The position numbers and the translations under genes are program-made. Shown in pieces: positions 1 through 39,937 of a DNA stretch of 39,937 nucleotides. How positions within the stretch are numbered: position 1 is the stretch's first letter; each line of letters starts with the position of its first letter. The DNA comes from a virus. Where the stretch lies: positions 1 through 39,937 of the IMG/VR virus record IMGVR_UViG_3300045243_000051; one strand, 5' to 3'. The notes beneath the pieces are model-generated. The model worked only from the letters and a program-made list of their open reading frames with translations. It ran no database searches and had not been told where the DNA came from.

Positions 1-137
1 CCAAACCGAACTGCCGCAGTGCCATCAAACCCGACGCCTGCCGCTCGGCCGGCGTCATATTCGGCATCATCACCGGGCCGCCCAACGCCTCGCCGAGTTT
101 CGACCGCCAGTCCTGCTCTACCGGCGTCATGTCCCGC
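1..137. repeat. Terminal duplication marking circular closure (left copy)
   Basis: Bases 1-137 match 39801-39937 except at position 11 (C here, A at 39811). From base 12 to 137 the two copies are identical (126 bases). Joining the ends restores one uninterrupted reading frame across the junction, so this is most simply the overlap left when a circular or permuted genome was assembled. The exact stretch has the length expected of a k-mer overlap. A true packaged terminal repeat is possible but less likely. The mismatch changes a Gln codon (CAG) to His (CAT) in the virion protein, so it may record population variation. Confidence 0.9.
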
Positions 138-241
138 TGTGGCTGCGCCTGACCCTGCTGCAACAGCGCCAGATACGGCGCGAGTTGCGACAGCACATCG
201 GGTGATGTCTGCGTCGGTACCTGGGTGGGATCATCCGCCAT
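1..241 (-). CDS. M15-peptidase virion protein, N-terminal part (continues at 37822-39937)
   Basis: This is the first part of the gene whose remainder is at the right end of the window. The start codon is at 241-239, three bases past the stop of the preceding gene (245). Counting bases 241-138 and then 39937-37822 gives 2220 bases, or 739 residues and a stop. The first 37 residues (beginning MADDPTQVPTQTSPD) are present only at this end. Without the join the protein would appear to start at an internal Met at 39930. See the 37822 entry for function. Confidence 0.85.
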   Translation of the reverse strand, partial: MADDPTQVPTQTSPDVLSQLAPYLALLQQGQAQPQRDMTPVEQDWRSKLGEALGGPVMMPNMTPAERQASGLMALRQFGL

Positions 242-244
242 TGA

Positions 245-736
245 TCAGAACCCCAATAACCCCCGCGTATTGCTCTGCTGCACCGGCTGTGCGTGGCCGC
301 TCATGGCGCTTTGCATGTATTGGTTGCGCCGCTCAGCCAGCATCCGCACCAGCGCATCGAGCGACACCTGCGAGGTCGGGCGTCCCACCCCGGCCGATGG
401 CGACTGCCCAACGACCGCTGGCGCCTGCGCCTGTTGCTGTTGCTGCTGATTGCTTTTCAGACTCTTGCTAAGATCGCCGAGGAATCCGGAAACCTTGCCC
501 CAGTCCGTGCCAGATCCAGCACTTGGCCCCAACGCAATATCCGGCCCGATAACGCCAGGCCCAAATCCGATGTCTTGGTTGGCCGCGGCGCCGAGGCCAC
601 CTGACCCCACGCCATTCGGAAAGAAACCAGTGGCGCTTGTATCCGGACCCACGTTGCCAGGCCCAAACCCGATGTCCTGATTGGCAGGCGATCCACCGCT
701 GCCAAACAACCCGGAAACCCAGCTACCGATGGTCAT
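245..736 (-). CDS. Glycine-rich virion-associated protein with internal duplication
   Basis: A 163-residue protein with no recognised domain. The first third is Gly-rich and holds an imprecise duplication: NQDIGFGPGNVGPD at about residues 19-32 and NQDIGFGPGVIGPD at about 53-66. A Gln run (about 95-101) leads to a charged C-terminal helix. It lies between the Gln-rich 391-aa protein and the M15 virion protein, in the region where podoviruses encode ejected internal proteins. A virion role is inferred from position and composition only. Confidence 0.7.
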   Translation of the reverse strand: MTIGSWVSGLFGSGGSPANQDIGFGPGNVGPDTSATGFFPNGVGSGGLGAAANQDIGFGPGVIGPDIALGPSAGSGTDWGKVSGFLGDLSKSLKSNQQQQQQAQAPAVVGQSPSAGVGRPTSQVSLDALVRMLAERRNQYMQSAMSGHAQPVQQSNTRGLLGF

Positions 737-748
737 CAGATCGTTCTC

Positions 749-1924
749 CTATAGCGACGCCACCGTGGCGGCGGTACCGGCAATGGAGCCGATGGTATCC
801 AGCAGCCCAGGGTTCTTCTGTGCAACCGAGGTGCCGGACCCTGCGGTGTTGGATGTCGTGCCGTATGGCACGGCGCCCACCGAGGACAGCAGCAGATCGA
901 GGTTCTGCACCGGCCAGTCCTGTGCTTGGTAGAAATTGCCCTGCTGCGCATCCAGCAGCGCCTGCTGTTGTGTCTGCTGGGCCGCCCCGGATGCCTGCAA
1001 CGCCCCAGCCTGCTGCTGCGACAGTTGCGCGTTTTGCAGCGCCTGCGAGGGTAGTTGTTGTGCGGCGGTCAACCCCGCCTGCAGGTTGTTGGCGCCCAAC
1101 GTACCGGCCTGCTGCTGCGCCGCGTTGTAGCCGCTCTGGCCCATGCCGGCGAGCAGGCCTGCCGCGCCGTAGCCCTGCTGCGATGCCTGGTTGGCCAAGT
1201 TGTAGCCCGGCACCAACGCCTGGCCCCAGCCCTGGTTGAGCATGTTCCCAACTTGTAGTTGGGTGCCGAGCGCGGTCTGCGCATCGGCCACGCCCTCCTG
1301 CACGCCCATCCTACTGCCGCCGAATGCCCCGACGTTGTTGGCCTGTCCAGCGAGGCCCTGCTTGGCCAGAGCGAGTTGCTGCTGGCCGGCCTGCAGCATT
1401 GGGTCGATGACGTTCTGCGAGTAAGGCGACATCAGCGCGGTGGCGTTGGCACCCACCTGCTGGGCGGTGGCAGGCGAGGCGTTGCCGAGATAGCCGCTCA
1501 ACAACCCCTGCGCGGGGTTCATCACGTTCTGCTGGTAGCCGCCATAGAGTTGCCCGGTATCGGCACCAACCTGACCGGCGGTGACCGGCGCCGCGCTGCC
1601 CAGCAGGCCCTGATAGGCATTCGCGGATGCCTGGTAGGCGGGGTTCTGCATGCCTTGCAGGTCACGCACGCCCTGATACGCCGCCTGCGTATCCTGCGGC
1701 ACGTCGGCCACCTGCTGGCCGGTGTATGGCGTGTATGGCCGCTGCGCGAGCTGCTGCGCCGTGCCGACCGCGTTCTGGCCCGCATCCTGCAACCACTGCG
1801 GGATCTGGGTGACGGTCATACCCTGCTGCGACGTGTTGGTGGTGGTGTTGCCACCTTTGCCACCGCTGCCGCGCAGACCCGCGAATGACAGGTGGTCGGG
1901 TTGCCCGCCTGGGGTCCACATCAT
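749..1924 (-). CDS. Gln/Ala/Gly-rich structural protein, probable internal virion protein
   Basis: A 391-residue protein rich in Gln, Ala and Gly, with irregular repeats of a YQ-G-L-G pattern and a central GAFGGSRMG segment. Proteins of this composition are common in podovirus late clusters next to ejection proteins and are usually annotated only as structural proteins. No catalytic motif or membrane segment is evident. The gene starts with ATG ATG at 1924, five bases before the end of the upstream gene. A DNA-ejection or internal-core role is inferred from position. Confidence 0.7.
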   Translation of the reverse strand: MMWTPGGQPDHLSFAGLRGSGGKGGNTTTNTSQQGMTVTQIPQWLQDAGQNAVGTAQQLAQRPYTPYTGQQVADVPQDTQAAYQGVRDLQGMQNPAYQASANAYQGLLGSAAPVTAGQVGADTGQLYGGYQQNVMNPAQGLLSGYLGNASPATAQQVGANATALMSPYSQNVIDPMLQAGQQQLALAKQGLAGQANNVGAFGGSRMGVQEGVADAQTALGTQLQVGNMLNQGWGQALVPGYNLANQASQQGYGAAGLLAGMGQSGYNAAQQQAGTLGANNLQAGLTAAQQLPSQALQNAQLSQQQAGALQASGAAQQTQQQALLDAQQGNFYQAQDWPVQNLDLLLSSVGAVPYGTTSNTAGSGTSVAQKNPGLLDTIGSIAGTAATVASL

Positions 1925-1928
1925 GGCA

Positions 1929-2408
1929 TCACGTCCCGCGCTTACCGAGGCGCCGCAGCAACACGGCGCGCGGCGAGGTCACCACGACCCGGCCACCCGG
2001 CACGGCAGCCGCCGCTGCACGCACCGCCGCAGGAGTCCCAGCCCGGCTTGCGACGCTCTCATGCGCCACCGCACCGGACGGCGTGCGACCCTGCACCACA
2101 CGCGGCGCACCAGCCTTCATCGCAGCCGCCTTGGTCTCCGGGTAGCCCAACTGCTTTGCCACATGCGCGTCGGTCACCTTGCGTACCTTGGCGAATTTGC
2201 TGGCCTGCTGCGCCGAGTTCGTCACCAGCGTGCCTTCGGGGCGCGTCACCTTCACCGTCCCCGCCGGCACCGTGCGCGGCACCGGCGTGCCAGGCGCCAT
2301 GAAAGCGGCGGTCTTGCTGCTCAACGGATTGGCCACGGCGCCGACTTGAGCGACCACGTCGGCCGCGGGTTCCGGCATGATGCCGAGCAGCCCCTGCTTA
2401 CGAGCCAT
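1929..2408 (-). CDS. Basic hypothetical late protein
   Basis: A 159-residue protein starting MARKQGLLGIMPEPAADVV. The reading frame is open further upstream, but that extension would run deep into the preceding gene, so the ATG at 2408 is chosen. The protein is rich in Ala, Val, Lys and Arg with no recognised domain. It overlaps the preceding gene by 11 bases, consistent with translational coupling in the late operon. Function unknown; a minor virion or ejection component is possible from its neighbours. Confidence 0.65.
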   Translation of the reverse strand: MARKQGLLGIMPEPAADVVAQVGAVANPLSSKTAAFMAPGTPVPRTVPAGTVKVTRPEGTLVTNSAQQASKFAKVRKVTDAHVAKQLGYPETKAAAMKAGAPRVVQGRTPSGAVAHESVASRAGTPAAVRAAAAAVPGGRVVVTSPRAVLLRRLGKRGT

Positions 2409-2769
2409 GGCACAGATCCTTGACGAAGGTGTACATGTGCGGCTTCCAGCCATAGGGCGCACCGGCCTTGCCCCAACCCTTGCGCCCGGTCGCCGTCGCG
2501 ACGCTGCAACCTTCGCGGATGGCCCATTGGCTGATCGGGTCATCAAGCGCGAGACAATCCGGCAAGGCTCCCGAGATAAGCCAATAGTGCGCGGCTTTCA
2601 TGCGCGGGAAAGAATGCAGCTCCGTGACGATCAGCCCATCGCCATGGCTCCAGAACTGCGCCGAGCCTTCGCGCACGCACTTCACCACGTCTTGCACCGT
2701 ATGGGAGCCCCCGCCGTACGTGAGCGCCTTCTCCAGCCGCCGCAGCTTTTCCTCGCTGCTCAGGCTCAT
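2398..2769 (-). CDS. Hypothetical late protein (123 aa)
   Basis: Starts MSLSSEEKLRRLEKALTYGG. The start overlaps the preceding stop as ATGA (2766-2769), which fixes it. The fold looks alpha/beta, with many aromatic residues (FWSHGDGL, YWLISG, KPHMYTFVKDL). The pattern of a short charged helix followed by a compact domain resembles small phage acetyltransferase-like proteins found near tail genes, but I cannot show an active site. Treated as unknown, probably involved in tail or particle assembly because of its place in the late operon. Confidence 0.7.
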   Translation of the reverse strand: MSLSSEEKLRRLEKALTYGGGSHTVQDVVKCVREGSAQFWSHGDGLIVTELHSFPRMKAAHYWLISGALPDCLALDDPISQWAIREGCSVATATGRKGWGKAGAPYGWKPHMYTFVKDLCHGS

Positions 2770-2987
2770 CGCGGCACCATCTCGGTCACCACGGTGCCGG
2801 CATCGTCCACCGATAAACGCCATGTCGTGCCGTTCGGCGAGACCATTCCGATGAACGGAAACGCAGTCGATGTGCCGCCCGCATCCAGCTTGCGGTTCAG
2901 GGCGTCGGCGATTGCTGCCAGCCGCTGTTCGAGGTTGCCGCTGACAGGCGCGGTAAACGGGGCCGGCGGATGGTAGGGGCGAGCCAT
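2766..2987 (-). CDS. Small hypothetical late protein (73 aa)
   Basis: Starts MARPYHPPAPFTAPVSGNLE and contains a short helix (EQRLAAIADALNRKLDAGG) then a strand-rich tail (WRLSVDDAGTVVTEMVPR). The Met at 2987 is preferred over one 16 codons upstream because it forms a TGATG overlap with the gene before it. The compact helix-plus-strand pattern could be a trimerisation or neck element, but no family is recognised. Confidence 0.65.
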   Translation of the reverse strand: MARPYHPPAPFTAPVSGNLEQRLAAIADALNRKLDAGGTSTAFPFIGMVSPNGTTWRLSVDDAGTVVTEMVPR

Positions 2988-3175
2988 CAGCGCCACTCCC
3001 AGACATGGCCGGCGAGATAGATCCGCAAGCCCCACGGTCGGCGATAGAGCGACAGCGTGAACCCGCGCCCACCTTCATTGAGCACGAACAGAATGCCTGG
3101 GCGTGGCGCGGCCTGAAACAGCGGCAGCCGGCACGTCACCAACTCGCCGTTTATGAGCCAGCGCCGCATTAGCAT
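2987..3175 (-). CDS. Small hypothetical late protein (62 aa)
   Basis: A basic 62-residue protein rich in Trp, Arg and Leu, starting MLMRRWLINGELV. The ribosome-binding GGAG lies a few bases upstream of the ATG inside a perfect 7-bp inverted repeat (3177-3193), so translation may be sensitive to folding. It is the first gene downstream (in the late direction) of the endonuclease insertion at 3265-3804. Function unknown. Confidence 0.6.
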   Translation of the reverse strand: MLMRRWLINGELVTCRLPLFQAAPRPGILFVLNEGGRGFTLSLYRRPWGLRIYLAGHVWEWR

Positions 3176-3176
3176 G

Positions 3177-3193
3177 CACTCCGCAACGGAGTG
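3177..3193 (-). promoter_or_regulatory. Hairpin covering the ribosome-binding site of the 3175 gene
   Basis: CACTCCG (3177-3183) and CGGAGTG (3187-3193) are perfect inverted arms around a 3-base loop. In the minus-strand mRNA the GGAG of one arm is the likely ribosome-binding site for the ATG at 3175. A folded message would hide it. The hairpin lies between that gene and the endonuclease leader, so it may have arrived with the insertion. Confidence 0.4.
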
Positions 3194-3264
3194 TGGTATA
3201 AGCGGGACGCCATCGATGTATCAGCACCGATGGCGCCCCTGACCACTGGCTGCGTGAGGAACCA
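3194..3264 (+). promoter_or_regulatory. Endonuclease leader 1: extended -10 element, hairpin, TGACCA box
   Basis: An extended -10 like element (TG, one base, TATAAG at 3197-3202) is followed at once by a hairpin at 3204-3239. Eight inner pairs (CGCCATCG/CGATGGCG) and three outer GC pairs are separated by one mismatch, around a 12-nt loop. TGACCA follows (3240-3245) and the ATG begins 25 bases after the stem. Four other plus-strand endonuclease-type loci in this genome have the same layout with different stem sequences. Confidence 0.6.
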
Positions 3265-3804
3265 ATGGCTAGTCCAGACGATAGCAGAGAGAAGCAGCGG
3301 GCGTATCATCGTGAGTGGTATGCTGCGAATAAAGCAAAGATGCTCGCGTATCAGCGCGCGTGGTATGCCGCCAATCCAGAGAAAGCAAAAGAGAAAGCCC
3401 GTAAGAACCTCGCTCAAAAGCGACAGAACCCGCAGCTTCTTGCCTACAATGCCCACATTGGGAATGCCAGGCAACGCAACATCGCGTTCCTTCTGACATT
3501 TGAGGAATGGTGGGGCATCTGGGAAGCTAGCGGCAAGTGGGAGCAACGCGGTTACTATAGAGGCCAATACGTTATGGCTCGCAATGGAGATGTTGGGCCA
3601 TACGCAGTTGGTAACGTCAGGATTTGCACCAACGGGGAAAACAGCGCGGAAATGAACCGAAATAGCCGAGGTAAACCAGCCACAGATAAAGAGCTGGCTG
3701 CTATGGCTAAGGCGCGAGAAGCCCGATGGGCTCACGGGAGGACGATAAGCGATAGGCAACGCGCGGCGCTCGCAAAGGCACAAAAGGTCAGATGGGGAAA
3801 GTAA
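3265..3804 (+). CDS. Putative free-standing homing-type endonuclease or DNA-binding protein
   Basis: A 179-residue, Lys/Arg/Trp-rich protein starting MASPDDSREKQRAYHREWY. The N-terminal half has repeated YxxxWYAANxxK segments. The middle (FLLTFEEWWGIWEASGKW, GQYVMARNGD, GPYAVGNVRICT) resembles a family of short proteins scattered through phage genomes and often found as insertions. The C-terminus has NUMOD3-like basic helices (RQRAALAKAQKVRW). It lacks the HNH/AP2 layout of the other plus-strand inserts yet carries the same leader. It runs against late transcription and ends six bases from the stop of the convergent structural gene. GC is lower than in most neighbours. Nuclease activity is inferred, not shown. 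Confidence 0.6.
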   Translation: MASPDDSREKQRAYHREWYAANKAKMLAYQRAWYAANPEKAKEKARKNLAQKRQNPQLLAYNAHIGNARQRNIAFLLTFEEWWGIWEASGKWEQRGYYRGQYVMARNGDVGPYAVGNVRICTNGENSAEMNRNSRGKPATDKELAAMAKAREARWAHGRTISDRQRAALAKAQKVRWGK

Positions 3805-3809
3805 TGAGG

Positions 3810-5360
3810 TCATCTGCGGCCACCAGCCCGCATTTCTAGCCTGAGCCTACCAAGTGCGAACGGTCCATCGGCGGTAGCTTCGATTCGCATTCGTGTGGAC
3901 CGTCCACTGAAACGCACGTCCATGAGCCCGTTATGAACGACCGTGTATAATCCGGTGTCGAACTCGCTGGCGGCGTCGTACGGCTGTTCTCGGGGGAAGA
4001 AACGTGCGCCAAGTTGGTTATCAACGCTAGTGGTTGCATCCATAACTAACTGCTTGCAGTGGACGCGGCGATCACCTTCCGCGATTAGGATGTTTCCACT
4101 TTCAACGTAAACGTCGCCATTGGGGGCGCGCGGTACACCATTGTCGCTCCATCCCCACTCATGGAGGTAGAGGCACCCTCCACCAGCCGCAACACTACCG
4201 CCCAATATCGGGAAATCCATTGTGCCGCTTGGATCGGCAGCAGTGCGAGAACGGACACCTATAGTCCATGGGTGAGCTGGATCAGCATAATTAAAGACGA
4301 TATACCTATTGCATTCTAGCGAATCTTCATCGCACCAATCCCACCAGACCTCCCCGAAGCTAGGATTAGGCGAACCGAACAACCGCCCGGCCATGGTGCG
4401 ATTGACCAGTGAGAAGAACCAGTCCTGCACCGTGCAGGGCAGCGCCTGCACATTGCCGCTGTACGCCCAGAACGTCTGCAGCCCTGGCCACGCCACGAAC
4501 GAGCCGATGGCCACCACGGCGCGCGGCGAGAGCGGCCCGCAGCCCGAGGCGATCTGCACGATGCCGTAGGCGTAGGGCGCACCCACGTAGGTCATCTTGT
4601 GGACATCGTTGCCGGTAAAGATCAGCACCCCGTCAGACACCTTGATCGCGGTCATGGTATAGCTCTGCGTCTGCAGCAGTTTGCTGCCCGCGAGGTTGGT
4701 CACATCGGGCAGCCAAACGTCGGGGTTCTCCTGATCCGACCATGCGATGCTGCGCGGATCGCCCCCGGCGGCGAGCAGCACGACGTGGCGCTGATCCGTC
4801 ACCACTACGCCACGGCAGTTGGTGGGCGCGGCGGTCACCAGCGCCGGCAGCGTGGCGGGTGTGGTCGGCGTCCAACGATAAAGCCGCCCGTCCTGCGTCG
4901 GGACCACCAACAGATCCTCGCCGAACGTGTCCATCGCCCATCTGTCGCCCATGGTTGCGGCGATGTCCTGCGTGCCGATATCGGCGGCATCGCGTGAGGT
5001 GCCGTAGGCGTCGGCGCTGTAGTCACCCATACCGTAGCCAACCAGCGCGCCTGGCGGATCGAGCGGCCCGACGCCGGACGGAGTGATGTCGTAGAGCGTC
5101 TGCAGGTCGAAGCGATACGCGAACAGCTTGGTGTCGGTGCCGAACGCGGCCCATCGCACGCGGCTGTTGTCGTGCCAAGTCAGTAGATCACGCGGCAGAT
5201 CGGTGACGGTAGTGCCGGGCTGTGCGACGTTGCCGCCGATCGGCTGCAACTGCCCGCCGCGGAAGCGCACGTTGTTTGCGTCCCACCAATGTCCAGAGCT
5301 GGCCTCGGCCGTGGCGTTGCGCCAGACGCCTGGGGGCGGTGCCTGGGCAACGCGCGGCAT
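3810..5360 (-). CDS. P22 gp10-like packaged-DNA stabilisation / tail protein
   Basis: A 516-residue protein whose N-terminus (WWDANNVRFRGGQLQPIGG) matches the conserved opening of podovirus proteins that plug and stabilise the packaged DNA and form part of the short tail, as in P22 gp10. The body is rich in beta strands and Trp/Gly turns (TYVGAPYAYGIVQIASGCG), as expected of a propeller-like tail hub. The start ATG at 5360 directly follows the collar-protein stop. The last ~190 codons (3810 to about 4380) have roughly 55% GC against about 70% for the first part, so the C-terminal segment may come from a different lineage. Confidence 0.7.
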   Translation of the reverse strand: MPRVAQAPPPGVWRNATAEASSGHWWDANNVRFRGGQLQPIGGNVAQPGTTVTDLPRDLLTWHDNSRVRWAAFGTDTKLFAYRFDLQTLYDITPSGVGPLDPPGALVGYGMGDYSADAYGTSRDAADIGTQDIAATMGDRWAMDTFGEDLLVVPTQDGRLYRWTPTTPATLPALVTAAPTNCRGVVVTDQRHVVLLAAGGDPRSIAWSDQENPDVWLPDVTNLAGSKLLQTQSYTMTAIKVSDGVLIFTGNDVHKMTYVGAPYAYGIVQIASGCGPLSPRAVVAIGSFVAWPGLQTFWAYSGNVQALPCTVQDWFFSLVNRTMAGRLFGSPNPSFGEVWWDWCDEDSLECNRYIVFNYADPAHPWTIGVRSRTAADPSGTMDFPILGGSVAAGGGCLYLHEWGWSDNGVPRAPNGDVYVESGNILIAEGDRRVHCKQLVMDATTSVDNQLGARFFPREQPYDAASEFDTGLYTVVHNGLMDVRFSGRSTRMRIEATADGPFALGRLRLEMRAGGRR

Positions 5361-6421
5361 CAGTGCATGCCCCTCGCTGGTGCGGACAACAGCCGTGGCG
5401 AGCGTGCCGGGGCGAGGATCGCGCGCAGGGCGGCTAGTTCCTCGCGGATGGCGGTGAGTTCGTCGCGGCCCTCGATGGTCGGCGCGACCTCGCCCACGGC
5501 ATGCGTCACCGCCTGCTGACCGGCATAGATGATCTTAGTGATGACGAGAACGGGCTGCATCAGGCTGTACAGCGTGCCGCCGCCGCCGAGGTTGATAATG
5601 TGGGTGTGGCTGCCGTCGGGATTGATCGTGTGCGTATGATCGCCAACGACCGAGACATTATGCGCGTGGCTGCCGTCAAGCGTGATCTGATGGGCGTGCG
5701 AAGCGCTTTCGGTGCCGGTGGTGAAGTTGTGCTGATGCGCGCCATCAGTGCTGGTGACGGTATTGCCGCCTACCGAAAACGGCCCGGTACCAAGCGCCGC
5801 CGACCCTGTGGTGAAAAACCCGCCGACGGTGTGGTTGTGACTGCCCTGCGCATCGGTGACGCCGGAGTGGGTGTGCAGCGCGCTCTCGGTCAGCGTCGCT
5901 CCGCCATGGCTATGCTGGCCCTGCGCGTCGGTGGTGTGGCCGTGGCTGCCCGCCCCCACTGTAGCCCCACCGTGGCTGTGCGTGCCGGCCGCCGTTACCG
6001 ACAGCGCGTAGTTGGGCAGATGCGTCTGCAGGATCTGGTTCGACAGCCAGCCGAGCTGCTGCGCGAAAGTCAGCGACAGCGTGGTGCCGTTCGGGTCCGT
6101 GACGGTGCCAGGACCGACCAACGCGCGGCCCTTCAGGTTGGGCAGGGCGAATGTCGTGGAATTGTCACCGGCCCCCCAGTAGGTCTGGAGCACCGCGAAC
6201 AGGGCCGCATACGTCACACGCGAAATCAGACGGCCATCACATACCAACCAGCCAGGGGGCGGCGTCGGCCCGGCAAAGTCCAGAATGGCGCCGATCGGCG
6301 TGGACATACTGACGAACTGATCCAGTGCGCTGAAGTTCTGGTTTAGCAATGTCCCCCAAGTATCGCGATTAGCGCCGACTGTCGGCAGATTTAGGCCGAG
6401 GACTGGGGTAAAGTCTGCCAT
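5360..6421 (-). CDS. Phage tail collar domain protein / short tail fibre
   Basis: A 353-residue protein. Residues about 1-40 form a short N-terminal anchor (NLPTVGANRDTWGTLLNQNFSALDQF) very like that of the tailspike at 7585. Residues about 43-105 are a Phage Tail Collar domain (PIGAILDFAG, PPGWLVCDGR, TFALPNLKGRALVG). The region about 145-270 has many regularly spaced His-x-His pairs (THSHGG, SHGHTT, QHSHGG, ADGAHQHN), typical of metal-binding trimeric fibre tips such as T4 gp12. A coiled-coil-like tail (ELTAIREELAALRAIL) follows. It probably binds the cell surface. Confidence 0.85.
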   Translation of the reverse strand: MADFTPVLGLNLPTVGANRDTWGTLLNQNFSALDQFVSMSTPIGAILDFAGPTPPPGWLVCDGRLISRVTYAALFAVLQTYWGAGDNSTTFALPNLKGRALVGPGTVTDPNGTTLSLTFAQQLGWLSNQILQTHLPNYALSVTAAGTHSHGGATVGAGSHGHTTDAQGQHSHGGATLTESALHTHSGVTDAQGSHNHTVGGFFTTGSAALGTGPFSVGGNTVTSTDGAHQHNFTTGTESASHAHQITLDGSHAHNVSVVGDHTHTINPDGSHTHIINLGGGGTLYSLMQPVLVITKIIYAGQQAVTHAVGEVAPTIEGRDELTAIREELAALRAILAPARSPRLLSAPARGMH

Positions 6422-6739
6422 CTACACCACTCCAGGCGGCGGCTTCTGTGGCGTCGGTGCTCCGGGAATTGTCGTCTCACTGGAGTCGTCCGCGGTTGAG
6501 ATGAACCAGCCCGCGCCTCTCGGCAGCCTCATCATCCAGCCACCGATCCCACGGCTGCCCGACCAGCCGCCGACATTGCGCTCATAGTCGCGATACGTCC
6601 CGGTTGAGACGCCAGTGGCTGGCCTGGCGGTGAACGGTGCGCGGATCGTCGCGTAGCCGTAGATGTAGGAACCATCGCAACTTCGCCATTGAGGGTCCCC
6701 AGGTGGAGTTTGGCTCATCTGGCCGGCGAAAGTTGGCAT
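6422..6739 (-). CDS. Hypothetical tail-associated protein (105 aa)
   Basis: Starts MPTFAGQMSQTPPGDPQWRS after a good ribosome-binding site (AAAGGAGT). It is rich in Gly, Trp, Arg and Pro with no recognised domain. It lies directly upstream of the collar protein in the late operon and directly downstream of the endonuclease insertion at 6831-7373. A small tail accessory or fibre chaperone role is a guess from position. Confidence 0.6.
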   Translation of the reverse strand: MPTFAGQMSQTPPGDPQWRSCDGSYIYGYATIRAPFTARPATGVSTGTYRDYERNVGGWSGSRGIGGWMMRLPRGAGWFISTADDSSETTIPGAPTPQKPPPGVV

Positions 6740-6756
6740 TTCGACTCCTTTTACGC

Positions 6757-6830
6757 TACAAGTCGGGGCGACATTGGTGCTGAAACACCATGCCGCCCCT
6801 AACCAGATGACCCTTATGCGGAGGATCAAA
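6757..6830 (+). promoter_or_regulatory. Endonuclease leader 2: hairpin and TAACCA box
   Basis: A TACAAG hexamer (6757-6762) precedes a hairpin at 6765-6799: GGGGCG/CGCCCC at the base and TGGTG/CACCA at the tip, a small internal loop between them and a 6-nt terminal loop. TAACCA follows, then an AGGA ribosome-binding site and the ATG 31 bases after the stem. An in-frame ATG occurs within the leader (6807), but the one at 6831 matches the other copies. Confidence 0.6.
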
Positions 6831-7373
6831 ATGGCTGAACGGAAACTGCCAGAAATCGGCCTTATTCGCGAGTGTGTTGACTACGATCCAGCCACCGGCG
6901 CCTTCACTTGGCGCGAACGCCCGGCGCACCATTTTTCTAGCCTTAGTGTTCAGAGGCGGTGGAACACCAGCTATGCTGGACAACCGGCGGGGACGACCAG
7001 CGACCGTTATGTTAGGTTTACGGTCAACGGCGGCGTGTTCTACGCCCACCGCATTGCATGGCTGCTGGTGTACGGTGCCCCGGTTCCTCAGTTTCTTGAT
7101 CATATCGACGGCGACAAACTGAACAACAGCATTGCCAATTTGCGGCCTGCGACAAAGGCGCAGAATTATATGAACTCGCGACCTCGCGCGAGCAAATCTG
7201 GCGTTACTGGCGTATTCCCTAAGCAGTACGCGCAAGGAATACGCTTCGCCGCTTTTATCAAACTTGCTGGGAAGCGCATCCATCTGGGACAATTTGCTAC
7301 GCTCGACGAAGCCACCAAGGCGCGGCGCGAAGCGGCCGACCGGCTGTTTGGCGAGTTCGCGCGACACAGCTAG
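6831..7373 (+). CDS. HNH endonuclease with AP2 DNA-binding domain
   Basis: A 180-residue free-standing homing-type endonuclease. The N-terminal block (KLPEIGLIREC-DYDPATGAFTWRER) is shared with its paralogues here. The HNH fold spans about residues 65-112, with His73 (YAHRIAW), the Asp-His pair at 90-91 (LDHIDGD) and the closing NSIANLRPAT. An AP2-type DNA-binding domain follows (about 121-175: SGVTGVF, AAFIKLAGKRIHLGQF, EATKARREAADRLFGEFA). It lies antisense between two late genes and ends six bases from the stop of the convergent gene. No intron features are visible around it. Confidence 0.9.
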   Translation: MAERKLPEIGLIRECVDYDPATGAFTWRERPAHHFSSLSVQRRWNTSYAGQPAGTTSDRYVRFTVNGGVFYAHRIAWLLVYGAPVPQFLDHIDGDKLNNSIANLRPATKAQNYMNSRPRASKSGVTGVFPKQYAQGIRFAAFIKLAGKRIHLGQFATLDEATKARREAADRLFGEFARHS

Positions 7374-7379
7374 GGCCTC

Positions 7380-7577
7380 CTATGGCTCGGGATGGGGATC
7401 TGCGCCGTTGGCCCCGCCGGACACGCGCATCGGCGCATCGTGCTCCATGCACTGCTGCTGGATGGCGGCGATTAGCGGCGCGGCGATCTTGTATGGCCCC
7501 TCGGCGAGCAGGGCCATCAGCGTGTTCCACTCCTGCGCGCGGAGCATGACGGCAATCTGGGTGCTGTTCTCGATCAT
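7380..7577 (-). CDS. Small hypothetical late protein (65 aa)
   Basis: Starts MIENSTQIAVMLRAQEWNTL. A predominantly helical 65-residue protein (EWNTLMALLAEGPYKIAAPLIAAIQQQC) with a short Gly/Pro-rich tail. The Met at 7577 is chosen because it lies just past the tailspike stop (7585), whereas longer frames overlap the tailspike. Its place directly after the spike could suit a small chaperone, but nothing in the sequence shows it. Confidence 0.65.
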   Translation of the reverse strand: MIENSTQIAVMLRAQEWNTLMALLAEGPYKIAAPLIAAIQQQCMEHDAPMRVSGGANGADPHPEP

Positions 7578-7584
7578 GGGCACC

Positions 7585-9669
7585 TCATGCGGTGGTGCTG
7601 TCGGTGACGAGACCGTACGCCGCCAGCGCGGTAAGCAGCGCCTTGATCGCGGTATTGCCGGCACACGCACCCGCCACCGTGGGCTTGGCAACCGGCGTGG
7701 TGTTATTGAAGCCCAGGCTGCCGTTGAACCTGGCAGCGCCAACCACGTCCAGCTTGTTCGTCCCATCCGTGACCGTGCCAAGCAGCAGATTGCCGCTAGG
7801 CGATATACGCATCGCCTCTACCTGGGCAGTTCCGTTAACAGGGGCGGTCAGGAAGTTGATGAACGTGGGCTGTGAGGTGTCGCTCCATAGCCCGCCGGAT
7901 GCGAACTGGATCGCCCCGAGTGGTGTTGTTCCCCACCCGGCCGTAGGCGCATAACCCATCGCCTGCAAACCACCGATGACCTGATTGGCGGCGGTCGGCG
8001 TGGGCACCCCCAGCGTTCCGGCGCTACTGCGGAACGACAATAAGTTGCTCCCGGCTGCGGTCATGCTCTGACGCAGATTGCTGCTGCCGGTGCTCACCAA
8101 GTCATGCACCGAACCGCCCAGCGTTGGCGGCGCCGTGCCGGCAAACGCTGTGATCAGCTCAGTCGTCGCCTTAATCTGCCCGGTAACGGTCAGCGGCCCG
8201 GTCAATGTGCCGCCGCTCAACGGCAGCCCACCTGGGCTGATATACCATGAGGTGCCATCGAACGTGGCGCGCAGAGGATTGTTCGGCACGCATGTCACGC
8301 TATTGGCAATCCCTCCCGCGCCTCCGACAAACTGCGCCGACCCTGTTGGAATGATCGTCAGGCTGCGGCCTGTCGCCTGGCCTATTGTGCTGTCAATGGC
8401 GGTTATCGTTACCGACCCGGACAGCTTGATGACGGCTGCTGCGGGGAACGCCACAGTGGCTGCGGAAGCGATAGTAGGGATACGGGTGTCGGAACCGGCA
8501 TTCAATCCGATTGTCTTGATATTACCAGTTCCGTTATCGACCACCCCGGCAAGGGTGTAGGGCAGCGCGGTGTTGCCGACGATCGTATAACGGTCTGAGG
8601 TGCCTGTGTTGACCCACACACCCGACCGCATCATCGGCGTCGTGCGGTCGTCAAACATATGATTGCCGGTAATGACGAAATCCGTGACGTTCGGCTGAAC
8701 GACGATAGCGTCGATGTTGGCAGAAAATGGCGTGTTGCGCAGCGTATTTCCGGTAATCGTCGCGCCTGAACTGATTACCAGAATACCATACGCCTGGACG
8801 CTATCGATGAAGTTACCGGTTATAAGGCCGTTGATGCCACCTACCTCGATGCCGTCTGCTGTCGTTGCACCCCCTGGACCGATGGTGTTGCCGATGATCG
8901 AGACGCCTGTGCCGCCAAGAGGATCGGAGGAGAGTGGGTATGTTACAATCTGCCCGCCGCCGCCGTGTGTGTAACAATGGCATCCGAACACACGATTGCC
9001 GATGACTTGCGATCCGGTACCATCCACACCTATGCCGTCGATACAGGTGCCACTCACTGTGTTATGGTCAATCATTACCGTCTGATGATTGAGCGCCCAT
9101 ATCCCATAACCGGTCTGCACCGTGTTGTCGTTACCGAGTCCGGTGATCGTGTTGCCGGTAGCGCGGCTATTATTGCCAGCCAGCGACAGATGCGCGGTGC
9201 CCATGCTGTTGATGATCTGCATCCGCTGAACCAGCGACTTGTCGCCACTGGTCGCCACCTCTCCGACTGTCGTCACAACGGAATTGCCGTCTACCGTAAA
9301 GCCCTCGACGGTGCAGCCGCTGCCAGTGACATTGATAAGAACGCTTGCAGTGTAGGACGGATTGCGTCTGACGATGGTAGACCATGACGGCCCCGTCAGA
9401 CGCACATTGTTCTTGCTGATGGTGACGGTGGTAGTTGCGTCGTAAATGGTATTTGCCGCAAGCAGGATACTGCCTCCGGTTGCTGGCAACGCATCGTGGG
9501 CGGCCTGAATTGATCCACCGGGGGGAACGGAGATGGCATTGCCAATCGGCCAGAGCAACGCATCGAGCGTATCGGCGTTCTGGTTAAGATGGTCGCCCCA
9601 CAGATCCGCATCGGCGTTTGGCGTGGGCTTCAGCAGCCCCAAATTCGGCGTGGTGGTGTAGTCGCTCAT
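7585..9669 (-). CDS. Tailspike with right-handed beta-helix (pectate-lyase-like), receptor binding / depolymerase candidate
   Basis: A 694-residue protein. Residues about 1-45 form a short virion anchor (NLGLLKPTPNADADLWGDHLNQNADTLDALL). Residues about 50-400 show the repeating I-GNTI, VIGNRVF, ITGNFI, ITGNTL, VITGNHMF pattern of parallel beta-helix (PbH1/Pectate_lyase_3) proteins. A LPLSGGTLTGPL fibre motif at about 515 precedes a beta-rich C-terminal region. Such proteins in podoviruses bind and often cut surface polysaccharide. The start is fixed by an ATGA overlap with the upstream gene's stop at 9666. Catalytic residues cannot be assigned from sequence alone. Confidence 0.85.
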   Translation of the reverse strand: MSDYTTTPNLGLLKPTPNADADLWGDHLNQNADTLDALLWPIGNAISVPPGGSIQAAHDALPATGGSILLAANTIYDATTTVTISKNNVRLTGPSWSTIVRRNPSYTASVLINVTGSGCTVEGFTVDGNSVVTTVGEVATSGDKSLVQRMQIINSMGTAHLSLAGNNSRATGNTITGLGNDNTVQTGYGIWALNHQTVMIDHNTVSGTCIDGIGVDGTGSQVIGNRVFGCHCYTHGGGGQIVTYPLSSDPLGGTGVSIIGNTIGPGGATTADGIEVGGINGLITGNFIDSVQAYGILVISSGATITGNTLRNTPFSANIDAIVVQPNVTDFVITGNHMFDDRTTPMMRSGVWVNTGTSDRYTIVGNTALPYTLAGVVDNGTGNIKTIGLNAGSDTRIPTIASAATVAFPAAAVIKLSGSVTITAIDSTIGQATGRSLTIIPTGSAQFVGGAGGIANSVTCVPNNPLRATFDGTSWYISPGGLPLSGGTLTGPLTVTGQIKATTELITAFAGTAPPTLGGSVHDLVSTGSSNLRQSMTAAGSNLLSFRSSAGTLGVPTPTAANQVIGGLQAMGYAPTAGWGTTPLGAIQFASGGLWSDTSQPTFINFLTAPVNGTAQVEAMRISPSGNLLLGTVTDGTNKLDVVGAARFNGSLGFNNTTPVAKPTVAGACAGNTAIKALLTALAAYGLVTDSTTA

Positions 9670-9890
9670 GCCGCCAACTCCAGTTGGTCGTTGGGTGGCT
9701 GCGCTGGCAGCGAGGTCAGCGTCCATGCGCCGGCGCTGCACATCTGCGCCGGCTGCTGCCAGGTGCGGATCAGCGTGGCCGCCTCGGCGCCGAACGCCAC
9801 CTGGGAAATGCCGCCGATCTCGTAGCTGCGGTATGTCGCGTAGACCGACGCGCCATACGGGCCGCGACCATAGGGGCGTGGCGTTGCCAT
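9666..9890 (-). CDS. Small hypothetical fibre-region protein (74 aa)
   Basis: Starts MATPRPYGRGPYGASVYATY. Tyr/Gly/Ala-rich 74-residue protein with no recognised domain. It overlaps the preceding fibre gene (TGATG at 9890) and the following tailspike gene (ATGA at 9666), so all three are probably translated together. A fibre assembly or connector role is an inference. Confidence 0.65.
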   Translation of the reverse strand: MATPRPYGRGPYGASVYATYRSYEIGGISQVAFGAEAATLIRTWQQPAQMCSAGAWTLTSLPAQPPNDQLELAA

Positions 9891-11638
9891 CAGGGCGTGA
9901 CGCTCGGGGTGACGGTGCCGGCGCAGCGCATGTTGCCGGAGGCGTCCACGCTCCATTTATCGACGCCCGCCACGACGTAATACAGCTTGCCGGAGCGGTA
10001 TTGCAGGTAGTTGCCGGCGTTACCTTTCCATCCAGCCAGCGTTGCCGTGCTGGCGCCGTTGAAATCCACGATCTGCCCGGGGTCCATACGCAACGCGGCA
10101 ACCGGGCTAGTATAGCCTGGAGGCACTGTCGCCGTTCGTGCATCAAACACCTGATAGGTCTGCACGCCGGTCGCGCCGTATCCCGACTTGGTTATTGCAT
10201 TGGGGCTACCATCAAGGTTGTATCCCATGCCGAACACCGCCGGCAGCGTGCCGCCCGGCAGTTGCTCGCTTTGGCTCAGATGAATGCCAATCCGCACGCC
10301 GGGAGTCCCAGGCAGCCCGGTGTCGTCGTCGCCGTTCGCGTGGTGCCCGAGTTCCATGGCCAGCAATGCCGAGTTGGCAGAACTCGGCCGGTTGCTGTCC
10401 TCCTCTGCTGTTACGTGAATGCCAGCCAGCCACGACGTGCCGTGCTTTTTGACGGAGGACGAGATGCCGACATGCTGCGGCCAACCACCCGTCGGAAACT
10501 GCGTCGAGTATGAGTCAAACGAGACATGCACGCCCCATATCGAGGTCTTGGCGCCAGAATAGTCGCTGGTGTTGACCACGATCGGCGTTGAGACATAGCC
10601 ATTCGTGCCGGGACTGGCGGCGTTCTTGAAATCCACCCGCAACGGCCCTTGTGCATCCGCATTCGCAGACTCAATGGCCAGGTATTTCGTGCCGCTGTAG
10701 TAAGTCTCGAACAGATCGCCTTTGCCGGGTCGGTTGAATGCCTGCACCATCGGGTTGCCGCTCGACGTGGTGCCATCGATCAGGAAATGCACCGGGATAG
10801 CCGGCGTGGTGCCTTGGATGCCGCCCCAGGTAATGACGGCATTGCCCCCTGGGAAGTAGATCGACTCATGTGGTTGCAACGTGGCGAGAGCTGCGCCGAT
10901 CGCAGCGCCATCTGGCGCCGTGCCATTGAGCAGCGCGCCGAAGTCCTTGACGTTTACCCGATCAGCGGCGATGTCCTGCGCCGAGCGCGACGTTGTACCG
11001 CCGGTGGCGGTGTAGTTGAGCGGCCCGAGCATGGTGCCGCCCGACAGCGGCAGGAACCCTGGACCACCACCACTGCCGCTATGTGCGTCCACGTATTGCT
11101 TGGTGGCAGCTTGCAGAGTGTCGGTGGGATCTCCCGCCAGATACACCGGCCCGGTCAGGGTGCCGCCCGCAAGCGGCAGATACGCCCCGATACTGGCTGT
11201 GCCGCCTGAGCCTGTGGCCGCCTGAACGCCCAGCGTGCCGGCTGAGAACCGCACGATATCGCCGGCCGACACCGTGATGGTCAGCGGCGTGGTGAAGTCC
11301 GCCGGATCGACCAACTGGCCCCAGTACAGCCGGTTGCCGCCGCTCGCCGCGTCCCACAACTCGAAGAACCCGACCACGCCCCACGAGGACGTTGCCTGCT
11401 GGAACTCGACGGACGTGGTGTTGGCGGCGATGTTGGACGGCCCGGAGATCAGCGCGAAGGTGGCCGGTGTGCGGACATAGCCACCGCCCGACGCCTCCAG
11501 CCCCCGCACCGTCTCGGATGGCGCCGTCGAGGCGAGGCACAGTGCCACATACACCTGCGTCGGCGAGGCCATCGGCGCGAAGCCCAGGCTGTGGCCGAGT
11601 AGTGCCTGCTCAAGACCGATGCTGGCGCTACCGTCCAT
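9890..11638 (-). CDS. Tail fibre protein
   Basis: A 582-residue protein. The N-terminal domain (about 1-135; QVYVALCLAST, ETVRGLEASGGGYVR, WGQL-DPADFTTPLTITVSAGD) matches a module found at the start of many phage fibre genes. Two LPL(A/S)GGT(L/M)(T/L)GP fibre motifs lie at about 153 and 197. The remainder is beta-rich with an autonomous-looking C-terminal tip. It overlaps the adaptor gene by one base (11638) and the next small gene at 9890. Probably a host-recognition fibre distinct from the beta-helix spike. Confidence 0.8.
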   Translation of the reverse strand: MDGSASIGLEQALLGHSLGFAPMASPTQVYVALCLASTAPSETVRGLEASGGGYVRTPATFALISGPSNIAANTTSVEFQQATSSWGVVGFFELWDAASGGNRLYWGQLVDPADFTTPLTITVSAGDIVRFSAGTLGVQAATGSGGTASIGAYLPLAGGTLTGPVYLAGDPTDTLQAATKQYVDAHSGSGGGPGFLPLSGGTMLGPLNYTATGGTTSRSAQDIAADRVNVKDFGALLNGTAPDGAAIGAALATLQPHESIYFPGGNAVITWGGIQGTTPAIPVHFLIDGTTSSGNPMVQAFNRPGKGDLFETYYSGTKYLAIESANADAQGPLRVDFKNAASPGTNGYVSTPIVVNTSDYSGAKTSIWGVHVSFDSYSTQFPTGGWPQHVGISSSVKKHGTSWLAGIHVTAEEDSNRPSSANSALLAMELGHHANGDDDTGLPGTPGVRIGIHLSQSEQLPGGTLPAVFGMGYNLDGSPNAITKSGYGATGVQTYQVFDARTATVPPGYTSPVAALRMDPGQIVDFNGASTATLAGWKGNAGNYLQYRSGKLYYVVAGVDKWSVDASGNMRCAGTVTPSVTP

Positions 11639-12303
11639 CAGAACACCGTCGCAAGTTCAGATCTGTATGGAGCACCACTATAGTCTGATTGTTGCTTCCA
11701 AAGATTGGCCCTTGTTACTACCTGTTGCCAAAGACCGTCCATTTGTTGGGCTCGATCGTCGTCTAGTTCAAATAACGCCCCTTGTTTTATTACCCCATAC
11801 AAGTATGTGGCATAAAGCTGTTCGAGAATTGAGTTAGTGTCAGACGGCAGGACTAGGGGTTTCGGCCTGGCATAATACCCCATCATTATCTGCTGGGGCT
11901 TCCAGTTAGGGTCGGGTGGATCTGGAATCACCGGATGAGGCAACAGTTCCAAACAGTCATGCACCAGACGGTATGCCGTACAGGGCTGACCGAGGATGCT
12001 GCCCACAGCGCCCTGCCACGCACTGGTCTGCGCGCCGGTCCAGTGCCCCGACCACTCGTCTTTCATCTCGAACAACTCGCCGGATGTCGCGTCGCGGATG
12101 CTCTCCATGGTCGCGAAGTCCGGCGGCAGCGAGATGTACGCATTGTCTACCGGCTGAGTGACTGTCACCACCATGCAGCGGGCGCGCAGGGTCTCGGCCA
12201 TCTCGGTCTCGACCATGGTCACCCAGCCGGGAATGCGATCAACGATATCGCGCCGGTTCAGCCAGCCGACAACGTCATCGCTCAACTGCTGCAGGCTGGC
12301 CAC
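11638..12303 (-). CDS. SU10-type adaptor (head-tail connector) protein
   Basis: A 221-residue protein whose N-terminus (MASLQQLSDDVVGWLNRRDI, RIPGWVTMVETEMAETLRAR) is typical of the adaptor that sits under the portal in SU10-like podoviruses. The following LPPDF segment and a helical C-terminal region also fit. The last ~115 codons (11638 to about 11990) have about 50% GC while the N-terminal part is near 70%, so the tail-facing half may have been exchanged. It lies between the small head-completion genes and the fibre genes, as expected. Confidence 0.75.
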   Translation of the reverse strand: MASLQQLSDDVVGWLNRRDIVDRIPGWVTMVETEMAETLRARCMVVTVTQPVDNAYISLPPDFATMESIRDATSGELFEMKDEWSGHWTGAQTSAWQGAVGSILGQPCTAYRLVHDCLELLPHPVIPDPPDPNWKPQQIMMGYYARPKPLVLPSDTNSILEQLYATYLYGVIKQGALFELDDDRAQQMDGLWQQVVTRANLWKQQSDYSGAPYRSELATVF

Positions 12304-12309
12304 CGACGG

Positions 12310-12636
12310 CTAGTCCCGGCGCGGATGCGGCGTCGGCGTGGGTGTTGGCGTCGGGGTTTCGCCGGCCCCCAGCACCGGCTCCTGCTGCGAGGCAACCAGC
12401 GTCTGGCCGGCCTCGTAGGTGGCATTCCCGGCGGCGAGCGCGCAACTGCGCATGTCACCGGCCGAGGTGGCTTCGGGATAGAGGCGCACCAGCAGGATGG
12501 GATCGATGTCCTCGATCAGCACCGGCTTTGCCGCCTCTGTGGAGCCTGTCACGGGCGCCTTGCCCTGCATGCCGACACCGGGGGACGGACGCTGCCGAGG
12601 CGCGTCAGCGTGGTTCTCGTGGGTTGCAAGGGCCAT
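12310..12636 (-). CDS. Hypothetical head-region protein with Pro-Thr tail
   Basis: A 108-residue protein starting MALATHENHADAPRQRPSPG. The middle (VLIEDIDPILLVRLYPEATSAG) may form a small folded segment, and the C-terminus is a (Thr-Pro) repeat ending HPRRD. It overlaps the preceding gene at 12636. Function unknown; its place between the 103-aa protein and the adaptor suggests a minor head or neck role. Confidence 0.65.
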   Translation of the reverse strand: MALATHENHADAPRQRPSPGVGMQGKAPVTGSTEAAKPVLIEDIDPILLVRLYPEATSAGDMRSCALAAGNATYEAGQTLVASQQEPVLGAGETPTPTPTPTPHPRRD

Positions 12637-12947
12637 CAGAGCGTACTCCTGTCATCAGTTCTGAACACGCAGTTGTCGGGGTCGTTGAGCCAGCGATTTA
12701 GCGCGGCCTCGTCCTTGGTGATTCCCAGGCGTTGCAGGTTCTGCCAGATCACCATCGGAATGCGCGCCACATGCACCGTGTCGCGCCGCACCAGCGGATC
12801 GAAGTTGGACGCGATCCGCTTGGCGCTCTCGACAATCGGCCGGGTGTTCTGCGAGTGGGTAAAGACCAACCCGGCCTCAGCGTCGGTATCGACCTCGGTG
12901 GCGCGCAGCGTTACCGGGTCGTAGTTGGAATAAAGCAGATTACTCAT
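12636..12947 (-). CDS. Conserved hypothetical protein next to the capsid gene (103 aa)
   Basis: Starts MSNLLYSNYDPVTLRATEVD. The segment IASNFDPLVRRDTVHVARIP followed by LQRLGITKDEAALNRWLNDP is a pattern I associate with small genes beside the SU10-type capsid gene in podoviruses. No function is known to me. The start at 12947 lies just left of the endonuclease leader, and longer frames would cross the leader hairpin. Confidence 0.7.
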   Translation of the reverse strand: MSNLLYSNYDPVTLRATEVDTDAEAGLVFTHSQNTRPIVESAKRIASNFDPLVRRDTVHVARIPMVIWQNLQRLGITKDEAALNRWLNDPDNCVFRTDDRSTL

Positions 12948-12958
12948 TGCACATACCG

Positions 12959-13030
12959 TGCTATAAGCGGGGCACTGTCGGCTCGCGAAAGCCGGCAGGC
13001 CCCTAACCAAGCACCTGTAAGGAGGTCGCT
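12959..13030 (+). promoter_or_regulatory. Endonuclease leader 3: extended -10 element, hairpin, TAACCA box
   Basis: TG, one base, TATAAG (-10 like hexamer at 12962-12967) is followed by a hairpin at 12969-13003 with GGGGC/GCCCC at the base, a TG/CA middle section and CGGCT/AGCCG at the tip. TAACCA follows at 13004, then a strong GGAGG site and ATG at 13031, 27 bases after the stem. The layout matches leaders 1, 2, 4 and 5, but the stem bases differ. Confidence 0.6.
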
Positions 13031-13588
13031 ATGGCTGCACGTAAATTGCCTGAACTCAGTTTCGTCCGCGAGTGCCTCGCCTATGATCCCGACACGGGGG
13101 ATTTTTTCTGGCGCGAGCGCCCCCTGGCACATTTCTTTAATGCGGCCAGTCAACACCGGATGAATATGAGAGACACCGGCAGGCGGGCTGGTTCTAAGCA
13201 TGATGCCGGCAGGTTCGGTGAGCGGATTTATTGGGGCATTCGGCTGGCCGGGGATTTCTACCCAGCCCACCGGCTCGCGTGGCTGCTGGTCTATGGTATC
13301 GATCCCGGTCCGCTGGAGATCGATCACATCAATGGAGATGGACTCGACAACCGAATTGCCAACCTGAGGCTGGCAACGAGAGGCGAGAACTCCTCCAACT
13401 CGCAGAGGCACTTCGATACGAGTAGCGGCATCAAAGGCGTCCAACGAAACGGCAGCGGCTACATGGCCCGCATTAAGGCGAACGGGAAAGTACACTATCT
13501 CGGGACCTTTCGGACGCTGGAAGCGGCCATAGAGGCACGCCGCAAGGCGGCTGACGTACTCCACGGAGTGTTTGTAAAGCACGAGTAG
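13031..13588 (+). CDS. HNH endonuclease with AP2 DNA-binding domain
   Basis: A 185-residue paralogue of the genes at 6831 and 32516. The N-terminal block KLPELSFVREC-AYDPDTGDFFWRERP is followed by the HNH fold (YPAHRLAWLLVYG, LEIDHINGDGLDNRIANLRLAT) and a C-terminal AP2 domain (SGIKGVQ, YMARIKANGKVHYLGTF, AIEARRKAADVLHGVF). It lies antisense between the 103-aa gene and the capsid gene, 35 bases from the capsid stop. Protein similarity to the other copies is clear but far from identity, so these are old or separately acquired copies. Confidence 0.9.
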   Translation: MAARKLPELSFVRECLAYDPDTGDFFWRERPLAHFFNAASQHRMNMRDTGRRAGSKHDAGRFGERIYWGIRLAGDFYPAHRLAWLLVYGIDPGPLEIDHINGDGLDNRIANLRLATRGENSSNSQRHFDTSSGIKGVQRNGSGYMARIKANGKVHYLGTFRTLEAAIEARRKAADVLHGVFVKHE

Positions 13589-13623
13589 TTGTGTATATTC
13601 CTACGCACGTTCGTTACGGCACG

Positions 13624-14607
13624 TCACTGGTTGAGGTCAAAAATTGTCGCGTGCGCCTTGGGAGCCGTGGGTCTGATGCACCCCTCATACACGACACCAC
13701 CTTGCGTGTTATCCCCGGTCGTAGCGTACGTTTGATCGACAAAGGATCTGCCCGACAGTGGCGCCATCTCGGCGTAGTCGGTGCTCACCAGGATAATCTG
13801 GTGCGCCGGCATAAAGCGGTCGGGAGCAAGCTGGATGGCACCGAAGTTGGTGCGATACACGTCCACCGCACCCTGAATCGTCACCTGCTCGCTCGACGTG
13901 ACGTTCTGGATGTTCTGCGCCACCACGGCGTTGCCGGTGCCGCCCTGCGACAGCGTGGCAAAGTAGGCTTTGACGTTGCCCGACATGATGCCCAGCGTCG
14001 GCTTGCCGCCGGCCTGCCAGCATTGCTGCATCGCACTATCGACCATCGCCAGCGTGAGATCGCGCGCCGTGCCGGCGGTACCAGCATTGGAGCCGTCGCC
14101 GATCGGCATCACGCCAGCGCCGGCGCCGCGGCTTCCGTTCACCGTGTAGCAGGGCAGCCCGGACATATGGCGCGGGTCGGTGATGGTGCGCACCAGCGGC
14201 GAGGTGATCGCCAGTTCCAGGTCGCGCTTGACCTCCATGCCACGCAGGATGAGTTGCCGGTTGTACTCGTCCTCGCCGCCGGCCATGTCGGCCGCACGCA
14301 GGGTGTTCGACACGCCCACCGTACGTGCCAGGATCTGGCATACGTTATTCAAACGCACCGGTTTGACCACCACCTGCATGACCGCCGTGAAGCCTTCCGG
14401 CTGGGCGTTGTCGGCGGCTTGATTGAGTTCCTGCACCAGAAATTCGGTGAGCACCTGCTGGGCGTCCACCGAGGGCAGCGCGGAATAGAGCGGGGTTTCG
14501 TCCGGGTCGATGCGCTCGATGATGTCGCGCAGATCTTCTTTCACGCCGATGGCGGCGGTCTCGATATACGTACCGGCGGGGGCTGCGCCTTGTGCTCCTA
14601 CGGCCAT
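13624..14607 (-). CDS. Major capsid protein (SU10 / DUF5309 family)
   Basis: A 327-residue protein matching the SU10-type major head protein: TYIETAAIGVKEDLRDIIERIDPDETPLYS at the N-terminus (given here as the conserved segment around residues 12-40), a central EVKRDLEL helix, and a C-terminal domain with MAPLSGRSFVDQTYATTGD. The ATG at 14607 is preferred over one seven codons upstream because GGAG lies seven bases before it. It is expected to form the HK97-fold head shell. A candidate promoter lies about 200 bases upstream (14808-14836), so it may have its own strong late promoter. Confidence 0.85.
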   Translation of the reverse strand: MAVGAQGAAPAGTYIETAAIGVKEDLRDIIERIDPDETPLYSALPSVDAQQVLTEFLVQELNQAADNAQPEGFTAVMQVVVKPVRLNNVCQILARTVGVSNTLRAADMAGGEDEYNRQLILRGMEVKRDLELAITSPLVRTITDPRHMSGLPCYTVNGSRGAGAGVMPIGDGSNAGTAGTARDLTLAMVDSAMQQCWQAGGKPTLGIMSGNVKAYFATLSQGGTGNAVVAQNIQNVTSSEQVTIQGAVDVYRTNFGAIQLAPDRFMPAHQIILVSTDYAEMAPLSGRSFVDQTYATTGDNTQGGVVYEGCIRPTAPKAHATIFDLNQ

Positions 14608-14807
14608 GCCGCGTCTCCATTGCAGCACGGGACGCAGCTATGGCGCGTCGCCGTGCGGTGAAACCAAAGTTGTGGGTTTCGCAATGGATCGCGGCGGGCT
14701 GGCTCGGGTTGGTGACTAGCACTCCCGAGGGCGAGCGGCGGTCGGCATTAGCGCGGCACGGCATGCGCGGACGGTTGGTGCAAGCACTCCGGCGGGCATC
14801 AAATGTC

Positions 14808-14836
14808 AGTATGGTGTCAGTAGCGGATTCCGTCAA
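14808..14836 (-). promoter_or_regulatory. Candidate sigma70-like promoter for the capsid gene
   Basis: Reading leftward, TTGACG (14836-14831) is followed after 17 bases by CATACT (14813-14808), close to the -35/-10 consensus. It lies in the 280-base gap between the small ORF at 14886 and the capsid gene, where a separate capsid promoter would make sense. The gap holds no convincing gene on either strand. Similarity to consensus is the only evidence. Confidence 0.35.
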
Positions 14837-14853
14837 CCGGAACGTGTGGGAGC

Positions 14854-14877
14854 GCCAACCCCCTCGCGAGGGTTGGC
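14854..14877. other. GC-rich hairpin in the scaffold-capsid gap
   Basis: GCCAACCC (14854-14861) pairs with GGGTTGGC (14870-14877) over eight bases around an 8-nt loop. No T-run follows on either strand, so it is not a clear intrinsic terminator. It may slow transcription or protect the capsid message. Confidence 0.4.
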
Positions 14878-14885
14878 AACTCCGG

Positions 14886-14966
14886 CTACTTCAGTAGGAT
14901 AATCTTGACCTTCACGGCCAAGACCACCACTATCTGCAGTCGGAGCCAGACATGCCTCGTGCGCAT
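14886..14966 (-). CDS. Possible 26-aa membrane peptide
   Basis: A short frame with GGAG seven bases before its ATG. It encodes a 26-residue peptide, basic at both ends, with one hydrophobic stretch (IVVVLAVKVKIILL). It lies between scaffold and capsid genes and between two hairpins. The ribosome-binding site and hydrophobic profile are the only support; it may not be a gene. Confidence 0.35.
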   Translation of the reverse strand: MRTRHVWLRLQIVVVLAVKVKIILLK

Positions 14967-14985
14967 GTTCGGTTCTCCTACGGCT

Positions 14986-15012
14986 CGCCGGCAGGCCCAT
15001 TACCTGCCGGCG
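14986..15012. terminator. Strong perfect hairpin downstream of the scaffold gene
   Basis: CGCCGGCAGG (14986-14995) and CCTGCCGGCG (15003-15012) form a perfect 10-bp stem with a 7-nt loop. On the plus strand a short TTTT follows seven bases later; on the minus strand, the direction of late transcription, no T-run follows. It could be a weak terminator or an mRNA processing or stability element that sets the ratio of scaffold to capsid. Confidence 0.45.
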
Positions 15013-15042
15013 TTGCCGTTTTAGAGCACCGCTATCGGTGTG

Positions 15043-16116
15043 TCATCGTCCTGGCATCGCACCATTGGCGCGGCGGGCCGCCAACAAAGCCGCTGCATTC
15101 CTGACGTTGGCCTTGGCATCGAACGCCTGTTCGGCGACCTGAACGCGCTCGGTGGGTGCCGGCGGCGGCGGTGCGCCCCGCACTGGCGCCTGTAGCCGTG
15201 TGGCCGGTGCTGCGGTCTTGGCGCCCTCCACCCAGCGATCGAACATCGCGGCTTTCATCATCGTGCGTAAGTGGTGAGCGCTGGTCAGGCCACGGAGTTC
15301 GTCCTGGGTGAAGCCGCCCTTGGTGGTGGCCCATTCCACGATCTGCCGCTGCGCCTGCGCCCGCTCGGTGGGATCGCTCCAGAATGGGAACTCCTTGGCC
15401 AGTTGCTCATTGGCCGCTGCCACCTGCTGCGCCATAGCCCTCTCGTGGGCCTGCTGCTGCAGCGCCGTGAGGTTGCCGAGGCGCCCCTGTTCCTCGCGCG
15501 ACGCCTCGTATTGTGCGAGTTCGCGTAGATACCGCTGCGGGTCGGTTTCCAGCAGCGCCGCATCAGGCCGCGCCACGCCCTGCACCGTCTGGGCTAGTCG
15601 CTGCAACTCCGGCTGGATATACGGCAGCACGGTGGCCAGGGCTTCCTGCTGTGCGGCGAGGGAGCGACGCTGGTCCGCCAGTTCCTGACTCTTTTTCGTG
15701 TAGTCCGCCGACTTCAGCACCGCCTCGCGCAGTTGCTGCGTGGTGTAGCGCTGACCCTCGATCTCGACGGCTGTGCCATCGATCGGCGGAGCTGCCGGCG
15801 CGCCTTCCGGTGGTGCGCCACCAGGCACGCCCAGGGCGCGCTCCATGGCACTGAGGCCGGTCTCGGCCTTGTTGGCGGCATTCTGCTCCTGCCGCGCCTC
15901 TGGCGGCTTCGCAGCCGTGTTGACGGCTTGCGTGGCCTCGTTGGGTGCCGGGCGGCGCTCGGGTGCTGTGGACTCTGGTGCGCCCTGTTGGCGACGCTGC
16001 TGGCTGAGCAGCCGGGCGGCCTCGGAGACGGAGATGGCGGGCTGCGACGCCGGCGGCGGAGAGCTTTCGCCGCCACCTTCAGCCGGACCGGCGGGTGCGG
16101 AGGTAGATTCACTCAT
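15043..16116 (-). CDS. Scaffolding protein
   Basis: A 357-residue, highly charged protein rich in Ala, Gln, Glu and Pro. The N-terminal ~110 residues are disordered-looking (STSAPAGPAEGGGESS, many Pro). Residues about 130-290 are long amphipathic helices (KSADYTKKSQELADQRRSLA, RYLRELAQYEASREEQ), followed by a Pro-rich segment and a basic C-terminal helix. Composition and the portal-scaffold-capsid order identify it as the head scaffold, which guides shell assembly and leaves before packaging. Confidence 0.8.
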   Translation of the reverse strand: MSESTSAPAGPAEGGGESSPPPASQPAISVSEAARLLSQQRRQQGAPESTAPERRPAPNEATQAVNTAAKPPEARQEQNAANKAETGLSAMERALGVPGGAPPEGAPAAPPIDGTAVEIEGQRYTTQQLREAVLKSADYTKKSQELADQRRSLAAQQEALATVLPYIQPELQRLAQTVQGVARPDAALLETDPQRYLRELAQYEASREEQGRLGNLTALQQQAHERAMAQQVAAANEQLAKEFPFWSDPTERAQAQRQIVEWATTKGGFTQDELRGLTSAHHLRTMMKAAMFDRWVEGAKTAAPATRLQAPVRGAPPPPAPTERVQVAEQAFDAKANVRNAAALLAARRANGAMPGR

Positions 16117-16123
16117 GGGTCAC

Positions 16124-16384
16124 CTATTCAAACGCCTTGACGCGCTCGGCTTCGTCGCGCGCCGCATCGACGTAATCCACCGCCGCCTCCAACGCGCCGC
16201 GAAACCGCCCCAGCGCCAGCACCATCTGCCGGTTGGCCTCGCGCTGTACCACGTCATCGGCGATGATCGCCTTCGTCGTGGCGTCCTCGATCAGCGTGTT
16301 GAGCACGTCGTTGAAGATCTTGTCGGACAGCAGCCGCTTCGCGCCCTCGGCGGCGATGATCTGGTCGGTGGTCAGTTGCGGCAT
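16124..16384 (-). CDS. Small helical head-region protein (86 aa)
   Basis: Starts MPQLTTDQIIAAEGAKRLLS. It is nearly all helix with a repeated acidic/basic pattern (NDVLNTLIEDATTKAIIADD, ALEAAVDYVDAARDEAERV). It lies eight bases upstream of the scaffold start. Small helical proteins in this position are common in podoviruses; function is unknown. A head assembly accessory role is an inference. Confidence 0.7.
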   Translation of the reverse strand: MPQLTTDQIIAAEGAKRLLSDKIFNDVLNTLIEDATTKAIIADDVVQREANRQMVLALGRFRGALEAAVDYVDAARDEAERVKAFE

Positions 16385-16386
16385 GT

Positions 16387-16695
16387 TCAGATCGGTAGTT
16401 GCTGTGACTCACCGAACATCGGTTCCAATATGGCCCGCTTGCGTTCTGGCGGCATCAAAGAATCGTTGACAACTACCCAGATGACTTCCCGCTCATACAA
16501 TTGGCGAAGGTATTCCAATGGATCGGTCTTAAGCAATGAAGTTGCCGGCCTGTTAGGTCTAGCCTTGGCCTCCTCAACCAACTTGTACAACTTCTCCAAC
16601 CGAGAATCGAGTAGAGGTAAAACAAGAGCTAAAGCCTCCTCTCGCGCCGCGACCGCACGCTCCCGCTCATCCAACGTAGGTTTACGCCTAGGCAT
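16387..16695 (-). CDS. Low-GC hypothetical protein beside the portal gene (102 aa)
   Basis: A 102-residue helical, charged protein starting MPRRKPTLDERERAVAAREEA, with a long coiled-coil-like N-terminal half. It overlaps the portal stop by eight bases. GC is near 50% while portal and scaffold on either side are near 68%, so it looks like a recent addition. The lone YLRQLYERE segment resembles the scaffold's YLRELAQYE, which could be chance or a shared helix type. Function unknown. Confidence 0.65.
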   Translation of the reverse strand: MPRRKPTLDERERAVAAREEALALVLPLLDSRLEKLYKLVEEAKARPNRPATSLLKTDPLEYLRQLYEREVIWVVVNDSLMPPERKRAILEPMFGESQQLPI

Positions 16696-19414
16696 TGACG
16701 CCCCCTCCCGGCATAGGCAGCGGCGGGCCGCCCGGCCCCATCAGCGGCGACATCGCCGCACGCTGCGTTAGCATGCCGTAAGCGCTCGGTGGCCCACGGC
16801 CGCCGATCAGCGCGCTCTTCACGGCAGCGGCGGTGGCCGGGTCCATCCCGCCACCAGGCGGCCTTGGCTGCGGCTGTGGCGGCATCATCGGTGGCCGAGG
16901 CCCAGCCGGTGGCATCATCGGCGGCGCAGCGCCCTGCGGCGGCTTCGGTGGCTGCTGCGGCTGCCCGGTCGCCGGCGGCTGCGGGCTGGTGGGCGCTGGG
17001 AGATCGCCCAAAAGTCCCACCGCCGGGGCCTGGCTTTTCATCGCGGCGCGGAACTCATCATAGCTCGGCGCCGGCGTGCCAAACTGGGCGGCAGCCACCC
17101 AGGTCTTGGACCACGCATCGAGCGCCGCCTTGTCGCGCTCGCGGTCATCATCGATCAGCATCTGCGCGCGCTTGGTCTGCTGGTCGGCCCGGTCGTTCTC
17201 CACATCGGCTGCCGTCTTGGCCTGCTGCACCTGCGCCAGCAGCATATCCGTATTCGGCTGCTGCGGTGCCGGCGGCGGCTTGAACCCCGGCGGCAACGCC
17301 TTGAAGTAGCTGCTCACGTCCGAGATGGAGACCGTCTCCAGCATGCGCGCCAGCGTGTTGCGATACTCGGGAATGCCGGCCAGCGGGTTGTCCATCCCGC
17401 CCACCTGCATAATCTGCTCCTGCTTCTGGGCAATCGCCTGCAGCATCGCCAGCCGCTCGTGCGGCATGCCCTTGCCACCGACGTTGATGGAGGTCTCCCA
17501 CATCGTCGCCAGCGCCCGCGGATCGATCGAAATCCACTCACCGCGTATCCGCACGACGTTGGGCCTATCCTGCTGCCGCGCCATCATGCGCAGAATGCCG
17601 GCATAGAGCGGTGCCAGGCCGGTCTCGGCGAGGGTGCGCGCCACCATGTCCAGGCGGTCCTGCGCGGCGCTGCTCTGCTGGCTCACCGCCACCGGCGAGG
17701 TGGACTGCAACTCGTCCACCGTGAGACCGGCGCTGGCTCTGGTGATGCCTGTTCTGGACTCTCGGATCGCCTCCAGCACGTCCATCACCGGCAGCGCTTC
17801 CTTGCCGGCAAACGGCTTCACCAGTTCCGCCACCGCACCTTGTTGGGCAACCCGGATGATGCTGCCGATCGCCGTCTGGCGTACGTCTGCCAGGTTCGCC
17901 TGCCCGATCACCACCGCCGTGCGCGGGAACATCGCCTGTCCCAGCGAGTCCAGCACCGCACGCATCACCCGGCTTTCCACCCGCTGCAGGTCCATGACCA
18001 TATCGGCCTGGCTGCTGCCGATAATCCGTCCCGGCTCCCGGTAGGGCGTGAAGCAGGCCAGCGGGATCTCGTCGCAGCGCTCCCACTGCACCAGCGTCGA
18101 GGCGTCGCCCAGCATATGCACATGGATCAGCTCGGCGCGGTTGTCGCCATCGGTGTCGCACCTGATCCAACCCTCGGCATAGCGCACGATGCCCATGCTG
18201 CGGTCGTTGGGTGGCGCGCCCTTGATGTTGTAGCCCTGCGCATAGTCCCGCGCGATGATCTCCTGGCGCTGCCGGGTTCGCATCATCGAATCGCGGTGCG
18301 CCAGCACCTTGTCCTCGGGCAACCCCATCTCGATCAGGTCGCTGGCCGCGACATCCCGCACATGGAACACCGCACGCGCGCCCTCGACGGTGGCAGCATC
18401 AGCGACTACCCAGACGCACTCCGCCGCCACCGCCTCGATCACCGGCCACGATTGTTGGGCGCTGCGGGTGATAGTCGCCGACCAGTATTCCGCCGGGGCG
18501 CCCTGGCTCAGATACATCTGCCCGTCCGGCGTCTTGGCCAGCGCCTCCTGCTCGCGCTGCAGCATCGGCCGGCGCACGATGCGCTGCGCCTCGATACCAG
18601 GTTCGGCGAGCAGCATCTGCAACTGCGGCAGCAGCAGCCCCTCGCACACCTCGGTGCGGATCTGCTGTCGCTTGCCCCAGTACCAACGCACCCAGCCGGC
18701 CTTGCGGGTCAGCGCATCGAGCAGCGCGTCGTGCAGCACCGTCCACCCCTTGTTCGCGGTGAACAGCGCCCAGCGGCAGTAATCCGTCGCCTGCCGCGCC
18801 AGCGTGGTGGCCAACTGGTCGTTGCCGGTGATCTCACTGCTGATCGGCTCGAACGACACCGGATCTTCCACGGCGGTGAACAGCCGCAGCAGCGAGGGCA
18901 ATGTCTGGCGGATGGTGTCCCTGACGACCGTGAGGACAATTTGGGACCGGCCCGTCGCCTCGTCGCCGAACGGGCGGCCGGCATAGTATTGGCTCGCAGT
19001 AATACGCTCGCGGCTCAAGTATTGGTCGTAGTTCTGCGCGATCTTGAAGTAATACCGCGCGACGGAAGTGATCTCCTCGTCCGTCTTGCCGAGACGTTCA
19101 AAGATGACCTCGGTTTGCCAAGCAGCGCCATCTGGCTTGGCGGCGGGCCGCAACCCTGCCGCATACTTGCGAAGCTGGGCCGGCAGTTGGTCGTCAGTGT
19201 CGATGTCCGCCTCGCTGTCCTTGGGCGGCAGCAGATAGGCCAGCACCTGCTCGGCGCCGAGCTGCATGCCGGCGGGGCGCATGCCCTGCGGCACCAGTCC
19301 GGGGATCTGCGGCATCGGTGGCGGTCCGGCGAACGACTGCGCCGACGGGCCAAGCAGGCTGCCGGGCGGCATTGGCGGCGGAGCGCCGGGCGGTGGTGGC
19401 AGCATGCCGCTCAT
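16688..19414 (-). CDS. Portal protein
   Basis: A 908-residue protein. After a Pro-rich N-terminus, residues about 90-700 match P22-type portals of SU10-like phages (ARYYFKIAQNYDQYLSRERI, SQIVLTVVRDTIRQTLPSLLRLF, EGWIRCDTDGDNRAELIHVH, ACFTPYREPGRIIGSSQADM, RTGITRASAGL). A helical barrel-like segment (QVQQAKTAADVENDRADQQT) and a long Pro/Gly-rich tail follow. It forms the dodecameric DNA channel and the terminase docking site. The start overlaps the small upstream gene (ATGA at 19411). Confidence 0.9.
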   Translation of the reverse strand: MSGMLPPPPGAPPPMPPGSLLGPSAQSFAGPPPMPQIPGLVPQGMRPAGMQLGAEQVLAYLLPPKDSEADIDTDDQLPAQLRKYAAGLRPAAKPDGAAWQTEVIFERLGKTDEEITSVARYYFKIAQNYDQYLSRERITASQYYAGRPFGDEATGRSQIVLTVVRDTIRQTLPSLLRLFTAVEDPVSFEPISSEITGNDQLATTLARQATDYCRWALFTANKGWTVLHDALLDALTRKAGWVRWYWGKRQQIRTEVCEGLLLPQLQMLLAEPGIEAQRIVRRPMLQREQEALAKTPDGQMYLSQGAPAEYWSATITRSAQQSWPVIEAVAAECVWVVADAATVEGARAVFHVRDVAASDLIEMGLPEDKVLAHRDSMMRTRQRQEIIARDYAQGYNIKGAPPNDRSMGIVRYAEGWIRCDTDGDNRAELIHVHMLGDASTLVQWERCDEIPLACFTPYREPGRIIGSSQADMVMDLQRVESRVMRAVLDSLGQAMFPRTAVVIGQANLADVRQTAIGSIIRVAQQGAVAELVKPFAGKEALPVMDVLEAIRESRTGITRASAGLTVDELQSTSPVAVSQQSSAAQDRLDMVARTLAETGLAPLYAGILRMMARQQDRPNVVRIRGEWISIDPRALATMWETSINVGGKGMPHERLAMLQAIAQKQEQIMQVGGMDNPLAGIPEYRNTLARMLETVSISDVSSYFKALPPGFKPPPAPQQPNTDMLLAQVQQAKTAADVENDRADQQTKRAQMLIDDDRERDKAALDAWSKTWVAAAQFGTPAPSYDEFRAAMKSQAPAVGLLGDLPAPTSPQPPATGQPQQPPKPPQGAAPPMMPPAGPRPPMMPPQPQPRPPGGGMDPATAAAVKSALIGGRGPPSAYGMLTQRAAMSPLMGPGGPPLPMPGGGVNA

Positions 19415-19632
19415 GGCTCGGTCCCTACGTATGGCCGCATCTCAATGTACGCCTCGATCAGACAAGCAAGGGACTGTGCCTTCAGTTCACGCGCATCGTC
19501 GCGTGGTAGACGCACTGCCTTGCGTTCTTTAGGATACTCATTTGCCAGCCACCAACGCCGCAGATGTTGCCGTACATCAGGATCAAGCTCCCACCATACC
19601 GCCTCCCAAAGACCGTCAGCCCGCAGCGTCAT
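19411..19632 (-). CDS. Small hypothetical protein between TerL and portal (73 aa)
   Basis: Starts MTLRADGLWEAVWWELDPDV and is rich in Trp, Arg and Leu (RRWWLANEYPKERKAVRLPR). It overlaps both neighbours as ATGA (19411-19414 and 19629-19632), so it is translationally coupled to terminase and portal. No recognised domain. It may modulate packaging, but this is positional inference only. Confidence 0.7.
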   Translation of the reverse strand: MTLRADGLWEAVWWELDPDVRQHLRRWWLANEYPKERKAVRLPRDDARELKAQSLACLIEAYIEMRPYVGTEP

Positions 19633-21083
19633 ACGTAATCCCCTGCCGTGAGGTCCATGCGCATCGCTCGGTTGTCGTGCAAGCCCGAGGTCATGCCACT
19701 GGCTATGCCCAGGCCCTGCTCGCAGAACGTCAGCGCCAATGCATCGAGGTGATCGCACGACGGCAACCCACGACTGCGCATGGACTGCTTGCTCTCCACC
19801 TGCATCCGGCCGTCACTCAGGAACGCATAACGCGGCATCACGAGGTCATCCCGCAGTTGGTCGTGCCGAGGTAGCCTCACCGCCCGCGTCTCCAACCATT
19901 CCCGCACACGCACCAGAAGCTCATCGCGCAATCTGGCAAACCGCCCACTAACGGAGGATGTCTCACCAACGTTAATCCCAAGGATTGGTAGGTTCTGCTC
20001 GTGCAAGCGATCCACAACACCCGCGCCGACACCAATCACATCGATGCAGATAAGCCCTGGCTTGGAGCCGATTTGCGCGTCATACTCAGCCTTGATCGCC
20101 CCTGCTAAGCTCATCGTATCCACCTGGTGCCAGACACGCGGCATCTCTGGAACGACATTGCCCCTACGCTTGATCAACACGCTGGCGTCATTCCCGAACC
20201 TAGCGATATCGACTCCCCAGATTTCTGTTGCGGTCAGATCCAACGCCACGTCACGCGCCATGGCGGAATCAACCAAGCCGGCCGGGATTAGGGTGTTGTC
20301 GTCCTGTGCCGGAAATTCGCCGAGCACGCGCACCCTGTAGGCGTTGCTGTCCTGGCCGTACCGCTCGGCGATTTCCTCAGCGAAACCCTTTGCCACGCGC
20401 GGGCTGTCGATGCTGGACACCCTGATGCAATGCCAGCGGTCGCGTTCGAGGACATGCGTTCGCCAGAAGTAGCCGGAACTGCGAACGGGATTGCCGATCA
20501 GCAGCGTGGTGGCCCCTGGGGAGGACATAGAACCACCCGCCGCCTCGAATACCGCCTCGGGTATGCCTGATGCCTCATCAGCCACCAGCAGCACGTTGGT
20601 CGAGTGGATGCCTGCCATAGCCTCCGGCTGCTCAGGCCGCGATGTGCGGGCCGTGATGAACGACTCGGGGTCCGACTTTAAGGAAATATGGTCGTTGGTG
20701 ATCGACCACAGACTGCGCCAGCCTTCTGGCAGTATATTGAACCACTTCTGAGTTTCTGGCCAAAGAACGTCTGATAGTTGTGGTGCTGTTGGCGCCGTTA
20801 CTGCCACCTTGAATGGAGCCCTAGTATTCGCGTACCAGCACATCACCCAGGCGGCGAGACAACTCTTACCAACGCCATGCCCGCTGCGTATGGACACACG
20901 CGTGTGGCCTCGTGCGAAAGCCCGTAATGCCTGGATCTGCCACGGGTCCGGCTCCGCGCCCAGAACCTCCCGCACGAAGGCAATCGGTGCCCTACCATAG
21001 CGTGCCATGGCTACGGCAAAGGGATTTTGCGCGGCAGCTATCGCGTCGCCCCAGTTAGACGGCATGTGTTCGGCGTCGTTCAT
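19629..21083 (-). CDS. terL: Terminase large subunit
   Basis: A 484-residue packaging motor. The ATPase domain has Walker A RSGHGVGKS (residues 66-74) and Walker B VLLVADE (164-170). The C-terminal RNase H-like nuclease has its first acidic motif at VDIARFGND (291-299), a second at GLICIDVIGVG (about 340) and a third at CDHLDALAL (about 445). It cuts concatemeric DNA and pumps it into the prohead through the portal. The remnant endonuclease leader starts a few bases upstream of its ATG. Confidence 0.93.
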   Translation of the reverse strand: MNDAEHMPSNWGDAIAAAQNPFAVAMARYGRAPIAFVREVLGAEPDPWQIQALRAFARGHTRVSIRSGHGVGKSCLAAWVMCWYANTRAPFKVAVTAPTAPQLSDVLWPETQKWFNILPEGWRSLWSITNDHISLKSDPESFITARTSRPEQPEAMAGIHSTNVLLVADEASGIPEAVFEAAGGSMSSPGATTLLIGNPVRSSGYFWRTHVLERDRWHCIRVSSIDSPRVAKGFAEEIAERYGQDSNAYRVRVLGEFPAQDDNTLIPAGLVDSAMARDVALDLTATEIWGVDIARFGNDASVLIKRRGNVVPEMPRVWHQVDTMSLAGAIKAEYDAQIGSKPGLICIDVIGVGAGVVDRLHEQNLPILGINVGETSSVSGRFARLRDELLVRVREWLETRAVRLPRHDQLRDDLVMPRYAFLSDGRMQVESKQSMRSRGLPSCDHLDALALTFCEQGLGIASGMTSGLHDNRAMRMDLTAGDYV

Positions 21084-21089
21084 GTGCTA

Positions 21090-21161
21090 TGTTTCAAGCG
21101 GAGAACGGGGCGTTTGCCGCGCCACCGCTCTCCTCACCAATGACCTGTTATGGAGGATCAT
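21090..21161 (+). promoter_or_regulatory. Endonuclease leader 4 (of the truncated copy)
   Basis: TG, one base, TTCAAG (hexamer at 21093-21098) is followed by a hairpin at 21100-21133: GGAGA/TCTCC at the base, a mismatch and a bulge, then GGCG/CGCC around a 7-nt loop. TCACCA follows, then GGAGG and the GTG at 21162, 28 bases after the stem. The full layout of the intact copies is kept although the gene behind it is truncated. Confidence 0.55.
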
Positions 21162-21308
21162 GTGGCTCTCAGGAAACTGCCAGATCGCGCCCTCGTACGC
21201 GAGCTTCATCATGGCAGTGGGTCAGGTGCTGAAACAACAAGGTCTCATTTAAGCGGCGGCAGGGTTTCAGCGTGGCTCACGGGTCCAGCCGTGCATTCCG
21301 CCGCCTGA
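21150..21308 (+). pseudogene. Truncated HNH endonuclease remnant
   Basis: The first residues after the GTG at 21162 (VALRKLPDRALVRE) align with the N-terminus of the intact copy at 32516 (MALKTLPDREYVREC), at DNA level as well. After about 14 codons similarity stops and the frame runs into unrelated sequence to a stop at 21306-21308. An ATG at 21150 is in frame upstream. No HNH or AP2 motif remains. The 3' end overlaps the end of the convergent 91-aa gene. Confidence 0.6.
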
Positions 21309-21552
21309 CGAACTCGGCGATGGCTGGCTTTACGAGAGCGCAGCGCTCGCCGTCGCACGCCTTGTGGCGGTAACCATGCTGATTCGGCTCTGCATAGAGG
21401 CTGGGGCCATACTTGCTGATGAACCCGCCGATCTGCGTGCAGACGGCCCACGCGGACTTGTAACCAAATGCCGCGCCTATCTCGCGCTGCTTGATGCCAC
21501 TGGCCCACTGTGCGGCGGCGAAGCACGCGTCCTCGTCCGTCCATCTGTGCAT
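21277..21552 (-). CDS. GcrA/Myb-like DNA-binding protein (91 aa)
   Basis: Starts MHRWTDEDACFAAAQWASGI. The Trp-Thr-Asp-Glu opening and the helix-turn-helix QREIGAAFGYKSAWAVCTQI resemble GcrA- or SANT/Myb-type DNA-binding proteins. The ATG at 21552 follows AGGGG at good spacing. Being directly upstream of TerL in the late operon it could be an alternative terminase small subunit or a late regulator. The protein at 22534 is the other TerS candidate. Confidence 0.65.
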   Translation of the reverse strand: MHRWTDEDACFAAAQWASGIKQREIGAAFGYKSAWAVCTQIGGFISKYGPSLYAEPNQHGYRHKACDGERCALVKPAIAEFVRRRNARLDP

Positions 21553-21576
21553 GGACACCCCTTCATAGTGAACACA

Positions 21577-21687
21577 TCACCACACGAACGCGAACCACGC
21601 AGCTAACGCACACGAGAACACGAGCCACACGCCAGCAACCACACCAATGCGCGACGCGGCGAGCCGCATCGCGCGCATCACGGCCAT
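21577..21687 (-). CDS. Small membrane protein (36 aa), first gene of the late operon
   Basis: Starts MAVMRAMRLAASRIGVVAGV, with one hydrophobic segment (VVAGVWLVFSCALAAWFAFV) reaching the C-terminus. The ribosome-binding region (TATGAAGGGGTG) is nearly identical to that of the next gene at 21552, which supports this ATG. It may be a holin-like or leader peptide, but size and hydrophobicity are the only clues. Confidence 0.5.
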   Translation of the reverse strand: MAVMRAMRLAASRIGVVAGVWLVFSCALAAWFAFVW

Positions 21688-21710
21688 CGGCCACCCCTTC
21701 ATACGGTCGT

Positions 21711-21815
21711 TTGCGGATGCATCACGACATTGCACGATGTTAGCGCCCGAAAATAACTGCATCGCAACGCCGTTTTGTCCTTGCAGTTCTGCATCCGCAA
21801 CGCTATTTTGTCGTT
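21711..21815. promoter_or_regulatory. Divergent control region with three copies of a TGCATCCGCAA element
   Basis: Two direct copies, 21757-21782 and 21789-21815, share CTGCATC(C)GCAACGC, then two or three variable bases and TTTTGTC, then TT two bases later. A third copy (TGCATCCGCAA) lies inverted at about 21711-21721. The inverted copy faces the leftward late operon and the direct copies face the rightward small-gene operon. This is the only gap of more than 130 bases in this part of the genome. It is probably a binding site for a phage or host regulator, or a phage-specific promoter element. Confidence 0.55.
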
Positions 21816-21836
21816 ATCGAAACCGGAGACAGACAG

Positions 21837-21986
21837 ATGACCTACTACCTCAAAGCCGCCGCGATCATTGCCCGCCACCCGCTGAACGTGGCTCGCCATC
21901 CGAAGGCCGGATACATCATTCGCACCATCATCCGCCGCGAGTTCCGCCTGCACTGGCTGCGTGATGTGGCGAAGGGGCACAACTGA
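21837..21986 (+). CDS. Small basic protein (49 aa)
   Basis: Starts MTYYLKAAAIIARHPLNVAR after GGAG at 8-base spacing. Rich in Arg, His and Ile (YIIRTIIRREFRLHWLRD) with no recognised domain. It is the first gene of a tightly packed rightward operon (21837-22533) controlled from the divergent repeat region. Early-expressed small basic proteins of this type often bind host factors or DNA, but the function here is unknown. Confidence 0.55.
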   Translation: MTYYLKAAAIIARHPLNVARHPKAGYIIRTIIRREFRLHWLRDVAKGHN

Positions 21987-21989
21987 GCC

Positions 21990-22166
21990 ATGAAAGCCTT
22001 CCGCATATTCCGCAACCACTACTTGTGCGACGCCTGCCCGAACGAATGGAGCGATGAGGCGATGGTTGTAGCGCCGGCATATTGCCCGTGCTGCGATGCA
22101 CGCACCGAACCGTATGACAGCACCGCGCTGCTTGAGGATGTCACTGTAACCGAGGAGATTGAGTGA
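21990..22166 (+). CDS. Zinc-ribbon-like small protein (58 aa)
   Basis: Starts MKAFRIFRNHYLCDACPNEW. CDAC and CPCCDA are separated by about 17 residues, a spacing suited to a four-cysteine zinc ribbon. An acidic tail follows (LLEDVTVTEEIE). It starts four bases after the previous stop and overlaps the next start (TGATG). Probably metal-binding; partner unknown. Confidence 0.6.
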   Translation: MKAFRIFRNHYLCDACPNEWSDEAMVVAPAYCPCCDARTEPYDSTALLEDVTVTEEIE

Positions 22167-22330
22167 TGGACATTTTCACCGAACAGGACTGGCGCGATCA
22201 GTGGTGCGCTATTGACCGCGACACGTACGACGGCGCCGAGGACAGCCGCACACGTAACCAGATCGGCATTGGCAAAACAGAAGCTGCGGCCATCGCCGAT
22301 CTGATGGAACTCATCGAGGACGCCGCATGA
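22166..22330 (+). CDS. Small acidic protein (54 aa)
   Basis: Starts MDIFTEQDWRDQWCAIDRDT. An acidic 54-residue protein with a C-terminal helix (EAAAIADLMELIEDAA). It overlaps both its neighbours by one to four bases (TGATG and ATGA), typical of coupled translation. No recognised family. Confidence 0.55.
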   Translation: MDIFTEQDWRDQWCAIDRDTYDGAEDSRTRNQIGIGKTEAAAIADLMELIEDAA

Positions 22331-22533
22331 CCCCTGCTGAGTTCACCGCGGCGCTCGATGTGCTGGGCTGGTCAAAGCGAGAGCTAGTCCGGCACATCAA
22401 GTGCGACACCAACCTACCACTCGCATGGGAACGCGGTGAGGTTGAGATCCCGCCGCGCATTGAAGCATGGCTTACGAAGCTGGTGAAGTTTCATCTGAAA
22501 CATCCGGCGCCGAAGAACTGGCGCCTGTCGTAG
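22327..22533 (+). CDS. Small helix-turn-helix protein (68 aa)
   Basis: Starts MTPAEFTAALDVLGWSKREL. The segment ALDVLGWSKRELVRHIKCDTNLPLAWERGEVEIP has the register of an Xre-type helix-turn-helix, as in small phage regulators that recognise operator DNA. It ends directly against the stop of the convergent TerS-like gene (22534), with no spacer for a terminator. It could control the divergent region at 21711-21815; that is inference. Confidence 0.6.
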   Translation: MTPAEFTAALDVLGWSKRELVRHIKCDTNLPLAWERGEVEIPPRIEAWLTKLVKFHLKHPAPKNWRLS

Positions 22534-22905
22534 CTATTCGGTTGGTATCGGCGCATCTAGCAAATTGGTTTCCTGCTGCGGCGCAGGCTCAACATGGCCA
22601 TCGATCAACTGCGCTGACATAGCGCGAGCTGCGGCAAGATGCAGGAGGACGACCGAAGTAGCTTCGTCGGCCTCGATGCGCTGCGCTGGCTTGCCGTAAC
22701 CGCGATCTAGCAGCGCATTGGCAGCACCGAGACGCACGCGCGGATCTTCGTCTTTGAGCATTTCGACGACGACTTCGATGCAACGCGGACCATGCACGCG
22801 AGCGAGCGCGGAAATATCGATATTTACTGGCGGTCTGCCGCGCGGATTGCCGGATTGTCCTGGCTTCCAGGCTGCGACAGGCATCTTTTTTGTGCTAGCA
22901 CTCAC
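22534..22905 (-). CDS. TerS-like protein with KPGQSGNPRGRP motif
   Basis: A 123-residue protein with the N-terminal motif WKPGQSGNPRGRP, found in DUF5681-type phage proteins that sit with terminases and are often called small subunits. A HEAT-like segment follows (EMLKDEDPRVRLGAANALLDRGYGKP), which also occurs in that group. It overlaps the NusG-like gene (ATGA at 22902). Terminase small subunit is the best call, but it lies in the early operon 1.5 kb from terL. Confidence 0.6.
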   Translation of the reverse strand: MSASTKKMPVAAWKPGQSGNPRGRPPVNIDISALARVHGPRCIEVVVEMLKDEDPRVRLGAANALLDRGYGKPAQRIEADEATSVVLLHLAAARAMSAQLIDGHVEPAPQQETNLLDAPIPTE

Positions 22906-23486
22906 AGCGTGAGATCGCGTCGTTCCAGACTAGCAATTGGTATGGTGATTTCCCGCAGCTGGCCGAAGAACATACAGCCAATCCGTGCTAGATCGCCGTG
23001 GATGCTGACGACAGCCCCGACCATGCCGCTAGCAGCCCCTTTGCTGACCACCACAGCCTCGCCTGTGGCAATTAGCGCATGCTCTGGAGGGGTAGTAGCG
23101 CGAACCGCTTCACCGGCCCGTAGCATACCTAGAACGTCCCCGCTGACATACTGTATCCCATTACCACCGAGCAGATTGGCGCGAATGCCTGGGCAGTAGC
23201 GGATTGGCCGCCACAGATCGGGCGGCGAGTAGGGCACGAAGATGTATCCTGGGAACAGCGGGCGGCGAACGAAATGCCAGAGCGATGGTGTGACGCGATC
23301 GCGTCGGCGAGCGGTGTAGCGCGGGACGAACGGATCATAGCCGCGGTGTCGGAGGTTGGTTTCTGCCCATGTCTCGGCCTGGCTGTAGGTTGCGAGGACG
23401 GCGGCACGATGGCGAATGCACCCGGCCTGCTTTGGGCTGTCGGGTTCGCGGTCATCTAACCGGGTGTCTGGTGCGGCGTCAAGCAT
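22902..23486 (-). CDS. NusG/RfaH-like transcription antitermination factor
   Basis: A 194-residue protein. The NGN domain spans about residues 25-110: QAETWAETNLRHRGYDPFVP, then basic residues, then the diagnostic RRPLFPGYIFVPY. A KOW segment lies near the C-terminus (about 140-175: GEAVVVSKGAASGMVGAVVSI). Such proteins bind RNA polymerase and suppress pausing or termination. It lies at the end of the leftward early operon, between membrane genes and the TerS-like gene, so it is placed to help the late operon read through hairpins and the antisense endonuclease genes. The start at 23486 overlaps the upstream stop (TGATG). Confidence 0.85.
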   Translation of the reverse strand: MLDAAPDTRLDDREPDSPKQAGCIRHRAAVLATYSQAETWAETNLRHRGYDPFVPRYTARRRDRVTPSLWHFVRRPLFPGYIFVPYSPPDLWRPIRYCPGIRANLLGGNGIQYVSGDVLGMLRAGEAVRATTPPEHALIATGEAVVVSKGAASGMVGAVVSIHGDLARIGCMFFGQLREITIPIASLERRDLTL

Positions 23487-23644
23487 CAGTGCAGCAGCGG
23501 GCCTGCGCGACCGAACAGCTCGGCGGCGATCCAGAACGCGATGGCGGCCCAGCCGAGGTGTGGGCGGGACAATGCCACCGGCCATGCCGACGCGGCCAGG
23601 ACAGCGCAGACGAACGCGAACACGAGCAGGATGAGCGAGATCAC
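23486..23644 (-). CDS. Small two-helix membrane protein (52 aa)
   Basis: A GTG start at 23644 overlaps the previous stop (GTGA). Two hydrophobic segments (LILLVFAFVCAVLAASAWPV and WAAIAFWIAAELFG) are joined by a short basic loop. It could be a holin or an inner-membrane accessory, since the phage has no recognisable holin elsewhere. No family match is claimed. Confidence 0.6.
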   Translation of the reverse strand: MISLILLVFAFVCAVLAASAWPVALSRPHLGWAAIAFWIAAELFGRAGPLLH

Positions 23645-23805
23645 CACGCACCTCCGCGGAACACGAGGAAGACCAGGATCACGATCAGCACGAGGCCGAG
23701 GCCGCCGCCGTAGCCCCAGCCTGGGCCGTAAGCGCCGTGGAGGTAGTAACCGCCGCCACCGCCGAACAGCAGCAGCAGCACGACCAGGAGCACGATCAGG
23801 CCCAT
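23641..23805 (-). CDS. Small Gly/Tyr-rich membrane protein (54 aa)
   Basis: Starts MGLIVLLVVLLLLFGGGGGY. One hydrophobic N-terminal segment and one near the C-terminus (LGLVLIVILVFLVF) flank a Gly/Tyr-rich loop (YYLHGAYGPGWGYGG). Very similar small membrane proteins with a Gly-rich loop are common in Alphaproteobacteria and their phages (DUF3309-like). It overlaps its neighbours at both ends. Confidence 0.65.
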   Translation of the reverse strand: MGLIVLLVVLLLLFGGGGGYYLHGAYGPGWGYGGGLGLVLIVILVFLVFRGGAW

Positions 23806-24278
23806 CAGGCGGTCTCCTCCCGGACTTGTGGCGCTCGCACGCCGGCGCGTTGGTAGGCTTCGACCAGTTGCTTGCGGGACAGGTAGCAGGCGACTGGACG
23901 CCGATCGCCGATGGGCTGTGAGCTGGACTGCAACGCCGCAATGGTCTCGGCAGCGAGGCGATGAACGTGTTCCCGTTCCTCGGGTGTCGGCTCGTCCCGC
24001 TGGCGGATGGGCGGCGCCGGCAGGGCACGTGGACGGGGGCGATGATCGCGCCACCAGGCGTGCAAATAGCCGACCAGTTCGCCGTATGTGGGGAGGTACT
24101 TACATTCCGCTGCGACGGCTTCGAGTGAGGCGGCGGTGAACGCATCATCGGGAAACCGCATGGCGAGCATCGGGGTCATGGCCTCAACGAAACTCTCAGC
24201 GTCGGCCTCGGAACGCGCGGCGGCGGCAAGCCGGCCGAGGTCGATGAGCCATCGCCGAGCGACGAATTGGTCAGCCAT
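23805..24278 (-). CDS. Hypothetical replication-region protein (157 aa)
   Basis: Starts MADQFVARRWLIDLGRLAAA. A helical, Ala/Arg-rich N-terminal part (about 1-75, ending YLPTYGELVGYLHAWW) is followed by a Pro-rich linker and a second helical part. It follows the replication initiator and overlaps it by eight bases. In many phages the gene after the initiator delivers the host helicase, so a helicase-loader role is plausible, but no AAA+ or DnaT-type motif is visible. Confidence 0.6.
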   Translation of the reverse strand: MADQFVARRWLIDLGRLAAAARSEADAESFVEAMTPMLAMRFPDDAFTAASLEAVAAECKYLPTYGELVGYLHAWWRDHRPRPRALPAPPIRQRDEPTPEEREHVHRLAAETIAALQSSSQPIGDRRPVACYLSRKQLVEAYQRAGVRAPQVREETA

Positions 24279-24957
24279 TGGAGCCGTCCCGGAGCCGCAC
24301 CAGCCATGCGTCGAAATTCTCGACGTTTTCAGCGGTTCCCTCGATCGTCAGCCCACGCTCCGCCAGTTCCGCGTCCATCCGGCGGGCCATGTCGTGGAAC
24401 GCATTCCGAGATTTTGAAACGCGCCGCGCCGCCCCCCCGGTGACGGGGGGGCTACGGGGGGGATCTGCTTCTGCTTCTGCTTCTAGCTTCTTAGTAGAAG
24501 GGTCCCTATAAAGGGGCCTATAAGGGTCGGCCTTAGGTTCCCTAGTAGCCTCCCCATTAGGCTTGCTAGTAGCCCCCCTACTAGGGGGGTCTGGGTTATA
24601 TCCTTGATATCGCTTAGATACGGCTTCCCGGCCTTTCTCCGAGGCGGCTGTGTCGCGAACCATGCGGCGGCTGTAGATGACGCCATTCTCGCGGCTGAAA
24701 ACGCGCCTTACTTCAAGCTCAGTTAATAATTTGTTAATCTCTTTTGCCGTCGTCTTGCCGAGCATATCGGCGAGTTCGTTGACGGTCGGAGGGGCGCCGT
24801 TGACCAGCAAATAGCCCGGCCGTTCGGAGGCATGACAGAGGGCAAGGATCTCCACCCAGAGGCCCCGAGCGGCGAGGGAGCACATCCGCAAAGCGGGGTC
24901 GCTCTGATGGTCCTGCCACCAAAACTTGGACCAGGAGTGGCCGTTGCCGTTGCTCAT
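24271..24957 (-). CDS. Phage replication initiator with internal origin-like repeats
   Basis: A 228-residue protein. The N-terminal ~110 residues (KFWWQDHQSDPALRMCSLAA, GLWVEILALCHASERPGYLL, LADMLGKTTAKEINKLLTEL) match the winged-helix domain of phage replication initiators. A polar linker follows (about 115-165; PDPPSRGATSKPNGEATREP), then a C-terminal helical part. The DNA for the linker contains the repeat array at 24483-24590, as in lambda O where the origin lies within the initiator gene. The start overlaps the next gene (ATGA at 24954). Confidence 0.75.
   Translation of the reverse strand: MSNGNGHSWSKFWWQDHQSDPALRMCSLAARGLWVEILALCHASERPGYLLVNGAPPTVNELADMLGKTTAKEINKLLTELEVRRVFSRENGVIYSRRMVRDTAASEKGREAVSKRYQGYNPDPPSRGATSKPNGEATREPKADPYRPLYRDPSTKKLEAEAEADPPRSPPVTGGAARRVSKSRNAFHDMARRMDAELAERGLTIEGTAENVENFDAWLVRLRDGSNG
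24483..24590. repeat. Iteron-like repeats inside the initiator gene, candidate replication origin
   Basis: Related short units recur at about 12-base spacing: CCCTATAAAGG (24504), GCCTATAAGG (24516), GCCTTAGG (24530), CCCTAGTAGCC (24540), CCCATTAGGC (24553), GCTAGTAGCC (24565) and CCCTACTAGGG (24576). Several are near-palindromic. They follow a CTTCTG triplet run (about 24466-24483). The units are degenerate, so this is called from spacing and related sequence rather than exact identity. Confidence 0.5.
24714..24750. other. AT-rich patch, candidate duplex-unwinding element
   Basis: The stretch around 24721-24745 (AGTTAATAATTTGTTAATC and following) is about three-quarters A/T within a genome near 62% GC. 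It lies about 130 bases from the iteron-like array in the same gene. An AT-rich region beside iterons is the usual layout of an origin; that function is inferred. Confidence 0.4.
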
Positions 24958-25175
24958 GACAGCAGCCCCCCGATTTCTGTCGCCTCTCCCATGATCGCCG
25001 GCTTCCCGTTATTGACCGGGCACGCTCGGTTGATCTCGTCCACCATTTCGAGGAGCGCCTGGATACGTTCCTCCTCGGTGGCCGGTTCGGGCGGCGGGTT
25101 TTTGATCGCAGCCATAAATAGCCCAGCATCAATCCAAACGGAGGCGAGCCGCACGTATGGCAGAACGCTGCTCAT
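24954..25175 (-). CDS. Hypothetical replication-region protein (73 aa)
   Basis: Starts [20 protein letters not shown]. The first half is hydrophobic ([18 protein letters not shown]); an acidic helix follows ([19 protein letters not shown]). It overlaps the DnaA-like gene and the initiator gene as ATGA. A small replication partner is plausible from position; no family is recognised. Confidence 0.6.
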
Positions 25176-25606
25176 GGCACGGACCTCCGCAGATCCTCGA
25201 CCACTCCGGCAAACCCCGGATCGGCCGCCATCAGCCCGTCGATGCGCCGGCATGCCTGCATCACGGTGGTATGATCGCGGCCGAACGCCCGCCCGATCAC
25301 CGGGAAGCTGGCGGTCGTAGTCGTCCGCGCCAACCACATGGCGACCTGGCGGGAACGTGCCGGCGCCTGCCGGTCGGACAGCAAATCGCACATCGTCACG
25401 CCCATGCGGGCCGCGACGAGGCGCTGAATGTCATGGATCGTCACAGACACACCTCTTGCGTTGCGGCCGGAGGCATGCGAAATGGGGGTTGCAATCTGTC
25501 CCAGTTCGCGGCCCCAGGCCGGTTGATACCCTTCAGACCGCCCCGTGTTTCCAGCACGGGGCTGTTCTGTTTCTAGACCATTGCGCAGAGAGTCGGAAGC
25601 GTTCAT
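25172..25606 (-). CDS. Orphan DnaA domain IV protein
   Basis: A 144-residue protein whose C-terminal part (about 58-125) is the DnaA DNA-binding domain: [20 protein letters not shown], the helix before the loop, and the signature [14 protein letters not shown] (109-122). The AAA+ ATPase domain of full DnaA is absent, and the N-terminal ~55 residues look unstructured. It presumably binds DnaA-box-like sites without ATP-driven assembly, to recruit or block host DnaA at the phage origin or on the host chromosome. The start is fixed by an ATGA overlap. Confidence 0.85.
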
Positions 25607-25899
25607 GCCGCCTCCCCGTCCGCCGGGTGGTATGTAACGCTCTCCAGCACTTCGTCCGGATCGCGGGGTTCCTCCCCGTCAATCGCCGGCTGGCGGTAGG
25701 CCGCGGGCACACCAGGCGCCCGGCCGACCTCCTCGAACACCGTGACCTCGACGCCATCAGGATGCCGGCGGACCTCGACGCCGTAGCGGTAGGCCCACCA
25801 CGCGAGATCTCCGAGGTATCCGCCATCGGGACCAGGCCGCAGCACGTTGTGCGCGATCACACGCCGCCCAGGTGGCGCAGGGGGCTTGCGCGCGGTCAT
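25603..25899 (-). CDS. Hypothetical early protein (98 aa)
   Basis: Starts [20 protein letters not shown]. An alpha/beta-looking central part ([32 protein letters not shown]) is flanked by Pro-rich ends. It overlaps the VRR-NUC gene (ATGA at 25896) and the DnaA-like gene (25603). No recognised domain. Its coupling to a nuclease and a DNA-binding protein suggests DNA metabolism. Confidence 0.65.
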
Positions 25900-26303
25900 G
25901 ACAGCCGGCCCCGAAGTGGTACGCCGATTTCCAGCAATGCCGCCTCGACCTGTTCTCGCGTGCGGCAGACGCACACCTCGGCCCCGGCATAGATCAGCCG
26001 CTTGTGGGTATCGCGTTGCGCCGGAGATATGCGACCAGACGCCGACTTGAGTTCCACGAACAGCGCCCGGCCGCGCCAGATGATCTCAATATCGGGCCAG
26101 CCGGCACGATGGCCTGACCGTCGCAGTGCCACCTGCGCGCCCTTGGTGCGCTTCCCCTCGCCAGGGGAGTGGTGCGCGATGGCGTCCGCCGGCAACGCCC
26201 AGGCCAGGAACGCCATGACCGCAGCTTGGGTGTCGGCCTCCTCGTGCCGCCGCCTAACCCCACGCTCGGGCAGCAGCGACGCGGTGACCACGCCGCCGCT
26301 CAT
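25896..26303 (-). CDS. VRR-NUC domain nuclease
   Basis: A 135-residue protein with a VRR-NUC (PD-(D/E)xK-type) core: GWPDIEIIWRGRALFVELKS (about 68-87), with Asp71, Glu84 and Lys86 as the likely metal-binding and catalytic residues, then SPAQRDTHKRLIYAGAEVCV. Stand-alone VRR-NUC proteins are common in phages and cut branched or flapped DNA. Its length is typical for the stand-alone form. It probably processes replication or recombination intermediates together with the RecT-like protein at 29412. Confidence 0.88.
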   Translation of the reverse strand: MSGGVVTASLLPERGVRRRHEEADTQAAVMAFLAWALPADAIAHHSPGEGKRTKGAQVALRRSGHRAGWPDIEIIWRGRALFVELKSASGRISPAQRDTHKRLIYAGAEVCVCRTREQVEAALLEIGVPLRGRLS

Positions 26304-26470
26304 GCTGCCTCCCGCATTGCCGGCCAGCAGGCCAGGCACCATTGCCGCCGCGGCGTGCCACGGCTCAGGCGAAAGAGATCGCAGACCTCCGCATCGCTAC
26401 CCGGCGCGATCGAGATGGCCGGTTCGGCGCACAGGTCGCAGCGGAACACGGGCGCGGGATCGTCGGTCAC
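26300..26470 (-). CDS. Small four-cysteine protein (56 aa)
   Basis: A GTG start at 26470 forms a GTGA overlap with the preceding stop, and the 3' end overlaps the VRR-NUC start. Cysteines occur as CDLC near residue 11 and CLAC near residue 47, with one more between (EVCDLF). A zinc-finger fold is likely. Function unknown. Confidence 0.6.
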   Translation of the reverse strand: MTDDPAPVFRCDLCAEPAISIAPGSDAEVCDLFRLSRGTPRRQWCLACWPAMREAA

Positions 26471-26781
26471 GGCCACAACCCAGCCGGCCACGACCGCAGC
26501 AGTGGCGCCGTCGCGCGCTCGGAACGGGCACAGACAAGCTCGAACGCCAGCGCCCTCCGCGCCATCTCCCGTTCTGCCTCGATGTGCTGCGCCGCTGCCT
26601 CCGGGTGCGTAACAGCCCTGGACCGCGCCAGCTTCTGCTGCACCGCATCCTCGGTGCGCCCGAGCTTCGCGGCGATCTCCCGGCACGTCATGCCCTCGCT
26701 GGACATGCGGATGGCGCTGCGCAGTTCGGATGGCGCCCAGATGGGCCGCCAGCAACGGCCACGCATGTTGCGCCCGCTCAT
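26467..26781 (-). CDS. Myb/SANT- or GcrA-like DNA-binding protein (104 aa)
   Basis: Starts MSGRNMRGRCWRPIWAPSEL. The segment WAPSELRSAIRMSSEGMTCREIAAKLGRTEDAVQQKLAR has the three-helix register of a SANT/Myb or GcrA-type domain, as also seen in the 91-aa late protein at 21277. The rest is helical and basic. Such proteins in phages regulate transcription or bind replication DNA. Starts downstream of the small 33-aa frame with an ATGA overlap. Confidence 0.65.
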   Translation of the reverse strand: MSGRNMRGRCWRPIWAPSELRSAIRMSSEGMTCREIAAKLGRTEDAVQQKLARSRAVTHPEAAAQHIEAEREMARRALAFELVCARSERATAPLLRSWPAGLWP

Positions 26782-26879
26782 CGCCGCGCCCGCCAGTGCC
26801 AGCGCAGGTGCTCCATGACAGAACGGCACCAGCGCGCGGTCATGTTGCATGCATCCGCGAGCCTCTCGCGCCATGACAT
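26778..26879 (-). CDS. Possible 33-aa basic protein
   Basis: Starts MSWRERLADACNMTARWCRS, a Trp/Arg-rich amphipathic peptide. It overlaps the next gene as ATGA but also overlaps the previous gene by 40 bases in another frame, so it may be a coupling frame rather than a functional protein. The ATGA junction is the main support. Confidence 0.35.
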   Translation of the reverse strand: MSWRERLADACNMTARWCRSVMEHLRWHWRARR

Positions 26880-27286
26880 TCCCGCACTACCAGTGGGAGC
26901 CTGAGCTGCTCCTCTCTCGCGCGTTTCTCCGCCGCCTGCGCCCGTAGCAGCGCCGTGCGGTCCAGATCGTCGGCAATTCGTTCGAGAAAGTCCGCCGCTC
27001 GCAGCGCCAGCTGCCGACGGCGCTCGGCGCTCATCGCGACATGGCCGGTGCGGTAGAACAGCTTCAGCATCCACCGCGATGACGTACCGAACATCTCGCC
27101 GAGTTCGGCCAACGTCTTGAGCGCGCCTCGCCCCGTCCAATGCCCCGCCATGACGCAATCCCGCACGTCTGCAAGCGCCGCCTCGACGTTGCGCTCGGTC
27201 TCGGATGGGTCAGGCCGCTTGCCTGTAATCACGTAGTCCCCCGGCTTATTGCTTGGCGCTGGCCGATCAGGCCGCCTTCGTTTCAC
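26840..27286 (-). CDS. Hypothetical early protein (148 aa)
   Basis: Starts MKRRRPDRPAPSNKPGDYVI. The central helices (ALADVRDCVMAGHWTGRGAL, KTLAELGEMFGTSSRWMLKL) could form a helix-turn-helix; a charged coiled region follows (RAADFLERIADDLDRTALLR). It overlaps the Cro-like gene by 20 bases at its 5' end. A DNA-binding role is plausible but no family is recognised. Confidence 0.6.
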   Translation of the reverse strand: MKRRRPDRPAPSNKPGDYVITGKRPDPSETERNVEAALADVRDCVMAGHWTGRGALKTLAELGEMFGTSSRWMLKLFYRTGHVAMSAERRRQLALRAADFLERIADDLDRTALLRAQAAEKRAREEQLRLPLVVRECHGARGSRMHAT

Positions 27287-27476
27287 GGCATACGGGATAG
27301 AAATCGTTGGGCTTCACCGCACCGCCCGTGACCTCGGCAATCCGCACCATCACGTCAGGCCGCGGCAGTCGTTCGGCGTTGAGGTAGCGATGAACCGTCT
27401 GGACGCTCACACCGAGCATTTCGGCGAACACCGCGATCGGCATATCCCGAGCATCGAGGTAACGGCGCAGGTTCAT
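27267..27476 (-). CDS. Cro-like helix-turn-helix regulator (69 aa)
   Basis: Starts MNLRRYLDARDMPIAVFAEM. Residues about 3-50 are an Xre/Cro-type helix-turn-helix (AVFAEMLGVSVQTVHRYLNA, recognition-helix region SVQTVHRYLN). First gene of the leftward early operon, transcribed divergently from the repressor at 27570, with a dyad operator nine bases upstream of its ATG. The arrangement and size match a Cro-type early regulator that opposes the repressor. Confidence 0.8.
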   Translation of the reverse strand: MNLRRYLDARDMPIAVFAEMLGVSVQTVHRYLNAERLPRPDVMVRIAEVTGGAVKPNDFYPVCRETKAA

Positions 27477-27484
27477 CCCGGTAA

Positions 27485-27512
27485 GCTAACCAGGGTGGTG
27501 AACTCCTGTCCA
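27485..27512 (-). promoter_or_regulatory. Leftward early promoter with operator O1
   Basis: The dyad GCTAACCA (27485-27492), GGG, TGGTGAAC (27496-27503) is an imperfect palindrome (arms match at six of eight positions). On the minus strand TGGACA (27512-27507), a -35-like hexamer, lies three bases before the dyad, so the dyad fills the spacer and -10 region. A protein bound here would block transcription of the Cro-like operon. The arms are identical to those of O2 at 27997. Confidence 0.65.
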
Positions 27513-27569
27513 GTCCCTATTTCACCGGGCTGGCGCTACCCCGAATCACCACAACGGCGACTATCCGGC

Positions 27570-27923
27570 ATGGCCAACCGGATCAAAGAGTTACGGGAAC
27601 AACGTGGCCTAACACTACAACAAGTCGCTGACGCTGCCGGCACAAGCCTGCAGCAAATTCAGCGCTTGGAAAACGGCCACCGACGCCTGACAGATGACTG
27701 GATGCGTCGCGTCGCTCCTGCCTTAGGCGTGCATCCGGCTGCGTTGTTGCTGGAGTTGCCGCCGCAAAAGCACAGCTTCAAGGAGGGCGTAGATGACGTC
27801 CTCCTTTTGGAATGGTGGCATACTCTCGATCTCACAGAGCAGATGAACTGGATCGCCAGATTTAGCCAAGAGACGCGGCGCGTCAGTGCCTCCACGCATC
27901 ACGCGAAGAAGCGGAAGGGATGA
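27570..27923 (+). CDS. Xre-family repressor (CI-like, without peptidase domain)
   Basis: A 117-residue protein starting MANRIKELREQRGLTLQQVA. The helix-turn-helix spans about residues 4-55 (TLQQVADAAGTSLQQIQRLE as the core). The C-terminal half is helical (VLLLEWWHTLDLTEQMNWIA) and ends in a basic tail; there is no S24 autocleavage domain, so it cannot be inactivated by RecA as lambda CI is. It faces away from the Cro-like gene and lies between O1 and O2, so it most likely binds both and maintains repression. Confidence 0.8.
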   Translation: MANRIKELREQRGLTLQQVADAAGTSLQQIQRLENGHRRLTDDWMRRVAPALGVHPAALLLELPPQKHSFKEGVDDVLLLEWWHTLDLTEQMNWIARFSQETRRVSASTHHAKKRKG

Positions 27924-27986
27924 TTGGTCCTTGTGGTAAGCCGATGCCATTAGGAGCCCCCTGTATCCGTTCCGGTGAAAACATCG

Positions 27987-28016
27987 TTGACAGATAGCTA
28001 ACCAATGTGGTGAACT
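27987..28016 (+). promoter_or_regulatory. Rightward early promoter with operator O2
   Basis: A consensus -35 TTGACA (27987-27992) is followed four bases later by the dyad GCTAACCA (27997-28004), ATG, TGGTGAAC (28008-28015), which covers the expected -10 position (TGAACT at 28011-28016 with an 18-base spacer). The arms are identical to O1 and only the three middle bases differ. It lies just upstream of the rightward early operon, between the repressor stop and the first gene. Confidence 0.65.
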
Positions 28017-28042
28017 GCCTCCGTTAGATGGCGGAGGCACGG

Positions 28043-28522
28043 ATGGACGACGACGGCACGACCCGGCACGGCGATGGCCTCCCTGGCTTCTCTTGTGTCC
28101 GAATTGTGGCACCGCCGCCGAATGACGCAACGGCTCTTGTCATATCGCTAGGCGATGCTGCAGCGCCGCAATCGTCAATCCAGCGTGATACACCGCACGA
28201 TATTGACGTCATTGCCGCAGTAAACGCGGCCCCGAAAAATTACGGAGATGTTAATGCCCCGCGCACCTCGAGCCAGGCGGGGCGTGCCCTACCGGGAAGC
28301 GATCGATGCTCTGCACCGCTTGCATTTGATACTTATCAGAATATCAGCAGCGCCCAGGCTGCCACAGCCAGTCCGCGCGGAACTGCGGGAAGCGGCTTCC
28401 TTCCTCGCAGTGCTCCTGACCTCGGACAACGGCCGCAGCCGCTAACCGACACCCCACAACCCATTCCGCCGCCGCGTAAACCCGTGCCGCTGCCGCCCGG
28501 CTATCTGCCTGGGATGGTGTGA
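28043..28522 (+). CDS. Hypothetical first protein of the rightward early operon (159 aa)
   Basis: Starts MDDDGTTRHGDGLPGFSCVR after GGAGG at five-base spacing. An earlier in-frame ATG lies at 28028. The protein is low-complexity and rich in Ala, Pro, Gly and Ser, with a Pro-rich end (PPPRKPVPLPPGYLPG). The stop overlaps the next start (TGATG at 28520-28524), which supports translation. A second frame (28254-28445) within the same DNA also has gene-like features, so one or both may be real. Confidence 0.45.
   Translation: MDDDGTTRHGDGLPGFSCVRIVAPPPNDATALVISLGDAAAPQSSIQRDTPHDIDVIAAVNAAPKNYGDVNAPRTSSQAGRALPGSDRCSAPLAFDTYQNISSAQAATASPRGTAGSGFLPRSAPDLGQRPQPLTDTPQPIPPPRKPVPLPPGYLPGMV
28254..28445 (+). 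CDS. Small basic helical protein in an overlapping frame (63 aa)
   Basis: Starts MPRAPRARRGVPYREAIDAL after GGAG. It has a protein-like amphipathic helical pattern (EAIDALHRLHLILIRI, AELREAASFLAVLL) and high third-position GC, unlike a random overlap. It lies entirely inside the 28043-28522 frame in another register. Function unknown; the two frames may be alternatives. Confidence 0.4.
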   Translation: MPRAPRARRGVPYREAIDALHRLHLILIRISAAPRLPQPVRAELREAASFLAVLLTSDNGRSR

Positions 28523-28713
28523 TGCGCACCCAGCTACTGCGCGACATGCTCGCCGCCATTGAGGAGCACCGCCACGCCACCGGCGCTGACCGCGACTATT
28601 GGCGCGGCATCGCGCTCGACCAGATCCGCGAGTTCCGCCGCCGCTACCTCCGGCCGGAAAGGCTGGCATTCGAGGCGGCGATCGCACGCAACCAAGTCAG
28701 GAGGGCCGCATGA
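28522..28713 (+). CDS. Small helical early protein (63 aa)
   Basis: Starts MRTQLLRDMLAAIEEHRHAT. It is helical and basic (DQIREFRRRYLRPERLAFEA). The start overlaps the previous stop (TGATG) and the 3' end overlaps the next gene (ATGA at 28710), so it is well embedded in the operon. No recognised family. Confidence 0.6.
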   Translation: MRTQLLRDMLAAIEEHRHATGADRDYWRGIALDQIREFRRRYLRPERLAFEAAIARNQVRRAA

Positions 28714-28949
28714 TCGATGCCGCGAGGATCGTAGCCGAACTACGCGCGCAGGAGCTGGTGACAGCGCTCCAGGCCGCCGTCAACGGCGACAGCCACTGGC
28801 GCCACCGTGCGAGCGCGCTGCTGCGCTCGATCGCCGACCTCGAACTGCCTGAGCAGGTAACCGACGCCATGCGCGCGATCGACGCTCGCAAGCGCGCCGC
28901 CGAGGTCATGGAGGATCTGGTGTCCTACCAGGAGCACGCCGATGGCTAA
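28710..28949 (+). CDS. Small helical early protein (79 aa)
   Basis: Starts MIDAARIVAELRAQELVTAL. A helical protein rich in Ala, Arg, Glu and Leu (VTDAMRAIDARKRAAEVMED) with no known domain. It overlaps both neighbours, which fixes its boundaries. It precedes the Gp157-like gene and may act with the recombination genes, by position only. Confidence 0.65.
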   Translation: MIDAARIVAELRAQELVTALQAAVNGDSHWRHRASALLRSIADLELPEQVTDAMRAIDARKRAAEVMEDLVSYQEHADG

Positions 28950-29409
28950 TATCAGCCCATACCGCATTGAAAGCGTGATGTCCGAGGTGTCGCAGATCCT
29001 CGCGGACATGCCGGACGACGATATGAAGCTGCGCTACGACACGCTGGAAGGCGAAACGCGCTTCTTCGCCCTGCTCGATGATGTGGCCGAACTAGCGATT
29101 GCCGACGCCAAGCTTGTCGAGCTTGCCCGCGAACGCATCAAGCGTATCGAGGCCCGCATTGATGTGAACCGCGACAAGGTGCAGCGCCTGCTGCAAGCCG
29201 CCGGCATCGAAGGCGCGGAACGTCCGCTCTACACGGCATCAGTTGCTTACCGCAGCAAGGCGATCGTCACCGACGCCGGCAAACTCCCGCCCGAATTGCT
29301 GCGCACGTCGCCCGACATGCTGGCCATAGCCAAAGCGCTACGCTCCGGCCCGGTCGAGGGCGCCGAACAATCGAACCTGACGCCAGTTTTGACCCTGCGG
29401 AGTGCCTGA
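28942..29409 (+). CDS. Gp157-like protein (Siphovirus_Gp157 family)
   Basis: A 155-residue protein matching the family pattern: an acidic helical N-terminal half, a coiled segment (LARERIKRIEARIDVNRDKV QRLL in two parts) and a strand-rich C-terminal part that in this family begins after PLYTASVAYRSK (IVTDAGKLPPELLR). Members are usually found next to single-strand annealing proteins, as here. A role in recombination or host nuclease control is suspected for the family. Confidence 0.75.
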   Translation: MANISPYRIESVMSEVSQILADMPDDDMKLRYDTLEGETRFFALLDDVAELAIADAKLVELARERIKRIEARIDVNRDKVQRLLQAAGIEGAERPLYTASVAYRSKAIVTDAGKLPPELLRTSPDMLAIAKALRSGPVEGAEQSNLTPVLTLRSA

Positions 29410-29411
29410 CT

Positions 29412-30281
29412 ATGAACGCTCTCACCATTCCCACGATGCCGCTGCGCGACATGCAGACGCTCGCCGTCGCCATCGCCGAGAGCAGGCTATTTGGCATCAA
29501 AACACCGGATCAGGCCCTCGTCCTGATGGCAATCGCCCAGGCTGAGGGGCGCCATCCGGTCGAGGCAGCGCGAGACTATGACATCATAAACAATCGCCCC
29601 GCTAAGAAGGCCGAGGCGATGCTGCGCGATTTCATCCAGGCGGGTGGCACGGTGAAGTGGCATAGCCTGACTGACCAACTAGCCGATGCCACGTTCTGCC
29701 ATCCGCAAACCGGCGAGGTGCGGATTGACTGGGACATGAAGCGAGCAGAGGCGGCGTTCGGGAAGAAGGATATGTACGCCAAATTCCCGCGCCAGATGCT
29801 GCGCTCGCGCGTTGTCTCAGAAGGTGTCCGCACGCTCTGGCCGCTGGCGACCAGCGGCATGTACGAACCTGGCGAGGCTGCCGATATCCCCGCCAAGGAT
29901 GAGCACAACGGCCCGACGATCGAGCCGGACACCCGCGACGTACTCAACGCCGAAGTGCCGCTGAAAGCCGCCGCTGCCGCCACGCCCCGCGCCCCCGTCG
30001 TGCGTGGGCCTGCAGAGGCGCCTGTCGAGCGCACGGACGAGCAGTGGCAGAAATGGCTGGACAAGCTGCGCGGTGCCCTGGGCGTGCTGTATCGCCGCGA
30101 TGAGGTGGTTGAGATCGCTGGCCGCAAGTCCATTGCCGACGCTACTGCAGACGGGCCGCCATGGGTGCGCAGGGAAATCGCGTCCATGCTCGCGGAAGCC
30201 TATGCGCGCTTCCCCGAGGACGAGCCACCGTCCGACGACGGCACCGAGGCGCACGAGCCGGCGACGGAGGACGTGACGTGA
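29412..30281 (+). CDS. RecT-like single-strand annealing protein
   Basis: A 289-residue protein. The first ~150 residues match phage RecT-type annealing proteins: ALVLMAIAQAEGRHPVEAAR, DYDIINNRPAKKAEAMLRDF, the GGTVKWHS and FCHPQTGEVRIDWDMKRA segments, and KFPRQMLRSRVVSEGVRTLW. A linker and a helical C-terminal part (DEQWQKWLDKLRGALGVLYR) follow. It anneals complementary strands during recombination-dependent replication; the exonuclease partner is not evident, though the VRR-NUC protein is a candidate. Confidence 0.85.
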   Translation: MNALTIPTMPLRDMQTLAVAIAESRLFGIKTPDQALVLMAIAQAEGRHPVEAARDYDIINNRPAKKAEAMLRDFIQAGGTVKWHSLTDQLADATFCHPQTGEVRIDWDMKRAEAAFGKKDMYAKFPRQMLRSRVVSEGVRTLWPLATSGMYEPGEAADIPAKDEHNGPTIEPDTRDVLNAEVPLKAAAAATPRAPVVRGPAEAPVERTDEQWQKWLDKLRGALGVLYRRDEVVEIAGRKSIADATADGPPWVRREIASMLAEAYARFPEDEPPSDDGTEAHEPATEDVT

Positions 30282-30457
30282 AAGCATCAATCATTGTCGC
30301 CAGCACCTTAACCGCCATTCTGGTGCTACCTCAGTTGGTGTTCGGCACACTCACAGGGGCGGAGGCTATCGTCGCGACGATTCACTCGTTCTGTGCCGCC
30401 TTTCTGGTGATGATCTTTGCACCACAACTCGCGCAATTCGTGCCTCATACAGATTGA
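30278..30457 (+). CDS. Small two-helix membrane protein (59 aa)
   Basis: A GTG start overlaps the previous stop (GTGA at 30278). Two hydrophobic stretches (ASTLTAILVLPQLVFG and IHSFCAAFLVMIFAPQL) suggest a hairpin in the inner membrane. Its end (ACA GAT TGA TAAAG) lies in a 15-base repeat that recurs at the end of the methylase gene. Function unknown. Confidence 0.6.
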   Translation: MKASIIVASTLTAILVLPQLVFGTLTGAEAIVATIHSFCAAFLVMIFAPQLAQFVPHTD

Positions 30458-30462
30458 TAAAG
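30448..30462. repeat. 15-bp direct repeat TACAGATTGATAAAG, copy 1
   Basis: An identical sequence lies at 31395-31409. The two copies sit at the 3' ends of the membrane-protein gene and the methylase gene and enclose the methylase with its upstream region. This is the pattern left if a cassette was inserted with duplication of the junction. Confidence 0.7.
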
Positions 30463-30549
30463 TGTGCGTAAACGCTGGTATGCAGAAGTCGGCGACATTG
30501 CAAAACGACCCGAAAAGCCTCTGGCGCAGCGGGTTCGTGCTTAGTTCAG

Positions 30550-30575
30550 GGCCAGAATGTCAGGCCAGAATGTCA
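30550..30575. repeat. Tandem 13-bp repeat GGCCAGAATGTCA x2
   Basis: Two perfect adjacent copies, in the 185-base gap before the methylase gene. Apart from this and the nearby repeat copies I see no gene in the gap. It may be a binding site controlling the methylase, possibly methylase-sensitive. Confidence 0.6.
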
Positions 30576-30582
30576 CCATCTG

Positions 30583-30602
30583 CTGCTTACCGCGCCTTTG
30601 TA
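30583..30602. repeat. 20-bp repeat CTGCTTACC(G/A)CGCCTTTGTA, copy 1
   Basis: A second copy with one mismatch lies at 32278-32297, 1.7 kb away in the same orientation. Between them lie the methylase and four small genes. It may be a recombination scar, or a duplicated regulatory site. Confidence 0.6.
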
Positions 30603-30642
30603 TGACCTGCCACATTCGCCGCCGCAATGGTATAACTCACTG

Positions 30643-31404
30643 ATGCGAACGGAGATTATCGGAGGGGCGACGCTCTACTTAGCGGACTGGAGAGAGGTCC
30701 TGCCGACCATGCACGGGTTGTCTGCCATCGTGACAGATCCGCCATTCTTCACCCCGGCGGCTCACTACCAGTCCCGCATCTCCTGGGGCAGATCGTGGGC
30801 AGACCTTTCCGTGCTTGGAGAGTATTTTTTCCAGTTGGCGGAAATGGCTAAAAAGGCTCTCGCCGACGATGGTCACCTGCTCACTTTTTGCCACGATGAA
30901 AGCTATCCGGTGTTTTATCCGGGCGCATACAGGCTGTGGGATTTCACAAGCGCCCTTGTCTGGGACAAGACGCGGGTCGGCTTAGGGAAGATATTCAGGC
31001 ATCAGTACGAACTGATTCTATGGGCATCCAACGCGGGCGCCTATGCGGCGACGGACGGCGTTCTTCATTGCGACATTTTAAAACATTCCCCGACCCTCTC
31101 AGCAGAGAGGGACCACCCGGTGCAAAAGCCGGTATCTCTCATGCGCGAGTTGATTACGGTATGCACGAGGATTGATAGCACCGTGGCCGATCTGTTTATG
31201 GGCAGCGGCACGACAGGAGAGGCGGCGGTTAGCCTTCGCCGCAAGTTTTTAGGGGTAGAGTTTGAACCAAAGTACTTTGACATCGCCTGCCGACGTATCG
31301 AGCAAGCACAGCGACAAGGCGACCTCCTGAACTATATTCCGCCAGCGCAAGACCCGGCAGACCACCGGATGGCGGACTTGTTCGCCGAGCCGATTACAGA
31401 TTGA
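30643..31404 (+). CDS. DNA adenine/cytosine-N4 methyltransferase, beta class
   Basis: A 253-residue protein. The catalytic DPPF motif is at residues 32-35 (IVTDPPFF) and the S-adenosylmethionine-binding motif DLFMGSGTTGE lies near residue 183. The DPPF-first order defines the beta class, to which CcrM belongs. Further conserved parts are HPVQKPVSLMRELI and LGVEFEPKYFDIACRRI. No restriction enzyme is encoded beside it, so it is an orphan that may protect phage DNA or mimic host methylation. The ATG at 30643 is preferred; a TTG start 15 codons upstream is possible. Confidence 0.88.
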   Translation: MRTEIIGGATLYLADWREVLPTMHGLSAIVTDPPFFTPAAHYQSRISWGRSWADLSVLGEYFFQLAEMAKKALADDGHLLTFCHDESYPVFYPGAYRLWDFTSALVWDKTRVGLGKIFRHQYELILWASNAGAYAATDGVLHCDILKHSPTLSAERDHPVQKPVSLMRELITVCTRIDSTVADLFMGSGTTGEAAVSLRRKFLGVEFEPKYFDIACRRIEQAQRQGDLLNYIPPAQDPADHRMADLFAEPITD

Positions 31405-31409
31405 TAAAG
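31395..31409. repeat. 15-bp direct repeat TACAGATTGATAAAG, copy 2
   Basis: Identical to 30448-30462. It includes the last codons and stop of the methylase gene, as the first copy includes those of the membrane-protein gene, so both proteins end in Thr-Asp. Confidence 0.7.
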
Positions 31410-31417
31410 AAGGAACG

Positions 31418-31618
31418 ATGCCAATGGCAACCGAATGGCAGAAGCTGATCCTCCGCTTTGCGGACGGCCGACAACCGTGCAACTGCGGCAATGCCTACTA
31501 CAACGCCGAGGGCCGGTGCGCGTATGGGTGCAGCGCCAACGCGATCGAGGCGCGCGAAGAGATTGCGCGACGAATAGAGGCCGAGGCGCAAAAAACACGG
31601 CGCGTCAACAGTAGGTAA
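31418..31618 (+). CDS. Small cysteine-containing protein (66 aa)
   Basis: Starts MPMATEWQKLILRFADGRQP. A cluster of three cysteines within CNCGNAYYNAEGRCAYGC (four in all) could bind zinc. A basic helical tail follows (REEIARRIEAEAQKTRRVNS). AAGGA precedes it; the second Met (31424) has the better spacing. Function unknown. Confidence 0.6.
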   Translation: MPMATEWQKLILRFADGRQPCNCGNAYYNAEGRCAYGCSANAIEAREEIARRIEAEAQKTRRVNSR

Positions 31619-31689
31619 GACGTTGAGAACGCTCAATACACAGTTGGGTAACGAACGGATTAGCAAACCCTCGTTTTCAGGAGTGGCCG

Positions 31690-31857
31690 ATGGCAACCCG
31701 CTATAACGTCGTGGTTGAACGCGAGGAATACGACGAGGCCACCGGCAAGGTGACCGGGCGTGCCGAATACCGCATCGACGCCTATGGCCTTCTGCAAGAG
31801 GCATGGGACACCACGCAGAAACAGGTCGAAAAGTTCGGCTGGTTCGATGACAGATGA
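31690..31857 (+). CDS. Small early protein (55 aa)
   Basis: Starts MATRYNVVVEREEYDEATGK. A compact, acidic protein (YRIDAYGLLQEAWDTTQKQV) with a beta-hairpin-like first half and a helical second half. It has no known family and lies 71 bases after the preceding gene, a gap in which I see nothing else. Confidence 0.55.
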   Translation: MATRYNVVVEREEYDEATGKVTGRAEYRIDAYGLLQEAWDTTQKQVEKFGWFDDR

Positions 31858-31894
31858 GCTACCCCGATAATCGCGGTTGTGAGAGGTAAGTCCG

Positions 31895-32119
31895 ATGGCT
31901 GACTGGCCCAAGCCGACATGGGAGCCGCTATGGTGCTCGTGCAAGGCGTGCGGCCATTGGTGGGACGACTGGCAGCCCTGCATGGTGCCGGTCGCCACCT
32001 GGGTCGCGCACGTCAAGACGCTGCATTGCCCGGCGTGTGGCGCCAACCGCGGCAGGGTTATGCTGCGCACCAAGCCGCTGGATCAGAGGCCAGAGTCTAC
32101 CATCGACAAGCACAGTTAG
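31895..32119 (+). CDS. Zinc-ribbon protein (74 aa)
   Basis: Starts MADWPKPTWEPLWCSCKACG. Cysteines occur as CSCKAC near residue 14 and CPAC near residue 45, with nearby His and Trp residues (HWWDDW), a pattern fit for a zinc ribbon. It has GAGG upstream. Small zinc-ribbon proteins of this kind are common in early regions of phages of Alphaproteobacteria. Role unknown. Confidence 0.65.
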   Translation: MADWPKPTWEPLWCSCKACGHWWDDWQPCMVPVATWVAHVKTLHCPACGANRGRVMLRTKPLDQRPESTIDKHS

Positions 32120-32134
32120 CGGAGGAACCTTGTG

Positions 32135-32230
32135 ATGGCGCTTGCTCTCTGCCTCGCCGCCCTCGGTGCTGGGGGCGCCCTGCTCGCCGCGCTGGTGTTG
32201 ATCCACATCACGTCCCAAAACGCACATTAG
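32135..32230 (+). CDS. Small membrane peptide (31 aa)
   Basis: An ATG preceded by GGAGG at nine to ten bases encodes MALALCLAALGAGGALLAAL followed by a short polar tail. It is a single hydrophobic segment. The strong ribosome-binding site supports it. It is the last rightward early gene before the terminator and the endonuclease leader. Confidence 0.5.
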   Translation: MALALCLAALGAGGALLAALVLIHITSQNAH

Positions 32231-32277
32231 CAGACGGAACTCTCGCTTATACGCCCCGCGCGGTAACCTCGCTCAAT

Positions 32278-32297
32278 CTGCTTACCACGCCTTTGTA
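32278..32297. repeat. 20-bp repeat CTGCTTACC(G/A)CGCCTTTGTA, copy 2
   Basis: Matches 30583-30602 with one difference. It lies after the last small gene of the rightward operon, in a non-coding stretch (32231-32453) that also holds the terminator below and a GCGCCA/TGGCGC hairpin (32377-32405). No gene is seen in that stretch. Confidence 0.6.
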
Positions 32298-32320
32298 GGA
32301 GCCGCCTTATTTACCCCGAG

Positions 32321-32350
32321 GCCAAAGAAAAGGCCCCGGCTTTTGGGGGC
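32321..32350 (-). terminator. Intrinsic terminator for leftward (late) transcription
   Basis: GCCCC (32333-32337) and GGGGC (32346-32350) pair around an 8-base loop. Reading leftward the stem is followed by CTTTTCTTT, a T-rich run; reading rightward it is not. It would stop late transcripts that have passed through the 33046-34975 genes and the antisense endonuclease, before they run into the early operon. Confidence 0.55.
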
Positions 32351-32441
32351 GCCGAGGCCGAGGATGGTTCGGTAAGGCGCCACCCTAGCACGTCACTGCT
32401 GGCGCGTCAGGCAAATCGGTTGCGGCGGTCGGTCTTTCTGG

Positions 32442-32515
32442 TAAGTTACCGGCGGAGAACGGCAGCGGTTGGACGCTGCCGCCTCCTGACCAATGACCCT
32501 GCATGAGAGGATCAG
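32442..32515 (+). promoter_or_regulatory. Endonuclease leader 5: hairpin and TGACCA box
   Basis: The hairpin at 32454-32486 has GGAG/CTCC at the base, a small internal loop and an 8-bp CGGCAGCG/CGCTGCCG tip with a 6-nt loop. TGACCA follows, then GAGAGGA and the ATG at 32516, 29 bases after the stem. The -10 like hexamer of copies 1 and 3 is not evident. Downstream of the stem the DNA is nearly the same as in leader 4. Confidence 0.6.
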
Positions 32516-33052
32516 ATGGCTCTCAAGACCCTGCCAGATCGTGAGTATGTGCGCGAGTGCCTGGATTACGACCCAGCGACTGGTATCTTTCGGTGGAAAG
32601 AAAGGCCGCTGGCTCACTTCCAAGATGCACGATCACACAGAGCCGCCAACACCCGGAGGACCGGCAATATCGCTGGAACCATCCTAGGCAATGGGTATTT
32701 AGGGATCAGGATCGACGGTGAAACCTACCGCGCCCATCGTCTGGCATTTCTTCTAGTGCATGGCGAACCGGTTCCCGACGAAATAGACCATCGTAATGGA
32801 GACCGCCTAGACAATTGGATCAACAACCTGCGAGAAGCCACCAGATCTTTGAACAACGCTAATGCCAAGACGCGCAAGAATAGCACTAGCGGTATCAAAG
32901 GTGTCTTTAGATTCCCGGACGGTAGATATAGAGCAAATATTTCACATGGCGGAAAGAACCATTATCTCGGGACATTCGATACCATTGAGCAAGCCGCTGC
33001 TGCACGGAACGAAGCTGCAGAACGGATTTACGGCGACTTCGCGCGTCACTGA
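32516..33052 (+). CDS. HNH endonuclease with AP2 DNA-binding domain
   Basis: A 178-residue paralogue of the genes at 6831 and 13031, starting MALKTLPDREYVRECLDYDP. The HNH fold has YRAHRLAFLLVHG and DEIDHRNGDRLDNWINNLRE; the AP2 domain has SGIKGVFRF, YRANISHGGKNHYLGTF and AAARNEAAERIYGDFA. It lies at the boundary between the early and late regions and overlaps the end of the leftward gene at 33046 by seven bases. It is the intact copy closest to the remnant at 21150. Confidence 0.9.
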   Translation: MALKTLPDREYVRECLDYDPATGIFRWKERPLAHFQDARSHRAANTRRTGNIAGTILGNGYLGIRIDGETYRAHRLAFLLVHGEPVPDEIDHRNGDRLDNWINNLREATRSLNNANAKTRKNSTSGIKGVFRFPDGRYRANISHGGKNHYLGTFDTIEQAAAARNEAAERIYGDFARH

Positions 33053-33237
33053 CGATTATCCCTCACCAGGCAATTTTCCACGATCTTCGTCAGGATCTGA
33101 TTGCGGTATTCCGCATTGCTCTCGACCAGGTATAGCAACGTGCCTAAAAATATCACGTTGAGGGTGATAAGCAGTACCATGGCCGGTGGTAGCACGCGGA
33201 TCAGCTTGTCTGGCAGCGACGCCAGCACGCCGTTCAC
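33046..33237 (-). CDS. Small membrane protein of the late operon (63 aa)
   Basis: A GTG start at 33237 follows GAGGA at seven bases. It has one strong membrane segment (VLPPAMVLLITLNVIFLGTL) then an amphipathic helix (ESNAEYRNQILTKIVENCL). Similar small proteins are common near the tail genes of phages of Alphaproteobacteria. It is a holin or spanin-like candidate, given that no other lysis genes are recognised. Confidence 0.6.
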   Translation of the reverse strand: MNGVLASLPDKLIRVLPPAMVLLITLNVIFLGTLLYLVESNAEYRNQILTKIVENCLVRDNRQ

Positions 33238-33256
33238 GTGCGGTTCCTCAGCCACG

Positions 33257-34975
33257 TCAGTAACCCGCCGGCGAAGCCATCGCCCATTTGCGCCGACAGT
33301 AGCTGTTGCCGTCGGTGTTGGCTTGCATCTGCTGCAGCAGCCAATCGTAACACGCCTGGGCCTGCGGCACGCCGGCCCGTGCGGCCAGCGCCAGGGCGCC
33401 GAGCGCATAGGACGGATAGGTCAGGTCCACCCGCTCAGGCATCACGTCTGGATCGTTGCAATCCACAGCCTCCGGCTGGAAATGCTCGTTGAGATCCCAC
33501 GCCACGCCCCAGTGGTCGGCGTATGGCGCGTCAGACGACGCCTTGACCACGAGCGTGTACAGCGTGGGAACTGCCCGCACCCAGCCCGAGGTGCCATTGG
33601 TGCGGGACATCACATCGAGGGCTTTCCACTCCAGGATCGGCCGCCAGTCCTCGTGGCCAAGTTGCACCACATGCGCGAGCACCGAGGTCAGGTAATCCTC
33701 CATCCACACGGACACGTAGCTGTCCGCCGGTATCGGCGGTGCGACCGGCGCTCCCTTGGCATCTGACATCAGGTTCAGATTGCAGAACGGCGGCGCGTCA
33801 GATGACACGTAACGGTCCATAAACCACTGTCGCTGATCGTCCAGGCGTCTCTTGAACAAGGCGCGCGGCAGCAGCCACGACGGCACGGTGTCCGGCGTCA
33901 CAGTCGCGGCCCGCGCCAGCCCGCGCAGTGTCCAGGCGACGGCGCGAATGGCGTTGCCTAAGCTGAAATTGGCCCGCGCACCTGGTGATAGGCACACCAC
34001 GTCATAGACGGCAGCGAATTGCATTTCCTCCAGTGCATACGGATCGCCAGTCAGCAGGAACGGCAGATACGCAAGCGCCGGCTCGTGGGCTGGGTCCAGG
34101 GTTATCGGCGACGCCGGATTCTCAATCTGCGGATCGCCGCCGGTGGTGCCGTACATCGTGGCATTCGGGTATTGCGTCCAGTCCAGCGGGGCATTGGTGC
34201 GGTCGTCGCGAAAGTGCCAGGTGAGCGTGCCCGATGCCTCAAGCTGCGCCATCACCGAGGACCATGACACATCAGTCCCCTGGCATAGGAACTCAGCCTG
34301 CGCCTCGGTGAACAGGCCGATTTCGTCGCGCTCGCCAGTCGATGGGATGTATGCCGTTAGGCCGGCCAGATCCATCGGACCAGCGTATGTGCGGGCGTTG
34401 GACAGCGGGATGGCCGAGCCGAACAACGCTTCGCTGTATGCCGGCAGCGAGGTGGCGCAACTATCGGGCGGGTAGATGATCGGCCGCGGCGCGCTCTGCC
34501 AACGCCAGCGCGAATGCCAGTAGTGTTCCGGTGCCTGCACCACTGCAAGCGTGGTCTGGCCGCGAAAGATCGTGGCGGTGTAGGCTTCCATGTTGGCGGG
34601 CACCGTGTCCCACAGGCCACCAAGCTCAAACACCACCTCGTCCCGCTGCACCGCGCCACGATCGCGGCGGAAGAGCACGCGAACGCCCCCGAGGTCAGGC
34701 AGTGTGCAGAGGACGCAGCGCTGGACGAAATGCCCGCCGGCCTCGTGGTAGTCACCCAGGTCCACGCCCAACACCTCGTCGAACACATAGCTGGCGCCCA
34801 GATAGTCGATCCGTACGCACAGCGGCGCCGTGTCGTCGTCCGGTGGTGGTGTTGGTTCTGGTGGCTCTGGCGCAAGTGGCGTGAGCGTGACGGTGGCTGA
34901 AACATCCAGCGGCTCGTAGCCGGGCAAGTTGGCCGTGACAGTCAGCGTGATCTCGTTGGTGATGGGATCAGGCAC
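33257..34975 (-). CDS. Large virion-associated protein (572 aa)
   Basis: Residues about 1-50 contain a short beta domain and a Pro-rich linker (EPPEPTPPPDDD). The remainder is a large alpha-rich region with many Trp and Tyr residues (YWHSRWRWQSAPRPIIYPPD, ALAYLPFLLTGDPYALEEMQ), whose repeated helix pattern resembles alpha/alpha-toroid glycan-active proteins. Late position and size suggest a tail or ejected virion protein. I cannot identify catalytic residues. Confidence 0.6.
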   Translation of the reverse strand: MPDPITNEITLTVTANLPGYEPLDVSATVTLTPLAPEPPEPTPPPDDDTAPLCVRIDYLGASYVFDEVLGVDLGDYHEAGGHFVQRCVLCTLPDLGGVRVLFRRDRGAVQRDEVVFELGGLWDTVPANMEAYTATIFRGQTTLAVVQAPEHYWHSRWRWQSAPRPIIYPPDSCATSLPAYSEALFGSAIPLSNARTYAGPMDLAGLTAYIPSTGERDEIGLFTEAQAEFLCQGTDVSWSSVMAQLEASGTLTWHFRDDRTNAPLDWTQYPNATMYGTTGGDPQIENPASPITLDPAHEPALAYLPFLLTGDPYALEEMQFAAVYDVVCLSPGARANFSLGNAIRAVAWTLRGLARAATVTPDTVPSWLLPRALFKRRLDDQRQWFMDRYVSSDAPPFCNLNLMSDAKGAPVAPPIPADSYVSVWMEDYLTSVLAHVVQLGHEDWRPILEWKALDVMSRTNGTSGWVRAVPTLYTLVVKASSDAPYADHWGVAWDLNEHFQPEAVDCNDPDVMPERVDLTYPSYALGALALAARAGVPQAQACYDWLLQQMQANTDGNSYCRRKWAMASPAGY

Positions 34976-35010
34976 TGTGAATCTCCTTGCAATCTCACGC
35001 TGGATGTCTT

Positions 35011-35026
35011 ACATGGTCGGACATGG
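35011..35026. promoter_or_regulatory. Tandem ACATGG sites at the start of the RHH gene
   Basis: ACATGG occurs at 35011-35016 and 35021-35026, exactly ten bases apart, with the second overlapping the RHH start codon. Ribbon-helix-helix dimers often bind such one-turn tandem sites. Autoregulation is inferred. Confidence 0.35.
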
Positions 35027-35181
35027 AAGCACTCGCTCCGACAATCACCATCCGGCTACCGCCGGAGCTGCGCGTTCAGCTTGAGCATGCGGCGGCTAAG
35101 GTAGATCGGCCGCTGTCGTACATTGTGCGCAAAGCGCTTGCCGAGTGGCTACGACGCCACGGTGCGCCGCGTGACCGATGA
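35023..35181 (+). CDS. Ribbon-helix-helix (CopG/Arc-type) regulator (52 aa)
   Basis: Starts MEALAPTITIRLPPELRVQL. The short strand TITIRLPPEL followed by two helices (RVQLEHAAAKVDRPLSYIVR, KALAEWLRRHG) is the RHH fold. It is the first gene of a plus-strand island inside the leftward late region, and the next gene overlaps its end. It probably controls the island or itself; an anti-repressor role like that of immunity-region Arc-type proteins is only an analogy. Confidence 0.75.
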   Translation: MEALAPTITIRLPPELRVQLEHAAAKVDRPLSYIVRKALAEWLRRHGAPRDR

Positions 35182-35359
35182 CGAGCGACAGGCGTTAGAG
35201 GATAAATTGCTGATGGCGCAGATAGACAAAACCAACCTGGACATGGCCCGCTTGCGTCAGGAGATGTGGTGGGCGCCATGGATCGCGCTGGCCGGCATCC
35301 TAACCGGCGTTGCTGCCATGGCCGGCATCATCCTGGCCGTGGCGCATGTCATTCACTGA
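35171..35359 (+). CDS. Small membrane protein (62 aa)
   Basis: The GTG at 35171 overlaps the RHH stop. The first half is a charged helix (ERQALEDKLLMAQIDKTNLD); the second is a membrane segment (WIALAGILTGVAAMAGIILA). A cytoplasmic helix plus one membrane helix fits an accessory membrane or holin-like protein. Alternative start ATG at 35212. Confidence 0.55.
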   Translation: MTDDERQALEDKLLMAQIDKTNLDMARLRQEMWWAPWIALAGILTGVAAMAGIILAVAHVIH

Positions 35360-35407
35360 CTAAGCGAGGACGACGCCCCAGGGCTGAGGCGCCGCCCTCT
35401 AACCGCC

Positions 35408-35426
35408 ACCGAGAAGGAACCTCGAC
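35408..35426. repeat. 19-bp direct repeat ACCGAGAAGGAACCTCGAC, copy 1
   Basis: Identical to 35508-35526, 100 bases downstream. The second copy ends directly at an ATG and contains its ribosome-binding AAGGA; this copy is followed by CGCGGC and no start codon. The stretch 35360-35526 contains no convincing gene. Confidence 0.65.
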
Positions 35427-35507
35427 CGCGGCTGCACCCAGACTAGCAGCCATCCACGAACCAGCGCGACGGCCCGCCCGTCCCCCGCGCTGACGACCCT
35501 GGGCACA

Positions 35508-35526
35508 ACCGAGAAGGAACCTCGAC
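35508..35526. repeat. 19-bp direct repeat ACCGAGAAGGAACCTCGAC, copy 2
   Basis: Identical to 35408-35426. It provides the ribosome-binding site of the secreted cysteine-rich peptide gene that starts at 35527. Confidence 0.65.
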
Positions 35527-35667
35527 ATGCTTAAGCTCGCCGCCCTGATCGCCGCCGTGGTGATCGGCTCCCTCGCCGCCGTCAGCGTCGCCGACGCCGG
35601 AACCAATTGCACGACGCAGTGCTATGGCTATGGCAACGGCCGAACCTGCAACACGTACTGCTATTAA
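35527..35667 (+). CDS. Secreted cysteine-rich peptide (46 aa)
   Basis: Starts MLKLAALIAAVVIGSLAAVS. A typical signal peptide ends near VADA, followed by a mature part of about 22 residues with four cysteines as NCTTQCYGYGNG then TCNTYC. The Cys-x3-Cys pairs could form two disulfides in the periplasm. A strong ribosome-binding site lies in the 19-bp repeat. It is probably an accessory (moron) gene; role unknown. Confidence 0.65.
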   Translation: MLKLAALIAAVVIGSLAAVSVADAGTNCTTQCYGYGNGRTCNTYCY

Positions 35668-35673
35668 CCCCCA

Positions 35674-35699
35674 GGGGCGCCGGTTCGCGCTGGCGCCCC
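35674..35699. other. Perfect 8-bp hairpin between small plus-strand genes
   Basis: GGGGCGCC (35674-35681) and GGCGCCCC (35692-35699) pair around a 10-base loop, just after the peptide gene and before GGAG of the next gene. No T-run follows. It resembles the bases of leaders 2 and 3 but lacks the TNACCA box. Confidence 0.45.
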
Positions 35700-35714
35700 G
35701 CATTGGAGACTGAG

Positions 35715-35837
35715 ATGATCGGCGGACTTCTGATTTCTCTGGTTTTCTTTTATCTGATCGTTTGGTGGCCGGCGTCCTATGGCGTGAAGCTCGATCGGGA
35801 GCGGGCTGAAGCTGAACGGAAGCGCTACGGGTTTTGA
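35715..35837 (+). CDS. Small membrane protein (40 aa)
   Basis: Starts MIGGLLISLVFFYLIVWWPA after GGAG. One membrane segment is followed by a charged helix (VKLDRERAEAERKRYG). It overlaps the 3' end of the convergent ejection-type gene by 13 bases. It is the last gene of the plus-strand island; function unknown. Confidence 0.55.
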   Translation: MIGGLLISLVFFYLIVWWPASYGVKLDRERAEAERKRYGF

Positions 35838-37822
35838 TCCGGCGGCATCGTCGCCTGAGTAGAGATAGCGCCACCTAGAAGGCCGCTCATCGGCGGGCGT
35901 TGGCCGGGTTGAGCGGACATCAGCTTTATCAGTGCCGGATTGGTCAGATATTTGGCGCCGGCATACGGAAGCGCCAGGTTTGCCCCCAACACCGCTGCCG
36001 CGCCTGGTAGACCGTGCGTCCCGTAGGCCGCCGCGAGTTGAGCAGGCAGCGAGAGCAATAGAGCGGTTGACGCCGTGCGCGGTGCGTTCATGTTCTTTTC
36101 AACCGATCGGAACTGGTCGGCAACAGCGCCCAGATCCTTAACCTTCTGCGTTACCGCAGGATCACTGAACAGCGCTGCCGTGCCTTGTGGGTCGTTCCTT
36201 TGCTGCTGCCGTAAGCCAGTTAGGAACGAGCCGGTAGACGTATCACCCTGCTGCGAAGGCTTTGCCTGCTGCATCTGCCGCAGCTTGAATGCCGCCAGCG
36301 CATCCGCCGCCTCTGGCACTCTGTTACGCAACTGCTGCAGCCCGGTATTGTCCCTGAGCAACGACTGTGCCGCATCGTCTGGACGGATCGTCTCCTGGCC
36401 CGCGTTGTTCCTCTGGATAGCCTTCGATAGTGTGCCATCGATGAACTGGTGCCCGTCGATCGTCACCTTGTTGGCGGCATCGAACAGCGCACCCTGCCCC
36501 CGTGCCTGCGCGGTTGCCCCCATATCACCGGCCAACCCGCCATAGATGCCCTGCAGCGACTTGTTGCCCATCGAACTGACGATATCCGGCGTACCCATCT
36601 GGTCGCCGATCTTTTGCTTCAATGCATGCGCCTGTTCCCACGTCATGCTCTGGCCAGGTGGCACGTCCTTATCGAGCGCGTCCAGCCATTCCTGAACCTT
36701 TCCCTGAGCAAACGCCTTCTGGGTTTCGGGCAGGGTCTGCAACGCCGGATCTTTGGCCGCGCGCTGCAATGCAGCACGATAGCCAGACGGATCGACTGCC
36801 GCACCGGCCATACGCTGGTTGAGTGGCGTCCAGACAGCGCTTTGTTCCGCCGGAAAGATGTTGTCACGCCAGTTCCGCAGGGCGGTCTGCGTGGCTTGGC
36901 CTGCGTCCTGCGCCGTTGCAACGCGGCCTGTAAGCGGATCCAGCCGCGCAGCCGTATTTTCCACCGCACGGCCGAAGTCATCGACCATCTCCGACTGCCC
37001 ACGCTGGAGTATTCCACCAGACATTGGCCCGTGGGTAAGCGCAGCTTCGGCGCCTTGGATTCCCGGCCGATCAGTGACCGCGCCCATTGTTCGTGGCGTG
37101 ATGCGGAGTCGATCGAGAGCCGCCGCAATGTCGCTCTTAACGCCCGTAAAGGCGTTTGCCAGCGTGCCAATCCCGCCGGTGGCCAGGTTGGTTGCACCCG
37201 CACCCACGACGTTGCCAGCTAGGCGTGCGGTAGGCTTCAGCCAGTCAGGCACATATTCACTATTGGCGAGGGCATCGCCGGTGCCAGCACCAACACCACC
37301 CGCCACCACCTGCGCCCCGGCAAGTGGTGCCGATGCCGGCGTGGGAGATGCTAGAAACGGCCGCACGATAGATGGCAGCGCAGCGGTAACCTTAGGCGCC
37401 ACCGTGCCGAGGCCCATTGGACCAATCATCGAAGCGCCACCGCGGATGATCTCGGCGTTGCGTTGTTCCTCAGGCGTCTGCGCGGTCGGAAGGCCGGTCG
37501 CGTCCAGCCCTTTTCTCACAAGATCTGACGGCGCGGTGGTGGAGATGCCAAGTTGTCGCTGCAGCCATCGCCCTGGATAAGTGGCGGCATCCAACAGCAT
37601 CGCCGGCAGACTTGTCGTGCCTTCGGCAACGGCACGCGTACCAAGGCCAAGGTTGTGTCCGGCCTCACCCCATACGGTGCCTTCGCCATGCTCAGTGCTG
37701 GGCAATCTGGTATATGACGTGGACAGAATCGGTTTCCCGCCGATCGGCTGGAGCGGTCCATCTGCTGGACTAGACGAAGCTGGACCCAATGGCACCAGCC
37801 CGTCGTCGTCACCCTCAGCCAT
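35825..37822 (-). CDS. Probable ejection / internal virion protein (665 aa)
   Basis: Starts MAEGDDDGLVPLGPASSSPA; the ATG at 37822 overlaps the preceding stop (TGATG). The N-terminal ~120 residues are followed by a Gly/Ala-rich hydrophobic region (about 130-225; GPMGLGTVAPKVTAALPS, GVGAGTGDALANS), a long Gln-rich helical middle and a second Gly/Ala-rich hydrophobic stretch near the C-terminus (STALLLSLPAQLAAAYGTHG, GAAAVLGANLALPYAGA). Large helical proteins with membrane-active Gly/Ala stretches in this position are injected into the cell envelope in podoviruses. No enzymatic domain is evident. Confidence 0.7.
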   Translation of the reverse strand: MAEGDDDGLVPLGPASSSPADGPLQPIGGKPILSTSYTRLPSTEHGEGTVWGEAGHNLGLGTRAVAEGTTSLPAMLLDAATYPGRWLQRQLGISTTAPSDLVRKGLDATGLPTAQTPEEQRNAEIIRGGASMIGPMGLGTVAPKVTAALPSIVRPFLASPTPASAPLAGAQVVAGGVGAGTGDALANSEYVPDWLKPTARLAGNVVGAGATNLATGGIGTLANAFTGVKSDIAAALDRLRITPRTMGAVTDRPGIQGAEAALTHGPMSGGILQRGQSEMVDDFGRAVENTAARLDPLTGRVATAQDAGQATQTALRNWRDNIFPAEQSAVWTPLNQRMAGAAVDPSGYRAALQRAAKDPALQTLPETQKAFAQGKVQEWLDALDKDVPPGQSMTWEQAHALKQKIGDQMGTPDIVSSMGNKSLQGIYGGLAGDMGATAQARGQGALFDAANKVTIDGHQFIDGTLSKAIQRNNAGQETIRPDDAAQSLLRDNTGLQQLRNRVPEAADALAAFKLRQMQQAKPSQQGDTSTGSFLTGLRQQQRNDPQGTAALFSDPAVTQKVKDLGAVADQFRSVEKNMNAPRTASTALLLSLPAQLAAAYGTHGLPGAAAVLGANLALPYAGAKYLTNPALIKLMSAQPGQRPPMSGLLGGAISTQATMPPDQNP

Positions 37823-39937
37823 CACTTAGCATCCTTCGGCTGATAGATGCTCAATCGGCCATCCGGCCCCCGGAGTAATGATCCTGGCCGGGCATTGCCC
37901 TGCAACCATTGCTGTCGAGTAGGCGCATCCCAAGTCCCAAAACCGTCCGGCACCTTCGGCACGTAATCCGGCAGGTTCTGCTGCGCTGCGACCTTAGCCT
38001 TGCCCCATGACATACCCTTGCCGCCGTCCCATAGCTGCTCCACGGCGTCGGAATATTGCAACTTGCGATACTGCGCCTGCTCCAGATAGGCAATGATATC
38101 CGCGCGCGTTTGCGGGCTTTGCAGCAAGCTCGGCGCCATGTGCTGCAGGAACACCATATCCCGATCAGACAGTTGACCCATGCTGACGCCAGCACGCAGC
38201 CCGGTGACCGTCTTATTAACGGCAGCCTCGAATGCCTGCTGAGCGCCCCATTTCTTTTGTGCCGCTTCAGTGCCGAGGTTCCACTGCACCATGAAATCGC
38301 GCCCGGATTTGTCACCGACCCGGATGTTTTCCAGTGGCGTCGAGGTGCCAGCCGCCTGCGAGAGCGCGGACAACATTTGGAGGTCATCGATGTTGGATCG
38401 TGCCGAGTCACGCTCCTGGCCAAACCGTTTACGCTCATCGAGCACGTAGCTGTTCTCAGAGGCCGCTGCACCAGTTTGACGAGCCTCCTCACCCTTTGCT
38501 CGCTCAAGCGCGAGGGCGTTGGCCTGCGCCGTTTGAGCGTCCTGATTCTTGTAAAACGCATCGACGGCCAGCTTGTGGATATCCTGCTGCTGCTTAAAGT
38601 CGGCGCTGTACCAGTCCGTAAGTTGCTTAGCCCCGGCGTCCGTCCGCCCGGTGCGTGCCGTCAGTTCCTTGTCCAGCGTCGCCTGCAGCGTCGCCTCGGC
38701 CTGCGCGCGCGCCTCGGCAGCCTTCGCGGCATCAGGGATCAGCGAGGCGGCACGGATCGCCACGGCATAGGAGTTGCGGGCGTCCTGCACCACCGACTGC
38801 TCGGCCCCCGTCAGATCGCCGCCCTGGATCGTACCGGGTGGCGGTGGACGCGGGACATAGGTGAACTCCGGCGGCCCTGCAGGAGCGGTGGGCGCAGGTG
38901 GCGTTACCGTTCCCCCGGCCGGCGGTAGCGACTGCGCCTGTGCCGTTTGCACCGGCGTATTGGCAATGCTCGCCGGCGTGGTCACTCCTGCCCCCGGCCC
39001 GGTCGGCGGCAGTGGTCGTGGCCCCGTCAGATCCGTCGTAGGTGCGGGCGGGCTGCCAGTCGGCACACCCGGCCCGGCGGTCTGTACTGTCCCCGGCGCT
39101 GCCGTCTTGTGCGGCAACTCGAAGTGCATCGGATCACGGGTTTTGCCGGTCCAGTCACCGCCCCAGACCAACCCGTGTTTCGCGGCCAGCGAGCGTGCGA
39201 GGTCGGGTGGGATATCGGAGACGCTGCCACCCTGCGGGTTGCGCGCCGAGTTGATGTCGATGGCGTCGCCATAGGCGTGCTCGGAAGGAACCTGCGTGCC
39301 GGCAATAAACCGCTTGTTGTAGCCACCGGAAGTTGAAGGGTCGATCTTGTAGCCGGCCGCCTCCAGGTCGCTGACCAGCCCCTGGAACTTCTCCGCGGCG
39401 GTGGCTGCGACCTGGAACTTCGCACCACCAGGCGCAGCAACTGTCGTGAGTTCGGGTGGCGAGGGTAAGCCGCCCAACAATGGATTACCGCCAGTCGGCT
39501 GTCCGGCGATGCTGCCGCCCGTGGCGATGTTAGGAGTCGTGCCAGCACCGATTGCCGGCGGCAACGCACCCAGCGCACCGAGGCGCTGCTGGCTCTGTTG
39601 CAGCGACAGCAACGGGATTGCCTCCTTGATGGCGGCAATCCGCAGCTCCTGCTGCTTCTGCGCATACTCCTGCTGTGCGGCGAGCGTGGACGCATCGAAC
39701 TGCTGCGCGCCGAGCGCGCCTCGCTCCGCACCCTCGAACCCTGCCCCAAGCAGCGAGCCGATCGTGCCGCCCTGCATATGGCCGACCGCGCCCAGCATCC
39801 CCAAACCGAAATGCCGCAGTGCCATCAAACCCGACGCCTGCCGCTCGGCCGGCGTCATATTCGGCATCATCACCGGGCCGCCCAACGCCTCGCCGAGTTT
39901 CGACCGCCAGTCCTGCTCTACCGGCGTCATGTCCCGC
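37822..39937 (-). CDS. Large virion protein with M15-type peptidase domain (continues at 1-241)
   Basis: The full protein is 739 residues across the circular junction. After a helical N-terminus and a linker, residues about 208-309 are an M15 (VanY/Ala-D-Glu-peptidase-like) domain: SEHAYGDAIDIN with His255 and the Asp of GDAIDI, then GLVWGGDW and PMHFEL with His306. These are the zinc ligands of that family. A long Pro/Thr-rich linker and a ~350-residue helical C-terminus (ARNSYAVAIRAASLIPDAAK, LDEARKRFGQ-type coiled parts) follow. It most likely cuts peptidoglycan locally during DNA entry. It is the only wall-degrading domain recognised in the genome, so it may also be the only candidate for lysis. 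Confidence 0.8.
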   Translation of the reverse strand, partial: RDMTPVEQDWRSKLGEALGGPVMMPNMTPAERQASGLMALRHFGLGMLGAVGHMQGGTIGSLLGAGFEGAERGALGAQQFDASTLAAQQEYAQKQQELRIAAIKEAIPLLSLQQSQQRLGALGALPPAIGAGTTPNIATGGSIAGQPTGGNPLLGGLPSPPELTTVAAPGGAKFQVAATAAEKFQGLVSDLEAAGYKIDPSTSGGYNKRFIAGTQVPSEHAYGDAIDINSARNPQGGSVSDIPPDLARSLAAKHGLVWGGDWTGKTRDPMHFELPHKTAAPGTVQTAGPGVPTGSPPAPTTDLTGPRPLPPTGPGAGVTTPASIANTPVQTAQAQSLPPAGGTVTPPAPTAPAGPPEFTYVPRPPPPGTIQGGDLTGAEQSVVQDARNSYAVAIRAASLIPDAAKAAEARAQAEATLQATLDKELTARTGRTDAGAKQLTDWYSADFKQQQDIHKLAVDAFYKNQDAQTAQANALALERAKGEEARQTGAAASENSYVLDERKRFGQERDSARSNIDDLQMLSALSQAAGTSTPLENIRVGDKSGRDFMVQWNLGTEAAQKKWGAQQAFEAAVNKTVTGLRAGVSMGQLSDRDMVFLQHMAPSLLQSPQTRADIIAYLEQAQYRKLQYSDAVEQLWDGGKGMSWGKAKVAAQQNLPDYVPKVPDGFGTWDAPTRQQWLQGNARPGSLLRGPDGRLSIYQPKDAK
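39801..39937. repeat. Terminal duplication marking circular closure (right copy)
   Basis: Repeat of bases 1-137 with one difference (A at 39811, C at 11). See the left copy. Confidence 0.9.

Follow-up and report, generated by a model that had tools for sequence, protein, structure and literature searches.

The open reading frame (ORF) starting at position 3265 of the window (the whole stretch of 39,937 bases that was analyzed) is preceded by a leader comprising an extended -10 element, a GC-rich hairpin, a TNACCA motif and a second hairpin around the Shine-Dalgarno (SD) sequence and the start codon. By sequence comparison across viral contigs, this leader is common to at least six unrelated nuclease families, and we consider it likely that it represents a portable module for the expression of free-standing, homing-type nuclease genes in phages. 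A prior sequence-only reading of the window had claimed that the leader of its other nuclease genes also stands before a different protein family; this is confirmed for 3194-3264, with unrelated families behind the leader both here and in many other phages.

Architecture of the leader and its copies in the window

R1, a covariance model made from 12 leaders that partly comprise the window's own five, recovers exactly five leaders in the window (54-71 bits, E 1e-16 to 4e-12; Table 1), the match for the leader of the 3265 gene spanning 3191-3267. Only one other match has E < 10 (16.8 bits), and it falls on the reverse strand of the hairpin in the 3265 leader itself; the R1 search of the whole window found no leader before the structural genes. 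The parts shared by the five copies are the extended -10 element (TGnTATAAG and variants), the GC-rich hairpin 1, closed by GGGG/GGAG and CCCC/CTCC, the TNACCA motif, an SD and usually an ATGGCT start. The expectation of an identical set of elements at 3265 is thus borne out for the -10 element and the hairpin, but neither for TGACCA, which stands before the 3265 and 32516 genes and gives way to TAACCA before 6831 and 13031 and to TCACCA before 21162, nor for a constant spacing, with 19 to 25 nt separating ACCA from the start codon.

Table 1. Leader elements, downstream ORFs and the capsid-site insert in the window
Feature	Positions	Strand	Basis or remark
Inverted repeat CACTCCG-CAA-CGGAGTG	3177..3193	+	Directly 5' of the -10; sequence
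Extended -10 element TG-G-TATAAG	3194..3202	+	Sequence; enrichment over leaders
Hairpin 1 (GGG, A.C mismatch, 8-bp upper stem, CCC)	3204..3239	+	Folding; arm-swap test
TNACCA motif (here TGACCA)	3240..3245	+	Gene-exchange breakpoints at its ACC (3244, 13008)
Hairpin 2, ACTGGCTG (3245-3252) pairing with TGGCTAGT (3266-3273)	3245..3273	+	Covers the start codon; SD in the loop
SD GAGGAA	3256..3261	+	Sequence
179-aa ORF, phrog_16521, starting ATGGCT	3265..3804	+	Family match; predicted fold
Leader of HNH/AP2 gene 6831	6751..6830	+	R1 match 6751-6833, 70.9 bits
HNH_3/AP2 nuclease ORF, 180 aa	6831..7373	+	Pfam
Whole insert, leader and HNH/AP2 gene	12927..13625	+	Between the major capsid gene and the next gene; near-identical phages empty
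Leader of HNH/AP2 gene 13031	12956..13030	+	R1 match 12956-13033
HNH_3/AP2 nuclease ORF, 185 aa	13031..13588	+	Pfam
Leader of decayed HNH/AP2 gene (GTG at 21162)	21087..21161	+	R1 match 21087-21164
Leader of HNH/AP2 gene 32516	32441..32515	+	R1 match 32441-32518, 53.9 bits
HNH_3/AP2 nuclease ORF, 178 aa	32516..33052	+	Pfam

Genes 6831, 13031 and 32516 encode HNH_3 (PF13392) proteins, one of them with a sub-threshold AP2 match. The stretch 21162-21308 is a pseudogene in which roughly 12 codons of an HNH/AP2 gene remain behind the leader, the others having been lost by deletion; an alignment places an intact version with an identical leader in the related record G042 (L242, L264). Rfam gave no match at the gathering threshold in the window or in four leader loci, and a tRNA gene search found none. 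The left arm of the inverted repeat at 3177-3193 reads GGAG on the minus strand, 5' of a divergent ORF starting at 3175, and comparable inverted repeats precede the -10 in other leader copies, one of them at ~12947-12962; these two abut the start of a divergent phage gene, as if the insert supplied the ribosome-binding site (RBS) of the gene it had separated. The first and last 137 bases of the record (1-137 and 39801-39937) share 99% identity, which would suit a phage assembly that is circular or terminally redundant.

TATAAT is matched at five or six of its six positions in 29 of 46 non-redundant leaders versus 1.6% of random windows, and TGn precedes the hexamer in 54% of these 46 versus 7% at random. 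A consensus -35 is mostly missing, with TTGACA present upstream of the leader in L277, L280 and L287, and a simple promoter scan gave no sigma-70 match at 3265. We infer promoter activity for the -10 element; given its position, transcription of copies of the TATAAG type may begin within the 5' arm of hairpin 1.

In hairpin 1, both sides vary in 11 of 15 pairs of the 12-leader alignment. When its arms are swapped between 58 leaders the mean energy goes from a native -21.9 to -15.1 kcal/mol, a mean cost of 6.8 kcal/mol, with none of 2000 permutations being as good as the native combination. In hairpin 2, the ACC(A) of TNACCA pairs in many copies with the UGG of AUGGCU (in L016, ACAU pairs with AUGU), and the inner stem carries the SD in its 3' arm or in its loop, the SD being paired in many copies and left in the loop in several others. 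Hairpin 2 is only moderately stable (-5 to -13 kcal/mol); its arm-swap test yields p = 2e-4 over 42 non-redundant leaders and was not significant on a smaller set of non-AUGGC starts alone. These comparisons of aligned leaders show that base pairing in the leader hairpins is under selection.

Hairpin 1 further displays a strand asymmetry: the more stable fold is that of the minus-strand RNA in 47 of the 58 leaders, and A.C mismatches on the plus strand (G.U on the other) stand to G.U pairs as 55:13, against 1.94:1 in arm-swapped controls, with p ~0.05 once calibrated for base composition. Strong selection on the antisense RNA was considered and rejected, as the hairpin 2 count and the arm-swapped controls point to base composition explaining much of the A.C excess; hence, we count the asymmetry only as suggestive of a service to the antisense RNA. 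An intrinsic terminator was also rejected, scans of either strand having returned no terminator-like match at the leader. At the capsid site of another phage (L173), an endonuclease VII insert has a leader without hairpin 1 (TATAAACGCTGATG), a natural deletion.

Genes behind the leader, their insertion and their exchange

Since R1 was trained partly on the window's copies, independent support comes from a leader-only DNA pattern built with no protein reference. It matched 20 viral loci and a nuclease-type ORF (endonuclease VII-like, HNH/AP2, Cys-type HNH or HNH_3) lies shortly downstream in 19 of them. Two full-length endonuclease VII-like ORFs that were tested match PF02945 with E of about 1e-15 to 1e-17. 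The sequence-deduplicated catalogue of R1 matches holds ~26 endonuclease VII genes, 19 members of the 179-aa family, 20 HNH/AP2 genes, 3-4 other HNH_3 genes and 2 Cys-type HNH genes, counts that are not independent, as the loci come from few metagenome projects and related phages. Further patterns placed a DRID-type HNH (phrog_3377, 6e-41), a Pfam HNH and a probable GIY-YIG (phrog_314 'homing endonuclease', 2e-9; Pfam just 0.07) behind the leader. It also precedes HNH/AP2 relatives of ~40% identity in the unrelated contigs L008, L009, L016 and L020, the last being the cultured Rhizobium phage RHph_Y1_10, in which it stands before an HNH gene at 31826.

Few users fall outside the nucleases. The clearest is a KilAC/Rha antirepressor with a two-hairpin leader in L280 and L287 (the latter from Komagataeibacter nataicola, NZ_NIRT01000030, where the leader lies at locus position 5652), and a 147-aa ORF without a known family in L277 (leader 3957-4023) is also clear; a weaker case is a leader-like sequence (24.9 bits) before a 70-aa ORF without a known family (L260/G031:8781-8855). 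Two leaders compared directly with named phages by blastn gave no match. By capsid, the closest named relatives of the window phage are 30-38% identical, and a capsid protein search of bacterial genomes returned no relative.

The 179-aa protein belongs to phrog_16521 (unknown function) and has no Pfam or NCBIfam match, hence none to curated HNH families. Its PHROG HNH matches are weak, it has no clear sequence similarity to the window's three HNH/AP2 proteins, and a sequence search of solved structures with its family gave only chance calcium-channel matches. Profile comparisons of the family with HNH/AP2 and DRID-type HNH are also weak, yet the core aligns. Behind an N-terminus of helical YxxxWYAANxEK repeats, an AlphaFold2 model (pLDDT 90) has strands at 102-106 and 118-122 and a helix at 123-134; the best solved structure is the PacI HNH (VIA Z 6.3), and other HNH/colicin DNases are among the matches, none with a significant Foldseek E-value. 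The invariant columns of 40 family members include no catalytic His at the end of strand 1, where it is expected; this position is the invariant R106, as in DRID-type HNH-like proteins. From the HNH-like predicted core (~102-134) together with R106, we regard the protein as a probable, though degenerate, nuclease of the HNH (beta-beta-alpha) type; thus, the families behind the leader are unlike in sequence yet probably do the same job. Repeats like YxxxWYAAN-EK are common to the N-termini of endonuclease VII-like, Cys-type HNH and 179-aa proteins with differing cores (window 3265, L026, L029, L031, L163), and may be an exchanged DNA-binding part.

The insertion of leader and gene is seen next to the major capsid gene. 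In 75 relatives this site is empty in 41 and occupied in 34, a presence/absence polymorphism, and four empty-site phages with flanks 90-97% identical to the window delimit the insert, which includes the first codons of the next gene. As these near-identical empty sites have neither leader nor gene, the two constitute one insert. The occupants in relatives (including L026-L045) are endonuclease VII, HNH/AP2, HNH_3 and a Cys-type HNH remnant. Composite inserts were also observed there (L030/L041, L168), in which the leader is followed by a shortened endonuclease VII ORF of 64-76 aa and then an HNH_3 ORF.

Occupants change behind a leader that stays. Over 702 bp ending at 13008, where CCCCTAACC ends, L164 matches the window at 98% identity, after which it has an endonuclease VII gene in place of the HNH/AP2 gene; the 48-nt core of the window's 13031 leader is identical to that of the endonuclease VII leader in L163/L164. 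Another 48-nt promoter/hairpin core recurs without change in front of genes of three families, namely endonuclease VII, Cys-type HNH and HNH/AP2. Likewise, L086 is 100% identical to window positions 3170-3244 and then encodes a 179-aa family member of only ~45% identity. The promoter and hairpin 1 hence stay 98-100% identical where the gene behind them changes, and at two sites, where identity ends at 13008 and 3244, the breakpoint lies between the two hairpins. On these alignments, the leader is made up of two half-modules, one comprising the promoter, hairpin 1 and TNACC and the other hairpin 2/RBS together with the gene, with the junction between them; the same alignments show insertion as a unit and gene replacement behind the leader.

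The gene exchange bears out the idea that the leader is separable from the gene it drives, though not that it spreads independently: it was never seen moving alone, and empty sites lack both. The view that the 3265 gene lies outside the HNH/AP2 group stands as regards Pfam and sequence similarity and fails as regards its probable hidden HNH-like core. Two outcomes had been named as counting against the sequence-only reading, namely homologues that never carry the leader and a hidden HNH/AP2 fold; an HNH-like one is probably present, whereas about 20 loci have the leader directly before the start codon among the 80 viral sequences most closely related to the 179-aa protein. An RNA model search found none near its named T4-like relatives. 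The proposed search before other gene families was productive, with endonuclease VII, other HNH, probable GIY-YIG, KilAC and the 147-aa gene.

The leader is also biased in orientation. Among loci of the 179-aa family at which homology to window genes gave the direction of the neighbors, the leader is present on 18 and absent from 10 antisense copies (relative to the phage operon), and present on 0 and absent from 15 sense copies (Fisher p = 4e-5, for loci that are not independent). Seven of the ten leaderless antisense copies are one repeated sequence and at least two are cut by contig ends; still, as such copies exist, the leader is not strictly needed. At the capsid site, nearly all antisense inserts have the leader or its remains, and six sense HNH_3 inserts have no leader match. 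These counts over aligned loci show the bias, and it fits a leader that brings a promoter to where the operon's own transcript is useless.

Proposed action and competing explanations

We advance the following mechanism for the leader as a portable expression module. The extended -10 would start a transcript at or just inside hairpin 1, which would form the 5' end of the mRNA, while hairpin 2, by enclosing the SD and/or the start codon, would limit or time translation. With a promoter of its own, a nuclease that has landed antisense in a phage operon would be expressed, and sense copies could do without one. Because the promoter and hairpin 1, a block of ~50-60 bp, are common to all cassettes, recombination behind this block would replace a nuclease and its own hairpin 2 with an unrelated pair, the leader staying as a platform. 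Translational control, homing and homologous recombination as the route of exchange are what we infer here from sequence. More tentatively, the leader might be viewed as a 'socket' for selfish genes: a block common to unrelated homing nucleases (HNH, endonuclease VII, degenerate HNH and probable GIY-YIG) and borrowed by a few other genes, which could act both as an autonomous switch for antisense insertions and as a homology block for the displacement of one selfish nuclease by another at an occupied site, resulting in a site-bound succession of competitors.

Other explanations account for parts of these observations. Hairpin 1 could act mainly in the opposite RNA, insulating or processing the late mRNA of the interrupted operon and shielding the start of the next gene, the leader then serving to render the insertion harmless and not to express the nuclease. 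The mostly antisense inserts, the hairpin's place just 5' of the next phage gene, the more stable minus-strand fold and the A.C excess all agree with this, but we hold it to be unlikely: the calibrated asymmetry is marginal, scans found no terminator-like T run at the leader, the leader follows the orientation of the nuclease even where the neighbors run the same way (L016), and the promoter and hairpin 2 are left unexplained. Quite improbable, in our estimate, is that hairpin 1 and TNACC form a site at the DNA level (a target, an end or a recombination site, comparable to single-strand transposon ends or integron attC) with expression being secondary. While the exchange breakpoints do fall at the 3' edge of hairpin 1/TNACC and the stem is conserved in shape rather than sequence, the shared sequence by itself accounts for the breakpoints, a single DNA-recognition role is hard to see for unrelated nuclease families, and an incidental look noticed no partner hairpin at the 3' end of the insert. 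The attC-like version was set aside, as the hairpin lies 5' of the gene and is kept when the gene is exchanged.

That the leader is a resident phage regulatory sequence, beside which nucleases merely insert, might be read from its persistence while the gene changes at one site and from the few non-nuclease users (L280/L287, L277). We judge this very improbable, because near-identical phages with empty sites lack the leader, on which ground a resident promoter was rejected, because it is absent before the window's structural genes, and because it occurs, pointing into a nuclease, in phages that share no backbone. Least credible of all is chance or convergence, whereby any strong promoter with a GC-rich hairpin and an SD would look alike. 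The bottom stem is indeed simple G/C sequence; however, patterns of ~20 fixed bases match nuclease starts nearly every time in viral contigs, one pattern has only two matches in 257 billion bases of bacterial genomes, and identical 48-nt cores precede different families.

Significance and comparison with known systems

The usual practice is to sort homing endonuclease genes according to nuclease fold and to study them site by site. The leader, being common across folds, suggests instead that they belong to a single exchange community in which an expression part is shared. It offers a sequence handle for phage nucleases outside known protein families, and searching with it brought out many 179-aa family members as well as other uncatalogued ORFs. 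Further, it yields testable predictions on how an antisense-landed selfish gene is expressed and how one such gene replaces another.

Text searches of the literature, with most subscription papers outside their scope, found no such leader. Homing-type genes of many classes have been reported at phage genetic exchange boundaries (PMC10448857), a paper in which the words promoter, hairpin and untranslated are absent. Many leader-driven genes share the PF02945 endonuclease VII core with the endo VII-motif homing endonucleases (DHHRN family, F-CphI; PMC6083498), of which F-CphI is group I intron-associated; in the passages searched, neither that paper, on endonuclease VII-type homing enzymes, nor PMC12724721, on skunavirus HNH genes, mentions such a leader. 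A title cited in the latter has SegH and Hef replacing mobC and mobE; as far as that title goes, it is a like case of different homing genes at the same locus in related phages, from which the present exchange differs in leaving the promoter/hairpin upstream in place as a mark of the breakpoint.

The closest parallels are the T4-type homing endonuclease genes I-TevI, I-TevII, I-TevIII, segB and Aeh1 mobE, with their RBS-sequestering hairpins (PMC2988022). Like these, the genes described here have structured RNA about the RBS of a phage homing-type gene and, nearby, a promoter of their own, which in the present case is putative. However, the transcript of the T4-type proximal promoter is without the inhibitory structure (PMC2988022), whereas here both hairpins are downstream of the -10, so that the transcript would contain hairpin 2. 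Hairpin 1, in turn, resembles the very stable hairpin just 5' of the RBS of seg43(25) in Aeromonas phage 25, into which the RBS is not taken up, a single case for which no shared promoter block or second hairpin is described (PMC2988022). Finally, while that work treats the hairpins gene by gene, here one leader type extends across at least six unrelated families.
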